From NCBI GenBank assembly GCA_021107755.1, contig JAIOSF010000024.1, positions 1 to 64,000 of the forward strand: a stretch of DNA of 64,000 nt. Reading direction: 5' to 3'. This stretch comes from Arcobacteraceae bacterium (lineage in GTDB: Bacteria; Campylobacterota; Campylobacteria; Campylobacterales; Arcobacteraceae). Shown piece after piece: positions 1-64,000 of the stretch. Within the stretch, counting starts at the first letter, position 1; the number at the start of each line of letters is the position of its first letter. The translations under genes and the position numbers were made by a program. Below the pieces are notes generated by a model. It was not told the origin of the DNA. It was given only the letters and a program-made list of their open reading frames with translations, and made no database searches.

Positions 1-83
1 GGGGACAGGTACAATTAAATTTACTACTATATTGTTTCCAATTTCTAGTTAAGAATATAAAAACTTAGGCAATAAAATACTTA

Positions 84-109
84 ATTATCACATCTTGACA
101 AACCGTACG
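84..109. repeat. Dispersed imperfect repeat, copy 1 (toxin-antitoxin promoter region)
   Basis: This 26-bp stretch covers the -35 region of the toxin-antitoxin promoter. It matches 22 of 26 positions with 3481-3506, and weaker similarity extends about 10 bp upstream. Whether this is a decayed copy of the promoter or a shared binding site cannot be told from the sequence. Confidence 0.5.
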
Positions 110-123
110 ATATTTAGTACAAT
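95..123 (+). promoter_or_regulatory. Sigma-70-type promoter of the toxin-antitoxin operon
   Basis: A perfect -35 box TTGACA (95-100) is followed after 17 bp by the -10 box TACAAT (118-123). The antitoxin ATG at 150 lies about 20 nt downstream of the expected transcription start. It is one of the best consensus promoters seen in the window. Confidence 0.8.
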
Positions 124-132
124 ATACTAAAT
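112..132. promoter_or_regulatory. Candidate antitoxin operator (inverted repeat over the -10 box)
   Basis: ATTTAGTA (112-119) and TACTAAAT (125-132) form a perfect 8-bp inverted repeat with a 5-bp spacer, lying directly over the -10 box and start site. Phd/YefM-type antitoxins, alone or with their toxin, repress their own operon by binding palindromes in this position. The assignment here is therefore an inference from family behaviour plus the palindrome. Confidence 0.6.
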
Positions 133-149
133 CAACCCAAAGGTTACCT

Positions 150-395
150 ATGACAAAAGTTATGTCAGTAAGTCAAGTTAGAGCAGATATTTATAATGTG
201 ATGGATGAAACAGCACAAACACATGAACCTGTACTTATAACAGGAAAAAGAAACAATGTAGTGATGCTTTCACAAGAAGATTGGAATGCTGTTCAAGAAA
301 CATTGTATCTGAACTCTATACCAAATATGATATCTTCAATACAAGAATCAATGAACGCAGATGATAGTGAATTTAGTGAAACTATCGAATGGTAG
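150..395 (+). CDS. Type II antitoxin, Phd/YefM family
   Basis: An 81-residue protein with the Phd/YefM fold signature: an N-terminal DNA-binding part beginning MSVSQVRADI, followed by the VLITGKRNNVVMLSQEDW block (about residues 28-46) in which these antitoxins dimerise. The C-terminal third is acidic and probably unstructured, as expected for the toxin-wrapping segment. It should neutralise the toxin encoded directly downstream and repress the shared promoter at 95-123. The toxin ATG lies 7 bp inside the end of this gene, so translation is probably coupled. The family call is confident; the exact subfamily name is not. Confidence 0.9.
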   Translation: MTKVMSVSQVRADIYNVMDETAQTHEPVLITGKRNNVVMLSQEDWNAVQETLYLNSIPNMISSIQESMNADDSEFSETIEW

Positions 396-658
396 AATAT
401 AAAATACTTTATAGTAAATTTGCATTAAAAGATGCAAAAAAACTATCAAGTGCAAATTTAGGTGTAAAAGCTAAAGAACTCATCGAAATAATCAAAAAAA
501 ATCCATTTCAAACTCCACCACCTTATGAGAAGCTAGTTGGAAATTTAAGTGGTTCATACTCAAGAAGAATAAATATTCAACATAGAATAGTTTATGAAGT
601 AAGAGAGATAGATAAAGTAGTACGAATCTCTAGAATGTGGTCACATTATGGGGAATAA
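389..658 (+). CDS. Txe/YoeB family addiction module toxin (ribosome-dependent mRNA endonuclease)
   Basis: An 89-residue RelE-superfamily toxin of the YoeB/Txe branch. The family's C-terminal signature is intact: YEKLVGNLSGSYSRRI, then HRIVYEV and the terminal RMWSHYGE. Likely catalytic residues are E47, R66, H86 and Y87 by comparison with YoeB (E46, R65, H83, Y84). YoeB-type toxins cut mRNA in the ribosomal A site. Since all expected catalytic residues are present, the toxin is probably active. It overlaps the antitoxin gene by 7 bp, and the pair forms a self-contained module at the left edge of the window. Confidence 0.92.
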   Translation: MVEYKILYSKFALKDAKKLSSANLGVKAKELIEIIKKNPFQTPPPYEKLVGNLSGSYSRRINIQHRIVYEVREIDKVVRISRMWSHYGE

Positions 659-847
659 AATAACAAATCAGAGGAGACGAACAAGCTAAAACTGCGAAAA
701 TATCGAGCTTATAATGTGTCAAGTTAGACATCTTAAAAACAGAATATATCTTGCTAGTGACGACTAAAATACTAGTGAAAAACTAATCAAATAAAACAAT
801 AAACTCAAATATTCACTCCTAAGAAAATCTTGGGAACCAGAGTAAGA

Positions 848-1354
848 TTATTTTTTAGATTTTTTCTTACTCTTTTTATCTTTTTTCTTTGAAACCTTAG
901 CGTCTTTTTTAGATTTTTTCTTTGCATCTTTTTTTGCAGTTTTAGTTTTAGAATCTTTTTTCTTAGAAGATTTTTTTTCTTTAGAAGATTTTGTTTTTTT
1001 ATCCTTTTTATCTTCTTTTTCTTTCTTCTTCTTTTTAGTTTTTATTATAATTTGAGGCATCTCCTCTTCTATTGGCTCTTCTTTGATTATGGTTTGAGTC
1101 TCTTCTATTGGTGTAATTTCTTTTTTTACTACTGTAAATTCAGCAGGGAAAAATGCCAAGCCTATTGATCTATATTTTGCAAGAACATACCTAACTTGTC
1201 CAAGACTCAAAGTTGAGCTTTGAGCAGCTTGAGCATGAGTATCACCTTCATCTATTAACAATAAAGCTTTTGCCCTTTTTGCATTAATAGAATCACCGAT
1301 TTTAACAATATTTTCACATACCGTTTTACCTTTTTGAGTAAGTAAATTTGACAT
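848..1354 (-). CDS. Helix-turn-helix protein with a long histone H1-like lysine-rich tail
   Basis: A 168-residue protein in two parts. Residues 1 to about 72 resemble a homeodomain-like/transposase-type helix-turn-helix: a helix around AKRAKALLLIDEG, then AAQSSTLSLGQVRYVLAKYR. Residues from about 100 to the end are almost pure lysine, serine, alanine and aspartate in a low-complexity tail, much like bacterial histone H1-like proteins. A short acidic linker rich in glutamate separates the halves. The likely role is sequence-tolerant DNA binding or nucleoid organisation, but this is inferred. The gene stands alone on the minus strand and transcription runs towards the toxin gene. The HTH half shows no transposase catalytic domain. 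Confidence 0.6.
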   Translation of the reverse strand: MSNLLTQKGKTVCENIVKIGDSINAKRAKALLLIDEGDTHAQAAQSSTLSLGQVRYVLAKYRSIGLAFFPAEFTVVKKEITPIEETQTIIKEEPIEEEMPQIIIKTKKKKKEKEDKKDKKTKSSKEKKSSKKKDSKTKTAKKDAKKKSKKDAKVSKKKDKKSKKKSKK

Positions 1355-1564
1355 AATCTTTCCTTCAAACAGTTATTTTTTTTGAAATGATTAGATAAAA
1401 CCCGTTGTTAAATCTATACATTATCAAGACATTGAAACTTTATTGAAAAATAAAAAAATATTACATATCCCTATATTTTATCTCCTAAACACTTAAAAAA
1501 AGAAATATTACTCAAAGGCTGATTTATATAAAATAATGTAAAATAAAATCAAAAAAAGAGTGAT

Positions 1565-2131
1565 ATGTTTGAGTCAGATGATTACTGGGAAGAAGAATTT
1601 ATAGAATATAATGATAAAAACTTGGACTCTATCTACTTTGATAACTGTACCTTTATAAAATGTAACTTTCTAAAAAGTAAGATTAGTAGTTGTAAATTTA
1701 CAGAGTGTACTTTTTTAGATTGTGATTTATCTCTAATTACTTTGAAAAACTCTATATTCAATGATGTTACATTTGAAAACTCAAAACTTTTAGGGATAAG
1801 TTGGAGTAGTTGTGATGAGCCTTTTGATGTGACATTTGATTCATCTAATATCTCACAAAACTCTTTTCATCGTTTAGATTTAAGACAGATGAAGTTTATT
1901 AACTGTCAGATAAAAGATACAGGTTTTGAAGAGTGCAATCTTGAACGGTCACTTTTTGATAACTGCAATTTAGAACAAACAGTTTTTATCAAAAATAATC
2001 TCAAAAAAGCAAATTTTGAAACCTCAAAAAACTATCTCATAGACCCTAATCAAAATGATATACAAAAAGCTCAATTTTCACTTCCTGAAGCGTTAAGTTT
2101 CTTAAGTTTACTTCCAATTCAATTAAAATAA
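1565..2131 (+). CDS. Pentapeptide-repeat protein (Qnr/McbG-like size and ending)
   Basis: A 188-residue protein built of A/C-(D/N)-(L/F)-x-x pentapeptide repeats such as CTFIKCNFLKSKISSCKF and CNLERSLFDNCNLEQTVF, predicting a right-handed quadrilateral beta-helix. There is no signal peptide, so it should be cytoplasmic. A short break follows after about 145 residues (IDPNQNDIQKAQF), then a terminal helix LPEALSFLSLLPI, an arrangement also seen in McbG, the microcin B17 immunity protein. Qnr, MfpA and McbG proteins protect DNA gyrase, but pentapeptide proteins in general are functionally diverse. Gyrase protection is only a suggestion here. Many cysteines occupy repeat positions. Confidence 0.75.
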   Translation: MFESDDYWEEEFIEYNDKNLDSIYFDNCTFIKCNFLKSKISSCKFTECTFLDCDLSLITLKNSIFNDVTFENSKLLGISWSSCDEPFDVTFDSSNISQNSFHRLDLRQMKFINCQIKDTGFEECNLERSLFDNCNLEQTVFIKNNLKKANFETSKNYLIDPNQNDIQKAQFSLPEALSFLSLLPIQLK

Positions 2132-2209
2132 AATTGTAAATAAAAATTTATACCCTTATATTGTAATTATTAAGCTATACTGTAACAATAATATAAAAAA
2201 GGAGATACA

Positions 2210-2311
2210 ATGGCAAAAGGGAAAGATGTACAAAAATCGGTAAAAACAGCACCTGCAAAATCAATGAAAGAGAAAAGAGCAGATAAAAAAGCAAAAAAAG
2301 CTTCTAAATAA
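2210..2311 (+). CDS. 33-residue lysine/alanine-rich small basic protein
   Basis: A short ORF missed by length cut-offs: it starts MAKGKDVQKSVKTAPAKSMK and ends KKAKKASK, with 13 lysines in 33 residues. A strong ribosome-binding site (AAAAAGGAGA) lies 5 bp before the ATG. A compact hairpin at 2314-2332 follows the stop directly, giving a complete single-gene unit with its own TATACTG/TAACAATA-type upstream AT box. Small basic proteins of this kind occur in many proteobacteria without a settled function; nucleic-acid or ribosome binding is plausible. Strong translation signals and a matching terminator argue that it is real. Confidence 0.7.
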   Translation: MAKGKDVQKSVKTAPAKSMKEKRADKKAKKASK

Positions 2312-2313
2312 TT

Positions 2314-2332
2314 AAATCTCCTTTGGAGATTT
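2314..2332 (+). terminator. Hairpin after the 33-residue basic protein gene
   Basis: AAATCTCC (2314-2321) and GGAGATTT (2325-2332) form a perfect 8-bp stem with a 3-nt loop two bases after the stop codon. The T run after the stem is short, so termination efficiency is uncertain. Confidence 0.55.
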
Positions 2333-2419
2333 TCTAGAAATATTACATAAACTATCAAATTTTTTCTTAAGTAATATTGTTATAGCCTTTTAATAGTATA
2401 TAAGAGAAAGGATAAACCT

Positions 2420-3451
2420 ATGATAATTGAAAACTCTAATGTTCTTATGCAATCAAAAGTTGAATCTCAAGAGATGCACTACTCTTCAAGTGAAGTGGTT
2501 GAGATGAAATATGACTTTCTCTCAATAGTTGAAGAAAATGGATATAAAGCTAAAGTAGCTACAGAACAACTTCTAAGCACTGATTTTAGATCCCATAAAT
2601 CAAAAGTTCACAAAACAATCTACAATTACGAAAATCAAATGTGTTCTAAAGAGCAAATGAATAAGCAAATTATCGAAAATATTATCAATAGGTTTTTTAA
2701 TAGTGATAAAGATATTTTTAAATATCCACAAAAAGATGTGAACAATGAACAAAATCTCAAAAACACTTCTATAACAATAGAAGCAAAAGAGGAATACTAT
2801 AAAAAACAAACTGTAGACTTCTCTACCTCTTTAAAGATAGAAACACCAAATAAAAACTATAGTATGAATCTAGAAGTTGCTTTTTCAAAAGAACTTTATG
2901 AGGCACATAGTATGGAATTGCAATTTGGAAATCCAAACCTAAAAGATCCTTTGGTTATTAACTATGGTGAAGATAGTAATCCTTTTGAAAATCTCTCAAC
3001 TCTACGGTTTGAATTTGATTTGAATAATGATGGAGAAAATGAGCTTATCCCACTTTTGAAAAAAGGTTCGGGTTTTTTAAGTCTTGATAAAAACAACAAT
3101 GGAAAAATAGACAATGGTCATGAACTTTTTGGACCTAAAACAGATGAGGGATTTCAAGAGTTAGCACAATATGATTATGACAACAATAACTGGATAGATG
3201 AAAATGATGCAATATTTAACAAACTAAAAGTTTGGCAAATCAATGAAGATGGAGACAACAATCTTGTATCTCTTTTAGATTTGAATATTGGTGCTATATA
3301 CCTAGGCAGTGTAGAAAGTGGCTTTGAGTATCAAAAGAAAATAGATAAAGTAGATGCGGTACAAAGAAGCAATGGAATTTATGTGAAAAATGATGGTTCA
3401 GGTATTCGTATGATAAACGCACTCGATATAGCTTTAGAAACAGCCGTTTAA
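2420..3451 (+). CDS. EF-hand/VCBS-like calcium-binding protein
   Basis: A 343-residue protein. Residues 1 to about 185 are not recognised. From about residue 195 it carries a block common in large calcium-binding and RTX-associated proteins: DLNNDGENEL, DKNNNGKIDNGHELFG and DYDNNNWIDENDAIF are DxDxDG-type loops, followed by KLKVWQINEDGDN. These loops predict Ca2+ binding. No signal peptide or transmembrane segment is visible, so either the protein is cytoplasmic or it leaves by a non-Sec route such as type I secretion. The start at 2420 has an upstream AGAAAGGA ribosome-binding site. It stands alone between the small basic protein and the acyltransferase. Confidence 0.65.
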   Translation: MIIENSNVLMQSKVESQEMHYSSSEVVEMKYDFLSIVEENGYKAKVATEQLLSTDFRSHKSKVHKTIYNYENQMCSKEQMNKQIIENIINRFFNSDKDIFKYPQKDVNNEQNLKNTSITIEAKEEYYKKQTVDFSTSLKIETPNKNYSMNLEVAFSKELYEAHSMELQFGNPNLKDPLVINYGEDSNPFENLSTLRFEFDLNNDGENELIPLLKKGSGFLSLDKNNNGKIDNGHELFGPKTDEGFQELAQYDYDNNNWIDENDAIFNKLKVWQINEDGDNNLVSLLDLNIGAIYLGSVESGFEYQKKIDKVDAVQRSNGIYVKNDGSGIRMINALDIALETAV

Positions 3452-3480
3452 AATTTAAAACTCAAGTAATAGAATATTTC

Positions 3481-3506
3481 ATTATCACCTCTTGGTAAAC
3501 TGTACG
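3481..3506. repeat. Dispersed imperfect repeat, copy 2 (upstream of the acyltransferase)
   Basis: Matches the toxin-antitoxin promoter region at 84-109 in 22 of 26 positions, in the same orientation. It lies 30 bp after the EF-hand-like gene. The -35 of copy 1 (TTGACA) reads TTGGTA here and no matching -10 follows at the right distance, so this copy is probably not a working promoter. Confidence 0.5.
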
Positions 3507-3573
3507 CTTTTAATATAAAGAACAATACTGTAATCTTTTCTTAAAAAATAATACTTTTTATTTTATTTTATGC

Positions 3574-3579
3574 TATAAT
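3574..3579 (+). promoter_or_regulatory. Candidate -10 box for the leader ORF/acyltransferase unit
   Basis: TATAAT in the context TGCTATAATTTTTT lies about 65 nt before the leader ORF. No convincing -35 hexamer is present, which is common for the major sigma factor of Campylobacterota. Confidence 0.4.
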
Positions 3580-3644
3580 TTTTTAGAAATAGTTATAATA
3601 AATATTATTTTTATTAATCACTATACAATTTAGAGGGGGATTTT

Positions 3645-3713
3645 ATGATGAAAAAAGACGAATTTAGTTCTATAAAAAGAATATATTATAGTAGTGAAAG
3701 TGAGTTACTATGA
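3645..3713 (+). CDS. 22-codon leader ORF overlapping the acyltransferase start
   Basis: A short reading frame (MMKKDEFSSIKRIYYSSESE plus LL) has the best ribosome-binding site of this unit (GAGGGGGA, 5 bp before the ATG). It ends in TGA overlapping the next gene's ATG as ATGA. The acyltransferase gene itself has only a weak ribosome-binding site, so ribosomes finishing this frame probably re-initiate there. It may be a translational-coupling leader rather than a functional peptide. No attenuator hairpin was found. Confidence 0.4.
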   Translation: MMKKDEFSSIKRIYYSSESELL

Positions 3714-4348
3714 GATACCATTTTCTTAATGTCACAAATGAAGAGATTTTAGACAAAGTTCACCGTTTTAGATATAAGGTGATGCATGAAGAGTTAGGTT
3801 GGATTCAATCTAACCCAAATGGTAAAGAGAGAGATAGCTATGATGACTACTGTGATCAATTTGCAATTTTGAATTATGAAGGAGAGGTCTGTGCTACTGT
3901 ACGGTTAATCCACCACTCACCAATAGGATATCCCACAGAAAGATTTTTGGATTTAGAACAGTCCAAATATCAGTTTAATAGAGACAAACTTGCTGAAATG
4001 TCTAGAATTTTTATCGATCCCAAACACCGAAATATGAGAGAAACAAAAATTTTCCTTATCTCTTTAGCAAAAAGTCTTGTTTATGAAAAGATGAAAGAGC
4101 ACGGTATTGAATATTGCTACGGGATGATGGAACAAAAATTTATAAAGCTTGTCAATATGTTTAAAATTCCCTATCAACCTATTGGTGAACTGCAACAAGA
4201 CTATGATAAATTTAAATATCCAAGTATGATGCTTGTAAAAGAACTTGAAAAACTAAATCCACAACTTGAAAAATACTGGAAAAAATATAAAAAAGTTTCT
4301 CTCTTTCACCTTGACACAAAGATTAAGCCAGAGCAAGTTATTATATAA
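3710..4348 (+). CDS. LuxI/FeeM-superfamily N-acyltransferase (putative acyl-amino-acid or acyl-lactone synthase)
   Basis: A 212-residue protein with the GNAT-like fold of autoinducer synthases and N-acyl amino acid synthases. Residues equivalent to the conserved LuxI set can be read off: R21, W31, D46, D49, R65, F79, E96 and R99, the last two in the EMSR motif that matches the LuxI E101/R104 pair. Members of this superfamily move an acyl chain from acyl-ACP or acyl-CoA to an amine. The product here is unknown and could be an N-acyl amino acid instead of a homoserine lactone. No LuxR-type receptor is visible nearby. Translation is probably coupled to the short frame at 3645. A TonB receptor/c-di-GMP operon follows after 151 bp. 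Confidence 0.7.
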   Translation: MRYHFLNVTNEEILDKVHRFRYKVMHEELGWIQSNPNGKERDSYDDYCDQFAILNYEGEVCATVRLIHHSPIGYPTERFLDLEQSKYQFNRDKLAEMSRIFIDPKHRNMRETKIFLISLAKSLVYEKMKEHGIEYCYGMMEQKFIKLVNMFKIPYQPIGELQQDYDKFKYPSMMLVKELEKLNPQLEKYWKKYKKVSLFHLDTKIKPEQVII

Positions 4349-4499
4349 CTATGTGATTTTTTTGAAATAGTAGTATTCATCAGCTCTATTTTGAATCAAA
4401 AATTAAAAATTTTGCATAAATAATAATAATTCAAGTAATAAAACAGTTTTTCTATGATAAAATAATTCTAATAAGTAAATATAATTGTAGGAGAAAAGT

Positions 4500-6617
4500 G
4501 TGAATCGTAATTTATTTAGAAATACTTTAATTGCTAGTACACTTTCGCTCATTAACTTTACGAGCTTAAATGCTCAAAATAATGATATATTAAGTTCCAT
4601 TTCTAACGATATGAATCGATTTAATACGGTTGCTACAATTACAAAACAAAATGAACATTATCAACCATATATTATCTCTGTATTTCAAGGTAAAGATTTA
4701 GAAAAACTTGGTATCTTAAATCTAAAAGAAGCACTCCAACTTGTCCCTGGGGTAGATATGGCTACAGATAATGTAAATATTCAAACTCCAATTTTTAGAG
4801 GTTCAAACTCCCTAGGATATGGACAATCAAAACTTTTCATTGATGATGTGTTAGTAAATAATCTCTTTTTTGATTCATACTCTGAATATCTAGGAATGCC
4901 AATTGAGATGATCAAAAGAATTGAAGTAGTAAGAGGTCCAGGAAGTAAAACTAACGGAGTAAATGCTTATGCTGGATCGATTAAAATCATCACCTATGCT
5001 GAAGATTTTAAAGATTTTGAGTCTAATGATAAGCTTGTTTTTAAATATGGTTCAAATAAATATAGAATGGGTGGTTTTATCAAAAAGTTTAAAACTGAAA
5101 ACCTTGATGCAACTATAGATTTCTATTATCAAAAGGATGATAAAAAACTTTATGCAGGTCCAGATGGGTACGCAACTGGTTCTATGAGTAGCGTCCCTCT
5201 TGGATATGACAATACAGCTCTCTCTCAAACAGGTGATGCACCAGTATGGAATGAAGATTATTCATTAGGACTTAACCTTAAATATAAAGACTTCTCTGTT
5301 AAAGGGCGTTACCTTGATCATACACAAGGGAGTGCTTATGGTATCAACCGTTCATTACCTCAAGATGATGATAGAGTAAAAATACCAAACTATTATCTTG
5401 AACTTGGGTATAATAAAGATATTGGTAATTTTGATGTTGAGATAAAAGCTGGAGTTAAATATGATGCATTTGACTCAAAAGCGAAACTAGCTCCAAATGG
5501 TCTTGTATATTTGGATGCGTATCAATATAGTATAGATGGCACTATTAATACAGTTAATTTCCCTGATGGAATCTATGGAGAGCATCTAGCAAAACAAAGA
5601 ACACTTTACCAATCTTCTTATCTTACCTATAATGGATTGGATCAACATCTTATCACTGCGGGTTATAGACTACTTAAAGAGGAAACCATAGAGATGACCT
5701 CTAAATTATCAAACTGGACAACAGGTGATGTAGCACTTGTTGATTATACAGAAACCTATCCATTTTTTGATAAAAATGCAAAACGATATACTCAGATATT
5801 CTCTTTACAAGATCAGTTTCAATATAGTGATAAGCTTCACTTTATGTATGGATTTAATTATGAAAAAACATCTTATGAAAATGCTGGAGTTGAACCTAGA
5901 GTATCGATGGTATATCAACAAAACTTAAGCAATATATTTAAAGCAAGCTACTCACGAGCACATAGAAATCCTTCGTGGCAAGAGATGTTTACAATGAACA
6001 ATAGGGAAAGACGAGGTAGTACTGATTTAGAACCAGAAATTGTAGATGCCTTTGAACTTGCGTATATTAAGAAGTTTTCAAGTAACACATATTTACAATC
6101 AAACCTTTTTTATCTAATGAATAAAGATCAAATATATAATTCAAATGGAGATACTGTATATGGAAATCTCTTAGATACAGATATATATGGTGCAGAATTT
6201 GAATATTCTGGACATATTACAGCTGTAGATAAATTGTATTTAAACTATACTTACCTAACAGGAAAATCAAAAATAAAAGATACAGGAGATACTACAAATC
6301 TTACAAATGCTGCACATCATCTAGCTAAAGGATATTATATCTATAAGCTTACTAATGATATATCCCTTAGCGGTATTGTAAAATATGTGAGTTCTAAAAA
6401 AAGGTTTCAAGAAGACAATCGTGGAAAAGTACCGTCGTATACTACCTTAGATACTACATTGAACTATAAAAACCGTAAAGATAACTACGATGTAACGATT
6501 GGTATAAAAAATATTTTTGATGAAGATGTATCTTATCCATCTCCACCAGATGACTATGTAGAAGATTATGTCCAAGAGGGCAGAACCTTTTTTGTAACTT
6601 TAAGAAAGGAGTTTTAG
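4500..6617 (+). CDS. TonB-dependent outer-membrane receptor
   Basis: A 705-residue receptor with a signal peptide (about residues 1-25, ending SLNAQ), a plug domain (about 45-165, with LKEALQLVPGVDM and IKRIEVVRGPGS) and a 22-strand-type barrel ending in terminal phenylalanine (FVTLRKEF). It starts with GTG behind GTAGGAGAAAA. Receptors of this type import siderophores, haem, cobalamin or other large ligands using TonB energy; the ligand here cannot be read from sequence. The canonical N-terminal TonB box is not obvious. The next two genes follow without a gap (1 bp and 22 bp), suggesting the receptor feeds a periplasmic sensor and a c-di-GMP enzyme. Confidence 0.9.
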   Translation: MNRNLFRNTLIASTLSLINFTSLNAQNNDILSSISNDMNRFNTVATITKQNEHYQPYIISVFQGKDLEKLGILNLKEALQLVPGVDMATDNVNIQTPIFRGSNSLGYGQSKLFIDDVLVNNLFFDSYSEYLGMPIEMIKRIEVVRGPGSKTNGVNAYAGSIKIITYAEDFKDFESNDKLVFKYGSNKYRMGGFIKKFKTENLDATIDFYYQKDDKKLYAGPDGYATGSMSSVPLGYDNTALSQTGDAPVWNEDYSLGLNLKYKDFSVKGRYLDHTQGSAYGINRSLPQDDDRVKIPNYYLELGYNKDIGNFDVEIKAGVKYDAFDSKAKLAPNGLVYLDAYQYSIDGTINTVNFPDGIYGEHLAKQRTLYQSSYLTYNGLDQHLITAGYRLLKEETIEMTSKLSNWTTGDVALVDYTETYPFFDKNAKRYTQIFSLQDQFQYSDKLHFMYGFNYEKTSYENAGVEPRVSMVYQQNLSNIFKASYSRAHRNPSWQEMFTMNNRERRGSTDLEPEIVDAFELAYIKKFSSNTYLQSNLFYLMNKDQIYNSNGDTVYGNLLDTDIYGAEFEYSGHITAVDKLYLNYTYLTGKSKIKDTGDTTNLTNAAHHLAKGYYIYKLTNDISLSGIVKYVSSKKRFQEDNRGKVPSYTTLDTTLNYKNRKDNYDVTIGIKNIFDEDVSYPSPPDDYVEDYVQEGRTFFVTLRKEF

Positions 6618-7235
6618 ATGAAAAAAATACTTTTTCTTTATTTAACGCTTCTTAACATAGCTTTTGGATATAACTATGACGACTTAGTACTTAAAGCACA
6701 AGCTTCTATTTTCCCTAAAATTATCCTTTTAGATAAAAAAATAGAAGATAAACTTATTGATGGAAAAATAGTTTATACTATTGTTTATGATAAAACAGAC
6801 TATGATACTGCTCTATCTATTGAAAAGTTTATAAATAAAAACTTTAAAGGGCAATTAGATAGATATAATTATGAAATAAACTTAGTTGATTTTACAAACT
6901 TTTCGATACAAACAGAAGCTTCAGCAATTTATGTACTTAATTTAACAGAACATATTGAAAATATTGCTGCAATAGCTAGAGAAAAAGGGATTATCTCCTT
7001 TTCATATGATATAAATAATCTCAAAAAAGGATTGATGTTCTCTTTAGTTATTGAAAAATCGACTGTTTTATATCTTGAAAAAGAAAATTTATATACAAAA
7101 AAAATAGATTTTGTAGATGCTCTACTCCAAATGGTTCGATTTGTTGAGAAAGATTATGCAAATCAAGAAAATATACTATATAATAAATTAAATACAAAAA
7201 ACTTGTATGCTGATTTATTGTATATTCACAAATAA
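6618..7235 (+). CDS. YfiR-like periplasmic protein (DUF4154-type)
   Basis: A 205-residue exported protein with a short signal peptide (residues 1-17, ending IAFG). The sequence resembles the YfiR/DUF4154 pattern: a QASIFPKIILLDKKI start, a Rossmann-like middle, and the block IAREKGIISFSYDINNLKKG, which parallels the family's GMI-x-F-x(n)-INxxAA stretch. YfiR proteins sit in the periplasm and restrain the membrane diguanylate cyclase YfiN. Its ATG follows the receptor's stop codon immediately, with AAAGGAG inside the receptor's last codons, and the GGDEF/EAL gene starts 22 bp later. It lacks the cysteine pairs of Pseudomonas YfiR, so redox control is unlikely. The family assignment is by pattern and moderate in strength. 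Confidence 0.65.
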   Translation: MKKILFLYLTLLNIAFGYNYDDLVLKAQASIFPKIILLDKKIEDKLIDGKIVYTIVYDKTDYDTALSIEKFINKNFKGQLDRYNYEINLVDFTNFSIQTEASAIYVLNLTEHIENIAAIAREKGIISFSYDINNLKKGLMFSLVIEKSTVLYLEKENLYTKKIDFVDALLQMVRFVEKDYANQENILYNKLNTKNLYADLLYIHK

Positions 7236-7257
7236 TAGTTTAAAGTAAAGTTTAGGA

Positions 7258-9195
7258 ATGAATAAGAAAATAAAATCTCTCTCTAGTAAAATAGTTTTTT
7301 TAATTGCAGCAGTAACTTTAGTTTCAATCTTACTTATTTTTTATGTTTTTGAAAAAATAAACAAAGAAGCGTTCTATAATGTTGAGATGGAAAAAGCACA
7401 GTTAGTATTAAGTACTATTGAACCTCTTATTGCGGTAAATATTTATCTAAACCTGAATGATAGAATTGATCAATTAACCAAACAACTTATTGCAAATCCA
7501 AATATTTTAGCTGTTAAAGTACTACAAGACAATACTCTTATAAATGAACAGAAATCAGAAGAATTTGAAACCAATATTGATGATTCTTTTATTGTTGAAC
7601 ATGCTATTTTTCAGCCAAACTCTAAAAAAGAGATAGGGAGTTTAGTTCTTACTTATTCCAATAAAAACTACAAAGAACTCATCAATAGGTATACAACACT
7701 ATTGATTAAACTACTGTTTTTATTTGCAATATTTTTCTTGGTTTTTAGTTTATATGTAAAAAAACTTCTCTCACCTTTACGACAAATAGCAAGGCTATTA
7801 AAAAGTTACTCTCCAGATAAAAATATCAATATTCCATTTGATCATCAAAACAATGAGATAGGATTTATCTCAAATGCACTTAATAATATGCAACATAGTA
7901 TAGTTCAATACTCTAAGCAACAACAAGATATCAATAAATATCTTGAAGAGAAAGTAGATGAAAAGACTCAAGAGTTACAAAAGCAACTCTATACAAATGC
8001 ACTAACAGGTCTACCTAATAGACGAAGTCTTCTTCGTGATATTAATAATTATAACGATGGTGCTTTATTGGTAGTTAATATTGATGATTTTAAAGAGATT
8101 AATGACTTCTTTGGACAAGCAGTAGGAGATCGTGTTCTTATATCTTTTTCAAAAAAATTATCTAATATAATTACAAAAAAGTCTAATATTACACTTATAC
8201 ATATTTCTGGTGATGAATTTGCCTTGTTTTTTGCAAAAAAACCCTCTAAAGATCAGTTTGTAGAGTTCACAACAACACTTCTTGAAAAAGTTGAAAAAAT
8301 GATTTTTTATCATGAAAATAATGAATTAACTTTACGGGTAACTATTGGTGGTGCTTATCAAATTCAAGAAGCTTTAGAAAAAGCAGATATTGCTTTAAAA
8401 TCAGCAAAAAAACAGGGGAAAGATTTTTTACTTTATGATGAAACTTTAAATGTTGAACAACAATATAAAAACAATATGGAGTGGACAAAAAAAATCAACT
8501 TAGCTATTGAAAATGATAAAATAAGTGCTTTTTTTCAACCTATATTTGATAATAAAACAAATAAACTCGTAAGTGCTGAATGTTTAATTCGTTTAATTGA
8601 TGACGATAGTAACATTATAACTCCATATCACTTTTTAACTATTGCAAAAAAAAGTAAGCTTTACTCTAAACTAACAAAGATAATGATTCAAAAAAGTTGT
8701 CAATACTTTGAACATTTAGATTGTGATTTTTCTATTAACTTATCGGTTGAAGATATACTCGATATTGAGATTACTGAATATATCTCACATAATATAAAAA
8801 AATACAATGTAAGTAAAAAAATTATATTTGAACTTTTAGAAACAGAAGGTATTGAAAACTATGAAGAGGTTTCTTCTTTTATTAATGAGATGAAATCCTT
8901 AGGGTGTAGAATTGCAATTGATGATTTTGGTTCGGGATACTCAAACTTTGAATACCTACTTCAACTAAATATTGACTATATTAAAATAGATGGTTCATTA
9001 ATAAAAAATCTTGATACAGATAGAAATGCCCAAATTATTGTTGAAACAATTGTTAGTTTTGCTAAAAAACTTGATATTTTAGTTATAGCAGAATATGTTC
9101 ATAATGAAGCTATTTATGCAAAAGTAAAAGAGTTAAATATTGATCGTTCACAAGGTTTTTTTCTTGCAGAGCCTAAAAATGCTATCACTTTATAA
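7258..9195 (+). CDS. Membrane GGDEF/EAL protein (c-di-GMP turnover)
   Basis: A 645-residue protein: a transmembrane helix (about 11-30), a periplasmic sensor of roughly 115 residues, a second helix (about 148-168), a HAMP-like linker and coiled coil, then GGDEF (about 250-400) and EAL (about 415-640) domains. The cyclase signature reads SGDEF (317-321), a variant often still active. The EAL signature reads ECL (441-443), while IDDFGSGYSN and DYIKIDGS are intact; the usual AEGVE motif is AEYVH. Both activities are therefore possible but the phosphodiesterase half is the more questionable. The topology matches YfiN, and the YfiR-like gene lies directly upstream. Confidence 0.9.
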   Translation: MNKKIKSLSSKIVFLIAAVTLVSILLIFYVFEKINKEAFYNVEMEKAQLVLSTIEPLIAVNIYLNLNDRIDQLTKQLIANPNILAVKVLQDNTLINEQKSEEFETNIDDSFIVEHAIFQPNSKKEIGSLVLTYSNKNYKELINRYTTLLIKLLFLFAIFFLVFSLYVKKLLSPLRQIARLLKSYSPDKNINIPFDHQNNEIGFISNALNNMQHSIVQYSKQQQDINKYLEEKVDEKTQELQKQLYTNALTGLPNRRSLLRDINNYNDGALLVVNIDDFKEINDFFGQAVGDRVLISFSKKLSNIITKKSNITLIHISGDEFALFFAKKPSKDQFVEFTTTLLEKVEKMIFYHENNELTLRVTIGGAYQIQEALEKADIALKSAKKQGKDFLLYDETLNVEQQYKNNMEWTKKINLAIENDKISAFFQPIFDNKTNKLVSAECLIRLIDDDSNIITPYHFLTIAKKSKLYSKLTKIMIQKSCQYFEHLDCDFSINLSVEDILDIEITEYISHNIKKYNVSKKIIFELLETEGIENYEEVSSFINEMKSLGCRIAIDDFGSGYSNFEYLLQLNIDYIKIDGSLIKNLDTDRNAQIIVETIVSFAKKLDILVIAEYVHNEAIYAKVKELNIDRSQGFFLAEPKNAITL

Positions 9196-9306
9196 GCAGT
9201 TTTGTATTGGTATAGAATCATACTAATAAATATACCTACTTCAAAATATTAAGCTACCTATACCTTCACTTTAGCTATAATCCAAAAAATCAACAAAAAG
9301 AGAACT

Positions 9307-11025
9307 ATGTTTTTACCTACAACAAAAGAAGAGATGAACCAGCTTGGTTGGTCTACCTGTGATGTAATACTTATAAGTGGAGATGCTTATATAGATAGCC
9401 CATTTATTGGTGTTGCTGTTGTGGGGAGAATGTTAGAAAAACTTGGATACAAAGTTGGTATCATAGGTCAACCTGATATAAATAGTGATACAGATATAAA
9501 AAGACTTGGGGAGCCCAGACTCTATTGGGGGGTTAGTGGTGGAAGTATTGACTCAATGGTTGCAAACTACACTGCAACGAAAAAATTTCGAAATACTGAT
9601 GATTATACCCCTGGTGGAAAAAATACAAAAAGACCTGACCGTGCTGTTTTAATATATACAAACTTAATACGAAGATATTTTAAAAATACTGTACCTATTG
9701 TTCTAGGAGGTATAGAAGCTAGTTTACGAAGAGTTACACACTATGACTACTGGCAAAATAAACTCAAAAAACCAATTTTATTTGATAGTAAAGCAGATAT
9801 TATCATCTATGGTATGGGTGAAATTGCTTTAAGAGAACTCACAATTGCACTTGATAGTGGTAAAGAGTACAAAAATATACGAGGTATCTGTTATATAGCA
9901 AAAGAGGCAGTTGAAGATTATCATCAACTCCCTAGTTTTGATGAGTGCTTACAAGACAAAGAAAAATATATAGACCTCTTTGATCTTTTTTATGACAATA
10001 ATGACCCTATTAGTGCCAAAGGACTTTGTCAAAAAGTAGATACAAGATATGCTATACAAAATCCACCTTGTGACTATCTCAATGAAAAAGAGATGGACGA
10101 AGTATCCGCCCTACCCTTTACTCGAGAATTACACCCATATCATAGAACAGATGGAAAAGTAAAGTGTCTTGAAACTATCAAGTTTTCTATACAAACACAC
10201 CATGGCTGTTGGGGAGAATGTAACTTTTGTGCTATTGGTGTACATCAAGGTAGAACCATAAGAACAAGAAGTGAAGACTCTATAGTTAATGAAGTAAAGG
10301 AATTTAAAGAATACAAAGATTTTAAAGGTATCATCTCAGACCTTGGAGGTCCAACTGCAAATATGTATGGGTATGAATGTGACAAAAAACTCAAACTTGG
10401 AACTTGTGACCATCAAAGATGTGTAGACTCTCAACACTTGTGTAACTCTATGAAACCAAACCATGCCAGAGTTATCAATATGAACAAAAAGATACGGCAA
10501 ATGGATGGAGTAAAAAAAGCTTTTGTCTCTTCTGGTATTCGCTATGACCTTATCACTGAAGATAAAGCGTTTGGATATGATTATCTAAAGTCACTTGTAA
10601 ACCATCATATCTCGGGGCAAATGAAAGTTGCTCCTGAACATACAGAGCAACATGTCCTAGACCTCATGGGAAAACCTGGGAAACAGACACTTATAGACTT
10701 TAAAAAACTCTATGATAAACTTAACCGCGAAGCTGGAAAAAAACAGTTTTTAACATACTATCTCATTGCAGCTCATCCTGGTTGTGAAGAGAAAGATATG
10801 CATGAACTCAAACGCTTTACAACGCAAGAATTGAAAATGAATCCAGAACAAGCTCAAGTATTTACCCCCACTCCTGGGACCTATTCTGCTGTGATGTATT
10901 ATACAGAGATGGATCCCATTAGTAGAAAAAAAATATTTGTTGAAAAAGACACTCATAAAAAAGAGAAACAAAAAGAGATAGTAGTTTCTAAAAATACTAA
11001 GTTTAAAAGAAACTTTTCAAGTTAG
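9307..11025 (+). CDS. YgiQ-family radical SAM protein
   Basis: A 572-residue protein of the YgiQ (UPF0313) family. A B12-binding-like N-terminal part (about 20-290) precedes a radical SAM core with the iron-sulfur motif C301-x3-C305-x2-C308 in HHGCWGECNFC. Family landmarks include GGIEASLRRVTHYDYW, SDLGGPTANMYG, VAPEHTE and the C-terminal FTPTPGTYSAVMYYT. These enzymes generate a 5'-deoxyadenosyl radical from S-adenosylmethionine, but the substrate of YgiQ is unknown. The gene is full length and stands between two signalling genes with no obvious operon link. The -10-like box GCTATAATCC lies about 30 bp before the ATG. Confidence 0.93.
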   Translation: MFLPTTKEEMNQLGWSTCDVILISGDAYIDSPFIGVAVVGRMLEKLGYKVGIIGQPDINSDTDIKRLGEPRLYWGVSGGSIDSMVANYTATKKFRNTDDYTPGGKNTKRPDRAVLIYTNLIRRYFKNTVPIVLGGIEASLRRVTHYDYWQNKLKKPILFDSKADIIIYGMGEIALRELTIALDSGKEYKNIRGICYIAKEAVEDYHQLPSFDECLQDKEKYIDLFDLFYDNNDPISAKGLCQKVDTRYAIQNPPCDYLNEKEMDEVSALPFTRELHPYHRTDGKVKCLETIKFSIQTHHGCWGECNFCAIGVHQGRTIRTRSEDSIVNEVKEFKEYKDFKGIISDLGGPTANMYGYECDKKLKLGTCDHQRCVDSQHLCNSMKPNHARVINMNKKIRQMDGVKKAFVSSGIRYDLITEDKAFGYDYLKSLVNHHISGQMKVAPEHTEQHVLDLMGKPGKQTLIDFKKLYDKLNREAGKKQFLTYYLIAAHPGCEEKDMHELKRFTTQELKMNPEQAQVFTPTPGTYSAVMYYTEMDPISRKKIFVEKDTHKKEKQKEIVVSKNTKFKRNFSS

Positions 11026-11042
11026 TAATTGTAAAATATAAT

Positions 11043-14000
11043 ATGAAACATTATAAATTACTTTTATTGACTATTCTTTGTATCACATCTCTTTTTGCAG
11101 AATCAAATCAAAAAATCTCACTACAACTTTTATGGAAGCATCAATTTGAATTTGCTGGGTTTTATATGGCAAAAGAGAAAGGTTTTTATAAAGATTTAGG
11201 ACTAGATGTAGTGTTCAAAGAATATCAGATTGGCTCAAACATCTCACAAGATGTAATTTCTGGGAAAGCAGACTTTGGAGTTGGTTATTCAGGAATCATT
11301 TTAGATAAACTTAATGGAGATGATATAAAGCTCTTAAATGCTATATATCAATCCTCCCCACATGTTTTAGTAAGCTTGCAATCATCTAATATAAAATCAA
11401 TAAAAGATTTTAAAGGTAAGAAAATATCTATGACAAATAGTCATAGTAAAACAGCCAATATTAAAAGTATGATTTATTCACAAAAAATCTCATTAGATGA
11501 TATGAGAATAGAAAAGTTTTCCTATGGTATTGACGCATTACTGGACAAAAAAACTGATCTTCAATCTGTATACTTATCTAATGAAATTTTTAAACTTCAA
11601 AAAAAAAAGATAGCTTATAAAATATGGGATCCAAAAGATTATGGCTTTAGTTTTTATGATAATATTCTTTTTACATCCACAAAACTTATTGCTAAAAATC
11701 CAAAACTTGTAAAAGATTTTCAAAAAGCATCTTTAATGGGGTGGGAATATGCTTTTAATAATATTGATGAAACAATAGAACTAATTCTTAAAAAATATAA
11801 CACACTAAATAAAACAAAAGAAGCTTTAACTTATGAAGCAAATGAACTAAAAAAGCTTGCTTATTATGAGACAAAAACTCTGGGGAAAATAGAAGAATCT
11901 AAAATACAAAGAATAATTGATATATATAATCTTATGGGACTTGTACAAAACACAATACCTATCACAGAATTTATATATAATCCAAATCAAAAGAAAATAA
12001 TTTTAACTAATGAAGAAAAAAAATATTTAAAATCAAATCCTACTATTACAGTACACAACGAAACAGATTGGGCACCTTTTAATTATAATGAAAATAATGA
12101 ACCAAAAGGCTTTTCAATAGACTATATGAATTTATTAGCTGAAAAAACCAATCTAGAAGTTAAATATATTACAGGAACAGATTGGTCAAAATTTATCCAA
12201 ATGATAAAAAATAAAAAACTTGATGTGATGCTTAATATTATACAATCTAAAAAAAGAGAAAAGTTTATAGACTTCACATCATCTTATGAACAAATAAAAC
12301 AGTCACTCTTTACAAATCTTGATAATATTAAAAGTTTAAAAGACCTTAGTGGAAAAACTATAGCCTTACCAAAAGATTTTTATATTATTGAATATATAGA
12401 GGAACACTATCCTGATATAAAAATCCAAACTCATAAAAATATACAAGAGTGTATTTATGCAGTGATTGAAAAAAGAGCAGATGCACTTATAGAAAATTTT
12501 ACAGTTGTAAATTATATATTACAAAAATATAATCTCTCTATAAAAAATGTTAAATTAAATCTTGGAGAAGAGTTTGATTTTGAGATGAGGATTGGAGTGG
12601 TAAAAAACAATCCACTATTAAAAAATATTTTACAAAAAGCTATGAATAGTATTACTCAAGAGGAGATAAATGCTATTAAAAACAAGTGGTCAATAACTAA
12701 CAATACAATTAATAAAAGCAAACTCAATCTTACAAGACTTGAAATAGAACATTTAAAAAATAAAGAAACTATCACTATGTGTATAGATCCAAATTGGATG
12801 CCTTTTGAAAAATTTGAAAAAGGAGAATATATAGGGATAACTGCTGATTACTTTAAAATATTTGAACAAAATCTTGGAAAAAAAATAAAAGTAATAACAA
12901 CCAAAACTTGGAATCAATCTTTAGAGTTTTCCAAGTCAAGAAAATGCGATCTTCTCTCTCTAACTATGGAAACACCTACAAGAAAAAAATACTTGAATTT
13001 CACCACACCCTATTTAAAAGTTCCTTTAGTAGTAGCAACTCGATTAGATGTGACATTTATTAATGATATTAAAGCACTTGAGCATAAACCTATTGGTATT
13101 CCAAAAGGATATGCTTATGCAGAGCTATTAAAAATAAAGTATCCATTTTTAAATATTGTAGAAGTTGAAAACCTTAATGATGGACTTGAAAAAGTGAGAA
13201 AAGGAAACCTTTTTGGATATATTGGAACTTTAGCTTCTGTGGGATATATGTTTCAAACACAATATACAGGAGAATTGAAAATTGCTGGTAAATTTGATGA
13301 GACATGGGAGCTAGGAATTGGTGTAAGAAACGATGATGCAATACTGCTTAATATCATGGAAAAAGTTATTCAAAGTATTGATAATGCACAGAGTCAAACT
13401 ATTCTTAGTAAATGGTTAGCAATAAAATATGAGAAAAAAGTCGATTATACCTTGCTATGGCAGATTTTAGTTGCTATATTGATTATTGCTTTTTTTATAA
13501 TTTATAGACAGGTTATCTTAAATAATGTAAATAAAAACTTGCAAAAAATAGTAGATGATAAGACTAAAGAATTACAACTACTTAATGAAACTCTTGAAAA
13601 TAAAGTAGAACAAAGAACACAGGAATTAAATGTCTCTAAAATGAAAATAAAAGAATCTTATAATGAAATAAAACATATTTTAGACTCAACTATGGAGTGT
13701 GTTTTTATTTTTGAAAATGGGTATTGTATAGATGTAAATGATGAAACTGTACGATTATTTGGTTATCCTGATAAAAATACAATGTTAGGAAAAAAAGCTA
13801 CAGAATTTGTTGCAAATAACTCTGTAGTAACTGTTGCAAATAATATCCAAAATAACTATACCAAAGCTTATGAGATAGAGATGAAAAGATATGATGGAAC
13901 AACTTTTCCAGGTTTTGTAAAAGGGAGTAGCTTTACAAGAAGAGATAAGCTTGTAAGAGTTACCACTGCATTAGATTTAACAGAATTAAAATCTAAAGAG

Positions 14001-14729
14001 TCCCTATTAATACAACAATCAAAAATGGCTGCATTAGGAGAGATGATAGCAAATATTTCACATCAGTGGAGACAACCATTAAGTATTATTACTACTGTTG
14101 CTAGTGGAATAAAACTCAAACTAGAATATAATGTCTTTAATAAAGAAGATGAGATAAAAAACTTAGATATTCTTATCAATTCAGCAACTTATTTATCAAC
14201 TACTATTGATGATTTTAAAAATTTTATAAATCCAAAAAAAATAAATAAAAAATTTAATATAAAAACAATTATAAATAAAACAATTGAAATGTTTGGTAAA
14301 AATTTTTCAAGTCATGGTATTGATATTATTACAAATATTAAAGATACAGAAACTATTGGAAACGAAAATGAATTGCTACAAGTAATTATCAATATCCTTA
14401 ATAACTCAAAAGATGTTTTAACCTCACAAAAATTAGATAAAAAACTTATTTTTATAGATATTGATACTCTTGATGAAAATATTATAATCAGCATAAAAGA
14501 CAATGGAGGTGGGATAAATAATGCTATTTTATCACAAATATTTGATGCTTATTTTACTACTAAACATAAAAGTATAGGTACAGGAATTGGTCTTTATATG
14601 AGTTATCAAATAATTAAAAATAGTTTCAATGGAAGTATCATTGCTTCAAACGAAAAATTTAATTATGAGAACAATATATATTATGGAGCAAAATTTACTA
14701 TCTCTTTACCTATAAACAATAAGGTTTAA
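11043..14729 (+). CDS. Large sensor histidine kinase with NMT1 and two SBP3-type ligand domains
   Basis: A 1228-residue membrane kinase. After a signal peptide (1-20) come an NMT1/THI5-like domain (about 25-240), two family 3 solute-binding domains (about 340-560 and 575-800), a transmembrane helix near residue 810, a coiled coil, a PAS domain (about 880-980) and the kinase core. The H-box is SHQWRQPLS, and the ATPase carries an N-box (NNSKDV), DNGGGI and GTGIGLYMSY. Three periplasmic binding domains in one receptor suggest it senses small solutes, such as amino acids or a pyrimidine-like compound. No response regulator gene is adjacent, so its partner lies elsewhere. The gene starts 17 bp after ygiQ. 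Confidence 0.9.
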   Translation: MKHYKLLLLTILCITSLFAESNQKISLQLLWKHQFEFAGFYMAKEKGFYKDLGLDVVFKEYQIGSNISQDVISGKADFGVGYSGIILDKLNGDDIKLLNAIYQSSPHVLVSLQSSNIKSIKDFKGKKISMTNSHSKTANIKSMIYSQKISLDDMRIEKFSYGIDALLDKKTDLQSVYLSNEIFKLQKKKIAYKIWDPKDYGFSFYDNILFTSTKLIAKNPKLVKDFQKASLMGWEYAFNNIDETIELILKKYNTLNKTKEALTYEANELKKLAYYETKTLGKIEESKIQRIIDIYNLMGLVQNTIPITEFIYNPNQKKIILTNEEKKYLKSNPTITVHNETDWAPFNYNENNEPKGFSIDYMNLLAEKTNLEVKYITGTDWSKFIQMIKNKKLDVMLNIIQSKKREKFIDFTSSYEQIKQSLFTNLDNIKSLKDLSGKTIALPKDFYIIEYIEEHYPDIKIQTHKNIQECIYAVIEKRADALIENFTVVNYILQKYNLSIKNVKLNLGEEFDFEMRIGVVKNNPLLKNILQKAMNSITQEEINAIKNKWSITNNTINKSKLNLTRLEIEHLKNKETITMCIDPNWMPFEKFEKGEYIGITADYFKIFEQNLGKKIKVITTKTWNQSLEFSKSRKCDLLSLTMETPTRKKYLNFTTPYLKVPLVVATRLDVTFINDIKALEHKPIGIPKGYAYAELLKIKYPFLNIVEVENLNDGLEKVRKGNLFGYIGTLASVGYMFQTQYTGELKIAGKFDETWELGIGVRNDDAILLNIMEKVIQSIDNAQSQTILSKWLAIKYEKKVDYTLLWQILVAILIIAFFIIYRQVILNNVNKNLQKIVDDKTKELQLLNETLENKVEQRTQELNVSKMKIKESYNEIKHILDSTMECVFIFENGYCIDVNDETVRLFGYPDKNTMLGKKATEFVANNSVVTVANNIQNNYTKAYEIEMKRYDGTTFPGFVKGSSFTRRDKLVRVTTALDLTELKSKESLLIQQSKMAALGEMIANISHQWRQPLSIITTVASGIKLKLEYNVFNKEDEIKNLDILINSATYLSTTIDDFKNFINPKKINKKFNIKTIINKTIEMFGKNFSSHGIDIITNIKDTETIGNENELLQVIINILNNSKDVLTSQKLDKKLIFIDIDTLDENIIISIKDNGGGINNAILSQIFDAYFTTKHKSIGTGIGLYMSYQIIKNSFNGSIIASNEKFNYENNIYYGAKFTISLPINNKV

Positions 14730-14786
14730 CCATATTTTTACTCCAACTATATTAAAATAGCAAAAAATTAAATTATAGGATGATAA

Positions 14787-15704
14787 ATGTTATATACATG
14801 TGGACATAAAATACCAGATAGTGATAGTATAATTGGTGCAATTGCTATGGCTTATTTACAAGAAAAACTAGGAAAACAAACAAAAGCTGTAAGACAAGGT
14901 GATATTAATCCAGAAACTGCATATATTTTAGAAAAATTTAATTTAGAAACTCCAGAACTTAAAACTTCATTTGCAGGATGTGACCTTTTTATGGTTGATT
15001 ATAACAACTATACAGAGGGTCCTGATGATTTAAAAGAGGCAAATCTAGTTGGAATTGCAGATCACCATAAACTAGGTGGTTTAGTAACTGCAGGTCCTCT
15101 TGATGTATGGATTCGAGCTGTTGGTTGTTCAAATACAGTTATTAAAGAGATGTTTGACTACTATGAAATTGAAATCCCTAAAGATATTGCTGGGGCTATG
15201 ATGTGTGCTATTTTAAGTGATACAGTGATTTTTAAATCTCCAACTTGTACAAAAGTAGATACAAGAATTTGTAAAGAGTTAGCAGATATTGCTGCTATTG
15301 AAGACTTTAAAGCAATCGGTATGGAGATGTTTAAAGTTAAGTCACAAGTGGAAGGAGTTCCTACACGAGAACTTGTAAAAAGAGACTATAAAAACTTTGA
15401 TATGTATGGACACAAAGTTGGAGTTGGGCAGCTTGAAGTTGTAGACTTATCAATCTTTGATGAGATAAAAGATGATCTAATAGCTGATATTGAAGCTTTA
15501 AGAGTAGAAGATGATAATGATACAGTTTTATTGGTATTAACTGATATTATAGCTATGGGTTCTCAAATTCTTGTAGCTACAAAATCTCCTGAAGTTATAG
15601 AGAAAGCGTGGGATGTGAAAATTGAAAATAATCAATTTTGGCTCAAAGGTTGTTTAAGTAGAAAAAAACAGATTATCCCATTTTTAGAACCAGCATTTAA
15701 GTAA
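14787..15704 (+). CDS. ppaC: Manganese-dependent inorganic pyrophosphatase (family II)
   Basis: A 305-residue DHH-family phosphoesterase that hydrolyses pyrophosphate to two phosphates in the cytoplasm. Metal ligands are visible: H7 with D11 and D13 in CGHKIPDSDSI, D71 in VDYNN, and the DHH motif D92-H93-H94. The C-terminal substrate loop GCLSRKKQIIPFLEP is also typical. Length is normal for the family without CBS insertions. The gene is 4 bp upstream of an ATP-sulfurylase-like gene, whose reaction releases pyrophosphate. Co-transcription therefore makes biochemical sense. The usual VDHN motif reads VDYN, but the aspartate is kept. Confidence 0.95.
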   Translation: MLYTCGHKIPDSDSIIGAIAMAYLQEKLGKQTKAVRQGDINPETAYILEKFNLETPELKTSFAGCDLFMVDYNNYTEGPDDLKEANLVGIADHHKLGGLVTAGPLDVWIRAVGCSNTVIKEMFDYYEIEIPKDIAGAMMCAILSDTVIFKSPTCTKVDTRICKELADIAAIEDFKAIGMEMFKVKSQVEGVPTRELVKRDYKNFDMYGHKVGVGQLEVVDLSIFDEIKDDLIADIEALRVEDDNDTVLLVLTDIIAMGSQILVATKSPEVIEKAWDVKIENNQFWLKGCLSRKKQIIPFLEPAFK

Positions 15705-15708
15705 CATT

Positions 15709-16896
15709 ATGGAAACTCCAAATAAACTACTTTATATTGATAGAGAAGCTGTAGCAACACTTGCTATGGCTAGAGATGGGTTACTACAACCTGTTACTAA
15801 ATTAATGAATAAACAAGAATCTGAAGAGGTAAATAAAACAGGTTTTTATAAAGACTCTATTTTCCCTTTCTCTTTTATCCTTTCACCTGCTGGAAAAAGA
15901 AACAATGCTGTCCTAAAAAATGCCAAAGAAGGGGATACACTTACTTTAATATGTGAAAATAAAGAGTGTGGTACACTGATTGTAGACTCAGTATTTGAGA
16001 TAAATAAAGATGAACGAATCCAAAAGATTTATGGTACAAATAATCCAGAACACCCTGGTGTGAAAGATACCTATAAAAGATTAGGAAACTTAGCAGTTTG
16101 CGGTGAATATACAGTAGAGTTTGATGATATTAAAAATAATATTAAAAAAATAAACAAAACTATTACTAACCTTGAAGCAAAGAATGTTTCCTCTATAATT
16201 TTATCAGGAAAACCATTTCATAGAGTTCATGAAAGACTTATTAGAACTGCATTGGTTAAATGTGACTTATTAATTATATTCTTACAAAAGCCATATCATG
16301 ATGATGGAAGATTAAGTTATAAAGTAAGATATGAAACACTAAAGTATTTCTTAGATAATTTTATACCAAAAGATAGAGTGATACTTTTACCACTTGAAAA
16401 TACATATATATTTGGTGGACTAAATGAACTGACTCTAAATTCAATCGTATCAAAAAATTATGGAGCAACAAAGCTTATCATAGGTCAAAACCATGCAGGT
16501 CTTGGTGCATATTGGGATCATAATGAATTTATATCTATAGTTGATACACTTGAAACTCTTAATATAAAAATAGAGATTATGAGTGAATTTGTATATTGTG
16601 ATAAATGTACAACACTTGTTAGTACAAATGCTTGTCCTCACGGTAGTCATCATCATGTAAAATACCACAATGAGTCAATCATGGAGCTTTTTAGACTAGG
16701 GATTATCCCTCCTGCTATTTTGATGAGAAAAGAGGTTTCAGCTATTATTTTAAGTGAGCTTTACCCATCAAGAAAAGCAACATTGAAAAAAATTTATCAA
16801 AATCTATCAACATCATCGGGAGTTATAGATGAATTTAAATGTGAAGACTTCTATGACGGGTTAATGCACCTTTATCAAACATCATCTTTAACATAA
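15709..16896 (+). CDS. ATP sulfurylase (sulfate adenylyltransferase)-like protein
   Basis: A 395-residue protein with the layout of Sat/Met3-type ATP sulfurylase. The PUA-like N-terminal part begins near NKLLYIDREAVATLAMARDG. The nucleotidyl-transferase HxxH motif is H171-RV-H174 in GKPFHRVHE. The later loop IIGQNHAGLGAYWD matches the family's GRDHAG motif, and the zinc-type cluster is C297-x2-C300-x8-C309-PHG. ATP sulfurylase makes adenosine 5'-phosphosulfate and pyrophosphate from ATP and sulfate. The usual QxRNP sequence before the HxxH is replaced by SGKPF, so substrate binding may be altered. It sits 4 bp after ppaC, and no other sulfate-assimilation gene is in the window. Confidence 0.75.
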   Translation: METPNKLLYIDREAVATLAMARDGLLQPVTKLMNKQESEEVNKTGFYKDSIFPFSFILSPAGKRNNAVLKNAKEGDTLTLICENKECGTLIVDSVFEINKDERIQKIYGTNNPEHPGVKDTYKRLGNLAVCGEYTVEFDDIKNNIKKINKTITNLEAKNVSSIILSGKPFHRVHERLIRTALVKCDLLIIFLQKPYHDDGRLSYKVRYETLKYFLDNFIPKDRVILLPLENTYIFGGLNELTLNSIVSKNYGATKLIIGQNHAGLGAYWDHNEFISIVDTLETLNIKIEIMSEFVYCDKCTTLVSTNACPHGSHHHVKYHNESIMELFRLGIIPPAILMRKEVSAIILSELYPSRKATLKKIYQNLSTSSGVIDEFKCEDFYDGLMHLYQTSSLT

Positions 16897-16905
16897 TCTT
16901 TTTTT

Positions 16906-18144
16906 ATGGAGCATTTGCCTCTATTTAAAAACCAAAAAGAGAGAATTTATCTCTCTTTATTTCTTCTGATACTTTTCTCTTTCAATCTTTTTCTTAACTA
17001 TTCACAATATCAAAAATTTATACACAATGAAGTATTTCATACCCAAGGTGAAATAATAAATATTTATGAAAAAGAAAAATATAATATATTAAAAATATCT
17101 ACAAATAATTTTACATTTTTCACCCCTACAAACAAAAGTAGTATTTATGAGAAATTGCAAAAAATTGATATTTATATAGTAACAAAAGAAGTAACTTTTT
17201 ATGAATATTTAAAAGGTTTTTATGCGAAAAGTTTTAATATCTATCCCATAGAAACCTCTAATAATAAAACTGCGCTTGCTCAATTCATCACAGAACAACA
17301 TCAAAACAGTAGTATTGCATCCTTATATAGTGCACTTTTCTTGGCAACATCTGTTGATGCAACCATAAGAGAACTATGCTCCAATTTTGGTATTTCCCAT
17401 CTTGTTGCAATATCTGGATTTCATCTAGGTGTTATAAGTTTAGTTCTTTATTTTTTATTGCATTTACTCTATAGTAATATTCATCAAAGATATTTTCCTT
17501 ATAGAAATAAACGATTTGATATTATGCTTGTTATTAGTGCTATCTTTTTTAGTTATCTTCTTTTTGTGGATCTAGTTCCATCACTTTTAAGAGCTTTTGT
17601 GATGTTTATCTTTGGATTATTTCTTTTACGAAACAATATCAAACTTCTCTCGTTTGAAACTTTGTTTATTGTTGTATTATTTATACTTGCCCTATTTCCT
17701 AAACTTCTATTTTCACTCTCTTTATGGTTTAGTGTTGCTGGTGTATTTTATATATTTTTATTTCTACACTATTTTAAGGATTTAAATAAATATATACAGC
17801 TTATTTTGTTTAATTTTTGGATATATCTTGCAATGAATCCTATTGTCCACTATTTTTTTACCACCACAACCTTAGAGCAATTACTCTCCCCTATTTTTAC
17901 ACTTTTATTTACTATCTTTTATCCATTTGTTGCGCTACTCCATATTTTACAAATTGGAAATCTTTTAGATAATCTCTTACTTTCTCTTATTAATTATAAT
18001 TTAATTCCAACAGATATAGAAACACCATTTTTATTTTTTCTGTTTTATATAGTTATAAGTATGCTCTCAATATTTTATAAAAAGATATTTATCGTTCTAA
18101 ATATCTCCTTTTTGCTTTTTAATTTAGTTTTATTTATAAAATAA
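16906..18144 (+). CDS. comEC: Short ComEC/Rec2-family membrane protein
   Basis: A 412-residue polytopic membrane protein with the competence domain of ComEC/Rec2, the channel that passes single-stranded DNA through the inner membrane during transformation. The signature ISHLVAISGFHLGVISL lies around residues 162-178 and at least eight hydrophobic helices follow. It lacks the C-terminal metallo-beta-lactamase domain of longer ComEC proteins, as is usual in Campylobacterota. The gene begins 9 bp after the ATP-sulfurylase-like gene, so it probably shares its transcript. Confidence 0.85.
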   Translation: MEHLPLFKNQKERIYLSLFLLILFSFNLFLNYSQYQKFIHNEVFHTQGEIINIYEKEKYNILKISTNNFTFFTPTNKSSIYEKLQKIDIYIVTKEVTFYEYLKGFYAKSFNIYPIETSNNKTALAQFITEQHQNSSIASLYSALFLATSVDATIRELCSNFGISHLVAISGFHLGVISLVLYFLLHLLYSNIHQRYFPYRNKRFDIMLVISAIFFSYLLFVDLVPSLLRAFVMFIFGLFLLRNNIKLLSFETLFIVVLFILALFPKLLFSLSLWFSVAGVFYIFLFLHYFKDLNKYIQLILFNFWIYLAMNPIVHYFFTTTTLEQLLSPIFTLLFTIFYPFVALLHILQIGNLLDNLLLSLINYNLIPTDIETPFLFFLFYIVISMLSIFYKKIFIVLNISFLLFNLVLFIK

Positions 18145-18167
18145 TAATTTTATACATAATTGTAAAT

Positions 18168-18201
18168 GTTTACTTTATATACAACATATTCGTTTACTTT
18201 A
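18168..18201. repeat. Pair of 10-bp direct repeats upstream of the Cache-CheW gene
   Basis: GTTTACTTTA occurs at 18168-18177 and again at 18192-18201, 24 bp apart, in the 115-bp intergenic region. It could be a two-turn regulator site, but in AT-rich DNA this alone is weak evidence. Confidence 0.3.
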
Positions 18202-18259
18202 AAAGATAAAATTTATATAATTCTTCATGAAAATAATTAAAAAGTATAAAGGGTAACAA

Positions 18260-20848
18260 GTGAGTAGTAGCGGACTAAATAAAAGCTTGAAAATCTATAA
18301 GGGATTAAAAATATTTGATAATATTGCACCTTATATTAAACATATGGAATCGGTCGAAGATTATAGAGAAAATCTTCAATTATTAGAAAAAAGTTGGGAT
18401 AACCTTACAATTATGGGGCAACTTGGTGGAAATAATATTGATATGAACTCTACAAAAAAGAGTTTTGCAAATTTAACAGAACAACTATTAAACCATCTTG
18501 GAATTGAAACTATCAAAAAAACATCAAGACAGATGCAAGCAAAAGCACAAATTGCGGTTGATATAGTTATACGAAATCTTTTTGAAAGAACAGCAGATAT
18601 TGGATTTTTAGCAACTGATGAAGATATAAGGGATTTTTTAAATCACACAGTATCAAAATATGATGAATCGTATGAAAATAATATTTCTCATCTTAAAAAT
18701 AGATTTGAGGAGTATGTTCAAAAATATAGTGTTTATTTTGATATTGTATTAATGGATACACATGGAAATGTTTTAGTAAATCTTGATGAAAATACAAAAA
18801 TAAAACAATCAAAAGATGAGATTATAAATCTATCTCTTAATACACAAGAGGACTATGTAGAAACATATAAATACCACGATTTTTCACCAAAATATAAAAA
18901 AACATTAGTTTATTCTTATAAAGTAACTAAAACAAATGAAAAAGACTCAGAGGCTATCGGTATACTTGCACTTTGCTTTAAATTTACAGATGAGATGAAA
19001 GGTATTTTTGAAAACCTTGTTAATAAAAGCAATCAAGAGTGTCTAACACTATTAGATAAAAGTGGTCATGTAATTGCAAGTAGTGACAAATACCAAATAC
19101 CTCTTGGTGCAAAAATGGAAATTGCAACACAAGGTATGCATAAAATTGTCTCTTTTGGAGGTCGATACTATCTTTCTAAAACAGCTGCAACTAATGGTTA
19201 TCAAGGATTTAAAGGGCTTGATTGGTATGGACATATTATGGTTCCATTGGAGCATGCCTTTTTAGAGGATCAAAGTAATTTAGAGATTTCAGAAGATATT
19301 CTTCAAGCTATATTACAATATGGAGATAGTTTTTCAGACGAATTAAAACAGATACCAATACAAGCAAATCAGATACAAGAAAACCTTAACCGTGCAGTAT
19401 GGAATGGAAATGTATCTCAAAGTAAAGATAGTGAATCAGATAAAGGTTTTTCAAGACTTCTTTTAAATGAGATTGCTAAAACAGGAGAAGAGACAAAAAA
19501 CATTTTTAAATCTTCTATTATAAATCTTACTAAAACAATTATACTCAATGACACTATCTCTATAGCTTCACTTATGATAGACATTATGGATAGAAACCTT
19601 TACGAAAGAGCTAATGACTGTAGATGGTGGGCATTAAATTCAGAATTTAGAACTATTTTAGATAATAATATTATAACAAGTGATCTCAAAAATAAACTTT
19701 CTTCTACATTATCATATATAAATAACTTATACACAGTATATACAAACCTATTTATTTATGATAAAAATGGAGTTATCTTAGCTGTTTCACAAAACAACCA
19801 AGAGCATCTAATAGGGAAAAAACTAGATACTCTTTGGTCAAATAAAACATTGAGTATGAAAGATTCTTCAAAATACTGTGTTTCAGATTTTGAGTCAACT
19901 GATTTGTATGATAATAAACCAACATATATCTACAATGCTCCAATAGAATCATCTAAAAGTGAGAATACAATTGTAGGTGGAATTGGAATAGTATTTGACT
20001 CAGAGATAGAATTTAAAGCAATGATTGATGAATCGATGCCAAGAACTGTAAAAGATGAAGTAAAAAATGGTGTATTTGGAGTATTTACAACAAAAAATAA
20101 AACCATAATCTCATCATCTAATCAAAAGTATTCAGTTGGTTCTTATTTAGATATAACTGATAAGTTTTTCAATCTTAAAAATGGTGAAACATATAGTGAA
20201 ATCATCACTTTAGACAACAAATTTTATACAATAGGTGTAAAATGTTCTAATGGATATAGAGAATTTAAAAATGGGAGTGATGATTATAAAAATGATGTGT
20301 ATTCATTTTTCTTCTCATATATAAGTGAAGCAAATATACCTATAGAAACATCAAAACCAAAGCTCCTAAGTAATGATGTAGTTAAAACCCAATGTGATGA
20401 TTGTCAAGAGATTGCTACTTTTAGAATTGGAAGTAAATACCTTGGTTCATATTGTAAAGATGTAGTTCAGTCTGTAAGTATTGATAAATTAGAGACTGCC
20501 ATCAACCTTGATGATACAAATTGCTTCAAAGGGACAATTATCCATAATAAAATGGCAGTAAGTGTTCTTGATATTTCATCATTTATTAAAGAACCTGTGG
20601 ATACAAATTATAATGAGATTGTAATTGTAGATTATGAAGATAGCCAAGAGCACCACTTTGTAGGACTCTTAGTAAGTAAATTAGAAAATATCGTTGATAT
20701 AGAAACAAAAAAACTAAAACCACTTGAACAAAATCTTATCACTGGTGGTGCATTGATTCAAAGTATTGTATCAGTAGAACAAAACGGAGATAATAAGCTC
20801 TTAACTATCCTAGATATTAAAAAGCTTGCAAATAAACTTACTAACTAG
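18260..20848 (+). CDS. Double-Cache sensor protein fused to a CheW domain
   Basis: An 862-residue protein starting at GTG. Two related sensor modules can be read: one begins near residue 97 (IAVDIVIRNLFERTADIGFL) and the other near 433 (SLMIDIMDRNLYERANDCRW). Each continues into Cache-like sequence with DTHGNVLVN or YDKNGVILAV. The last 150 residues (about 715-862) are a CheW domain: ATFRIGSKYLGSYCKDVVQS, HNKMAVSVLDISSFI and FVGLLVSKLENIVDI. No signal peptide or transmembrane helix is apparent, so the protein seems cytoplasmic. It may recruit CheA/receptor arrays in response to an internal ligand. The ligand is unknown. Confidence 0.7.
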   Translation: MSSSGLNKSLKIYKGLKIFDNIAPYIKHMESVEDYRENLQLLEKSWDNLTIMGQLGGNNIDMNSTKKSFANLTEQLLNHLGIETIKKTSRQMQAKAQIAVDIVIRNLFERTADIGFLATDEDIRDFLNHTVSKYDESYENNISHLKNRFEEYVQKYSVYFDIVLMDTHGNVLVNLDENTKIKQSKDEIINLSLNTQEDYVETYKYHDFSPKYKKTLVYSYKVTKTNEKDSEAIGILALCFKFTDEMKGIFENLVNKSNQECLTLLDKSGHVIASSDKYQIPLGAKMEIATQGMHKIVSFGGRYYLSKTAATNGYQGFKGLDWYGHIMVPLEHAFLEDQSNLEISEDILQAILQYGDSFSDELKQIPIQANQIQENLNRAVWNGNVSQSKDSESDKGFSRLLLNEIAKTGEETKNIFKSSIINLTKTIILNDTISIASLMIDIMDRNLYERANDCRWWALNSEFRTILDNNIITSDLKNKLSSTLSYINNLYTVYTNLFIYDKNGVILAVSQNNQEHLIGKKLDTLWSNKTLSMKDSSKYCVSDFESTDLYDNKPTYIYNAPIESSKSENTIVGGIGIVFDSEIEFKAMIDESMPRTVKDEVKNGVFGVFTTKNKTIISSSNQKYSVGSYLDITDKFFNLKNGETYSEIITLDNKFYTIGVKCSNGYREFKNGSDDYKNDVYSFFFSYISEANIPIETSKPKLLSNDVVKTQCDDCQEIATFRIGSKYLGSYCKDVVQSVSIDKLETAINLDDTNCFKGTIIHNKMAVSVLDISSFIKEPVDTNYNEIVIVDYEDSQEHHFVGLLVSKLENIVDIETKKLKPLEQNLITGGALIQSIVSVEQNGDNKLLTILDIKKLANKLTN

Positions 20849-20864
20849 AGTTTTTTCTAGTTAG
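20841..20864. terminator. Shared hairpin over the stop codons of two convergent genes
   Basis: CTAACTAGA (20841-20849) and TCTAGTTAG (20856-20864) form a perfect 9-bp stem with a T-rich 6-nt loop. The stem contains the stop codon of the Cache-CheW gene and the stop of the exonuclease gene on the other strand. It may act as a two-way terminator, although neither side has a long T tract. Confidence 0.45.
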
Positions 20865-21606
20865 GTTGCCCAATAGCTTTATCTAAAGTATACCGCATAT
20901 CTTCATCCAAATCAGTCATATTAGACCGCATCCATTGAAGATACCCTATATCACTTCGAGCCACATCTAGCACATCTTGCCCTTTGTACTTTCCAAATCT
21001 AAATGTTTTTATAAACACAGGTGTAGTTGTAAGTTCAGCTAGTTTTTCCATAGTATTAAAATCCGGATAGATCTCATTACATCTTACAACTAGTTGTCGT
21101 AAAAAAAGTTTCATAACAAGAACATCACCAATAGCATCGTGTGCTTTAATAACGATATTCAAATCATCTGCCTCTTTTTGTTCTGTTTTATATAACTCTA
21201 ATGCATATCGAATATATTGTAATCTATGGTAAGGAAGTTCTGGATATAAGTGTTTAGCGCATCTTAGAGTATCTATTAGGGTAAACTGATTGATAAAACC
21301 TTCTTTTTTTAACATATCTAAATCAAAGTTAATATTATGAGCAATAAGATAGTTTGATGGATTATTCAACTCTTGAAGTTTTCCATAAAAAGTAGTTTGT
21401 ATAAATGGTGGTTTTCCTACTAGTAAATCAGGTGTAATATTATGAACTTCCATAGCCTCAATTTTTATCTCTAACGGTGCACTACAAAGTTCATCATGTA
21501 CCTCAATATCTGTTTTACTATTAATTATCATTCCACCTATTTGGATAATTCTATCCTCTACTGCTGCACCTGTTGTTTCTGTATCAAAAAGTATGTACTT
21601 ACTCAT
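20857..21606 (-). CDS. DnaQ-like 3'-5' exonuclease (DEDDh)
   Basis: A 249-residue exonuclease. DEDDh residues are visible: D8 and E10 in ILFDTETTG, the second aspartate in NINFDLDML, the histidine and aspartate in AHDAIGDVLVM. The C-terminal tail FRFGKYKGQDVLDVARSDIGYLQWM resembles the small domain found in exodeoxyribonuclease X-type proteins. It could proofread or trim DNA ends, or act on RNA. It is not clearly the replicative DnaQ. It follows dnaB after 9 bp, so the two are probably co-transcribed. Confidence 0.85.
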   Translation of the reverse strand: MSKYILFDTETTGAAVEDRIIQIGGMIINSKTDIEVHDELCSAPLEIKIEAMEVHNITPDLLVGKPPFIQTTFYGKLQELNNPSNYLIAHNINFDLDMLKKEGFINQFTLIDTLRCAKHLYPELPYHRLQYIRYALELYKTEQKEADDLNIVIKAHDAIGDVLVMKLFLRQLVVRCNEIYPDFNTMEKLAELTTTPVFIKTFRFGKYKGQDVLDVARSDIGYLQWMRSNMTDLDEDMRYTLDKAIGQPN

Positions 21607-21615
21607 AAATTATCC

Positions 21616-23148
21616 TTAAAAAATATCTGGTATATCAACATCTAAATTAGATGGTGGTTCACTAGGTTTTGACTGTTGGTTATTTTGTTTATCCAATGGC
21701 TCCATCCCCTCTGGTATATCAATATTTGTCTCCACAGAAGAATCTGCTACAGATTCATAACTAGTTATAACAGGAGCAGCACCAAAAGGCTCCTCTTTAT
21801 CCATAAACTTAGTAAGTTCTTTGTGAAAATCTAGTTTTACAGTACCTGTTGAACCATTTCTTTGCTTTCCTATGATAAGTTCTGCTTCCTCTATAGGTTT
21901 ATCAATAAAAGCACTTTTATAAGGTGGATCTTCTCCTTTATCTAAAGACTCTTTCTCTTTTCTCTGTTCATCTCTTTCTTTATAAATATCATCCCTGTAT
22001 ACAAACATAATAATATCTGCATCTTGCTCAATAGCTCCAGACTCTCTAATATCACTTAACATAGGTCGCTTATCTGGTCGACTTTCTAGTCCCCTATTTA
22101 GCTGCGAAAGTGCCACAATAGGTATCTGCATCTCTCGTGCAAGAAGTTTAAGCCCACGACTTATCTCATCAACTGTAAGCCGTCTATCTTGTCCACCAGT
22201 ACCACTCATTAGTTGTAAATAATCCACAATAATAAGTTTGACATTATTTGATTCTATTTGTGCTATTTTTCTAGCTCTTGCTCTTAGTTGGTTAATATTT
22301 ACACTTCCACCATCATCCACAAAAAGTTTCTTTGTACTTAAATCTTGGAAAGCTTGCTCAACTTTTTTTGCTTGGTCTGGGTCTAGTTCCCCTTTTCTTA
22401 CATTTTGTAGAGGAATTCCTGTTTTTGCACTCAAAAGTCTTATCATTAGTTGCGTTTCCGGCATCTCTAGAGAGAAAAAGATTACACCATCTCCCCTTTC
22501 TAAGTTTTGAAGTGCTGTATTTAAAACTATAGAGGTTTTCCCCATAGCAGGTCGTGCTGCAATGATCACTAAATCCCCAGCATTAAACCCTGTAGTTTTT
22601 TTATCAAGAGCTACAAATCCTGTAGTTTGTCCTGTGAGGTAACTTGTACCTCTCATCTGCATCTTTCTTATATGCTCTCGTGTATTTTCTATCACTGTTT
22701 GCATATTTTTCAGATCACTACTCGCACTATCCATTGTAATATTATAAAGTTTGTTTTGTACTTGATCTACTGCTTCTAGAGCAGTTATATTATCCTCAAC
22801 TGTAAGTTTTTTTATCTCTGTAGCTAGTGTTGCTAACTCTCTTTTGACTGCACCATCTTTTATCTCTTTTACATAAGACATTGTGTTAGAGATAGGATTT
22901 GCAGAAAGTATCTCGATAAGGACACTATCACTTACCTCTTTGCTATCTACTCTTTTTCTTATAAAGTCTTCATCGATAGGCATATCAGCATGATTCAATG
23001 CTTCCATAACCTCGAAAACTTTTTGATGTGCAGGGAGATAAAAATCAGAAGGTTTTAAAACACCTAAAATATCTTCAATAATCTCATGGTCAAATACTAT
23101 TGAACTTAGTACAGCTCGTTCAATATTGAGTGAATAGATATTATCCAT
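21616..23148 (-). CDS. dnaB: Replicative DNA helicase DnaB
   Basis: A 510-residue hexameric helicase that unwinds DNA at the replication fork. The N-terminal collar domain starts MDNIYSLNIERAVLSSIVFD, and the RecA-like motor carries Walker A ARPAMGKTS (198-206), LIIVDYLQLMSG (Walker B) and the DnaB motifs LSQLNRGLESR and LSDIRESGAIEQDAD. The C-terminus has an extra proline/serine-rich tail of about 60 residues ending NLDVDIPDIF, with no inteins. It lies downstream of a transporter gene in a run of minus-strand genes. Confidence 0.97.
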   Translation of the reverse strand: MDNIYSLNIERAVLSSIVFDHEIIEDILGVLKPSDFYLPAHQKVFEVMEALNHADMPIDEDFIRKRVDSKEVSDSVLIEILSANPISNTMSYVKEIKDGAVKRELATLATEIKKLTVEDNITALEAVDQVQNKLYNITMDSASSDLKNMQTVIENTREHIRKMQMRGTSYLTGQTTGFVALDKKTTGFNAGDLVIIAARPAMGKTSIVLNTALQNLERGDGVIFFSLEMPETQLMIRLLSAKTGIPLQNVRKGELDPDQAKKVEQAFQDLSTKKLFVDDGGSVNINQLRARARKIAQIESNNVKLIIVDYLQLMSGTGGQDRRLTVDEISRGLKLLAREMQIPIVALSQLNRGLESRPDKRPMLSDIRESGAIEQDADIIMFVYRDDIYKERDEQRKEKESLDKGEDPPYKSAFIDKPIEEAELIIGKQRNGSTGTVKLDFHKELTKFMDKEEPFGAAPVITSYESVADSSVETNIDIPEGMEPLDKQNNQQSKPSEPPSNLDVDIPDIF

Positions 23149-23185
23149 ATATTTTTGTGTCCTTTTTTAAAGTTGAATTTGTATT

Positions 23186-24082
23186 TTATCTAAATGGTAC
23201 TGAAAAGTTCAATTTTCGTATAAACAATCCAGTAAATATAAAAATCAATGCAACATATACCACAAAAGGTGGTACAACATCAAAAAATACCCAAGACCAA
23301 AAGATAGCAAACAAAGGTATAAGATAAGCCACTTGAGACATAAACTGAACCCCAACTCTCTGAACAAGTTTTATTCGTATAAGTGAAGCTGCAGCTGTTG
23401 GGATAATCGCTAGATACACTATAGTTAAAAATGGATAACTAAATATATCCATAGACTCAAAACTGATAAAAAATAAAAATGGCACCATCATAACAGTTGC
23501 AGTTAAAAACATAGAGGTAGAACAGACAATAGTGTTGATATGTGATATCTTTCGTATCAAAAATCCTGAACTAATATATCCCATCACAGCAAATAAAAGT
23601 GCTATTTTCCCATACAAACTATCAGTATCTCCTTTTAAAAAATCATCCCCTAAAAGTATAAATACCCCAGCAAAACCTAAAATAACCCCAACCATTTTAA
23701 AAAATGTTATCTTTTCATCATGAGTTACAATATGTGAAAGTATCAAGGCCACAAAAGGTCCCATTGAAAGCATAACAGATGCAGTTCCTGCACTAATAAA
23801 CTGTTGTCCCCAAGAGATAAGATAAAATGGCATTGCGTTGTTTAAAACACCTATAAGAATAAGTATCAACCAAGTTTTTAAATCTCTTGGAAAGGATAAG
23901 TGTTTAAAATAAACAAAAAAGAGTAAAAAAACTGTAGCAAAAAATATCCGTATAAAAGCTACAAAAAATGGATCAAATCCAGTTAAAGCATACTCAATCC
24001 CAACAAAAGCACTTCCCCAAATAGAAGCTAATAATATTAACCAAATAAAATCTATAAAGGTAGCTGTTTGTATTGTTTTCAT
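23186..24082 (-). CDS. EamA/DMT-family transporter
   Basis: A 298-residue protein with ten predicted membrane helices arranged as two EamA repeats, the layout of drug/metabolite exporters. The first repeat opens with FIDFIWLILLASIWGSAFVG, and the second follows the GKIALLFAVMGYISSGF segment. These proteins export amino acids, purines or other small metabolites by proton exchange. The substrate cannot be predicted. The gene sits 37 bp upstream of dnaB and 18 bp downstream of the pseudopilin gene. Confidence 0.85.
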   Translation of the reverse strand: MKTIQTATFIDFIWLILLASIWGSAFVGIEYALTGFDPFFVAFIRIFFATVFLLFFVYFKHLSFPRDLKTWLILILIGVLNNAMPFYLISWGQQFISAGTASVMLSMGPFVALILSHIVTHDEKITFFKMVGVILGFAGVFILLGDDFLKGDTDSLYGKIALLFAVMGYISSGFLIRKISHINTIVCSTSMFLTATVMMVPFLFFISFESMDIFSYPFLTIVYLAIIPTAAASLIRIKLVQRVGVQFMSQVAYLIPLFAIFWSWVFFDVVPPFVVYVALIFIFTGLFIRKLNFSVPFR

Positions 24083-24100
24083 TGCTGAATTATAACCAGT

Positions 24101-24325
24101 TTAATTGTGTTTAAACTTTATCTTTTCACTGTTTTGTATAGTTTTGGTTTCTATATAATTATTCTCAATCTTTTGGAGTTCATAATAGGTTTTTATATCA
24201 TCGTTTTTCACAAAAATCTTTGATACACTAGCAAGTACTACACCTAATATGACTAGAGAGATAAGCACTTCAAAAAGTGTAAATCCTTTTTTAGAGGTAT
24301 TTTGAGATTTGAGTAAATTTGTCAT
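24101..24325 (-). CDS. Type II/IV pseudopilin-like protein, short
   Basis: A 74-residue protein carrying a class III prepilin leader: the cleavage site falls in KKGFTLFEVLISLVILGVV, with the glycine before FTL and glutamate at mature position 5, followed by one hydrophobic helix. Only about 40 residues remain after the helix, much shorter than a normal pilin. It is either a minor pseudopilin fragment or a genuinely small member. Its start lies 35 bp inside the upstream nucleosidase-like gene. Such proteins can act with competence or type II secretion machinery. Confidence 0.7.
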   Translation of the reverse strand: MTNLLKSQNTSKKGFTLFEVLISLVILGVVLASVSKIFVKNDDIKTYYELQKIENNYIETKTIQNSEKIKFKHN

Positions 24326-24803
24326 TGATAAGTTTTTTTATAAAGTCTTTTTTTGGGATGGTACTATCAAGATGGTCAGATACTATTTTGAATATATAGA
24401 TATCTTTTTGCTTTAAGTGTTCGTTTACTATTTCTAAATAATAAGAAGCTTCCATATCATAAAGGGTATTTGGTGTTACATTAGATGGAAGTTGGGGAGT
24501 ATCTACTGTTTTACAATCCATAAACTTTATATCATCTAACTTCCTATTGGTACAAAATAACTCCCCTATCTCTATAGTTGTATCACTACAACCAGCAATC
24601 CCAATATTAAAAGCTTTTGTTATAGTATATTTTTCAAATATATACTCTAATGAACTATCAGTGTTTTCTTTTCCAATACCACCTATAAGTACGATTATAT
24701 TTTCATTAGCATAGATTTTAGGAGTGGAGTTCACTTTTGTGAGTTTATATTTTTCGATAAAAATTTGTGCTTCACTTAAAAGTGCTGTATGGATGAGTGT
24801 CAT
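24291..24803 (-). CDS. Phosphorylase-superfamily (nucleosidase-like) protein
   Basis: A 170-residue protein resembling the PNP/UDP/MTA-SAH nucleosidase fold, but shorter than the usual 230 residues. Readable landmarks are IVLIGGIGKENTDSS, the glycine-rich IGIAGCSD strand, the substrate-binding YDMEASYYLE and the late KIVSDHLD aspartate. The enzyme class cleaves the glycosidic bond of purine nucleosides or methylthioadenosine. The exact substrate is not clear. Its end overlaps the pseudopilin gene by 35 bp. Confidence 0.65.
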   Translation of the reverse strand: MTLIHTALLSEAQIFIEKYKLTKVNSTPKIYANENIIVLIGGIGKENTDSSLEYIFEKYTITKAFNIGIAGCSDTTIEIGELFCTNRKLDDIKFMDCKTVDTPQLPSNVTPNTLYDMEASYYLEIVNEHLKQKDIYIFKIVSDHLDSTIPKKDFIKKLINDKFTQISKYL

Positions 24804-24875
24804 TAAAAGTCCAAATAATATATTTATTAAGAAAATAGTAACATACCTTTTTAGTTGAACACCTAAAGGTATCTA

Positions 24876-25667
24876 ATGAACATAATAAACTTCAAAAATA
24901 TAAATGTAGGCTATGATGACAAAGTCATCTTACAAAATCTTAACTTAACTATAAAACAAGGGGAACACTGGGCTATACTTGGAGCCAATGGTTCTGGAAA
25001 ATCTACTTTGATGAAACTCATCCAGTCAGAGATTCATCCACGATTTGATAAAAACTCTACAAAAGAGATATTTGGTAAGTCACGATATTCACTCTTTGAA
25101 CTTAAAGAAAAAATAGGTGTCATTACAAATGATTTACACAATTATTTTTTAGATAAAGTTCCTTTTCTAACTGGCTATGAGGTGGTACAAAGTGGATTTT
25201 ATAGTAGTTTTAGTATCTTTGAACATCAAGATTTCACAGAACAACAGCACAAAAAAGTTCATGAAACATTGGAATTTTTAGAGATAGACCACTTGAAAGA
25301 AAAAAGAGTAAGTACTATGTCCACAGGGGAGTTACGAAAGTGTATCATTGCACGAGCACTTATCCATAATCCACAAGCATTTATCCTAGATGAACCAACA
25401 GTTGGACTTGATATCAAAGCACAAATCAATTTTTTGAAGATGTTACAAAAGCTAGCACTTCAAAGCTCTATTATCTTAGTGACACATCATTTAGAGGAGA
25501 TATTTGAAGATATTACCAATATAGCTTTGATTTATGATAATACTATCTATAAAAGTGGATTAAAAGAGGATATTCTTACAAGTGAAAATCTCTCAACTAT
25601 CTTTGATACAAAACTAAAAATCAATGAAAAGAACCATAGATATTTCGTAGAGGAGATTTATGAGTAG
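24876..25667 (+). CDS. ABC transporter ATP-binding protein (ModF/YlmA-like)
   Basis: A 263-residue ATPase. Walker A is GANGSGKST (about residues 38-46), the signature is STMSTGELRKCIIARAL, and Walker B is AFILDEPTVGLD, followed by the switch histidine in LVTHHLEE. A long insert between Walker A and the signature (DLHNYFLDKVPFLTGYEVV) is typical of the single-protein subfamily. No permease gene is adjacent: upstream is the divergent nucleosidase gene and downstream a convergent NUDIX gene, so its partner is unknown or absent. Confidence 0.88.
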   Translation: MNIINFKNINVGYDDKVILQNLNLTIKQGEHWAILGANGSGKSTLMKLIQSEIHPRFDKNSTKEIFGKSRYSLFELKEKIGVITNDLHNYFLDKVPFLTGYEVVQSGFYSSFSIFEHQDFTEQQHKKVHETLEFLEIDHLKEKRVSTMSTGELRKCIIARALIHNPQAFILDEPTVGLDIKAQINFLKMLQKLALQSSIILVTHHLEEIFEDITNIALIYDNTIYKSGLKEDILTSENLSTIFDTKLKINEKNHRYFVEEIYE

Positions 25668-25670
25668 TTA

Positions 25671-26246
25671 CTATCTTTGAAACTTCTCATAAAACCAATA
25701 AAAAGCAAACATAAGCCCAGGTGTTTTTGCTTTTGATTCATCATAGATAAAAGCTTTTGAATCCAAGATTGAGACAAACTCTTTTTCTATATACTCATCA
25801 TTGACTCCACCACCCTCACCTATTTTCATAGATTCATTTATCTTGGCAAAAAACAAGTGCTGTTTGGCTCCACTTACACCCACATTTGTAAAAAATGAGG
25901 TGATTTTTTCTATTGAATTGATATCCACTTGATAACCACACTCCTCCTCTATCTCCTCTTTTGCAATCTCTTTTAATGAGATATCTTTATCCACAATCCC
26001 CGCACATAACTCATAAGTAAACCTATAATTATCATGATTCATAAAAACTGGCGCTCGGAATTGTTTCACTAATAAAAAAGCATCTTTAGTTGTATGATAT
26101 AAAAGTACAGAAACACTATCGTGAGACTTCACAGCTTCCCAGGTCTTGTCTGATGCGTTTATACTATAGTTTAGTCGTACAGGCCTTACAAATGAGGGAT
26201 TTGTAAGTTTTGTTATCTCAAAGTTTTGTATATTTAAGTTAGTCAT
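25671..26246 (-). CDS. NUDIX hydrolase, NUDT14-like
   Basis: A 191-residue NUDIX enzyme; the start at 26246 (MTNLNIQNFEITKL) is chosen because an upstream extension would run through the uvrC promoter and start. The Nudix box appears as AGIVDKDISLKEIAKEEIEE followed by ECGY. Its pattern, with glutamate where arginine usually stands, resembles the UDP-sugar/ADP-ribose pyrophosphatase branch (NUDT14). It hydrolyses nucleotide-diphosphate linkages, possibly in sugar nucleotides. It is divergent from uvrC and convergent with the ABC gene, separated from it by 3 bp. Confidence 0.8.
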   Translation of the reverse strand: MTNLNIQNFEITKLTNPSFVRPVRLNYSINASDKTWEAVKSHDSVSVLLYHTTKDAFLLVKQFRAPVFMNHDNYRFTYELCAGIVDKDISLKEIAKEEIEEECGYQVDINSIEKITSFFTNVGVSGAKQHLFFAKINESMKIGEGGGVNDEYIEKEFVSILDSKAFIYDESKAKTPGLMFAFYWFYEKFQR

Positions 26247-26273
26247 TGATTTCCTATTTAATTCTATTGTTGT

Positions 26274-26279
26274 ATAATA
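26274..26279 (+). promoter_or_regulatory. Candidate -10 box of uvrC
   Basis: TATAAT in TTGTATAATACC lies in the 59-bp region between the divergent NUDIX and uvrC starts, 27 bp ahead of the proposed uvrC start codon. No good -35 box is seen. Confidence 0.5.
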
Positions 26280-26305
26280 CCAAATCAAAACTTTTAAGGG
26301 AATAT

Positions 26306-28117
26306 TTGACTTTAGAGCAAAAACTTCAAAACTTACCATCTCAACCAGGTATTTATCAATACTTTGATAAAAATGGAAAGCTCCTTTATATAGGAAAAGC
26401 AAAGGTTCTTAAAAACAGAGTCAAAAGCTACTTTAAATTTACACCCACATTAGCACCTTCAGATAGACTGGGTCCTCGTATCTATAAGATGATAACAGAA
26501 GTTGACAATATGCACTATATCGTCGTTGAGAGTGAAAATGATGCACTGATATTAGAAAACTCCCTTATAAAGCAACTCAAACCAAAATATAACATACTTC
26601 TAAGAGATGACAAAACATTTCCATATATCTATATAGACTACAATGATGAGTTTCCAAGACTAGATATCACAAGAAAAGTTCTTAGAGGAAAGAGTATCAA
26701 GTATTTTGGTCCTTTTAGTAGTGGTGCTAGAGATTTACTCGATACTATCTATGAGATAGTTCCCTTGGTGCAAAAAAAGTCTTGTGTCAAAGGTGGCAAA
26801 GCTTGTATGTTTTATCAAATACAAAAGTGTTTTGCACCTTGTGAGGGGAAAATCACCAAAGAGAAGTATGCAAAGCTCATAGAAGATGCCCTAGAGTACA
26901 TCAACAACAAATCAAAGATCATTGAAGCACTTACTCAAAAAATGGAACTCTATAGTGAACAGTTTCGTTTTGAAGATGCTATGAAGATGAGAGATAGGAT
27001 ACAAACTATCTCAAAATCACAAATTAAATCAACACTAGACTTTGCAAACAATGAAGACCTCGATCTATTTGCAGTAGAACTTGGTGTAAACAAAGCAGTT
27101 GTGATAAAAATGTTTATACGAGGTGGTAAGCTTATCTCCACTATTCACAACTATGTAAATATCACAGAGATTACAACAATTGATGAGATATATAAAACAG
27201 CTATAGTCAACTATTATAATGAAGAATTGCCAACTGTTCCATCAACAGTTTTAATATCTGATGAGATAGAAGATACAAAAGAATTAGAATCTTTTATAGG
27301 GGAAAGATACAACAAAAACATCTCAATAAACTTGCCAAAAATAGGTATTAAAAAACAACTCATAGATTTAGCAAAAAACAACTGTGTAGAGCTTTTAAAG
27401 CTAGATAAAACAAATACAAATAATATCATCTATAGACAACTACAGGAACTATTTAACCTATACAAAACACCAACACGGTTTGAGTGTTATGACAACTCAC
27501 AAATGATGGGTCAAGCAAGGGTAGGTGCTATGATTGTCTGGGATGAAGATAAGTTTTATAAAGAGGATTATAGATTATACAATTTAGAAGCACTTGATGA
27601 GTATGGACAGATGAAAGAGATGTTAACTAGAAGAGTTGAAAGATTTGAGCAAAATCCACCACCAGATTTATGGGTTTTAGATGGAGGACAAGCACTACTA
27701 AATCTTGCTTACGATATTACTACTAGTGTTGGGGTAAATTTAGATATTGTGGCCATTGCCAAAGAGAAAATTGACGCTAAGGCTCATAGGGCAAAAGGAA
27801 ACGCAAAAGATATTATCTATACAAAAGATGAAATTTTTAGACTAGAAACATCTGACAAAAGATTACAATTTTGCCAACGACTCAGAGATGAAGCTCATAG
27901 AAGTGCTATCACTTTTCATAAGAAACAAAAACGAAAAGAGGACAAACAAATCTCACTTTTAAGTATTCATGGAATTGGGGAAGCAAAAGTAAAAAAACTT
28001 TTAGACTATTTTGGAACTTTTGAAGAAATCAATGAAGCAACTGAAGAACAATTATCTCTTGTTTTAAATCAAAAAGATGCAAAACTTATCCAAGAATACC
28101 TTAACAAAAGGGATTAA
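26306..28117 (+). CDS. uvrC: Excinuclease ABC subunit C
   Basis: UvrC makes both incisions around bulky DNA lesions with UvrAB. The start is assigned to TTG at 26306, giving MTLEQKLQNLPSQPGIYQYF, because AAGGG sits 6 bp upstream and the family normally begins here. The product is 603 residues. The GIY-YIG nuclease domain begins at G15-I16-Y17 with Y28-I29-G30; a UvrB-binding segment follows near 200-235; the endonuclease-V-like domain contains YDNSQMMGQARVGAMIVW; and a helix-hairpin-helix closes the protein (LSIHGIGEAKVKKLLDYFG). Confidence 0.95.
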   Translation: MTLEQKLQNLPSQPGIYQYFDKNGKLLYIGKAKVLKNRVKSYFKFTPTLAPSDRLGPRIYKMITEVDNMHYIVVESENDALILENSLIKQLKPKYNILLRDDKTFPYIYIDYNDEFPRLDITRKVLRGKSIKYFGPFSSGARDLLDTIYEIVPLVQKKSCVKGGKACMFYQIQKCFAPCEGKITKEKYAKLIEDALEYINNKSKIIEALTQKMELYSEQFRFEDAMKMRDRIQTISKSQIKSTLDFANNEDLDLFAVELGVNKAVVIKMFIRGGKLISTIHNYVNITEITTIDEIYKTAIVNYYNEELPTVPSTVLISDEIEDTKELESFIGERYNKNISINLPKIGIKKQLIDLAKNNCVELLKLDKTNTNNIIYRQLQELFNLYKTPTRFECYDNSQMMGQARVGAMIVWDEDKFYKEDYRLYNLEALDEYGQMKEMLTRRVERFEQNPPPDLWVLDGGQALLNLAYDITTSVGVNLDIVAIAKEKIDAKAHRAKGNAKDIIYTKDEIFRLETSDKRLQFCQRLRDEAHRSAITFHKKQKRKEDKQISLLSIHGIGEAKVKKLLDYFGTFEEINEATEEQLSLVLNQKDAKLIQEYLNKRD

Positions 28118-28482
28118 AGAAAATTTAATATTTTTCATAGTTATTCACACGCTATTCACATATACATTTAACCTTAAAAAACTATAAAATACAATATAAA
28201 TTTAAAAAAAAATTATAAAATTTCATTAATAATTTTTTTTCACATTAAAAGTTATAATCCCTCAACCAAGGGCTTTGTAGCTATTTTAATTTTAATTTAA
28301 TCTATTTTGAAGAAATGATTAATAAAAATATAGCAACTTTTTTTGTGAAAAAAATCCCTTTGTTAAGGGCTTTGAAGAAGATAGAAAAATCTTTCATGTG
28401 ACAAACTTAAATTTAATATAATTTGTGTAAAATGTTATAAAATAATTGAAAAAAAGGATAAGTAATTTTACGAATAATTTTT
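28118..28482. other. 365-bp AT-rich intergenic region with DnaA-box-like motifs and small hairpins
   Basis: No gene is seen. TTATTCACA (28141-28149) and CTATTCACA (28152-28160) lie in tandem, and related TTTTTCACA sequences occur at 28236-28244 and, inverted, at 28344-28352. Two short units share the 10-mer AAGGGCTTTG (28268-28277 and 28365-28374), each preceded by a CCCT arm that can pair with it. Direct -10-like ATATAAT boxes lie near 28415-28425. The region could hold DnaA binding sites, a small RNA or the promoter of the Sel1 gene. None of these is proven. Confidence 0.4.
28356..28369 (-). terminator. Small hairpin with T tract on the minus strand
   Basis: CCCTT (28356-28360) and AAGGG (28365-28369) pair around a 4-nt loop. 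Read on the minus strand, the stem is followed by ATTTTTTT, which looks like a short rho-independent terminator. No annotated minus-strand gene ends here, so it might terminate antisense or small-RNA transcription. Confidence 0.35.
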
Positions 28483-29133
28483 TTGATAATTATAGTTTTT
28501 TTGACGAACTCTTTTTGCTCATATTTTGAAGATGCTACGAAAGCTTTTGAAGAAAAAAATATAGAAAGAGCACTCTATTTTTATAAAAAATCTGCCATAT
28601 CTGGAAATGATGAAGCAATTTTTATTCTTGGAAGAATATACTACAATGGAAAATATGTCAAACAAGATTTAGAAAAATCTCTCTACTACTTTGAAAAAAT
28701 ATCACCCTATGGTCACAAAAAAGCAAAATACAACTCAGCTATTATCTATGCAAATACAAAATACAAAAAACATGATTATAGAAAAGCATATAATATCTTT
28801 TTAGAATTAGCACAAGAGGGATATGCAAAAGCACAAAATAAAGTTGGTATATTCTTACTACATGGTATAGGTATCGATAAAGACTATAAAATGGCTCTAA
28901 AATGGTTTGAACAGGCATATTTTAAACAAAACTACAAGCCAGCAAGTTGTAATCTTGCAATAATATTTATAAATGGCTACGGAGTGTTTCCAAACTTTGG
29001 AAGAGCTAGAAAAATAGCACAAGAAGGCTATGATGAAAAAATTCCTACTTGTGTGAAAGTTTATAAAGATTTTAAACTACACAAGTACCCAGAGGATACA
29101 GGATTTAAGACTGGGTATTATAAGAACTTTTAG
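28483..29133 (+). CDS. Sel1-repeat (TPR-like) exported protein
   Basis: A 216-residue protein of tandem Sel1-like repeats, for example AIFILGRIYYNGKYVKQDLE, AQNKVGIFLLHGIGIDKDYK and ASCNLAIIFINGYGVFPNFG. Such solenoids bind other proteins. The N-terminus is a signal peptide ending near SFCS. The start codon is uncertain: TTG at 28483 lies more than 20 nt from the AAAGGA site, whereas an in-frame ATT at 28465 lies 6 nt from it and would add six residues including an arginine. The 3' end overlaps the convergent membrane-protein gene by 29 bp. Confidence 0.8.
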   Translation: MIIIVFLTNSFCSYFEDATKAFEEKNIERALYFYKKSAISGNDEAIFILGRIYYNGKYVKQDLEKSLYYFEKISPYGHKKAKYNSAIIYANTKYKKHDYRKAYNIFLELAQEGYAKAQNKVGIFLLHGIGIDKDYKMALKWFEQAYFKQNYKPASCNLAIIFINGYGVFPNFGRARKIAQEGYDEKIPTCVKVYKDFKLHKYPEDTGFKTGYYKNF

Positions 29134-29638
29134 AATAAAGACTTAATACTAAAGAAGCGACTGGAACTATTAAAAAACCAAACATATAAGACCAAATATG
29201 CAGATATCCATTGTTATTTAGGAAAAAGAAACAAATTATTAAAAAAATATATCCAGAGAGTCTATAGAAAGATGCCATGCCACTAAAACCAGATTTGAAA
29301 TTTGCAAAATAGTTTTGTTTAATTGGCTTCATAGCCTCTTTTATCTCCTCTTTAGAGTATTGCTCTTTTTGTTCTATTGTTTCAACCTCTGGAGAATAAA
29401 GATCATACTTATCATCCATTTTATCTAGTTCATCATAGTTGTCATCATCATTTACATGATCTTCTACTCGTGAATCTACATTTTTCTTATATCCATAGTA
29501 TGAGCCTATAGTTACAAGAACAGAACTTATGAAAGCCAACTGTGTATTTAAAAGCCATTGAAACTGACCAAGTATCACACAAAAAAGTACAACAATTAAA
29601 TCAACTATAAATAAAATCTTCAGAGTATTAAAATTCAT
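29105..29638 (-). CDS. Integral membrane protein of the AtpZ-linked cluster
   Basis: A 177-residue protein with two hydrophobic segments near the N-terminus (about 8-25 and 33-50), an acidic cytoplasmic stretch (about 55-95, rich in D and E) and two more helices at the C-terminus. The family function is not known to me, although a similar protein is linked to hemL and atpZ-like genes in Campylobacter. It starts 2 bp after the AtpZ-like gene, which indicates one transcript. The end overlaps the Sel1 gene by 29 bp on the other strand. Confidence 0.65.
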   Translation of the reverse strand: MNFNTLKILFIVDLIVVLFCVILGQFQWLLNTQLAFISSVLVTIGSYYGYKKNVDSRVEDHVNDDDNYDELDKMDDKYDLYSPEVETIEQKEQYSKEEIKEAMKPIKQNYFANFKSGFSGMASFYRLSGYIFLIICFFFLNNNGYLHIWSYMFGFLIVPVASLVLSLYSKSSYNTQS

Positions 29639-29640
29639 TG

Positions 29641-29967
29641 TTACTTATCATCTTCATCTTTTTGATCATTGTAACCATATTTTTTAAGATGAGCATATTT
29701 TGGATCATCTGCTAGTTTATCTAAATCTTTTTTCGCTTTTTTATAAGCTTTATAAACATTTAAAACTGCAGCACTAATACCATAAAATACACCAATCCAA
29801 AGTGTCCAAGTATATCCAGTCCAACTTTTAAGTAATAATCCTGCCCCTACCCCCAAAGCGATAGCAACAACAATAGAAATACCCAAAGACATATTGTCTA
29901 AGGCTTCTATTTTGTCTCTATGTTTTGGAACCTCTTTTTGTTCTATGTTTTCTTTATTTTCTTCCAT
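29641..29967 (-). CDS. AtpZ/AtpI-family membrane protein
   Basis: A 108-residue protein with two transmembrane helices (about 27-50 and 56-78: MSLGISIVVAIALGVGAG and TLWIGVFYGISAAVLNVYKA), the layout of AtpZ/AtpI, which assist F1Fo ATP synthase assembly or magnesium uptake. The start at 29967 is preferred since AGGA stands 5 bp upstream; a longer version would overlap the previous gene. The tail is charged. No ATP synthase subunit gene is in the window, so the role is inferred from the family only. Confidence 0.75.
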   Translation of the reverse strand: MEENKENIEQKEVPKHRDKIEALDNMSLGISIVVAIALGVGAGLLLKSWTGYTWTLWIGVFYGISAAVLNVYKAYKKAKKDLDKLADDPKYAHLKKYGYNDQKDEDDK

Positions 29968-29974
29968 CTTCATC

Positions 29975-30589
29975 CTAATTAATGTAAGTGCAACAATAAT
30001 CAGCAATCTCTTTAACTTTTATGTCAAAGCTTGAGTTTGCAGGAACTTCAAAGAACTCACCAGCTTTTATAGTCTCACAATTTGTCTCTTCACCTTTAAG
30101 TTCTACTTCAACCTCGCCAGCTAAGATTTCCATATGTTCAGCAAGTTCCGTACTAAATGTATAGCTTCCTGGCATCATGATACCTAAAGTTTTTCTTGTA
30201 CCATCACTATCGATAACTGTTCTACTTGTAACTTGTCCATCAAAATAGATATTTGCTTTTTTTGTTACATTTGCATTGTTAAATTCACCCTCAACAGTTT
30301 TTGGTAATTCATAATCAACAACTTTAGAGATAGTTCCAAGTGATTTAATAAACTCTATTACTGGTATATGATAAGGATGAGTTGCATAAGCATCTAAAGC
30401 TTCTTTGTCATCAACCATAACAGTTAAAGCCAAATCATACGCTCTATCCTCTTGTGCAAAATTTACACCAACTTCTAATGCTCTTATAAAGTTAATGTTG
30501 TCTTTTAAGCTATTTAGCTTTACAATCATATCATCTTTATGTTTTAACCCTTCATCTGAAAGTTTTAAAAAAACTATATGTTTAATCAT
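29975..30589 (-). CDS. Fusion of a Dabb domain with a PpnP-type nucleoside phosphorylase
   Basis: A 204-residue two-domain protein. Residues 1 to about 95 form a stress-responsive alpha-beta barrel (Dabb) domain: MIKHIVFLKLSDE, ALEVGVNFAQEDRAYDLALT, and YATHPYHIPVIEF. Residues about 105-204 match PpnP (DUF1255), a cupin-like pyrimidine/purine nucleoside phosphorylase: NVTKKANIYFDGQVTSRTV, LGIMMPGSYTF and MEILAGEVEVEL. PpnP converts nucleosides and phosphate to base and ribose 1-phosphate. The Dabb half is probably a dimerisation module. PpnP is normally a free-standing protein of about 95 residues. Confidence 0.88.
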   Translation of the reverse strand: MIKHIVFLKLSDEGLKHKDDMIVKLNSLKDNINFIRALEVGVNFAQEDRAYDLALTVMVDDKEALDAYATHPYHIPVIEFIKSLGTISKVVDYELPKTVEGEFNNANVTKKANIYFDGQVTSRTVIDSDGTRKTLGIMMPGSYTFSTELAEHMEILAGEVEVELKGEETNCETIKAGEFFEVPANSSFDIKVKEIADYCCTYIN

Positions 30590-30709
30590 TCTGTTTTCCT
30601 CTATAATAATATTTTTGGGAGTATATCAAGTTATCACTTAAGATATAAAACCAAAGTTTCTTTAAAATTTTTGTGCTAGAATTATCTATCAAATTAAAAG
30701 GAGTCAAAA

Positions 30710-31552
30710 ATGTTCAAAAAATTATTACTAGCAACAACTCTTATCTCATACGCAACAGCAATAGAGGTAGCAAAAGTATGGGAATCAGAACCTGTATTAA
30801 AGGTGCCAGAAAGTGTCCTTCTTGACAATCAAAATAATCAACTATTTGTAGCAAATATCAACGGAAAACCAACCGACAAAGATGGAAATGGTTTTATAAG
30901 TATATTAAGTCTTGATGGGAAAGTAAAAACTCTAGAGTTTTCAAAAGGTTTTGATGCACCAAAAGGGATGGCTATCTATGATAATAAACTTTATGTAAGT
31001 GATATAGATACCCTAAGAGTAGTTGATTTAAAAGATGGAAAAATTATCAAAAACTATCATATAAAAGAAGCACAGTTTTTAAATGATGTTGTTGCTACAA
31101 AAGATGGAACTATCTATGTGTCTGATTATTCTCCTGAAAATAAAGCTATTTATAAACTTCAAAACAAAACTATGACAAAATGGATGGGAAGTGGAAATCT
31201 TCTAGGTGAACGACCAAATGGTGTGTGGATAAAAGATGATAAACTTATCATAGGGACAAAAGAGGGAACAATCTTTAGTGTAGATCAAAAAAGCAAAAAA
31301 ATATCAACTTTTAAAGACAATATTGGTGTAAACGGGATAGATGGTATTTCAACTTTTGATGACAATAGCTACATCACTTCAGATTGGGCTGGGAGAATTT
31401 TTATATCAGATAAAACTAAAAGTGAACAAATTATAGATGGAAGTGCAGATAAAATAAATGCAGCTGATATTTGGTACGATATGAAAAGTAAAAAACTTTA
31501 TATACCTACATTTTTTGATAATAGAATATTGTGTTATGATCTAAAGAAATAG
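30710..31552 (+). CDS. Exported beta-propeller (SMP-30/gluconolactonase-like) protein
   Basis: A 280-residue protein with a signal peptide (about 1-18, ending SYATA) and a six-bladed propeller pattern. Repeated blades read DKLYVSDI-type strands, for example KLYVSDIDTLRVVDLKDGKI and GTIYVSDYSPENKAIYKLQN, and the end is LYIPTFFDNRILCYDL. SMP-30-like proteins include lactonases, but metal ligands cannot be assigned with confidence here. The protein is probably periplasmic. The AAAAGGAG site 7 bp upstream supports the start. A 20-bp part of the 3' end is repeated at 34770. Confidence 0.75.
   Translation: MFKKLLLATTLISYATAIEVAKVWESEPVLKVPESVLLDNQNNQLFVANINGKPTDKDGNGFISILSLDGKVKTLEFSKGFDAPKGMAIYDNKLYVSDIDTLRVVDLKDGKIIKNYHIKEAQFLNDVVATKDGTIYVSDYSPENKAIYKLQNKTMTKWMGSGNLLGERPNGVWIKDDKLIIGTKEGTIFSVDQKSKKISTFKDNIGVNGIDGISTFDDNSYITSDWAGRIFISDKTKSEQIIDGSADKINAADIWYDMKSKKLYIPTFFDNRILCYDLKK
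31505..31524 (+). repeat. 20-bp duplicated coding segment, copy in the propeller gene
   Basis: CCTACATTTTTTGATAATAG is identical to 34770-34789 and encodes PTFFDN plus the start of the next codon in the last blade of the propeller protein. Confidence 0.8.
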
Positions 31553-31616
31553 AAGATTCTACTCCTTTAGATAATATTAATAATGATTGATGTAATATCT
31601 TTTCAAAGGATTGTAA

Positions 31617-33527
31617 ATGAAAACAATAAATACCTATTATACTTCCCTTGAAAATTTAAGTAGTTTTATACAAGATAATAATATTCTTGATTCTTCAAAG
31701 CTTTTAGTCCAAGTGTTTAGTAGTCAAAATGACTATACTTTTATAAGTGATTTAACAAAATTCTTTTCAGAAAATTTTCCATTATCATCTTTAATAGGTT
31801 CAACTACTGATGGTGAGATAAAAGATGGTCAGGTATCTATAGACACAACAATCATAAGTTTTACCATATTTGAAAAAGCAAATTTAAAAACATATATTTC
31901 AGATCAATTTGAAAACTATTTTCAAGCTGGTATTGGTTTAGCTACAAACATAATAGAAAAAGATAGTAAGGTAATAATATCTTTTATTGATGGTCTTTTA
32001 GGAAATGGAGAAGAATATCTTAATGGAATCAATTCAATAAATAGTGAGATTATAGTAGCTGGTGGACTTGCTGGGGACAATGGAACATTTACACAAACTT
32101 ATGTTTTTACAAAAGATAATATATATGAAAAAGGAGTTGTAGGAGTATCATTAAATAGTTCTGACTTGAAAGTATTTACTGATTATGGTTTTGACTGGCT
32201 CCCTATTGGTCAAAAACTAAAGATTACAAAAGCAGATAAAAATAGGGTTTATACTATTGATGATAAAACTGCTGTAGAAACATACAGTTATTATTTGGGT
32301 AGTGATATAAGTGAACAGTTACCAAATATCGGTATTGAATTTCCGTTGATTTTAAAAAAAGATGGTATAGAGATTGCTCGAGCTGTAATTGGTAAAAATG
32401 ATGATGGTTCTTTGGTTTTTGCTGGAAATCTTCAGGAGGGAGATGAAGTGCGATTTGGTTATGGAAATGCAGATAAAATACTTTCTAAAACACAACACCA
32501 TATTGATAAACTTTACAATCAACCAATACAGAGTATATTTATCTATTCTTGTATGGCAAGAAGAAGATTTATGCCTGAAAAAATTGAAAATGAAACACTT
32601 ATTTATAATCAGATATCCCCTACTAGTGGTTTTTTTACTTATGGTGAATTTTTTAGTACAAATAAAAGTAAAAAATTACTTAATGAAAGTATGACATTAT
32701 TAGCATTAAGTGAGGAAGAGGAATCTAATACCAAAAAAATCACTGTAAGAGTTGAAAAGAATGTAAGTTCAACAATACAAGCATTATCACATCTTATCCA
32801 TGTTTCAACAGAAGAGCTTCAACGAAAAGATGAGATTATGATAACACAATCACGAAATGCTGCTATGGGTGAAATGTTAAATATGATTGCACACCAATGG
32901 AGACAACCTTTAAATACAATCTCAATGACTGCGAATAATATTTTAATAGAGAAAGAACTAGAATGTTTAGATGATGAAAATTTAGTTGAATATATAAATT
33001 CTATTATAAAAGAATCATCTGAACTTTCAGAAATAATAGATAATTTTAGAAACTATTTTAGCCCTACAAAAGAGAAAGAAGAGATTGCAATTACGACTAT
33101 TATAAAAGAGACACTCGGTATTATCAATTCAAACCTCAAAGATAATAATATAGAATTAATTATTCAAAACAAATCTGACTCTACTATCTACACTCACAAA
33201 CAAGAGTTAATGCAAGTTTTACTCAACTTAATAAATAATTCAAAAGATGCTTTTATATCAAATGAAAAAGAGAAAAGAGTAATCATTATATCGACTAAAA
33301 ATGAGAATGAAACTATCATAATAGATTTATGTGATAATGCAGGTGGTATAGATAGCAATATCATAAATGAAATTTTCAATCCATATTTTACTACAAAAAA
33401 TGATTTAAATGGTACAGGACTTGGACTTTATATGTGTAAAATAGTTATTGAAAAATATATGAATGGAAAACTATCTGTTGAAAATATGAAAGATGGTGTA
33501 TGTTTTACTATTGTTATTCCAAAATAG
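31617..33527 (+). CDS. FIST-domain sensor histidine kinase
   Basis: A 636-residue soluble kinase. The N-terminal FIST_N domain (about 25-220) contains LIGSTTDGEIKDGQVS and VAGGLAGDNGTF; FIST_C follows (about 225-370, with SIFIYSCMARRRFM). A coiled coil leads to the kinase core with H-box IAHQWRQPLN, N-box NNSKDAF, DNAGGID and GTGLGLYMCKI. FIST domains are predicted to bind small ligands such as amino acids. No transmembrane helix is present, so it senses a cytoplasmic signal. There is no adjacent response regulator. It starts 64 bp after the propeller gene. Confidence 0.93.
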   Translation: MKTINTYYTSLENLSSFIQDNNILDSSKLLVQVFSSQNDYTFISDLTKFFSENFPLSSLIGSTTDGEIKDGQVSIDTTIISFTIFEKANLKTYISDQFENYFQAGIGLATNIIEKDSKVIISFIDGLLGNGEEYLNGINSINSEIIVAGGLAGDNGTFTQTYVFTKDNIYEKGVVGVSLNSSDLKVFTDYGFDWLPIGQKLKITKADKNRVYTIDDKTAVETYSYYLGSDISEQLPNIGIEFPLILKKDGIEIARAVIGKNDDGSLVFAGNLQEGDEVRFGYGNADKILSKTQHHIDKLYNQPIQSIFIYSCMARRRFMPEKIENETLIYNQISPTSGFFTYGEFFSTNKSKKLLNESMTLLALSEEEESNTKKITVRVEKNVSSTIQALSHLIHVSTEELQRKDEIMITQSRNAAMGEMLNMIAHQWRQPLNTISMTANNILIEKELECLDDENLVEYINSIIKESSELSEIIDNFRNYFSPTKEKEEIAITTIIKETLGIINSNLKDNNIELIIQNKSDSTIYTHKQELMQVLLNLINNSKDAFISNEKEKRVIIISTKNENETIIIDLCDNAGGIDSNIINEIFNPYFTTKNDLNGTGLGLYMCKIVIEKYMNGKLSVENMKDGVCFTIVIPK

Positions 33528-33554
33528 AAAATAAATAGACTAAGCAATCATAAT

Positions 33555-33596
33555 AAAAAAGCTTTACTATGGTTGCAATTGTCCCTAAGCTTTTTT
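33555..33596. terminator. Bidirectional terminator-like inverted repeat
   Basis: AAAAAAGCTT (33555-33564) and AAGCTTTTTT (33587-33596) are perfect complements with a 22-nt loop, between the convergent FIST kinase and GlsB-like genes. Either transcript would end in a T run. The right arm overlaps the last codons of the minus-strand gene. Confidence 0.5.
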
Positions 33597-33836
33597 AACT
33601 ACACCAATTATAGCTAACAAAATAACAGCACCCACAGTTGCCATAATTATAGAACCTAACAAACCACCTGTTATGATATTAAGTAACCCAAATAGAAAGC
33701 TACCCAATACGGCACCAACTATCCCTACAAGGATATTGCCCAAAAGTCCAAATCCTCGCCCTTTCATAATTACCCCAGCAAGCCAACCAGCAAGTGCGCC
33801 AATTATTATAAATATTATTAAGTCAGTAATAGTCAT
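33585..33836 (-). CDS. GlsB/YeaQ/YmgE-family small membrane stress protein
   Basis: An 83-residue protein with three hydrophobic segments in the transglycosylase-associated (YeaQ/YmgE) pattern: IIIGALAGWLAGVIMKGRG, then GLLGNILVGIVGAVLGSFLF and a C-terminal IIMATVGAVILLAIIGVVKK. Members are membrane proteins induced in stress and stationary phase, without enzymatic activity being established. It lies 12 bp downstream of the DUF3185 gene, with which it is probably co-transcribed. Confidence 0.88.
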   Translation of the reverse strand: MTITDLIIFIIIGALAGWLAGVIMKGRGFGLLGNILVGIVGAVLGSFLFGLLNIITGGLLGSIIMATVGAVILLAIIGVVKKA

Positions 33837-33848
33837 AATCTCTCCTAT

Positions 33849-34040
33849 TTAATTTTTTCTAAAAAGAAACATACCGACAAAAAAACTGACAGCACCGCCA
33901 ATATAATAAGTCATCACTTTATCCGTATCTGCACCTGTAACTGCTTGTGTTACTTGTGAACCAACTGAACCTGATAATTGATATCCCCATATTGCAAGAC
34001 CAATTCCTAAAACTACTAAGGCTATACCTATGATTTTCAT
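33849..34040 (-). CDS. DUF3185-family small membrane protein
   Basis: A 63-residue protein with two transmembrane helices: MKIIGIALVVLGIGLAIWGY at the start, and a second one near YIGGAVSFFVGMFLF. The middle contains the family's SGSVGSQVTQAVTGADTDK stretch. The function is unknown. It is the first gene of a minus-strand pair with the GlsB-like gene and is divergent from the lmo0937-type gene, so this is a cluster of small stress-type membrane proteins. Confidence 0.85.
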   Translation of the reverse strand: MKIIGIALVVLGIGLAIWGYQLSGSVGSQVTQAVTGADTDKVMTYYIGGAVSFFVGMFLFRKN

Positions 34041-34211
34041 TGTAACTCCTTTAATTTGTAATCCATTATATATGAATCACATACAATAGTCAATCATTTT
34101 ATTAGCCTATAATCTTTGTCATAAAAGACGGTATTAACTAGTATATTTTAATTATCTTCAATTAAAATATATTGGAGTACAGTGGAGACATCTACAACAA
34201 GGAGAAATATT

Positions 34212-34359
34212 ATGTTAGAAACTATTGCAATAATTCTAATCGTCCTTTGGCTTTTAGGACTGGTCAGCTCATATTCGTTGGGGGGGATTTATCCATATTC
34301 TCTTAGTAATTGCTCTTGTGGTTATTTTGGTTCGTGTTATCCAAGGAAGACGGCTATAA
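34212..34359 (+). pseudogene. Lmo0937-family small membrane protein gene, frameshifted in a run of seven G
   Basis: The reading frame starts MLETIAIILIVLWLLGLVSS behind AAGGAGAAATATT and fits the lmo0937 family, proteins of about 48 residues. At 34280-34286 seven consecutive G shift the frame. With six G the protein would continue GGFIHILLVIALVVILVRVI and finish QGRRL at the stop codon 34357-34359. As written, the frame instead runs to 34382 with an unrelated tail (GGIYPYSLSNCSC...). The cause may be phase variation, a true loss or a sequencing/assembly error in the G run. The rest of the gene is intact. Confidence 0.85.
34280..34286. repeat. Seven-G homopolymer causing the frameshift
   Basis: Seven consecutive G in a very AT-rich sequence, at the exact point where the lmo0937-type frame is lost. 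G runs are the main phase-variation elements in Campylobacter, where they are usually 8 or longer, and they are also error-prone in sequencing. Confidence 0.9.
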
Positions 34360-34422
34360 AAAAGCGTCAGAAGTCTTTATAAAAACTAAAATGACTAAAC
34401 TCTCAAAATAAAAGGAAATAAA

Positions 34423-34698
34423 ATGAATACAAAAGAAGAATATAAACAAAAAATAGAAGCAGAGTTGGAATTGGTTCGTGCCAATATTGAGATACTAAAA
34501 GCAAAAGCGAAAGTTGCTGGTACTGATATGAAAATTGGTTATGCAAAAGAGGTTGAAAGCCTCGAAAAAAATTATAACATTGTAAAATCAAAACTGAGTG
34601 AACTAGGTAAAGTTGGTTCAGGGGCATGGGAGCATCTCAAAAAAGATATTGAAGAGAGTTGGGATTCACTTCGTAGTTATGCCAAAAAAGATTCTTGA
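34423..34698 (+). CDS. Sll1863-type small coiled-coil stress protein
   Basis: A 91-residue, highly charged, helical protein with heptad character throughout (for example EYKQKIEAELELVRANIEIL and EKNYNIVKSKLSELGKVG). It resembles the sll1863 family of stress-induced cytoplasmic proteins. No signal peptide or membrane segment is seen. AAAGGAAATAAA precedes the ATG. It lies 40 bp after the frameshifted gene, the last in the group of small stress-type genes. Its stop codon lies within the left arm of a long inverted repeat. Confidence 0.7.
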   Translation: MNTKEEYKQKIEAELELVRANIEILKAKAKVAGTDMKIGYAKEVESLEKNYNIVKSKLSELGKVGSGAWEHLKKDIEESWDSLRSYAKKDS

Positions 34699-34754
34699 TA
34701 ATACTATAAATTACAAACTCTTACGAGTTTAATTTATAGTATTATCAAGAATCT
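34689..34754. terminator. Long AT-rich inverted repeat at the end of the Sll1863-type gene
   Basis: A 25-bp arm (34689-34713) is perfectly complementary to 34730-34754. After a 2-nt bulge, five more base pairs (34716-34720 with 34725-34729) close a 4-nt loop. It starts inside the last codons of the upstream gene. It has no T run after it, so it may stabilise the mRNA 3' end or act as a processed terminator. At 66 nt it is the longest perfect hairpin noticed in the window. Confidence 0.75.
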
Positions 34755-34757
34755 AAT

Positions 34758-34823
34758 ATGTTATATAGTCCTACATTTTTTGATAATAGGGTTATTGCTA
34801 TTTCTTATTTTTATATTAAAATT
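34758..34823 (+). pseudogene. Remnant of a beta-propeller C-terminus
   Basis: Right after the long hairpin, a frame starting at ATG 34758 reads MLYSPTFFDNRVIAISYF, very close to the last blade of the propeller protein at 30710 (LYIPTFFDNRILCYDL). The DNA shares a 20-bp identical block at the same codon positions. Nothing upstream continues the similarity, so this looks like the broken end of a paralogous gene. The stretch is short and the call rests on one motif. Confidence 0.4.
34770..34789 (+). repeat. 20-bp duplicated coding segment, copy 2
   Basis: Identical to 31505-31524, in the same reading phase, in a region without an intact gene. Confidence 0.8.
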
Positions 34824-35370
34824 ATCTACAAATTGTTTTTTTGTAATGTCCCCTACCATCATTTTGATAACAAAAAGTGCTTTTATTACCATCATTAAGC
34901 CTTATTGAATAAGAAACAATCATTTCTGTTTTGCTTGATGCTTTAATATCGAATGACATACTTGCTGTTTTATCCTTAGCTAAATTATACTTATAAATTA
35001 TTTCACTACATTCTTTTCCTTTTCTATCTCGTAAAATTATATTTTTACCTTTAATTTCTAAAGAATAAACTCCTGACATACCACCATGATTAGTAAACTC
35101 ATATTCTGTTTTTGAAAATGAAAAATTATCAATCTCTGATAATGGAGTGTATTCTGTAGGTACAAATTTAGGCATAATTATTTGTTTTTGTAATTCAGTT
35201 GTTTCTTTTGTGAGTTCCAAGAGATTATTTTGATTATCCATAATTTCTTTATGATTTTGTTTTTCAGTTTGTAATGACTTTTGGTAATTCTGATTATTAG
35301 AATAAATTCCATATAGTGTAACAAAAATTAACATAATCATTAATCTATCAGCAAGTAACATATTATTCAT
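34822..35370 (-). CDS. Uncharacterised single-pass membrane protein
   Basis: A 182-residue protein of unknown family. Residues about 6-24 (LADRLMIMLIFVTLYGIYS) form one hydrophobic segment, followed by a coiled-coil region (about 25-65, NYQKSLQTEKQNHKEIMDNQ) and a beta-rich C-terminal domain with two cysteines in the final fifteen residues plus one near the middle. It is probably anchored in the inner membrane with the domain in the periplasm. It lies 12 bp downstream of hemL, so read-through from hemL is likely. No function is proposed. Confidence 0.65.
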   Translation of the reverse strand: MNNMLLADRLMIMLIFVTLYGIYSNNQNYQKSLQTEKQNHKEIMDNQNNLLELTKETTELQKQIIMPKFVPTEYTPLSEIDNFSFSKTEYEFTNHGGMSGVYSLEIKGKNIILRDRKGKECSEIIYKYNLAKDKTASMSFDIKASSKTEMIVSYSIRLNDGNKSTFCYQNDGRGHYKKTICR

Positions 35371-35382
35371 CTAAAGTTTCCT

Positions 35383-36666
35383 TTATATTAAATTTGCCAT
35401 CACTTCATCAGCAGCTTTAATAGTAGCATCAATATCCCCATCAGTCATAGTATCACAGATAAATCCTGCTTCATATTGACTACAAGCGAAGTAAAAACCT
35501 CTTTTTAACATCTCATTGTGAAACTTTGCAAATCTAGGAAAGTCACATTTTCCTACCTCTTTCATATTTGTAGGAACATCTTCACAGAAGAAAAATCCAA
35601 ACATACTCCCTCTTGTATCTACTTGAAGTGGAATATTGTGTTTTGTAGCTACCTCTTGTAGTCCAGTTGTTAGTCTTACAGCTTTTGCATTTAATCTATC
35701 GTAGATATCTTTATCTGCTTTTAGTTTCTTTAAACTTGTTAAACCTGCTGCCATAGCTACTGGGTTTCCACTTAGTGTTCCTGCTTGGTATATTTTACCC
35801 TCTGGACTTAGCTGTGACATAATCTCGGCTCTTGAAGCAAACGCACCCACAGGCATACCAGCACCGATAACTTTACCAAATGTCACGATATCTGGAATTG
35901 TAGAAACTATCCCTTGTGCACCTTTTAAAGAGGCTCTAAATCCACTCATAACTTCATCAAAGATAAGTAATGCACCACTTGCATCACATAGTTCTCTACA
36001 TTTTGCTAAAAAGTCTTCACTTGCAGGTACTAGTCCCATATTTCCAGCGATTGGTTCTATGATGATACATGCTATATCAGAAGACTCTGCAAAACATTTT
36101 TCTAGTTGTGCTATATTGTTATATTCACTTAGGAGTGTGTGTTTTGTTAAATCTGCAGGAACTCCTGGGCTACTAGGAGCTCCAAATGTAGCCATACCGC
36201 TTCCAGCAGCTACAAGTAAACTATCACTATGACCGTGATAATTTCCCTCAAATTTTACGATGTCATTTTTCCCCGTTACCCCTCGAGCTAATCTAATAGC
36301 ACTCATAACCGCTTCAGTTCCTGAACTTACAAATCTTACTTTGTCTATATTATCAAACATCTCTACAATTTCATTTGAGAGTTGTGTTTCAAGTTCTGTT
36401 GGTGCACCAAATGAAAGACCATTTTTCACAGTTTCTAATACAGAATTTTCTATATCTTTATCACAATGTCCAAATATAAGTGGTCCCCAGCTTTGTACGA
36501 AATCTAGATATTTGTTTCCATCAATATCATACATGAAACTCCCCTCACCTCTTGCTATAAAAGGTGGTGTTCCAATAACTCCTCCAAAAGCTCTCACTGG
36601 AGAATCAACTCCACCAGGGATAACTTTTTTTGCATCTTCATAAGCCTGTATACTTTTTTCGAACAT
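35383..36666 (-). CDS. hemL: Glutamate-1-semialdehyde 2,1-aminomutase
   Basis: A 427-residue PLP enzyme that converts glutamate 1-semialdehyde to 5-aminolevulinate, the C5-pathway entry to haem. The PLP lysine is K265 in [16 protein letters not shown], and FDEVMSGFR (D237) binds the cofactor ring nitrogen. Other landmarks are [17 protein letters not shown] and [10 protein letters not shown]. Length and sequence are normal for the family. The gene is divergent from tonB and followed by the uncharacterised membrane protein gene. Confidence 0.97.
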
Positions 36667-36773
36667 ATAAAATCCTCATATCTTTTTTTTAATAATTTGC
36701 GATTATATCAGAACATTACAAAATCAAAATTAAAACATAGTGTTTTAATCTACTTTTCAATAAAATACAAAAT

Positions 36774-37574
36774 ATGAAAAAAAATATTTTTATCACACTT
36801 GTACTGGCTTTTATAATATCACTTATTATCCATTTTATTGCATTTGATTTAATCAATAAAAAAATAGCCAATGCAAAACTAAGCTACCCTACTACAAATA
36901 TAAAAAAGAAACCCTCACCTAAAAAAGGTTTTTCAAATGTGAAGTTTGTAAAACTCAAAAAAGAAGTACCAAAAGAAAAACCTATAGAGCAAAAGAAACC
37001 TACTATAAACCAAGAAGTTAAAAAGATTTTGGAACCTATAAAAAAACCTATTGCAAAAAAGTCTTCAAAACCAAAAGCAATAGAGCTTCCAAAGGTTCAA
37101 AAACCTGATTTAAAAAGTTTTTTTACAGTTTCAAAAGAAGATTTAAAAAGAATCCAAGAGGAAAAAGAAGCAAGAACTAAACAAATTACAGAGTTTCAAA
37201 AAGAGATTCAAAAGATAAAACAATTAGATCAAATAACACAAGAATATATCAGACTCTATGGAGACACCTATTTTACCTTCTCAAAAGAACAAAAAACATA
37301 TCTCAAAAATAACCTAAGCCGTATAGGTATGATAACACAGCGATATCTAGTTTACCCTGGACTTTCCATAAAAACACGACAAAGTGGTATCAATGTGATT
37401 GAATTTGTTCTCCATCCTAATGGTGATATATCAGATGTAAGGATAACAGATAGTTCAAACTATACAGCACTAGATAAAAATACCGTAGAAACTATCCAAT
37501 TAGCCTACAAAGACTATCCAAAACCCTCTGAGCCAACTCAAATAAAAATATATGTACGGTATATCTTATACTAA
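36774..37574 (+). CDS. TonB-family energy transducer
   Basis: A 266-residue protein with the TonB plan: one N-terminal transmembrane helix (about 5-28, FITLVLAFIISLIIHFIAFD), a long lysine/proline-rich periplasm-spanning linker with KKPSPKK and EKPIEQKKP, a coiled coil, and a TonB C-terminal domain (about 190-266: INVIEFVLHPNGDISDVRIT, SSNYTALDKNTVETIQLA, IKIYVRYILY). With ExbBD, TonB proteins energise receptors such as the one at 4500. No exbB/exbD genes are in the window. The next gene starts on its stop codon (1-bp overlap). Confidence 0.8.
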   Translation: MKKNIFITLVLAFIISLIIHFIAFDLINKKIANAKLSYPTTNIKKKPSPKKGFSNVKFVKLKKEVPKEKPIEQKKPTINQEVKKILEPIKKPIAKKSSKPKAIELPKVQKPDLKSFFTVSKEDLKRIQEEKEARTKQITEFQKEIQKIKQLDQITQEYIRLYGDTYFTFSKEQKTYLKNNLSRIGMITQRYLVYPGLSIKTRQSGINVIEFVLHPNGDISDVRITDSSNYTALDKNTVETIQLAYKDYPKPSEPTQIKIYVRYILY

Positions 37575-38368
37575 TGAAAATATCACTTATAATCCCAACC
37601 TATAACCGTGATAACTTAATAGAGAACACCCTACTTTCTGCACTCAATCAAACAATAAAAGTTGATGAGATAATTGTCGTAGATGATGGTTCAACTGATA
37701 ATACAAAACAGATATTAAAACAATATGATATAAAATACATTTTTCAAGAAAACAAAGGGGTAAGCAGTGCTAGAAACACTGGGATTAAAGAGGCAAAAAA
37801 TGAGTGGATATGTTTTTTAGATAGTGATGATATTTGGGAAGAACAAAAAATAGAAAAACAAATAGTTTTTCATACACAAAATTCTCATATACTTTTCTCA
37901 CATACAGATGAACTATGGCGTTTCAATGAAAAGATTATCAAACAAAAAAAACATCAACTAAAACCTAGTGGCAATTGTTTCAAACAAAATATACCAAATA
38001 CACTTATAGGTGCTTCAACAGTGATGTGTCATAGATCTGTTTTTGATGATGTTGGAGTATTTGATGAAGATTTAGCAGCTTGTGAAGATTATGATTTATG
38101 GCTAAGGATACTTCTTAAATATGAATTGGGATTGATAGATGAGAAACTTATTACAAAAACAGCAGGTCATAGTGGGCAACTTTCATTTGAAACACCTCTT
38201 ATGGATAGCTTTAGAGTAAAAGCACTTTTAAAACATCTTGAATCTAAACATAAAGATGAGATCAAACAAGAGTTGATAAAAAGATGTGATATTCTTATTA
38301 ATGGTGCAATTAAACATCAAAACATGGAATTAAAAAGCCATTATATCGACTTAAAAGCAAGTTTGTGA
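37574..38368 (+). CDS. Family 2 glycosyltransferase
   Basis: A 264-residue GT-A enzyme. It opens with LIIPTYNRDNLIENTLLSAL and IIVVDDGSTDNT (nucleotide-sugar binding), followed by SSARNTGIKEAKNEWICFLD and the DSDD motif that binds the divalent metal. A CEDYDLWLRIL motif provides the probable catalytic base. It most likely adds a sugar to surface polysaccharide or glycolipid, but the donor and acceptor are unknown. Its start overlaps the stop of the tonB-like gene by one base. HisS follows after 55 bp. Confidence 0.9.
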   Translation: MKISLIIPTYNRDNLIENTLLSALNQTIKVDEIIVVDDGSTDNTKQILKQYDIKYIFQENKGVSSARNTGIKEAKNEWICFLDSDDIWEEQKIEKQIVFHTQNSHILFSHTDELWRFNEKIIKQKKHQLKPSGNCFKQNIPNTLIGASTVMCHRSVFDDVGVFDEDLAACEDYDLWLRILLKYELGLIDEKLITKTAGHSGQLSFETPLMDSFRVKALLKHLESKHKDEIKQELIKRCDILINGAIKHQNMELKSHYIDLKASL

Positions 38369-38423
38369 TACCCTTGCAAAATATATTAAACACTAGAAAT
38401 AACAAAATAAGGGATTAAAACTA

Positions 38424-39635
38424 ATGGCAAATATTCAAAGCCTAAGAGGTATGAAAGATATTATAGACAATGAAAGTGAACTGTTTACATATTTTGTAGA
38501 AAACTGTTCAAGAATTGCAAAAAAATATGGATATAGTTATATAGAAACACCAATTTTAGAAGAGACAGCACTTTTCAAAAGAAGTGTTGGTGAAAGTAGT
38601 GATATCGTTTCAAAAGAGATGTATCAGTTTATAGATAAAGGTGAAAATGATGTCTGTTTGCGACCTGAAGGTACTGCTGGAGTTGTAAGATGGTTTGTAC
38701 AAAACAAAAAAGATAGAGCTGGTGGTATTCATAGAGTATTTTATGCTGGACCAATGTTTAGATATGAAAGACCACAAAAAGGGAGACTTAGAGAGTTTCA
38801 CCAATTTGGTTGTGAATCATTTGGAGAAGCTAGTGTGTATGAAGATGCTACAAATATCTTGATGATAAATGAGATATTGAGCTTTTTTGAAATAGGCTAC
38901 AAACTACAACTTAACTCACTAGGATGTAAAGAGTGTATGCCATCATACAGAGATACACTTGTAGAACATTTAGATACACTTGATTTATGTGATGATTGTG
39001 TTAGAAGAAAAGAGATCAATCCTATACGAGTACTTGATTGTAAAAATGAAACTTGCCAAACTAACTTAAGTGATGCACCAAAAATCACAACTAATCTATG
39101 TGGAGAGTGTGATACGGATTTTGAAAAACTTAAAAAGATTTTAGATACAAATGGTGTGGCTTATGAGATTGACTCAAATTTAGTTCGAGGACTTGATTAC
39201 TATACAAAAACAGCATTTGAGTTTGTGAGCGACAATATTGGAGCTCAAAGTGCCATTGCTGGTGGTGGACGATATGATAGACTTGTAGAGTTCTTAGGTG
39301 GAAAACCTACACCTGCTGTTGGCTTTGCTATAGGGATTGAAAGACTTCTTGAACTTATTGTTATGAAAGAATCACAAGAGGAAGTTTTATATATAGGTGC
39401 TATGAGTGAAGAAGCACTGGATAGTGTATTTTCTTTAGTAAAGACAAAAAGAGCTTACGGTAAAGTTATCACTGATTATAAAAGTAGAAGTTTTTCAAAA
39501 CATCTAAACAATGCTCAAAAACAAGGTGCCACAACTGTTGCTTTAGTTGGAGAAACAGAACTACAAGATGGAACTATTTGGCTTAAAAACCTAACTTCAC
39601 AAGAAGAAAACACTATAAAGATAGAGGATTTTTAA
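38424..39635 (+). CDS. hisS: Histidyl-tRNA synthetase
   Basis: A 403-residue class II synthetase that charges tRNA-His. Motif 2 is FRYERPQKGRLREFHQFGCE, the histidine-specific motifs are LVRGLDYYTKTAFEFV and AGGGRYDRLVEFLGG, and motif 3 is GFAIGIERLLEL. The C-terminal anticodon-binding domain covers about residues 315-403. A CxxC pair (CDDCVRRK and CKNETCQTN) lies in the insertion domain, as in several bacterial HisS proteins. Length is normal. Confidence 0.97.
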   Translation: MANIQSLRGMKDIIDNESELFTYFVENCSRIAKKYGYSYIETPILEETALFKRSVGESSDIVSKEMYQFIDKGENDVCLRPEGTAGVVRWFVQNKKDRAGGIHRVFYAGPMFRYERPQKGRLREFHQFGCESFGEASVYEDATNILMINEILSFFEIGYKLQLNSLGCKECMPSYRDTLVEHLDTLDLCDDCVRRKEINPIRVLDCKNETCQTNLSDAPKITTNLCGECDTDFEKLKKILDTNGVAYEIDSNLVRGLDYYTKTAFEFVSDNIGAQSAIAGGGRYDRLVEFLGGKPTPAVGFAIGIERLLELIVMKESQEEVLYIGAMSEEALDSVFSLVKTKRAYGKVITDYKSRSFSKHLNNAQKQGATTVALVGETELQDGTIWLKNLTSQEENTIKIEDF

Positions 39636-39724
39636 TCCTTCTATTTTTCTTCATAACACAATAAATTTAACTTTGATACTAATCATGATACTGTTTTTTT
39701 AAAGTTTATCTGTAAAATAAAATT

Positions 39725-39931
39725 CTATTCTTTATAAGTATCTACAATGGTTCCAAAATTACCAGAAAAACCACCATTCCCAAATAATAAAGATATCAAT
39801 ACAAGCAACACTACAACAATAACTGAACTTATTGCAAATATTTTTAAGCCCCTATCCTTGTCTTTTGGATCAATTATCTTATCAAAAATAGAACTTTTTT
39901 CTTTGTCTGAATATTTTTTTGTTGATTTCAA
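39725..39931 (-). CDS. Small single-pass membrane protein
   Basis: A 68-residue protein with a charged N-terminus (KSTKKYSDKEKSSIFDKIID), one transmembrane helix (about 30-50, IFAISSVIVVVLLVLISLLF) and a short glycine-rich tail. No family is recognised. It lies 42 bp downstream of the 127-residue protein gene on the same strand. The coding call rests on the clear hydrophobic segment and a well-placed start. Confidence 0.55.
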   Translation of the reverse strand: MKSTKKYSDKEKSSIFDKIIDPKDKDRGLKIFAISSVIVVVLLVLISLLFGNGGFSGNFGTIVDTYKE

Positions 39932-39973
39932 TTTGTATCCTTTAAATTCTAATTAAACTAGCAACTCAATCTA

Positions 39974-40357
39974 TTATATCTTAATTCCAAAAAATTCTAA
40001 AGATTCTTGTTGGTCTATATCATATTCTTCTAGTTTATTACTTTTAATTTTTTCTATAACAAACTGTTTTACTTTAACTCTAACATCTTCAATATTATCA
40101 ACCTCTACAAAACCATTAAATCCCATTGGATGGTCATTAAAAGTAAGTGTACCTTCACAATTTTCTTCTATAAACTCTGCTATATCTCTATATTTTAGAA
40201 ACTCAAATACTGATGAATGCCACCCTATATTTTCTAACTCATCATCACAAAAAAAATCTATCCCCTCTGTTGGATGATCGTGATAGAGATACTCTTTTGC
40301 TTTTCTTGCTACTAAATCTAGATACTCTTCTGGCTTTTCTATTTCTACTTTTTTCAT
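39974..40357 (-). CDS. Uncharacterised acidic cytoplasmic protein
   Basis: A 127-residue soluble protein with no membrane segment, rich in glutamate and aspartate, and not recognised as a named family. Readable features are an N-terminal EKPEEYLDLVARKAKEYL helix, the central DDELENIGWHSSVFEFLKYRD, and DHPMGFNGFVEVDNIEDV. An AAGAGGAAC site precedes the ATG. It lies downstream of htpG behind a strong terminator, so it likely has its own promoter. Confidence 0.6.
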   Translation of the reverse strand: MKKVEIEKPEEYLDLVARKAKEYLYHDHPTEGIDFFCDDELENIGWHSSVFEFLKYRDIAEFIEENCEGTLTFNDHPMGFNGFVEVDNIEDVRVKVKQFVIEKIKSNKLEEYDIDQQESLEFFGIKI

Positions 40358-40397
40358 AAGTTCCTCTTTTTAGTTTGGATATTCTATCTTTTTATCC

Positions 40398-40436
40398 ATA
40401 AAAAAAGGGCTTCTAAATAAATATTAGAAACCCTTT
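40398..40436 (-). terminator. Rho-independent terminator of htpG
   Basis: On the minus strand, AAAGGGTTTCTAA pairs with TTAGAAGCCCTTT around a 7-nt loop with one G-T mismatch, and a run of about nine T follows. It lies about 20 bp after the htpG stop codon. Confidence 0.85.
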
Positions 40437-40458
40437 ATAAGATTGATTAAATCTTCCC

Positions 40459-42363
40459 TTAGAAAGCTTTACTCATAACTCTATTTAATCTTTGAGTAAA
40501 TGATACAGAATCTTTTATCTCCATCCCTTCAGACATTTTTGCTTGGTCTAATAATAACCAAGAAACATCTTCTATTAGAGCATCATCTGCACAACCATTT
40601 AATGACTGTACAATTGCGTGATCTGGGTTAATTTCAAGGATCGGTGCTGATTCTGGCATCTCTTGTCCCATTTGTCTAAACATATGTGCCATAGAAGCCA
40701 TAGGATCATTTGCATCTTTAACAACACACGATGGAGAATCAGAAAGTCTATTTGTAGTTTTTACTTCTTTTACTGCGTCCCCTAATACACCTTTTATTTT
40801 TTCAACAATTGATTTAAATTTTTCCTCAACCTCTTTTTTCTCTTCTTCTGTTTGCTCCGCTTTTGGTGCTTCACAAGATGTAATGTCTTTTAAATCCCAC
40901 TCTTGGTATGAACCAATTGAAGGTGTAATAATCTCATCAATCTCTTTATCATCAAGAATTAATACTTCAATATTATTTTTCTTGTATGCTTCTAAAAGTG
41001 GCGAGTTTCTAAGAACTTTTTCATTTTCACCTACGATATAGTAAATAGCTTTTTGTTCACTATCTGCTCTATCTTTATATGCTGACAATGAAGTCATCTT
41101 CTCTTCATCATTTGTAGACTTGTATCTAATAAGCTCTAAAATTGCATCTTTATTTGTATAATCTTGGTACACACCCTCTTTTAAAGGTCTGTTATATTCA
41201 GCTATAAAATCTTTATATTTTTCTTCATCTTTGGCTAACTTTTTAATCTCACCTAAAACTTTTTTTACTGATGATTGTTTAATATTTGCCATTATTTTAT
41301 TTTCTTGAAGTAACTCTCTAGAAACATTTAATGGTAAATCCTCACTATCAATAATACCTCTTACAAATCGTAAGTATGTAGGTAATAACTCTTTCTCATC
41401 ATCTGTTATAAATACTCTTTTTACATACAGTTTCACTCCCGGTTGGAAATCTACTCTATACATATCCATTGGAGCTTTTTTAGGGATATAAAATAGTGTT
41501 GTATATTCACTAACACCTTCTGCTTTTGTGTGTACATATATAAGAGGTTCATCACTATCATGAGAAATTGTTTTATAAAATTCATTATAATCTTCAGCTT
41601 TAAGAGTTGCTTTTGGTTGTGTCCAAAGTGCTGTAGCTTCATTGATTTGTTCTCTTTTTTTCTCAATAGATTTTTTAGCCTCTTTACCAGCTTTTTCATC
41701 TTCTTCTGATAATTCTTCTGTAACCTCTTCACTGTAATTTAAGAAAATTGGATAAGCAATATGATTTGAGTATTTTTTAACTATTGTTTCAACTCTATGT
41801 TTTGAAGTATAGTCACTTCTCTCTTCCTCTTTTAGTTTGATGTAGATTACAGTCCCTGATTCATCTTTTACGCAAGGATTTAAATCAAAGCTTCCACTTC
41901 CATCACTTGACCATTTGTAAGCTTGCTCTTCACCTGCTTTTTTAGAGATAACATCAACTTTATCCGCTACCATAAACACTGAGTAAAAACCAACACCAAA
42001 TTGACCAATGAGATTACTATCTTTTTTAGCATCACCACTTAAAGCTTCTACAAATGACTTTGTACCAGATTTTGCAATAGTACCAATTGAAGCAATTAAA
42101 TCTTCCTCATTCATACCAAGACCATTATCAGCAATTGTGATTGAGTTATCTTCTTCGTCTATTTTAATATTAACTTGACCCTTGAAATCTGCATATTTTT
42201 CTTTTAAATTATCTTCTGTTAGTCTTAAATAGTTCAGTTTATCAATAGCATCACTTGCATTTGATACTAACTCTCTTATAAATATCTCTTTATTTGAGTA
42301 TAAAGAGTGTGTCATTAGTTGTAATAACTGCCCTACTTCAGTTTGAAATTCATGTTTTGCCAT
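40459..42363 (-). CDS. htpG: Molecular chaperone HtpG (Hsp90)
   Basis: A 634-residue Hsp90 chaperone that refolds or stabilises client proteins with ATP. The N-terminal Bergerat ATPase shows FIRELVSNASDAIDKL, IADNGLGMNEEDLI and GQFGVGFYSVFMVADK. The middle domain holds the RELLQENKIMANI segment and the catalytic arginine region. A C-terminal dimerisation domain ends LNRVMSKAF. No C-terminal MEEVD is present, as expected for bacteria. It is monocistronic between two terminators. Confidence 0.97.
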   Translation of the reverse strand: MAKHEFQTEVGQLLQLMTHSLYSNKEIFIRELVSNASDAIDKLNYLRLTEDNLKEKYADFKGQVNIKIDEEDNSITIADNGLGMNEEDLIASIGTIAKSGTKSFVEALSGDAKKDSNLIGQFGVGFYSVFMVADKVDVISKKAGEEQAYKWSSDGSGSFDLNPCVKDESGTVIYIKLKEEERSDYTSKHRVETIVKKYSNHIAYPIFLNYSEEVTEELSEEDEKAGKEAKKSIEKKREQINEATALWTQPKATLKAEDYNEFYKTISHDSDEPLIYVHTKAEGVSEYTTLFYIPKKAPMDMYRVDFQPGVKLYVKRVFITDDEKELLPTYLRFVRGIIDSEDLPLNVSRELLQENKIMANIKQSSVKKVLGEIKKLAKDEEKYKDFIAEYNRPLKEGVYQDYTNKDAILELIRYKSTNDEEKMTSLSAYKDRADSEQKAIYYIVGENEKVLRNSPLLEAYKKNNIEVLILDDKEIDEIITPSIGSYQEWDLKDITSCEAPKAEQTEEEKKEVEEKFKSIVEKIKGVLGDAVKEVKTTNRLSDSPSCVVKDANDPMASMAHMFRQMGQEMPESAPILEINPDHAIVQSLNGCADDALIEDVSWLLLDQAKMSEGMEIKDSVSFTQRLNRVMSKAF

Positions 42364-42498
42364 ATTTAATTCTCCTATTAATTATTTGTAATATTCTATT
42401 TTTGAATTGAAATATTAACATAACTTTATAAAAGAAAGCTAAAGTTTTAAAAATAATTAGCACTTTTGCAACACAAGTGCTAATTATAAGATTATTTC

Positions 42499-42888
42499 CT
42501 ATTTAAAAAGACTAGGAGTAGGTTTTTTATCTTTTTTAGGAACTTTTACATAAAAACCACAAGTGGTGCTATTACAAGGTGGGATAGTACCACTATCTTT
42601 TGCATTGTCAACTAAAAATTTTTGTAAATCTTCTCTTCTATTAACAAAATAACTGGAATCTAGTTTCTTTATCGCTTTTTCATCACTTAAATGACTGCTA
42701 TAAAGTTTCTTTCCATTGTTTTCAAAAAGTGCTGTCCACTCATCACTTGTTCTCTCTTTTGCAACATAATATGCACTTCCATGACACTTTTTACAAGTTT
42801 TTTTATAGTTCGCTATTGCTGAATCTTCATTGGCACTTAGTGATACAAATGGCAAATATAATGCGAGTAGTATAAATAATTTTTTCAT
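42499..42888 (-). CDS. Periplasmic monohaem c-type cytochrome
   Basis: A 129-residue protein with a signal peptide (about 1-19, ending SLSA) and one haem-attachment site, C32-K-K-C35-H36 in YKKTCKKCHGSA. The distal methionine is not obvious. Two further cysteines (CNSTTCGFYV) lie near the C-terminus. It probably carries electrons in the periplasm, but no partner enzyme is adjacent: htpG lies downstream and the envelope-lipid operon upstream. Confidence 0.85.
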   Translation of the reverse strand: MKKLFILLALYLPFVSLSANEDSAIANYKKTCKKCHGSAYYVAKERTSDEWTALFENNGKKLYSSHLSDEKAIKKLDSSYFVNRREDLQKFLVDNAKDSGTIPPCNSTTCGFYVKVPKKDKKPTPSLFK

Positions 42889-42942
42889 AATTATCCCTTT
42901 ATAATATAATAATAACTTATAATATCCAAAAAAGATTAACGA

Positions 42943-43293
42943 TTATATTAAAATTAAAAACCAACATAAAAGATGCAAAACAATACTAAACATAACTGCA
43001 GTTGCCCCTATATCTTTAGCTGTTTTTGCTAGTGGATGAATATCTTTAGTGACTAAGTCTACAACATTTTCTATTGCACTATTAAGTAACTCTACAATTA
43101 AAATTAAAAAAGCTGTAACTATTAAAATAAGTTTATAAATAAGAGCCACATCAATAATATAAATTCCAAAAAATATAAATATCCCTAAGAATAATTCTAA
43201 CTTAAAAGAACTTTCTGTTTTTAGAGTATGTTTTAAACCTGAAAGTGCATATTGTGTATTTTTTAAAAAATGGTATTTAGGTTTATTGTTCAT
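42943..43293 (-). CDS. dgkA: Diacylglycerol kinase
   Basis: A 116-residue prokaryotic diacylglycerol kinase that turns membrane diacylglycerol into phosphatidic acid. The start at 43293 is preferred, since AAAGGGACTTG precedes it; a longer version would run further into the PAP2 gene. Family motifs are visible in ILIVELLNSAIENVVDLVTK and DIHPLAKTAKDIGATAVM, with three transmembrane helices. It overlaps the PAP2 gene by 11 bp and follows eptA, whose reaction releases diacylglycerol. Confidence 0.9.
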   Translation of the reverse strand: MNNKPKYHFLKNTQYALSGLKHTLKTESSFKLELFLGIFIFFGIYIIDVALIYKLILIVTAFLILIVELLNSAIENVVDLVTKDIHPLAKTAKDIGATAVMFSIVLHLLCWFLILI

Positions 43294-43993
43294 CAAGTCC
43301 CTTTTTATCTTTCTTAATAAATTTTTCAACTATAGCTACAATAAGAAGTATAACAAACCAAGCTATAATCATAGTTAAAACTGTATGACTTAAAAAATGA
43401 TCACCTATTAACATCTTATAAGTACCCATACTCACACCTACAGTTGAAGCAAAGACTGCTGCTAAAATCTTATTTTTTCTACTTTTAAATAAAAAAAATA
43501 AACTCAACAGTGCAAAGCCTCCACTAGCATGTCCAGCTGGCCAACATTTGATTTTCTTATTGGTGTGAAAAGTTGTTGGGAACTTTTTCCATACATTTGT
43601 TTTAGGATAAATTCCACCATAATGTATCTCATTCTTTGGACAAGGCATATTTGTATATTTTTTTAATCCTCCAATAACTACAGGAACTAATATAGAAGAT
43701 AATACAACTACTAATATACCTTTTCTATATTCTTGTATTAATCTTGTTTTATAAAAAACAACAGAGAATAATATTAATAATAATACACTAAAAATTAAAA
43801 ACTTTTTTATCCCATCATAAAACAAAAACTTGTATGGTTGCAAATCTCTATTTAATATCCATTGTTTAGCATCAAAATCAAATAAAATATCCTGAACCAC
43901 TAAATCTATTTGCGATAGACCAAAAAATACAATTGCACCTACTAAAACTATAAAAGTTATCAGTAGATGTTTATTCAAGTGTTGTTGCATCAT
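43283..43993 (-). CDS. PAP2-family membrane phosphatase
   Basis: A 236-residue polytopic protein of the type 2 phosphatidic acid phosphatase family. Motif-like segments are KKIKCWPAGHASGGF (second motif, histidine base) and KMLIGDHFLSHTVL (third motif with the nucleophilic histidine); the first, KKYTNMPCP, is less canonical. Six membrane helices are visible. Relatives remove phosphate from lipid A or undecaprenyl pyrophosphate. It overlaps eptA by 23 bp and dgkA by 11 bp, the same eptA-pap2 order as in mcr-1 cassettes. The substrate is not known. Confidence 0.85.
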   Translation of the reverse strand: MMQQHLNKHLLITFIVLVGAIVFFGLSQIDLVVQDILFDFDAKQWILNRDLQPYKFLFYDGIKKFLIFSVLLLILFSVVFYKTRLIQEYRKGILVVVLSSILVPVVIGGLKKYTNMPCPKNEIHYGGIYPKTNVWKKFPTTFHTNKKIKCWPAGHASGGFALLSLFFLFKSRKNKILAAVFASTVGVSMGTYKMLIGDHFLSHTVLTMIIAWFVILLIVAIVEKFIKKDKKGLDEQ

Positions 43994-45581
43994 ATAATAT
44001 ATCTAACTTTTTATCATAAAGCTTTGTATCAACTTCAAATATTTTTAAAAGTGTATGAAATAAATAATCTTGTGAAAATGGTTTATCTTTATAAGTTTTT
44101 AATTTTTCTACATCAACATCTTCTTTCATTTCTTCACCTCCAAACCACATCAAAGCACCTACTTTTGTTTGAGAATCTGGAGCCATAAAATAAGGCATTC
44201 CATGGAGATACAATCCATTTTCCCCTAAACTCTCTCCGTGGTCACTCATATATATCATCGCTGTTTCATGAGTATTTTCATATGGTTTTAAAAAATTGAT
44301 AACTTTAGATAAAAAGAAGTCTGTATAAAGTATAGCATTGTCATAAGCATTGCTTAACTCCTCTTTTGTACACTGTTCTAACTGATTTGTTTTACATACA
44401 GGCTTAAATTTTTCAAACTCTTTTGGATACCTTTTATAGTATGCTGGTCCATGATTGCCCATTTGATGTAATACTATGAGGATATCTTTGCTTTTATTTT
44501 TTTCTATATATTTATCAAGGCCTACTAACATCCCTATATCCCTACACTCTCCATCTATACAAATAGTATTTCGTTGCGGTGTTCGATAGTCTTCAAAAGG
44601 AACTCTTAGTGCCACACCTTTTGAATCAGAATTATTATCCCTCCACAGCACCTCTACTCCAGATTTTTGAATCACATCTAAGATGTTTTGTGTCTCTACA
44701 CCTTTTTTATAGTCAAAATCATCTTTAGGAAAAATTGAAAACATACAAGGTACTGACACTGCTGTTGATGTACCACATGAAGAGACATTTGAAAAGTTTA
44801 CTATATCCTCTTTTTTTAAAAGAGGATTTGTCTCTTTTTCATATCCATTGAGTGAAAATCTATCTGCCCGTGCTGCTTCTCCAACAACCATAATCACTAA
44901 TTCTTTTTTCTCATCACTTATTGGTTCTGTAATCTTTGCATCATCTCCAATTGACTCTACAACTATAGGACCGCTATTAAATGTTTTACTTATATATTTT
45001 CCTAAGCTATATATCCAATAGGTTGGATTTGTATGGTATCGAAGTGATTTATGCTCTCTAAAAAACGAAGTATAGTATTTACTAAAACTTAACACCAATA
45101 TTACAATAATAATCAAAGAGAGTATAATTGATTTTAATTTTGCATATAACTCTTGTGTAAAACTTTTGTATTGTATTGGGATTTTATAGATAAAATAAGC
45201 AGGGACAACGCCAAGAAAAAAAGCATATGTAAGAAGCTGTAAACTAAATAGATCTATAGACTCACTTAAGTTTGTTTGCAATGAATTTTGTATCATACTA
45301 TCATCTATAACTACACCATAAGTATTCATAAAATAATTTGTAAATGCTGAAATTAAAACTATAACTACCAATAAAGGTTTTATTGTATATTTTGAACTAA
45401 CTAATGTTAATAATATATTGGTAAATAGTAACAAAATAGCTACTAATGAAATTACAAAGTAAATATTACCACCAAAAAGTGGATATACTTTTATAACATT
45501 TGTAAAAAATGACATATTGTCAAAAATAACTAAAAATAAAGCTACTAAAAATACTAGTTTCCCTTGTGATAAATTTCTCAA
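43971..45581 (-). CDS. eptA: Phosphoethanolamine transferase (EptA/EptC family)
   Basis: A 536-residue inner-membrane enzyme. Five N-terminal helices precede a periplasmic alkaline-phosphatase-like domain. The nucleophile threonine sits in SSCGTSTAVSVPCMFS, and metal ligands lie in VMVVGEAARADRFSLNGY, HQMGNHGPAYYKRYP and YMSDHGESLGENGLYLHGMP. It moves phosphoethanolamine from phosphatidylethanolamine to lipid A (or, in Campylobacter, also to the flagellar rod protein FlgG and others), giving polymyxin resistance. EptA, PAP2 and DgkA genes overlap and form one operon. The gene symbol denotes the family, not a proven substrate. Confidence 0.93.
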   Translation of the reverse strand: MRNLSQGKLVFLVALFLVIFDNMSFFTNVIKVYPLFGGNIYFVISLVAILLLFTNILLTLVSSKYTIKPLLVVIVLISAFTNYFMNTYGVVIDDSMIQNSLQTNLSESIDLFSLQLLTYAFFLGVVPAYFIYKIPIQYKSFTQELYAKLKSIILSLIIIVILVLSFSKYYTSFFREHKSLRYHTNPTYWIYSLGKYISKTFNSGPIVVESIGDDAKITEPISDEKKELVIMVVGEAARADRFSLNGYEKETNPLLKKEDIVNFSNVSSCGTSTAVSVPCMFSIFPKDDFDYKKGVETQNILDVIQKSGVEVLWRDNNSDSKGVALRVPFEDYRTPQRNTICIDGECRDIGMLVGLDKYIEKNKSKDILIVLHQMGNHGPAYYKRYPKEFEKFKPVCKTNQLEQCTKEELSNAYDNAILYTDFFLSKVINFLKPYENTHETAMIYMSDHGESLGENGLYLHGMPYFMAPDSQTKVGALMWFGGEEMKEDVDVEKLKTYKDKPFSQDYLFHTLLKIFEVDTKLYDKKLDILYDATTLE

Positions 45582-45612
45582 TCCTTCTCCTCATCTCTTA
45601 AAAACCGAATTG

Positions 45613-45618
45613 TATAAT
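45613..45618 (+). promoter_or_regulatory. Candidate -10 box of the nitroreductase gene
   Basis: TATAAT in TTGTATAATTTC lies in the short region between the divergent eptA and nitroreductase genes, 41 bp ahead of the chosen ATG at 45660. Confidence 0.5.
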
Positions 45619-45659
45619 TTCTAAATGAAATGAAAATGAATTTTAGATACAATAATTTT

Positions 45660-46325
45660 ATGAATATACTCGAAACCATCAAACAAAGAAAATCAGTACG
45701 AGCATTTTTAAAAAAAGATGTTGAATTAGAAAAAATAAGAACTATTCTTGATACTGCTAAACACGCACCATCTGGAGTCAATATGCAACCTTGGCAAGTG
45801 GCAGTTGTAAGTAAAGATAGAAAAAAAACTATTGAAACTCAAATGATAGAAGCTTTTAAAAACAATGAACCTGAGAGAATAGGGTACAACTATTATCCTA
45901 TAAAGTGGGAAGAACCATACAAAACTAGAAGAAAAGAGACTGGTCTTTTAATGTACTCTACTTTAAATATTAAAAGAGAAGATAAAGAGAAGCAATTTAA
46001 TCAATGGTTACAAAACTATACCGCTTTTGATGCTCCAGTTGTCTTGTACTTTTTTATTGACAGTCATCTTGAAATTGGTTCTTATTTAGACTACGGGATG
46101 TTTTTACAGTCTATTATGTTAACAGCTGTAGAGCTTGGACTTGGTACTTGTACCCAAGCAGCCCTTGCCCAATATCCAGACATAGTCAAAAAAGAATTAA
46201 ATATAGAAAATAGTAAAATATTACTTTGTGGTATAGCTTTAGGATATGAAGATAAAGAAGCTATAATAAATAGCTACAGAACACCTAGAATCGCTCTAGA
46301 TGATTTTGTAACATTTCACCAATAA
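45660..46325 (+). CDS. Nitroreductase-family flavoprotein
   Basis: A 221-residue FMN enzyme. The start is assigned to ATG 45660 (MNILETIKQRKSVRAFLKKD), where the family begins; an upstream in-frame ATG at 45630 would add ten residues in a promoter-like stretch. FMN-contact sequences RKSVRAFL, APSGVNMQPWQ and the C-terminal LCGIALGYEDKEAIIN are visible. These enzymes reduce nitro groups or quinones with NAD(P)H. Physiological substrate unknown. The EI24 gene follows 11 bp later. Confidence 0.9.
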   Translation: MNILETIKQRKSVRAFLKKDVELEKIRTILDTAKHAPSGVNMQPWQVAVVSKDRKKTIETQMIEAFKNNEPERIGYNYYPIKWEEPYKTRRKETGLLMYSTLNIKREDKEKQFNQWLQNYTAFDAPVVLYFFIDSHLEIGSYLDYGMFLQSIMLTAVELGLGTCTQAALAQYPDIVKKELNIENSKILLCGIALGYEDKEAIINSYRTPRIALDDFVTFHQ

Positions 46326-46336
46326 AAGAGATAAAA

Positions 46337-47122
46337 ATGAACGAATTTAAAATATTTAACAAAAGTGTAGATGACTATTTAACAAAAGAGATGCTAACTT
46401 TTATACTCTATCCACTACTAGGAAGTGCCCTAGTATTGTATATAGTGTTTTTTTCAGCAGCGAGTTTTGGCTTAGAGAGTTTAGAAAATACACAGATACA
46501 AATAGAACAATATGAAACAAAAGTGGAAAATGGTGAAGTGATAGAGTCCACTACAACTGAAAGCTATACTGGAAATAGTATCTTAGATTTTCTTCTAAAA
46601 TATACTGTTACCTCTTGGATAGTAAGCTTTCTTGTGTATACAGTTGGTCTTTTTGCTATAGGGTATCTCTCTATTTTTGTATCACTTATCATTATAGGAT
46701 TTTTAACCCCGAGAATTTTAGCTATTGTTCATAAGCGACACTATGAAAATTTAGAAGTGGAATCAAATTTTAGTATCATAGATGGGATAGGAAAGATTAT
46801 CAAAACAGCTTTTGTAATGATATTATTGATTATAGTTTTGATACCATTTTATTTTATACCTTTAGTAAACATAATAGCTATCAACTTACCATTTTATTAT
46901 TTCTTTCACAAGATGCTTCATTTTGATATAGCTTCAACTATAACATCGAAAGAGCAGTTTGTACAAGTTTATTATAATGATAAAGGGGGAATGAGACTTC
47001 GTACAATCTTTTTATATGTAATCTCACTTATCCCTTTTGTAGCTTTCTTTATCTCGGTATTTTATATTATCTATTTAGGACATGTTTATTTTACAAAACT
47101 CGAACAATTAGAACAAAACTAA
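46337..47122 (+). CDS. EI24-domain membrane protein (CysZ-like)
   Basis: A 261-residue membrane protein with four to five helices: LTFILYPLLGSALVLYIVFF, a hydrophilic insert (about 50-80), LVYTVGLFAIGYLSIFVSLI, ILLIIVLIPFYFIPLVNIIA and a final helix near IFLYVISLIPFVAFFISVFY. This is the EI24 layout; CysZ of E. coli, a sulfate transporter, belongs to the same family. Substrate is not assigned. The last four bases overlap the convergent DMT transporter gene. Confidence 0.8.
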   Translation: MNEFKIFNKSVDDYLTKEMLTFILYPLLGSALVLYIVFFSAASFGLESLENTQIQIEQYETKVENGEVIESTTTESYTGNSILDFLLKYTVTSWIVSFLVYTVGLFAIGYLSIFVSLIIIGFLTPRILAIVHKRHYENLEVESNFSIIDGIGKIIKTAFVMILLIIVLIPFYFIPLVNIIAINLPFYYFFHKMLHFDIASTITSKEQFVQVYYNDKGGMRLRTIFLYVISLIPFVAFFISVFYIIYLGHVYFTKLEQLEQN

Positions 47123-48009
47123 TTTGTTCTTGGTTTGTAAAATAAAGAGAGATAGATACCAATAAAAATTAAAATCATCCCCAATATATGATAAATTTGC
47201 AATACTTCTCCTAAAAAAATATAGGCTAAAAAAGCCCCAAATAAAGGCATTAGATGTGTAAATTGTCCAGTTTTTGATGCCCCTATTTTATCAATACCAT
47301 AATGCCAAAAATAAAAAGAGAGTGTTGAAGCAAACACAGATACATAAATAAACACAAAATAGTTTGACTTTAAAAGTTCTAACTCATGTGCAACGGTATA
47401 ACCTTGATAAAAATATACAGGTAAGAGAGCTATAAAACCAAAGAAAACGATTACTGCAAAAAACTCCACATCATTGAACTCTTTTGGTTTAAACCTCATC
47501 AATACAGAATATAAAGCCCAAATAAAAGAGGAGGTAATAATCCAAATATCACCTTGATTAAATTCTAACAATAAAATATTTTCAAACTTCCCTTGAAGAA
47601 CTAAATACAATACTCCTATTGTAGAAAGGAGTATTCCAAAACTTTGATTTGTAGTTATTTTTTGTTTAAGTATAAAAAAAGAGAGTACAAGTATCAAAAT
47701 AGGAACACTTGAGTTAATAATAAGAGCATTTGTAGAAGTTGTCATAGATAAGCCAAAATATAAAATAGTGTTAAAACTACTAATTCCAAGAACTGATAAT
47801 AGTAAAACTATTTTAAAGTTTTTTTTTACAACTTTAAAAATTTTGACATAGTTTTTTATTAAAATTGGAGAGATAATAATCAATACAAAAAGCCAACGAA
47901 AAAAAGCTAATTCTAATGGTTCTATATCATCTTTTACAAATCGACCTAATACAAAATTACCAGACCAAAACAATACACAAAGTACTAAAAAACTATAAGT
48001 TTTAACCAA
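47119..48009 (-). CDS. EamA/DMT-family transporter
   Basis: A 296-residue transporter with ten membrane helices and two EamA repeats (YSFLVLCVLFWSGNFVLGRF at the start, and IWALYSVLMRFKPKEFNDVE opening the second). The final segment TGQFTHLMPLFGAFLAYIFL is typical of the family. It likely exports small metabolites; the substrate is unknown. This is the second DMT gene in the window and is not a recent duplicate of the one at 23186, with which it shares little sequence. Confidence 0.87.
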   Translation of the reverse strand: MVKTYSFLVLCVLFWSGNFVLGRFVKDDIEPLELAFFRWLFVLIIISPILIKNYVKIFKVVKKNFKIVLLLSVLGISSFNTILYFGLSMTTSTNALIINSSVPILILVLSFFILKQKITTNQSFGILLSTIGVLYLVLQGKFENILLLEFNQGDIWIITSSFIWALYSVLMRFKPKEFNDVEFFAVIVFFGFIALLPVYFYQGYTVAHELELLKSNYFVFIYVSVFASTLSFYFWHYGIDKIGASKTGQFTHLMPLFGAFLAYIFLGEVLQIYHILGMILIFIGIYLSLFYKPRTN

Positions 48010-48047
48010 AATTATAAACTTCTGGAGATATCATAACTATAGACATT

Positions 48048-48692
48048 TTATTGTTGTTTTTTATACTCTGTTAATGTTATTAAAGAATCTATTTCCACCG
48101 GTTCTATTTTTAACATATCAGCCATAGAACGACTAGCAGAAGTTAGAAGATATTCTAAATTGTGATTAAACTTTGCCTCTTTTATTACATATATTTCATT
48201 CCCAGGTACTTCAAAGATAAATCCACCTTGTAGTGGCATATGACTTAATACTACAGAATAATGACCTTTTATGAGAGATTCTTTTGTATTGTACATAAGC
48301 CCTATGTTGTAACTATTTACTCCAAATCCTTTTATAGCAACTACAAGTACATCTTGTTCTCCTGATTTTGCTGAATTAAATAGTTCAAAAAAATCTGCTA
48401 TATTTTTATAAAAAGGTATTTTATGGATTATATTATTAAACCATTCCCCTAAAAAAGTATTGAGTATCTTTCCAGCTATATAACATGCAATAACAACACA
48501 TACAAAACCACATATTACAAATACTATACTATTTGGATTTGCTTCTATCCCTAAAAAACTTGCAATAGTGGTATTTATTGCTGATAACTTTTCAAATACT
48601 ATTGCAAACACAACTCCTATTGCTATAATTGGTACAAGCCAAAAGAAACCTTGTAAAGATGTTGTAAAGAAATTAGATATTTTATTTTTCAT
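48048..48692 (-). CDS. DUF502-family membrane protein
   Basis: A 214-residue protein with two transmembrane helices (about 11-31 and 53-75) and a soluble C-terminal domain. DUF502 features include NIIHKIPFYKNIADFFELFN and VVLSHMPLQGGFIFEVPGNE. The family is widespread and often linked to envelope or polysaccharide functions, but no activity is established. It stands between a transporter gene and a small unknown gene on the same strand. Confidence 0.85.
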   Translation of the reverse strand: MKNKISNFFTTSLQGFFWLVPIIAIGVVFAIVFEKLSAINTTIASFLGIEANPNSIVFVICGFVCVVIACYIAGKILNTFLGEWFNNIIHKIPFYKNIADFFELFNSAKSGEQDVLVVAIKGFGVNSYNIGLMYNTKESLIKGHYSVVLSHMPLQGGFIFEVPGNEIYVIKEAKFNHNLEYLLTSASRSMADMLKIEPVEIDSLITLTEYKKQQ

Positions 48693-48743
48693 TGATCAAT
48701 TTTCCTATTTTAAAATGGGGTATTTTAACTAAAAAGAGTTGAA

Positions 48744-48953
48744 TTACAAAGAGTTAATCTCATCTATAGTGTAATGAGTACCAAGAATTCTATTTATCTC
48801 TTCAAGTTGTTGTGGTGTCACAACTTCTACTTCTGTCTCGAAATCTTCATCAACAGAATAATCAGTATTATTCGCAGGTGCATACAATAGTTTTCCATCA
48901 TTTACTCTATAGTAACCCTCGTTACCTAAAGCCCAATAGGTATTATTGAACAT
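48744..48953 (-). CDS. Small uncharacterised protein
   Basis: A 69-residue protein (MFNNTYWALGNEGYYRVNDG..., ending THYTIDEINSL) with no membrane segment or recognised domain. The start is the second of two adjacent ATG codons (48956 and 48953), placed after GCAAAGGGCT; the longer TTG start seems less likely. It is acidic in the middle. It lies 51 bp upstream of the DUF502 gene. The reading frame is convincing in length but the function is unknown. Confidence 0.55.
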   Translation of the reverse strand: MFNNTYWALGNEGYYRVNDGKLLYAPANNTDYSVDEDFETEVEVVTPQQLEEINRILGTHYTIDEINSL

Positions 48954-49038
48954 CATAGCCCTTTGCAAAATTTTGATTGTGTATTATATATTTATATTGT
49001 TTATATCTGCTTATACTAAATTTTAAAACTTCTTAAAC

Positions 49039-49056
49039 TGTGACGCAATTGTGACA
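49039..49056 (+). promoter_or_regulatory. Predicted OmpR-type operator upstream of the kinase/regulator operon
   Basis: TGTGACGCAATTGTGACA contains TGTGAC twice, 11 bp apart, the spacing used by OmpR/PhoB-family dimers. A -10-like TAAAAT follows at 49066-49071, exactly 9 bp after the repeat. The identical 18-mer with the same spacing stands at 51601-51618. The site occupies the -35 position. The binding protein is inferred to be the response regulator encoded at 50909. Confidence 0.75.
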
Positions 49057-49065
49057 AGTTTTTGG

Positions 49066-49071
49066 TAAAAT
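49066..49071 (+). promoter_or_regulatory. Candidate -10 box; transcript may be leaderless
   Basis: TAAAAT at this position would place the transcription start near 49077-49078, which is the ATG of the kinase gene. Translation may be leaderless or start at the next in-frame ATG (49086). No ribosome-binding site is visible before 49077. Confidence 0.5.
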
Positions 49072-49076
49072 ATCTT

Positions 49077-50912
49077 ATGAATTTTATGAAGCCTATATTT
49101 TTACTCTTATTCTTTACTAATTTGTTGTTTGCAAATGATGTAATAATTGTAGATAATAATACCTCTTACAAAGAGATTTTAAGTAAAAGTGAAATATTTA
49201 TTGACCAGACTCAAAAGCTCTCATTTGAGCAGATACAAAAACATACTTTTGTAAAAAATGATGAAAAAATTTTAGGATATGGCTACTCACCACCTTTTAC
49301 AGTTTGGGTAAAATTCACACTTAAAAACAATACTGAGCAACCTTTACACAAGATATTAGAATATCTCAATACCAATACAACTCATATAGAGTTTTACGAT
49401 GGGAATACCGTATCCAAAGATGGTCTTTTTCAACTCAATCAAAATAGAGACACCATAAGCCCTAACTTTGATATAATCCTTGAACCAAATGAGACAAAAA
49501 CATATTATCTAAAAGCCTCATCAAAAATAACCACTTTAATCATAAAGCTTAAAGTTTGGGATAAAAAGCTATTTGAAAAAGAGTCAAACAATCATCAAAT
49601 GATATTAGCGATGTTTTTTGCAGCTATGTCAATACTTGCTATTTATAATCTTTTTATCTACTTTTTTACCAAAGATAAAAGCTATATATTTTATGTAACC
49701 TATATGCTTGGGGCAATATTTCATCAGTTAGCTTATACAGGTTTTGGGAATATTTATCTATTTAGTCAAGAACTCTCTATATTTATAGTGACTTATGCAT
49801 CTCTTGTAGTAGCTTTGCCATTGATTGCGTTTGCATTTCTAGTAAAATCATTTATCAAAACAGACCAATATCCTATTTTTCATAAGATACTCAATATCTC
49901 TCTTGCTGTATTTCCTTTTTTGCTTTCGATATATTTTATTGTAGATGATTTTGCTCCTTATAGAAACCTCTTTTCAATGCTCTTATTAATTTTTTTAATA
50001 GTATTAACCATATATGCAAGTATCAAAAAAAATAGACAAGCCCATTTTGTTCTTATAGGATGGTTTATGTTTGCTTTTTCTTTTATATTTATGTACTTCT
50101 CAAGTATAGGAGTTGTGGATATTTTTGAGCATTTTAAATATTTTGTCGAGATAGCATTGCTTTTTGAAGGGTTGATATTCTCTGTGGCACTTGCAGATAA
50201 GATAAATGTGCTAGAGCAAAAGAAAAATGAAGCAAATATGGAGCTTATCTTAAATCAACAACTAGAACAACAAAGACTAAAATATCAAGTAAAAGAGAAA
50301 ACAAAAGAGCTACAACACGCTTTTGAGGAGAAAAACTTACTTCTAAAAGAACTCAATCATAGAGTTAAAAACAACATGCAAACTATTATCTCACTAATAC
50401 GACTACAAACCAATGAGATAAAAGAGGAGTCTATCAAAAAGATATTTGAAACAACTTACAATAGAATCAATGCTATGAGTAAACTACATGAACTTTTTGA
50501 CAGTAAAGACAAAATCTCTAATATAAATGCAAATATCTATCTTCAAAACCTTATTGATGAACTCAAAAGTGGTTTTGAAAGTGAAAATATAAAAATAAAT
50601 TTTGATATACAAACAACTATCAAAATAGAAGATGCTGTTTATTGTGGACTTATTGTCAATGAACTGGTGACAAACTCTTTAAAATATGCTTTTCCAGATA
50701 ATAATGGGACTATAAATATACAATTTATAGAACAATCTGATAACTATATACTCAGTATAGAAGATAATGGGATAGGCTATAATCAACAAAACACACTAGC
50801 TAATTTAGGATTAACTCTTATCAATACTTTAGCAACAAAACAACTCAAAGGGACAATTCAAAAAGATACTACAAATGGTGTTCATGTAGTTGTAGTATGG
50901 AGTAAAAAATGA
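49077..50912 (+). CDS. 7TMR-DISM sensor histidine kinase
   Basis: A 611-residue sensor kinase. The ATG at 49077 gives MNFMKPIFLLLFFTNLLFAN, a signal peptide; a TTG further upstream is less likely since it lies within the promoter. A periplasmic 7TMR-DISM-type domain (about 20-175) precedes seven membrane helices (about 180-375), then a coiled coil and a HisKA_2-type kinase with H-box LNHRVKNNMQTIISLIRLQT and ATPase residues VNELVTNSLKYAFP and EDNGIGY. The ligand of the outer domain is often a carbohydrate, but unknown here. Its stop overlaps the regulator's start (ATGA). Confidence 0.9.
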   Translation: MNFMKPIFLLLFFTNLLFANDVIIVDNNTSYKEILSKSEIFIDQTQKLSFEQIQKHTFVKNDEKILGYGYSPPFTVWVKFTLKNNTEQPLHKILEYLNTNTTHIEFYDGNTVSKDGLFQLNQNRDTISPNFDIILEPNETKTYYLKASSKITTLIIKLKVWDKKLFEKESNNHQMILAMFFAAMSILAIYNLFIYFFTKDKSYIFYVTYMLGAIFHQLAYTGFGNIYLFSQELSIFIVTYASLVVALPLIAFAFLVKSFIKTDQYPIFHKILNISLAVFPFLLSIYFIVDDFAPYRNLFSMLLLIFLIVLTIYASIKKNRQAHFVLIGWFMFAFSFIFMYFSSIGVVDIFEHFKYFVEIALLFEGLIFSVALADKINVLEQKKNEANMELILNQQLEQQRLKYQVKEKTKELQHAFEEKNLLLKELNHRVKNNMQTIISLIRLQTNEIKEESIKKIFETTYNRINAMSKLHELFDSKDKISNINANIYLQNLIDELKSGFESENIKINFDIQTTIKIEDAVYCGLIVNELVTNSLKYAFPDNNGTINIQFIEQSDNYILSIEDNGIGYNQQNTLANLGLTLINTLATKQLKGTIQKDTTNGVHVVVVWSKK

Positions 50913-51586
50913 AAACAAAAATTTTAATCATAGAAGATGAGACAATAGTTGCTCTTGATATTCAAAGTGCCTTGGCAAATCTAGGTTATGTAGTAACTTC
51001 AATAGCTACAAATCATACTGAAGCATTTATGAGTATTGAAGAAAATATACCTAATATAATTTTAACAGATATCAACCTAGAAAATAGTATAGATGGGATT
51101 GAGATAGTTCAAGAGATACAAAAAACAAAAAATATCCCTGTGATATATTTAACTGCATTTAGTGATGATGATACAATCAATAGAGCTATCCAAACCAATC
51201 CTGTAGGCTATCTACTCAAACCATTTCAAACAAATGAGTTAAAATCAACGATTCTTTTAGCTATATATAAATCAAAACAACCCCTTACACAAACCACACA
51301 CAATAGATATAAATATTTGGGCAATAACTACTTTTATGATGAAGAAAAGAAAAAATTATATTTTAAAGAAGTGGAGATAAAGTTAACTCAAAAAGAGAGT
51401 ACATTATTAGATATTTTATACAAAGAAAAAGGAAATATAGTACCATTTGAAACTATTGAATATCTTATTTGGGAAGATGCTAGTGTTTCTGATAGTACCC
51501 TTAGAACTTTAATATATCGTCTAAGAAGTAAATTAGAGTATAAACTTATAGAAACCATTCCTCTAAATGGATGTAAACTTTTATAA
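50909..51586 (+). CDS. Two-component response regulator, OmpR-type DNA-binding
   Basis: A 225-residue regulator. The receiver domain (1-118) has the phosphorylation aspartate D54 in ILTDINLE, the threonine/alanine of YLTAF and lysine K104 in YLLKPFQ. The C-terminal winged helix (about 130-225) shows LTQKESTLLDILYKEKGNIV, and ends RTLIYRLRSKLEYKLIETIP. It pairs with the kinase gene before it, with an ATGA overlap. The direct-repeat sites at 49039 and 51601 fit the DNA-binding mode of this class, so it likely regulates its own operon and the next gene. Confidence 0.92.
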   Translation: MKTKILIIEDETIVALDIQSALANLGYVVTSIATNHTEAFMSIEENIPNIILTDINLENSIDGIEIVQEIQKTKNIPVIYLTAFSDDDTINRAIQTNPVGYLLKPFQTNELKSTILLAIYKSKQPLTQTTHNRYKYLGNNYFYDEEKKKLYFKEVEIKLTQKESTLLDILYKEKGNIVPFETIEYLIWEDASVSDSTLRTLIYRLRSKLEYKLIETIPLNGCKLL

Positions 51587-51600
51587 CAAAAATTGAATTT

Positions 51601-51618
51601 TGTGACGCAATTGTGACA
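51601..51618 (+). promoter_or_regulatory. Predicted OmpR-type operator upstream of the EF-hand-like gene
   Basis: Identical to the 18-mer at 49039 (TGTGAC repeated with 11-bp period). The -10-like TATGAT at 51628-51633 begins 9 bp after it, as in the other copy. The target gene starts at 51663. Confidence 0.75.
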
Positions 51619-51627
51619 TCTTTTTGT

Positions 51628-51633
51628 TATGAT
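51628..51633 (+). promoter_or_regulatory. -10 box of the EF-hand-like gene
   Basis: TATGAT placed 9 bp after the direct-repeat operator. The start site would be near 51640, leaving a 23-nt leader with a GGGAGA ribosome-binding site. Confidence 0.6.
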
Positions 51634-51662
51634 TTTATTATATAAAGTTATGGGAGATATTT

Positions 51663-53354
51663 ATGACTACAAATACAAATTATTCTGAGCATGTGTCTAT
51701 TATGAAAAATCTAAAAATGGCTGATAGCTTTTATGAAGTACGAGAACCATTTAAAGAGAGTTTTGAAAAAATATATGAAGAGGCACAATCTCAAAAAGTA
51801 ACTGTTTCAAACGCAAAAGAGTTTTTAAACTCCCTTTCTAAAGATGAGTTATCAACATTACAAAACTATACACGACTTGTAAATGATATTGATGTAGATT
51901 CTTTAAGTGATGAAGGTGCATACAATCTCCTTGTACATCACTACGAAAAATATGATTTCAATAAAGATGGAGTAGTAGAAGATGGTATTGCAAAAACACA
52001 AAGCTTAATACCTCAATCTATGGATAGTACAACCAAACAAGCACTAGTGGAAACTTTTAACTCAATGGATTTTGGTGAAGTGATGATGGCCTCTATTACG
52101 ATGTTTCCAAAAAATATTAAAATAGTTGATGGGGAAATTGTACACTCTTATCAAAATTACACCTATGAAGATATAAAAAATAATGTTGAAACTATACTCG
52201 ATCCAAAAAATAAAACCCACTCGACTGCTGAGTTTAAAAGTACTATTAGTAGTTTTTTTGAACTCTTAACAAAAAACTATAATAAAATACAAGAAAATGA
52301 GGCAACTTTAGCTAGCTATACAAAAACAAATACAACAACACCTGTAAGCAATACAACGAATACTCAATTACCTCCTGTTGAAGAAGAAAATAATATAAGC
52401 CCAGAAGATGAAGCACTTTTTAAATCTATCACTAAAGACAACTATGTTTCTTATGATGAGATAAAAAATCTCTCTTATGAGCAAATAGTACAAATTAAAG
52501 ATTTTGTAATGAAAAAAGATGAAAAGAACAACTATATACAAAGTAGTTTTATGGATCATGATAAAAAAGCTGGGATGTTACTAGGTACCACAGCAATTAG
52601 TGATAATAACACCTTTAACAAAGCTATTTTTAATATAGCTAGAAAAATTGATGATGAAAAGATACTTGAAACATTTATGTATGATATGACAGGGACTAAG
52701 TGGAGTGACAAACTTATGGCTTATCCAGAATTTCAAGAGATTGACTATTCAAAAAAAGATGTAAAAGAATATTTAGCAGACAAATTAGCAAGTTATCAAA
52801 TTAAACTAGATACAGCAACAGATAAAGAATCAAAAGAATTTTATCAAGATATGATTAACAAGCTTCAAGGATTAAGCAATCATTATAAATCTTTACAAGG
52901 GGAAAGTTTATATGATGATACCGATCCATTTGAGAGAATCCGAGCTTTAGTTAAAGATTTAATCTCTGTAATAAAAACTGGCTTTACACTTGAAGAACTT
53001 GAATATATTGAAAAACTTATTGAAGAGATTCGTAAACTTCTTAAAGAAAGAGCAGATGCTGATAAGGCAACTTCTAATGAAGATATAGACAAACAGATAA
53101 AAGCCATAGAAGATGCTCTTTTAGCACTAGAGAAAAGAATACATGGAGTAGCTATCATAGAGATGGATGGTGAAACAACGCAACAACAAGAAAACAATGA
53201 TAGTGATATTCCACCAGAAGATGGGTTTCATTTTGAAGAGAGACTTAATGCAATTGAAAAAAGAATTGATAATATGAAAAATGGTGATTTAAAACTACCT
53301 ACTGATACTTCTAATAAAGATGAGGAAGAATTAGAAGAAGAGAAAGAGTGGTAG
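51663..53354 (+). CDS. Uncharacterised cytoplasmic-type protein with an EF-hand-like loop, putative two-component target
   Basis: A 563-residue protein of no recognised family. No signal peptide or membrane helix is present. A calcium-type loop DFNKDGVVEDG lies near residues 98-108. The middle contains a threonine/asparagine-rich linker (about 218-240). The C-terminal part (about 430-563) is a charged coiled coil with LEELEYIEKLIEEIRKLLKE and ends EEELEEEKEW. An 18-bp operator identical to the one before the kinase/regulator operon precedes this gene, so it is likely under that system's control. The role is unknown; secretion without a leader is possible. Confidence 0.65.
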   Translation: MTTNTNYSEHVSIMKNLKMADSFYEVREPFKESFEKIYEEAQSQKVTVSNAKEFLNSLSKDELSTLQNYTRLVNDIDVDSLSDEGAYNLLVHHYEKYDFNKDGVVEDGIAKTQSLIPQSMDSTTKQALVETFNSMDFGEVMMASITMFPKNIKIVDGEIVHSYQNYTYEDIKNNVETILDPKNKTHSTAEFKSTISSFFELLTKNYNKIQENEATLASYTKTNTTTPVSNTTNTQLPPVEEENNISPEDEALFKSITKDNYVSYDEIKNLSYEQIVQIKDFVMKKDEKNNYIQSSFMDHDKKAGMLLGTTAISDNNTFNKAIFNIARKIDDEKILETFMYDMTGTKWSDKLMAYPEFQEIDYSKKDVKEYLADKLASYQIKLDTATDKESKEFYQDMINKLQGLSNHYKSLQGESLYDDTDPFERIRALVKDLISVIKTGFTLEELEYIEKLIEEIRKLLKERADADKATSNEDIDKQIKAIEDALLALEKRIHGVAIIEMDGETTQQQENNDSDIPPEDGFHFEERLNAIEKRIDNMKNGDLKLPTDTSNKDEEELEEEKEW

Positions 53355-53388
53355 TATGATAAAGTAAAGAGAAGCTATAATTCTCTTT

Positions 53389-54264
53389 ATGAACTATAAA
53401 AGTACACTCAAAAATTCACTTAACAGTGGATGGATGATTATCAAGCTTATTATACCTATTTATATAATAGCAGATATTTTATACTATTATAATACCCTTT
53501 CCTATGTGGCTTTTTTAGTAGAGCCTTTCACCTCAATTATTGGCTTACCAGCTGAAACCTCACTGGCAATCATAAGTGGTATGTTTCTAAATGTCTATGG
53601 AGCAGTTGCTTTTGCAGCACCTTTAGAGCTTACTATTCATCAGTGGAGTATCTTGGCTGTATTTGTTGGTATTTGTCACTCTTTACCTGTTGAGAGTGTG
53701 ATTATGAAAAAAATAGGGTTAGGAAATATCTACTCTTACTCTTTACGAATTATAGCTGGCTTTGTTGTAGCATATATTACATACCTTATGCCAGCATCTT
53801 GGTTTGAAGCGACACTAAGTGACGCTGTTTTTGAGAAAACCACATATACAAGCTTTTATGAGCTTATAAGAGGCTCTATATATGGGGCAATCGAATTAGC
53901 GATAAAAGTTATACTTCTTATAACAATTCTTATATTTATTATGGAATTTATAAAAACAAGAAAATTTATCATCCAATCACAAAAAAATGTCAGTAAAGGC
54001 TTCTCTATAACTGTAGGTGTAATACTTGGTATCACCTATGGTGCTGGTATATTAATCAAAGAGGTTCAAAGTGGAAATATTTCAAAAGAGGATATATTTT
54101 ATATAGGAACTTTTCTGATGATTTGTCATGCTATTATTGAAGATACCCTACTTTTTATTATCTTTGGTGCAGATTTTACTATGGTAGTTGGTATAAGAAC
54201 AATTGCTGCTATTATAATCTCCTATATACTTCTTAAAATCTATCAAAAAAGGAACATAGCATGA
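53389..54264 (+). CDS. Nucleoside-recognition (Gate) domain membrane protein
   Basis: A 291-residue membrane protein with about eight hydrophobic helices. Two Gate-like repeats can be read: the first with FLVEPFTSIIGLPAETSLAI and SGMFLNVYGAVAFA, and the second from KGFSITVGVILGITYGAGIL to CHAIIEDTLLFIIF. Gate proteins include nucleoside and spore-maturation transporters. Substrate not assigned. The last codons overlap the start of the hydroxypyruvate reductase gene by four bases (ATGA). Confidence 0.78.
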   Translation: MNYKSTLKNSLNSGWMIIKLIIPIYIIADILYYYNTLSYVAFLVEPFTSIIGLPAETSLAIISGMFLNVYGAVAFAAPLELTIHQWSILAVFVGICHSLPVESVIMKKIGLGNIYSYSLRIIAGFVVAYITYLMPASWFEATLSDAVFEKTTYTSFYELIRGSIYGAIELAIKVILLITILIFIMEFIKTRKFIIQSQKNVSKGFSITVGVILGITYGAGILIKEVQSGNISKEDIFYIGTFLMICHAIIEDTLLFIIFGADFTMVVGIRTIAAIIISYILLKIYQKRNIA

Positions 54265-55184
54265 GTATGATGATTGTTGCAACAAATAAAGATACAAAAC
54301 CATGGATAGAATCTTTTAAAAAATTCAATCCAACTATTGATATAGAGATATATCCAAACATATCAGATAAAGATGCTATAACATTTGCCCTTGTATGGTC
54401 AAAAAATGATATCGATTTTAAAGAGTTCCCAAATCTAAAATGTATATCTTCCATGGGAGCAGGAGTAGACCATATCCTTTGTAATAAAACAATACCACAA
54501 GATATTGCTATAACTAAAATAGTTGATAAACAACTTGTAAACTCTATGTGGGAGTACTTACTAACAGCAGTGATGAATGTGGTTACAAATCACTACAAAT
54601 ATATCTCGCAACAAAAACAAACTATTTGGAATCCTATTGAACCTGTAAAATCTATTACTAATACAACTATAACCATACTAGGACTAGGACAACTAGGAAA
54701 TACAATAGCACAAAATTTTGCAAATATGAATTTTCAGGTAAAAGGGTATTCTCGCAGTAAAAAAGAGATAAAAAATGTTGCAACAAATCAAATACTTGAA
54801 GAATCAATCCAAGACTCAGATATTATTATCAATCTTCTTCCTCTTACAAAAGAGACCCAACAAATTTTAAATAATAATTTTTTTGAGAAACTTAAAACTG
54901 GAGCTTATATTATCAATGTAGGTAGAGGAGAACATCTTGTTGTAGAAGATTTACTCCAAGCTATAGAGAATAAAAAAATCAGTGGTGCGACACTTGATGT
55001 GTTTGAAAAAGAACCGTTACCAAACAACAGTCCATTGTGGAAAAATGAAAATATAATCATCACTCCACATAGTGCATCTATCACAAATCCTGCCTCTGTA
55101 ACAAAACAGATAATGGATAATTATAGTATAATACAAAAAGGTGGGTTACCACTAAACAAAGTGGATACCAAAAAAGGATATTAG
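54261..55184 (+). CDS. ghrA: Glyoxylate/hydroxypyruvate reductase A-like dehydrogenase
   Basis: A 307-residue D-2-hydroxyacid dehydrogenase. The Rossmann fold is marked by ITILGLGQLGNTIAQNFANM with the GxGxxG motif, and the catalytic residues follow in INVGRGEHLVVEDLL (Arg) and DVFEKEPLP (Glu), with ITPHSASIT (His). Sequence and length match GhrA, which reduces glyoxylate and hydroxypyruvate with NADPH. The gene starts within the end of the Gate gene and is followed 3 bp later by the FAH-family gene, making a three-gene unit. Confidence 0.85.
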   Translation: MSMMIVATNKDTKPWIESFKKFNPTIDIEIYPNISDKDAITFALVWSKNDIDFKEFPNLKCISSMGAGVDHILCNKTIPQDIAITKIVDKQLVNSMWEYLLTAVMNVVTNHYKYISQQKQTIWNPIEPVKSITNTTITILGLGQLGNTIAQNFANMNFQVKGYSRSKKEIKNVATNQILEESIQDSDIIINLLPLTKETQQILNNNFFEKLKTGAYIINVGRGEHLVVEDLLQAIENKKISGATLDVFEKEPLPNNSPLWKNENIIITPHSASITNPASVTKQIMDNYSIIQKGGLPLNKVDTKKGY

Positions 55185-55187
55185 AAT

Positions 55188-55799
55188 ATGAATACAATCA
55201 TATACAACAAGAAGTGTATAACTCCCTCAAAAGTTGTTTGTATAGGACGAAATTATGTAGAGCACATAAAGGAGCTTAACAACGAGACACCAGATACAAT
55301 GGTGGTGTTTAACAAACCAAATTCAGCTATCACGAATACTCTACACTACTTCACCCCTGATACACGATTTGAAGGGGAAATTTGTTTTTTAATTGAAGAT
55401 AAACAAATAGCAGGAATAGGTTTTGGACTAGATTTAACCAAAGCAAATATACAAAATAAAATCAAAGAGAAAGGTTGGCCTTGGGAGCGAGCAAAGGCTT
55501 TTGATGGAAGTGCAGTTTTTGGTGAATTTGTAAAATTTGATGGAAAAATAACTGATTTAAAACTTGAACTTTATATCAATGATAAACTAATCCAATATGC
55601 AACTTATGACCTAATGATATATAAACCAGCTCAAATGTTAGAAGAGATACAAACATTTATGAGCTTTGAAGATGGAGATATTATCATGTCTGGAACTCCA
55701 AAAGGTGTAGGAACTTATAATATTGGAGATATTTTTGTAGGGAAAATTTATGAAGATGAAAAGCTTTTAGTTGAAACCACTTGGAAAGTACAGGGATAG
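55188..55799 (+). CDS. Fumarylacetoacetate hydrolase-family protein
   Basis: A 203-residue FAH-fold enzyme. Metal ligands are seen in FEGEICFLIED (E and E) and KAFDGSAVFGEFV, and the family's C-terminal IIMSGTPKGVGTYNIGDIF is present. FAH-family enzymes act as hydrolases, decarboxylases or tautomerases on acylpyruvates and oxaloacetate. The particular substrate is not predictable. It is the last gene of the Gate-ghrA-FAH unit and converges with the cysteine-rich protein gene with no gap. Confidence 0.88.
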   Translation: MNTIIYNKKCITPSKVVCIGRNYVEHIKELNNETPDTMVVFNKPNSAITNTLHYFTPDTRFEGEICFLIEDKQIAGIGFGLDLTKANIQNKIKEKGWPWERAKAFDGSAVFGEFVKFDGKITDLKLELYINDKLIQYATYDLMIYKPAQMLEEIQTFMSFEDGDIIMSGTPKGVGTYNIGDIFVGKIYEDEKLLVETTWKVQG

Positions 55800-56189
55800 T
55801 TAAAAGTTTTTATCCATAACCTTTAACCAATCTCTACTAAAGTGTTGTTTTATATACTCTTCTTTATGAGGAACTGTACATTTTGAACAGTCTTGATGGA
55901 TAAATCCATCTGGTGCCTCAATTGAGCCACCATCTATACTTTTGATAGCACAACTACTTTGCTTTTCTTCTACTCTAAAGTTTGGACAAGCACAAAAATA
56001 GCAATTGAGATTTTCCATATCGTGACATTTTTTATTCTCCTTGTACAAAACACAAAAATCAGGTTCTTTTATAACCATATTTTCAAAACGAAAATACTCT
56101 ATAACTTCCTCGTCACTAAACTCCCTAAGCTTCTCTAAGAGCTTTTTATGCTTTTGGGCGTGTTCTTGGTGCCAAGATTGGTAAGACAC
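55800..56189 (-). CDS. Cysteine-rich small domain protein
   Basis: A 129-residue protein starting at GTG with nine cysteines. The C-terminal half carries the cysteine-rich small domain: LNCYFCACPNF, SSCAIKSIDGG and DCSKCTVPHKEEYI, plausible zinc or iron-sulfur ligands. The N-terminal half is a charged helix. The gene starts 2 bp after tpx and probably shares its transcript, which suggests a role in redox or metal homeostasis, but no function is established for the family. Confidence 0.8.
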   Translation of the reverse strand: MSYQSWHQEHAQKHKKLLEKLREFSDEEVIEYFRFENMVIKEPDFCVLYKENKKCHDMENLNCYFCACPNFRVEEKQSSCAIKSIDGGSIEAPDGFIHQDCSKCTVPHKEEYIKQHFSRDWLKVMDKNF

Positions 56190-56191
56190 GG

Positions 56192-56704
56192 TTATCGTGC
56201 ACCTTTGATAGCTTCAAGTACCTCTTCATAGTCTGGCTCCTCTGTAACTTCTGGTACAACTTGTTTATATACAATGATACCATTTCTATCTACTACAAAA
56301 ACTGTTCTAGCTAGTAAACCTTTTAGTTTGTTATCAGACATCAATACACCATATACTTTTCCAAAGTCTTTTTCAACATAATCACTTCCAACTTCAAGAT
56401 TATCTATCCCCTCAGTTGTACAAAACTTTGCACTAGCAAAAGGTAAATCCATAGATACAACTGTTGTAGTACAAATATCAAGTGCCCCAACCTCTTGGTT
56501 AAATCTTCGAGTTTCAGCAGCACAAGTTGCTGTATCTAGTGAAGGAACAGAGATAATCAATTGTACTTGATCTTTTGCACCACCAACTTCAATATCTTCT
56601 AAATCAGCCCCAACTATAGTAACAACAGGAGCCATATCCCCAACTTCTAGTTGCGTTCCCTCTAGTGTTACATCTGTACCTTTAAATTTTGTATATCCCA
56701 TCAT
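56192..56704 (-). CDS. tpx: Thiol peroxidase (atypical 2-Cys peroxiredoxin)
   Basis: A 170-residue peroxiredoxin that reduces hydrogen and alkyl peroxides with thioredoxin. The peroxidatic cysteine is C61 in PSLDTATCAAETRRFNQ and the resolving cysteine C95 in FASAKFCTTEG, with ARTVFVVDRNG following. Length matches the Tpx family. AGGAGAGCATA precedes the first of two adjacent ATGs, so the start at 56704 is used. It is expected to be periplasmic or cytoplasmic; no signal peptide is seen. Confidence 0.96.
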   Translation of the reverse strand: MMGYTKFKGTDVTLEGTQLEVGDMAPVVTIVGADLEDIEVGGAKDQVQLIISVPSLDTATCAAETRRFNQEVGALDICTTTVVSMDLPFASAKFCTTEGIDNLEVGSDYVEKDFGKVYGVLMSDNKLKGLLARTVFVVDRNGIIVYKQVVPEVTEEPDYEEVLEAIKGAR

Positions 56705-56927
56705 TATGCTCTCCTAATAATTAATTATTAAGTATTATAGCATAGAGAGATAAAGGGTTGGTAAGGGGAATATATTTTATTTGAATTTTTTTTTGTGGAG
56801 ATAATATTAGTAACAATTTAATTCAGCATATCATTTACTACTGCTTTATCAAGGAGAATAAAATTGTATAAAAATTACTTAATAAGTCACATTATGATAG
56901 TATTCTTTAACAAAAAAGGGAGTCAAA

Positions 56928-57791
56928 ATGAGAAAATTAATTAAGAATATATCGATAATAGGTATTATTGGAATATCATTTTTAGGTTGTTCTGGTATTG
57001 GTAATTTACAAACACCAGATTATAATGCTTTAAAGAGTCAATCAAAAAAAACCAATATAAGTAATTTAAAATTTAACACTAATTCTAAATATAATTCTAT
57101 CTACTCTCAAATGATAAGATTCGATATAGAAGATCATAGACCAACAATAATTAATAATTATTCTACTGGAATACTAGATATTAAAGGAAAAAAAATAACC
57201 TTTAATACAAAGGTGCCAATATTTGATAAACATGTAAAACTAAAATTTAATATTGATGAATGTGCTTCTCTAAAAAATGGCACTCAACAAGTTGATATTT
57301 TAAATGAAGATGGAAGTATCGACGATCTTTTAACTTCAAAGGTAAATAGTAATGAGAAGACAATAAAAGAATTAAAAGATATGTCAAAAATCATAAAAGA
57401 TGTAATTTTTTGTAAAAATTGGTCTTCAGGAGAAACAAAAGATTTGGTAAATAAAATGGATTCAATGATTAACCTTAACCTGAACAATGAAAATTTATTT
57501 TTAAATCCAGACTCTTTTCCTACAACATATGAAGGTATAGTAGATTACAACGGTCAAAAATATTATTTATTTACTGTCAAAAATGGTAAAGTTTTTTTTA
57601 GCGGATCAGACATTAAAGATAAGGCTGGTAGTTTAATGGTAAATATGAAAATGTTAATTAATATAAACACTAAAATTACAGAAAGATTAAATAGTAGCAT
57701 GGTAGGTAATGTTATATTTAAAGGATATAATGTAAACCTAAATATCACAGAAATGTATAATGCAAATATAATTAAAGAAAAAATCAAATAA
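56928..57791 (+). CDS. Uncharacterised lipoprotein
   Basis: A 287-residue protein with a signal peptide ending in the lipobox ISFLG-C21-SG, so it should be acylated at C21 and attached to a membrane. The mature part is lysine- and asparagine-rich with no recognised domain; two further cysteines lie in FNIDECASL and DVIFCKNWSS. A GGGAG site precedes the ATG. It is monocistronic between tpx (divergent) and the rhuM-like gene. No function is proposed. Confidence 0.75.
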   Translation: MRKLIKNISIIGIIGISFLGCSGIGNLQTPDYNALKSQSKKTNISNLKFNTNSKYNSIYSQMIRFDIEDHRPTIINNYSTGILDIKGKKITFNTKVPIFDKHVKLKFNIDECASLKNGTQQVDILNEDGSIDDLLTSKVNSNEKTIKELKDMSKIIKDVIFCKNWSSGETKDLVNKMDSMINLNLNNENLFLNPDSFPTTYEGIVDYNGQKYYLFTVKNGKVFFSGSDIKDKAGSLMVNMKMLININTKITERLNSSMVGNVIFKGYNVNLNITEMYNANIIKEKIK

Positions 57792-57802
57792 ATATATCCC
57801 TA

Positions 57803-57827
57803 ATTCCACCCTCTCCCGAGGTGGAAT
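57803..57827 (+). terminator. Hairpin after the lipoprotein gene
   Basis: ATTCCACC (57803-57810) pairs with GGTGGAAT (57820-57827) around a 9-nt loop, 11 bp after the stop codon. The T run is missing, so it may terminate weakly or stabilise the mRNA end. Confidence 0.55.
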
Positions 57828-58006
57828 AAATACAAAAGTTAAATTTACCAAAATCTCTTAACATCAAATAACCCTTTCATATCTTCACAATCTTTTTTCT
57901 ATATTCTACAAGGTATAAACCAAAAGAAAAAATTACAAAATGCCATATTTTCAACCTCGAATCAAAAAAAATGATAGGATACAGAAACTAAATTGAGGAA
58001 TATCCT

Positions 58007-58870
58007 ATGAAAGAGCAAACACAATCGGATGTCGTAGTTTATAATGATGGGGAATTGGAACTTAATGTTTCAATTGAAAATGAAACAGTATGGCTTAATA
58101 GAAACCAAATATCTGAACTCTTTGGAAGAGATGTAAAAACCATAGGAAAACACATAACTAATGTTTTTAGAGATAAAGAACTTGATAAATTTTCAGTTGT
58201 CGCAAAATTTGCGACAACTGCTCTAGATGGAAAAATATATAATGTAGAATACTACAGTTTAGATGTGATAATCTCGGTTGGGTATCGAGTAAAGTCTCAT
58301 AAAGGTGTACGATTTAGACAATGGGCAACATCTGTACTCAAAAACTTTATTCAAAATGGTTATGCAATCAATGGTGACAAAATCACAAATGAAAGATTTA
58401 TCTCTTTAGAAAATGAAGTTAGTTTTCTCAAATCAAAAGTAGATTTTATCTCAAATTCACTTGAAAGCAATTCTCTGAAAGAAAAACAAGGGATATTTTA
58501 TGATGGACAAATTTATGATGCCTATGCTTTTATCAATGATTTACTCAAAAGTGCAAATAAAGAAGTATTACTCATAGATAACTACATCGATGAGACTGTC
58601 TTTACGCTCTTTAGCAAATATCCAAATTTAAAAATCAAAATCTATACACAAACTATCAATAAACAACTCAAACTAGACTATAAAAAATATAATTTACAAT
58701 ATCAAAATATTGAATTAAAAGAGTTTAAAAATACTCATGATAGATTTATAATAGTTGATAATACACAAATGTATCATCTTGGAGCTAGCTTAAAAGACCT
58801 TGGTAAAAAATGGTTTGCATTTTCAAAGTTTGAGATAGGAGCTTTGGAGATTTTAGAAAAATTAAAATAA
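58007..58870 (+). CDS. RhuM-family protein with a PLD-like C-terminal domain
   Basis: A 287-residue protein. Residues 1 to about 115 match the RhuM family (VWLNRNQISELFGRDVKTIG, FSVVAKFATTALDGKIYNVE, and ISVGYRVKSHKGVRFRQWAT). A coiled coil follows, then a C-terminal domain (about 165-287) with LLIDNYIDETVF and HDRFIIVD (244-251), reminiscent of phospholipase D-like folds but without a full HxK motif. RhuM proteins resemble phage antirepressors and are common on mobile DNA. The gene is isolated here with a 215-bp upstream gap, and could be a horizontally acquired single gene. It contains a perfect palindrome at 58194. Confidence 0.8.
   Translation: MKEQTQSDVVVYNDGELELNVSIENETVWLNRNQISELFGRDVKTIGKHITNVFRDKELDKFSVVAKFATTALDGKIYNVEYYSLDVIISVGYRVKSHKGVRFRQWATSVLKNFIQNGYAINGDKITNERFISLENEVSFLKSKVDFISNSLESNSLKEKQGIFYDGQIYDAYAFINDLLKSANKEVLLIDNYIDETVFTLFSKYPNLKIKIYTQTINKQLKLDYKKYNLQYQNIELKEFKNTHDRFIIVDNTQMYHLGASLKDLGKKWFAFSKFEIGALEILEKLK
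58194..58220. repeat. Perfect 27-nt palindrome inside the rhuM-like gene
   Basis: CAGTTGTCGCAAA and its exact reverse complement TTTGCGACAACTG flank a single A. The sequence codes for the SVVAKFATT part of the conserved RhuM block. It is the longest GC-containing inverted repeat in the surrounding kilobases. Confidence 0.9.
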
Positions 58871-58894
58871 AAATATTTTAAAAATAATATAAAG

Positions 58895-58955
58895 GAAAAA
58901 GCCCTATCAATAATACAGCGATTTAAAAAATCACAACTGCATTATTGATATAGGC
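58895..58955 (-). terminator. Terminator of the transketolase gene
   Basis: A branched stem on the minus strand: TATCAATAAT (58905-58914) pairs with ATTATTGATA (58941-58950), extended by GCC/GGC at the base, and an inner GATTT/AAATC hairpin. T residues follow the stem (58895-58900 on the plus strand are A). It lies just after the tkt stop codon. Confidence 0.7.
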
Positions 58956-58966
58956 TATTGTAAGAG

Positions 58967-60907
58967 TTACGCTACTATCTCTTGAACTCTAGCAGCGATT
59001 TTTTCTGGTGTGAAACCGAATTTCTCAAAAAGTTCACCCGCTGGTCCACTTTCTCCAAATCCAGTCATACCTATAACTTCGTCTGCAAATTTGTAGTACT
59101 CCATAGCAGTTGCAGCTTCTACAGCAACTACAAAAGTATTGTTCATATCAATAATCTCATCAATATAATTTTCATCTTGCTCACACAATAGGTCAAAACA
59201 AGGTACAGATACAACATTTGCAAATACACCTTGTTTTTCTAATAATTTGGCAGCCTCAAGACAAAGTGATACTTCACTACCACTTGCCATAAAAGTTACA
59301 TCTGCTTTTTCATGCTTTGTTACAAGGTATCCACCTTTTGAAACATCTCCAACTACTTTTTGCCCTTTAAGGTTGTCAAGTTTTTGTCTTGAACACACAA
59401 AAGCCGTAGGTGCATTTAAAGTAAATGCAGTTTTCCAACACTCAATATTTTCAGTTGCATCAGCTGGTCTAAATGTATAGAAGTTTGGTAATGCTCTAAA
59501 TTGGCTTAGTTGCTCGATAGGTTGATGTGTTGCACCATCTTCCCCTACTCCAATACTATCATGTGTCCATACAAAATGTTGTGGAATACTTGATAACGCA
59601 GCAACTCTTGCAGCTGGTTTTAAATAATCACTAAAGATAAAGAATGTTGCACTAAATACTCTAAATAGTCCATAGATATTCATAGCGTTTGCAATAGCTG
59701 CCATTGAGTGTTCTTTGATACCAAAGTGGATATTTCTTCCTCTTGGAAAATCACCCAATCCCATTAGCTCTGTTTTATTTGATGGTGCTAAATCTGCACT
59801 TCCACCTAAAAATGATGGAACACACCCAGCAATAGCATTTAATATTTTGTGATTTGAATCTCTTGTAGCCATAGAATCTATATCACTAAAATCTGGATAA
59901 TTTACTTTAGAAAAATCAGGATTTAAAAGTGCATTTAAAGTTTCATTTTGTTCACTTAATGGTAAATCTTTTTTTACAAGTTTTTCCCAAGCTTTACTTA
60001 AAAGAGCTCCTGATTCTGTTTTATCAAAAGCAGCTTTTACATCTTCAGGGATAAAAAATGATTTTTCTGGATCAAATCCAGCTTTTGTTTTAGAAGCAGC
60101 TAACTCATCATTTCCAAGAGGAGCTCCATGCGTATGATGACTACCTTCAAGTGTAGCAGCACCTTTTCCAATAGCTGTACGAGCAATGATTAATGATGGT
60201 TTATCACTTGTTTTAGAATCACTAATAGCTTTATCAATAGCATCAAAGTCATGTCCATCAATAGTTACTACATCAAAATTGATTGCTTCAAATCTTTTTG
60301 CCACATCTTCAGACCAAGCAATAGAGATATCACCCTCAATAGTAATATCGTTTGAATCATAAATAAGTGTAAAGTTTGAGATACCTTGATGCCCTAAAGT
60401 TGCACACGCTTCATAAGAGATACCTTCTTGTAAATCTCCATCACCACAAAAACAGTATACATGATGATCAATAACTTTTGCTGTTTCACTATTTAAACAA
60501 TGTTTTGCATACTCACTAGCCATAGCAAAACCAACCGCATTTGCGATCCCCTGCCCTAATGGTCCTGTTGTAATCTCTACACCACTTGTATGACCATATT
60601 CTGGATGTCCTGGAGTTTTGCTGCCTGTTTGTCTAAATTGTTTTAAATCTTCTAATGTAACATCAAATCCCCAAAGGTGTAAAAGTGAATAAACTAATGA
60701 AGAAGCATGACCACCAGAGAAAACTAATCTATCTCTATTTAGCCATTGTGTATTGTTTGGGTCAACTCTTAAGTGTTTACTTAAAACTGTTGCAATATCT
60801 GCTAATCCCATTGGAGCACCTGGGTGTCCACTATTTGCTGCTTGAACCATATCAGCTGCTAAAAATCTAATCGTATCTGCTTGTTTTTGTAATAATTGGT
60901 GTGACAA
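58967..60907 (-). CDS. tkt: Transketolase
   Basis: A 646-residue thiamine-diphosphate enzyme that transfers two-carbon units in the non-oxidative pentose phosphate pathway. Landmarks are the N-terminal ANSGHPGAPMGLADIATVL, the ThDP motif FCGDGDLQEGISYEACATLG, and the pyrimidine domain with GIKEHSMAAIANAMNIYGLF, DSIGVGEDGATHQPIEQLSQ and the C-terminal half. It is divergent from topA, from which it is separated by 166 bp. No fusion or truncation. Confidence 0.96.
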   Translation of the reverse strand: MSHQLLQKQADTIRFLAADMVQAANSGHPGAPMGLADIATVLSKHLRVDPNNTQWLNRDRLVFSGGHASSLVYSLLHLWGFDVTLEDLKQFRQTGSKTPGHPEYGHTSGVEITTGPLGQGIANAVGFAMASEYAKHCLNSETAKVIDHHVYCFCGDGDLQEGISYEACATLGHQGISNFTLIYDSNDITIEGDISIAWSEDVAKRFEAINFDVVTIDGHDFDAIDKAISDSKTSDKPSLIIARTAIGKGAATLEGSHHTHGAPLGNDELAASKTKAGFDPEKSFFIPEDVKAAFDKTESGALLSKAWEKLVKKDLPLSEQNETLNALLNPDFSKVNYPDFSDIDSMATRDSNHKILNAIAGCVPSFLGGSADLAPSNKTELMGLGDFPRGRNIHFGIKEHSMAAIANAMNIYGLFRVFSATFFIFSDYLKPAARVAALSSIPQHFVWTHDSIGVGEDGATHQPIEQLSQFRALPNFYTFRPADATENIECWKTAFTLNAPTAFVCSRQKLDNLKGQKVVGDVSKGGYLVTKHEKADVTFMASGSEVSLCLEAAKLLEKQGVFANVVSVPCFDLLCEQDENYIDEIIDMNNTFVVAVEAATAMEYYKFADEVIGMTGFGESGPAGELFEKFGFTPEKIAARVQEIVA

Positions 60908-61073
60908 TTTCTATCCTATGTTGTGTAATTTTAGGCAATTATATCTAATCTTTGGTAAATAGTGTCTAAAAGAGATTATTTTGATGGATTAATTTGTATT
61001 AAATAAATTTATGATAATATTCGCTTCACAAAATTTTTACTATTCTATATTATATAGTAACAAAAGGCAATCA

Positions 61074-63470
61074 ATGAAAAACTTAGTTATCGTGGAGTCA
61101 CCTGCAAAAGCAAGGACTATATCAAAATTTTTAGGAAGTGACTATAAAGTTATGGCTTCGATGGGGCATGTACGAGACCTTCCTAAATCAAAATTAGGCT
61201 TCGATCCTGACAATAATTTTGAACCACAATATATGATTTCAAGAGATAAAACAAAAGTTATTGCCGACTTAAAAAAACAGATAACAAAAGATACAGTTAT
61301 CTACCTCGCGGCCGATGAGGATAGAGAGGGAGAAGCTATTGCATGGCATCTTATCCCAGCTCTAAAGATACAAAAAAACCCAATTAAACGAATAGTATTT
61401 CACGAGATTACAAAAACTGCAATTCTTGAAGCATTAGAAAATCCAAGAGATGTGGATCAACATCTTGTAGATGCGCAACAAGCAAGAAGAATACTAGACC
61501 GTGCTGTGGGATATAAACTTTCACCTCTATTATGGAAAAAAGTAAGATATGGTTTAAGTGCTGGTAGAGTTCAATCAGTTGCAGTAAGAATCATCGTAGA
61601 TAGAGAAAAAGAGATTGAAGCCTTTATCCCTGTAGAATTTTGGAAAATAAAAACAGAATTTAATACACCACAACTTAAAGCAGAACTAGCAAAAATTGAT
61701 GCAAAAACAGCAAAAGTAAATAATGAAGCAGAAGCAAAAATAATAGAGGAAAGTTGTAATAGTGGAAAGTATATCCTAGAAGATATAGAGGAAAAAGAGA
61801 GCAAAAGAAATCCAGCACCACCTTTTACTACTTCAACATTGCAACAAGAAGCAAGTAGAAAAGCTGGTTTTGGTGTAAAACAAACTATGATTGTAGCACA
61901 GCAACTATATGAAGGTAGTGTAAATGTACCTGGTCACACTGGTGGTTTAATTACATATATGAGAACAGATAGTGTAAACCTATCTACTTTTGCAACTTCA
62001 CAAGCAAAAGAGGTAATTGAATCAGAATATGGAAAAGAGTATGCACTAGAAAAACCACGACATTACAAAAGTAAAGCAAAAGGTGCACAAGAAGCCCATG
62101 AAGCGATACGACCTGTTAATCTTGCACTCAAACCAAGTGATGTAAGAGCTTATCTTGATAATGCCCAATACAGACTCTATAGCCTTATCTGGAAAAGAAC
62201 AATAGCAACACAGATGGCACAAGCAGTTGTAGCAAACACAACTTACAAAATAAGTGCTGGAAAAAATAAAGAGTATGAATTTCAAGCAAAAGGGACTAGA
62301 ATTGTATTTGCTGGATTTATGAAAGCATACACTGAAGGTAGTGATGATCCAGAAGCAGCACTTGATAATCAAGATGTAATACTTCCAACAATAAAAAAAG
62401 GGACAACTTTAAATCTTGAAAATTTAACTTGTGAACAAAACTTCACAAAACCACCTGCAAGATATACAGAAGCTAGTTTAGTGAAGAAAATGGAAGCAGA
62501 AGGGATTGGAAGACCATCAACTTATGCACCAACAATTGCCACTATTCAAGCAAGAGAATATATCATCAAAACAGAAGATAAAAAACTCAAACCTACACTT
62601 ATAGGAACAGTTGTCAATGACTTCTTAATAGAACACTTTGAACATATCGTTGATCTTGGTTTTACAGCTCATGTTGAAGAAGAATTTGACCAAATCGCTG
62701 AGGGAAAAATAGCTTGGGAAGATGTTATGAAAGAGTTTTATGAACCTTTTGTAAAAAATATCGAAGATAAAGAGGAAAATGCTCCACGAGCTAAGTTTTC
62801 TGATATTAGAGAGCTAGGGAACGATGAAAAAACAGGAAAACCTGTAACAGCAAGAGTTGGTCAATATGGTCCTTATGTACAACTTGGTACTAAAGAAGAT
62901 GAAGAGAAACCAAAAATAGCTTCAATTCCTGCAAACATAAGTGTAAATAGTATCACATTAGAAGAAGCTCAAGTGCTACTTACTCTTCCAAAAGTTTTAG
63001 GTCAAGATGAAGCTGGAAATGATATAAAAGTAAATATTGGTAGATTTGGTCCCTATTTACAAATAAAAAGTGAATACTTTAGTTTAAAAGAGGATGATCC
63101 ATATACAGTGGAACTTCCAAGAGCTTTAGAGGTTATAGCTGAACTTAAAGAAGCGAAAGCAAAAGCACTAATCAAAGACTTCCCTGAAGAGGAAACTCAA
63201 ATACTAGTAGGTAGATACGGTCCATATATCAAGTCTAAAAAGAAAAACTATAAACTTCCGAAAGAGCTTGATGAACAAGATATAAAAGCATTAAGTTTTG
63301 AAGAGGTAAAAGAGATTATTAAAAATCAACCAACTAAAGGTGGAAGACGCGCACCTGCAAAGAAAACATCTACAAAAACAGCAGCAAAAAAAACTACTAC
63401 TAAAAAAGCACCTGCTAAAAAAACCACTGCAAAGAAAACAACAACTAAAAAGAAAACAGAAACAAAATAG
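61074..63470 (+). CDS. topA: DNA topoisomerase I with a lysine-rich tail and no zinc fingers
   Basis: A 798-residue type IA topoisomerase; the ATG at 61074 (MKNLVIVESPAKARTISKFL) is used as it follows AAAAGGCAATCA and matches the family start. The Toprim domain covers about 1-140 and the active-site tyrosine is Y295 in GLITYMRTDSVNLS. Instead of C4 zinc ribbons, the C-terminus carries GRYGPYV-type topoisomerase repeats (VGQYGPYVQLG, IGRFGPYLQIKS, VGRYGPYIKSKK), and ends with about 40 residues of alternating lysine, threonine and alanine. This resembles the mycobacterial TopA plan. It relaxes negative supercoils. Confidence 0.95.
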   Translation: MKNLVIVESPAKARTISKFLGSDYKVMASMGHVRDLPKSKLGFDPDNNFEPQYMISRDKTKVIADLKKQITKDTVIYLAADEDREGEAIAWHLIPALKIQKNPIKRIVFHEITKTAILEALENPRDVDQHLVDAQQARRILDRAVGYKLSPLLWKKVRYGLSAGRVQSVAVRIIVDREKEIEAFIPVEFWKIKTEFNTPQLKAELAKIDAKTAKVNNEAEAKIIEESCNSGKYILEDIEEKESKRNPAPPFTTSTLQQEASRKAGFGVKQTMIVAQQLYEGSVNVPGHTGGLITYMRTDSVNLSTFATSQAKEVIESEYGKEYALEKPRHYKSKAKGAQEAHEAIRPVNLALKPSDVRAYLDNAQYRLYSLIWKRTIATQMAQAVVANTTYKISAGKNKEYEFQAKGTRIVFAGFMKAYTEGSDDPEAALDNQDVILPTIKKGTTLNLENLTCEQNFTKPPARYTEASLVKKMEAEGIGRPSTYAPTIATIQAREYIIKTEDKKLKPTLIGTVVNDFLIEHFEHIVDLGFTAHVEEEFDQIAEGKIAWEDVMKEFYEPFVKNIEDKEENAPRAKFSDIRELGNDEKTGKPVTARVGQYGPYVQLGTKEDEEKPKIASIPANISVNSITLEEAQVLLTLPKVLGQDEAGNDIKVNIGRFGPYLQIKSEYFSLKEDDPYTVELPRALEVIAELKEAKAKALIKDFPEEETQILVGRYGPYIKSKKKNYKLPKELDEQDIKALSFEEVKEIIKNQPTKGGRRAPAKKTSTKTAAKKTTTKKAPAKKTTAKKTTTKKKTETK

Positions 63471-63652
63471 TGTTAAAAAATATAGTTTTTGAAGAGAATG
63501 GCTTTATCTATAAAGCTATCTCTTTTAATAAAAAAAATAACTCTTTAGAGGTTAGTCAGTTTGATAAACAAGATAACTTTATCAAAAAAACTACTTTAAA
63601 AATGGCTCAAATACCAAAGAAAGTCAAGCAAAAGCTTAACCCTCTAAAATAG
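63470..63652 (+). CDS. Small protein downstream of topA
   Basis: A 60-residue protein starting at GTG, whose first base is the last base of the topA stop codon (TAGTG). It is basic, with a C-terminal AQIPKKVKQKLNPLK, and contains short beta-type segments (IVFEENGFIYKAISFN). No domain is recognised. The one-base overlap suggests translational coupling to topA, and a DNA-linked role is conceivable but unproven. Confidence 0.6.
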   Translation: MLKNIVFEENGFIYKAISFNKKNNSLEVSQFDKQDNFIKKTTLKMAQIPKKVKQKLNPLK

Positions 63653-63666
63653 TCAATTTTTTAAAA

Positions 63667-64000
63667 CTATATTTGAAATTCTTCTTTACCATTAAACTTT
63701 TTAGACATTGCATTTTCCACTAAAGAGTTTGCTATTGCATTTGTTTGCTTAGCTATATCATTTGCTTGATTTGCTGTTTCTGCATTTTGTTGTGTTGCTT
63801 GATCTAGCTCTGTAACAGCATCATTTATCTGTTCTATTCCTTGTTTTTGTTCTTGAGAAGCAGATGAAACTTCACTTATAAGTGTAATTGTTTTAGTAAT
63901 ACTTTCATTAAGATGTTCATAACCATTAATCATATTTTGAGATATTTTTTTACCCTCATCTGCTTTATTTGTAGCATCTTCAACCAATGCTTTTATCTCA
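63667..64000 (-). CDS. Methyl-accepting chemotaxis protein, C-terminal end (partial)
   Basis: The last 111 or so residues of a chemoreceptor, open at the right edge. The signalling tip half is seen as a coiled coil with EQKQGIEQINDAVTELDQAT and NAETANQANDIAKQTNAIA, typical of the MCP cytoplasmic domain, and a potential methylation-helix pattern of E/Q pairs. No terminal pentapeptide for CheR tethering is present; the protein ends GKEEFQI. The N-terminal ligand and HAMP regions lie outside the window. Confidence 0.9.
   Translation of the reverse strand, partial: EIKALVEDATNKADEGKKISQNMINGYEHLNESITKTITLISEVSSASQEQKQGIEQINDAVTELDQATQQNAETANQANDIAKQTNAIANSLVENAMSKKFNGKEEFQI

Follow-up and report, generated by a model that had tools for sequence, protein, structure and literature searches.

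What does a YfiR-type periplasmic protein sense when it is encoded beside a TonB-dependent receptor? The activating signal was listed as an unanswered question in the 2012 YfiBNR paper, and the unit described here offers a candidate, namely the cargo of the neighbouring TonB receptor. This unit lies in a 64,000-nt stretch of DNA from an Arcobacteraceae bacterium (hereafter, the window) and comprises four genes on the same (+) strand at positions 3710–9195. The original prediction had described three of them, i.e., genes for a TonB receptor (4500–6617), a YfiR-like protein (6618–7235), and a membrane c-di-GMP enzyme (7258–9195), separated by 0 and 22 bp, and this layout was recovered unchanged. 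That interval was incomplete, however, because it missed an upstream gene at 3710–4348 that encodes a GNAT-fold acyltransferase and is part of the unit. From the stop of this gene to the start of the receptor gene there are 151 bp in the window, so separate transcription is possible; a promoter and terminator scan of the locus was uninformative, with promoter matches at chance level.

The protein encoded at 6618–7235 (+) has 205 amino acids and a Sec-type signal peptide. Its direct profile scores are weak: it has no Pfam match of its own, PF13689 (DUF4154) included, it scores 15.1 bits against the NCBIfam YfiR model NF053586 (cut-off 85), and a DUF4154 search across the window's own genome gave no match. 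A profile built on it (A1) retrieved no YfiR among its PDB matches, and hhalign against E. coli YfiR gave a weak score that was in register at the C-terminus. The assignment comes instead from fold and relatives. Comparing a predicted structure with YfiR had been proposed as a check along with the original prediction; the AlphaFold model (pLDDT 84.8) was queried with Foldseek and matched many YfiR entries (among them 4zhu, 4xjy, 4yn7, 4yn9, and 5eb1), with a maximum TM-score (TMt) of 0.76 to P. aeruginosa YfiR (4zhu_B). Moreover, PF13689 was matched at E ≤ 1 by 10 of 17 relatives, and three of them (L026, L033, and L034) passed its cut-off. The YfiR identity proposed earlier is thus borne out by the model and the relatives, and the 205-aa protein has the YfiR fold. 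Its relatives were absent from a plasmid search, and a scan of named genomes with this single protein matched only Arcobacter sp. SZUA-449 (L038).

The enzyme encoded at 7258–9195 (+) is an inner-membrane protein of 645 amino acids with the layout of YfiN/DgcN, in which a periplasmic CHASE8-type sensor domain between two predicted transmembrane helices (residues ~31–146; 7348–7695) is followed by a HAMP linker (PF00672, residues 167–216; 7756–7905) and a GGDEF domain (PF00990, residues 248–388; 7999–8421), and here also by an EAL domain (PF00563, residues 412–639; 8491–9174). The CHASE8 assignment was made through relatives, since the periplasmic domain of the window alone gave no CHASE8 match: the domain was found in 7 of 30 relatives (best E-value 3.7e-18), and hhalign aligned the periplasmic domain to that of E. 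coli DgcN/YfiN with a probability of 89% (E 2.3e-6). Periplasmic domains of the GGDEF-EAL and non-EAL types matched each other at 99.6% by hhalign, which points to the periplasmic step as the constant part of these systems. Given the YfiR fold of the 205-aa protein and the CHASE8/YfiN-type domain of the enzyme, the two are well grounded as a distant YfiR-YfiN pair, as is a YfiR-to-YfiN relay between them.

Concerning the catalytic halves, the original prediction was right about the cyclase motif: SGDEF begins at residue 317 and keeps the second G of [GSA]G[DE]EF intact. It had regarded the other half as merely EAL-like on account of an ECL motif, which sits in AECLIRL (440–446). This degenerate reading was rejected, as every EAL catalytic position is retained (E441, N494, E525, D555/D556, K576, E612, and Q632), and the GNAT-linked relatives compared carry identical residues there. 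Since the EAL positions are complete, while 5 of 25 close, GNAT-linked relatives have a degenerate GGDEF, a phosphodiesterase output is, judging from these residues, at least as likely as a cyclase output. The intact EAL residues also bear on whether the protein might work inside out in the manner of LapD, in which case it would bind c-di-GMP and its outward signal would be received by the YfiR-like protein and receptor. Profiles matched by the full-length enzyme include LapD, but the EAL catalytic residues of the enzyme are complete, its periplasmic domain is CHASE8 (LapD_MoxY_N gave a single match among the periplasmic domains, at E 0.05), and the operon has no LapG-like gene. LapD-like signalling was rejected on the residues and the CHASE8 domain, and we regard it as very improbable.

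The receptor (4500–6617, +; 705 aa) has a GTG start with an RBS-like AGGAG, and its only Pfam domains at E ≤ 1 are Plug (PF07715) and the TonB_dep_Rec barrel (PF00593); an N-terminal STN signalling domain was not found at this threshold. Its closest solved structure by sequence is the colicin I receptor CirA, and a TonB energy protein is encoded in the genome. We found 87 YfiR-like loci in Campylobacterota, and a TonB receptor lay within three ORFs of the YfiR-like gene in 78 of them (adjacent and on the same strand in 64/87), far more often than chance would allow. The pair of YfiR-like and CHASE8-like proteins goes together with any of three outputs (GGDEF-EAL, GGDEF, or histidine kinase), and across these output types no neighbour is as constant as the receptor. 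The four-gene unit is conserved in marine and vent-type Campylobacterota, and its gene order is kept in several families with differing flanks and re-arranged versions. These neighbourhood counts refute the notion that the genes are functionally unlinked chance neighbours, to which we attach next to no probability.

The constancy of the receptor also weighs on a second possibility, that the YfiR-like protein and the enzyme respond to envelope or redox stress as P. aeruginosa YfiBNR does, with the receptor merely co-regulated cargo. The homology of the YfiR-CHASE8 pair to YfiNR speaks for it. On the other hand, YfiR has two conserved cysteine pairs (PMC4655355), and the 205-aa sequence has no cysteines at all, which leaves no room for a YfiR-type redox control; neither is there any ORF for a YfiB-like OmpA-type lipoprotein between 3710 and 9195. 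We consider this explanation unlikely.

The fourth gene (3710–4348, +) encodes a GNAT-fold protein of 212 amino acids, for which PF13444, FeeM and Autoind_synth were over the Pfam cut-off. The ten best Foldseek matches of its AlphaFold model (pLDDT 89) were all AHL synthases (BjaI, TofI, LasI), followed by FeeM, and residues R21, E40, D42, D45, E96, S98, and R99 are invariant. It thus combines the GNAT fold with the charged core of LuxI-type enzymes, the features sought in an N-acyl amino acid or AHL synthase, and we predict it to be a putative N-acyl amino acid or AHL-like synthase; a relative from the acyltransferase family makes N-acyl amides (PMC9762135). It shares fold, core, and profile and structure matches with the PEP-CTERM/exosortase-associated synthases of TIGR03694, FeeM, Nas, and LuxI-type enzymes, but differs from the TIGR03694 and LuxI types in several respects. 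Its TIGR03694 score (59 bits) is below the cut-off of 112, and exosortase was found neither in genome G000 nor in 28 of the 31 genomes with the GNAT, which rules out a PEP-CTERM/exosortase role for most of them. The LuxR-type autoinducer-binding domain PF03472 was absent from all 31, in a search that was positive for E. coli, and the GNAT is tied to a receptor/c-di-GMP unit. A plasmid search with the GNAT gave only weak matches.

How firmly is this gene tied to the rest? It was detected in 31 of 397 genomes, within the YfiR locus in 25, adjoining the receptor at a contig end in two, elsewhere in a genome that retains the receptor unit in two, and without YfiR in two (G063 and G353). Genome co-occurrence was 29/31 among GNAT genomes versus 50/397 overall, although all GNAT loci fall within one YfiR clade and these association counts are therefore not independent. 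Within loci, the GNAT gene usually overlaps the receptor gene, with the genes upstream varying by lineage, and it is restricted to the ~645-aa GGDEF-EAL output (25 loci versus 0/34 histidine-kinase or GGDEF loci). An intact GNAT was not found in four genomes that have the receptor module of this clade (G426, G201, G205, and G338), and G316 has fragments only. In G416 it is missing from the site occupied in the near relative G192, and a divergent GNAT is encoded at another place, next to a methyltransferase gene. The history of the receptor module is rejected by the GNAT tree (p-AU 0.0005). This conflict and the divergent GNAT of G416 suggest that the synthase was replaced while its pairing with the receptor module was kept. 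An LCM methyltransferase was rejected as a fixed component, being present only in L038, G021, and G416 and absent from the window genome.

The components of the unit being well supported, what we infer beyond them is the GNAT product, the identity of the ligand, and the direction and sign of the signal. Tentatively, we propose as a quite possible circuit one in which the ligand is an N-acyl amino acid or AHL-like product of the GNAT, is captured by the TonB receptor, and has its arrival relayed by the YfiR-like protein to c-di-GMP turnover. The cytoplasmic GNAT would acylate an amino acid with a fatty acyl chain, or make an AHL-like molecule; the product would leave the cell and be captured by the outer-membrane receptor with energy supplied by TonB. 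Once the product reaches the periplasm, the hold of the YfiR-like protein on the CHASE8 domain would change, either through binding by the YfiR-like protein itself, which we slightly favour because its fold is close to substrate-binding proteins, or through direct contact with the receptor plug. The HAMP linker would then transmit this change to the two catalytic halves of the enzyme, and c-di-GMP would shift, probably mainly via the EAL phosphodiesterase. The unit suggests, in short, that these cells may sense a self-made lipid-like molecule from outside the cell.

The receptor might instead serve an outside nutrient (siderophore-like or hydrophobic) that it senses or imports, with YfiR-YfiN reporting its arrival to c-di-GMP and the GNAT modifying the compound, or producing, under shared control, an N-acyl lipid for the surface or membrane, rather than being the signal source. 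We consider this only a little less probable than the self-sensing circuit. Siderophore, heme, B12, and TOL_0244 families are all matched by the receptor with no clear preference, and TOL_0244 is up sevenfold on the n-C28 alkane (PMC6304351). Three GNAT relatives have weak matches to the ornithine N-acyltransferase OlsB, and the receptor, YfiR-like, and GGDEF/EAL genes are retained in several genomes lacking the GNAT. A nutrient role fits less well with a GNAT that accompanies a single output type and whose gene mostly overlaps that of the receptor, with its top fold matches being AHL synthases and FeeM, and with the finding of a divergent GNAT in the genome that has lost the usual one.

Several parts of the self-sensing circuit have precedents. 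Like YfiBNR of P. aeruginosa and YfiR-DgcN-YfiB of E. coli, the unit places a YfiR-fold periplasmic protein beside a CHASE8, HAMP, and GGDEF membrane enzyme, with similarly tight spacing (in E. coli there is an 11-bp overlap between yfiR and dgcN); unlike YfiBNR, it lacks the YfiB lipoprotein and the cysteine pairs, and adds an EAL half, a TonB receptor, and an N-acyl synthase-like gene. Distant YfiR-YfiN pairs mostly without YfiB, with GGDEF-EAL or kinase outputs on one periplasmic module, are already published and not new (Malone 2012, PMC3375315), whereas that paper makes no mention of TonB, and no description of an acyl synthase was found in it. The pairing of TonB receptor and YfiR-like protein is not new either, since NCBIfam models exist for TOL_0243 and TOL_0244 of Thalassolituus (NF053591 and NF053590), which have consecutive locus numbers; however, the window receptor reaches 103 bits against the TOL_0244 cut-off of 645, and the YfiR-like protein does not match NF053591. 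We found no description of a GNAT at that pair, nor, in the open-licence literature, of the combination of acyl synthase, TonB receptor, YfiR-like protein, and c-di-GMP enzyme.

In FpvA-type cell-surface signalling (pyoverdine), a TonB receptor senses a molecule made by its own cell, as proposed here. In contrast to FpvA- or FecA-type systems, no STN domain was found in the window receptor and the unit has no sigma or anti-sigma genes, with a YfiR-CHASE8 path and c-di-GMP in their place. If the GNAT makes the ligand, the unit would be a route for cell-to-cell signalling that recognises its signal at the outer membrane and feeds directly into a second messenger, in a phylum for which none of the 31 genomes tested had a LuxR-type receptor.

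The genes for the TonB receptor (4500-6617), the YfiR-like periplasmic protein (6618-7235) and the GGDEF-EAL enzyme (7258-9195) lie on the + strand with spacings of 0 and 22 bp, and this originally predicted arrangement proved to be real and conserved. Pfam searches identified Plug and TonB barrel domains in the receptor gene product, and HAMP, GGDEF and EAL domains in the 645-aa enzyme. These three genes are not the complete unit, since a GNAT gene at 3710-4348 belongs to it as a fourth member. GNATs of this family were located immediately 5' of the receptor gene in 27 of 87 YfiR-like loci, mostly with an overlap of a few bases, and all 27 had a GGDEF-EAL output protein of about 645 aa (25 clear cases, and two with the output ORF split or cut). 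None occurred among the 34 histidine kinase or GGDEF loci (Fisher 2e-8 versus GGDEF-EAL, relatedness ignored; counts across the 87 loci are not independent of phylogeny). The GNAT, receptor and YfiR-like genes remain together even in a genus (g67) in which the GGDEF-EAL gene is divergent, and genes farther upstream vary between lineages. Strong GNAT matches were retrieved from 31 genomes: 25 inside a YfiR locus, two beside a receptor where the contig ends or breaks (G423 and G433), two located elsewhere in genomes that kept the receptor unit (G021 and G416), and two in genomes without a YfiR-like gene (G353, at a contig end, and G063). In one genome (G316, locus L084) the other three genes are retained, and only stop-containing fragments of the GNAT remain. 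Just upstream of the GNAT in the window, 2420-3451 encodes a 343-aa protein with calcium-binding-like stretches of the D-x-D-x-D-G type, for which all EF-hand matches were sub-threshold.

The 205-aa YfiR-like protein carries a Sec-type signal peptide and had no Pfam match; its sole direct profile match was NCBIfam YfiR (E 0.019). DUF4154 was matched by 10 of 17 aligned relatives, at least three of which reached the cut-off. In agreement with the original assignment, P. aeruginosa YfiR recurred among the fold matches of its AlphaFold model (pLDDT 84.8; best TM 0.76, target length), and we take the protein to be a distant YfiR homologue. Substrate-binding proteins matched the model as well, with Rhodothermus entries ranking top; those from Rhodothermus marinus (PDB 6k1x, 8wgl and 5z6v) were among the best fold matches, which suggests that YfiR-type proteins may bind small ligands. 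Cysteine pairs have been described in YfiR (PMC4655355), whereas the window protein contains no cysteines; therefore, YfiR-type redox control cannot apply to it. Relatives were detected in 13 of 100 related genomes, and in 50 of 397 genomes and 14 of 69 genera of the phylum. In one genome (G064) the set is expanded to six YfiR-like loci, whose partners include several kinases or receptors (L026, L033, L037, L133 and L134).

A TonB receptor was found within three ORFs in 78 of the 87 loci, adjacent and on the same strand in 64, and outputs comprised 46 GGDEF-EAL proteins, 21 histidine kinases and 13 proteins with GGDEF alone. Modular outputs and YfiB loss were already described in 2012 for distant Yfi systems (PMC3375315). 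Likewise, the receptor-YfiR pairing by itself is not new, since such a pair is already covered by NCBIfam models that take their names from Thalassolituus TOL_0244 and TOL_0243. The f18 family operon is preceded by a conserved trio of a small CxxCH heme-type protein, an HpcH/HpaI aldolase and a divergent folD-like gene (L023, L086, L093, L097, L098, L171 and L172).

In nearly all output proteins, two predicted transmembrane helices flank a periplasmic domain roughly 115 residues long. CHASE8 was matched by 7 of 30 relatives of the enzyme (best 3.7e-18), the family profile aligned with E. coli DgcN/YfiN over 102 columns (hhalign 89%, E 2.3e-6), and GGDEF-EAL and non-EAL output types matched each other at 99.6%. 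The enzyme had been described as a cyclase with an EAL-like (ECL) half; both halves are present, but the listed EAL catalytic positions are intact in the 25 GNAT-linked enzymes, and ECL means little because the middle letter of the motif varies freely among relatives. Five of these 25 have a degenerate GGDEF motif (GSDEF, SSDEF, SADEY). Judging from these motifs, a phosphodiesterase or dual output would be no less likely than a cyclase.

All 25 GNATs matched Acetyltransf_5 and TIGR03694 (E 0.001; best 7.9e-31), 18 matched Autoind_synth and 14 FeeM. AHL synthases predominated in profile searches against PDB, and Foldseek placed BjaI, TofI, MesI, RpaI and LasI first, with FeeM next. Residues R21, E40, D42, D45, E96, S98 and R99 are invariant among aligned relatives and, by our own mapping from the PDB profile alignments, correspond to the LuxI-type core. 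LuxR ligand-binding domains were absent from all 31 GNAT genomes and exosortases from 28. A Neisseria member of this acyltransferase family produces N-acyl ornithines and lysines (PMC9762135). We propose that the GNAT would make an N-acyl molecule, that the TonB receptor would capture it, and that the YfiR-like protein would report its capture to the CHASE8 domain, altering c-di-GMP. Homology makes the relay part probable; the whole chain, for which we infer ligand and direction, is more tentative. The main alternative has the receptor sensing an externally supplied nutrient, with the GNAT making some other product. TOL_0244 is upregulated sevenfold on a long-chain alkane (PMC6304351). A FecA/FpvA route is unlikely, because the Pfam scan found no STN domain in the window receptor. 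One of the genome's four TonB energy-transducer C-terminal domains lies at 37344-37562.

All GNAT-linked YfiR proteins fall in a single clade of 40 (support 100/97). The window copy is nested within a different family (f16), suggesting horizontal transfer; no relative was found in the other three members of its genus, whose assemblies are all incomplete. Distances for the receptor, YfiR and the enzyme correlate with one another at r ~0.95, but those for the GNAT correlate with these three only at 0.82-0.86. GNATs of the window, L038 (Arcobacter sp. SZUA-449), G021, G416 and G353 group in a clade of their own, for which the receptor-module history was rejected (p-AU 0.0005); a wider clade with other f16 GNATs was not (p 0.24). 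G416 and G192 share a flanking 286-aa gene, but the GNAT present at this site in G192 is missing in G416, which has a divergent GNAT elsewhere, beside a leucine-carboxyl-methyltransferase-type gene. In L038 the row reads methyltransferase-GNAT-receptor-YfiR-enzyme. Together with the GNAT tree conflict, these arrangements suggest that the synthase was exchanged while its association with the receptor module persisted. Such a methyltransferase gene (PF04072) lies directly 5' of the GNAT in three genomes (L038:3210-4097, L169:4457-5344 and L170:5896-6783), including both with the GNAT away from the receptor, and is absent from the window genome; it possibly provides a methyl-ester step in synthesis of the GNAT product.

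Close downstream of the unit, 11043-14729 encodes a 1228-aa kinase with NMT1-like, two family-3 solute-binding, PAS and histidine kinase stretches. Elsewhere in the window, 18260-20848 encodes an 862-aa protein that unusually combines a C-terminal CheW domain with a region weakly resembling Cache.
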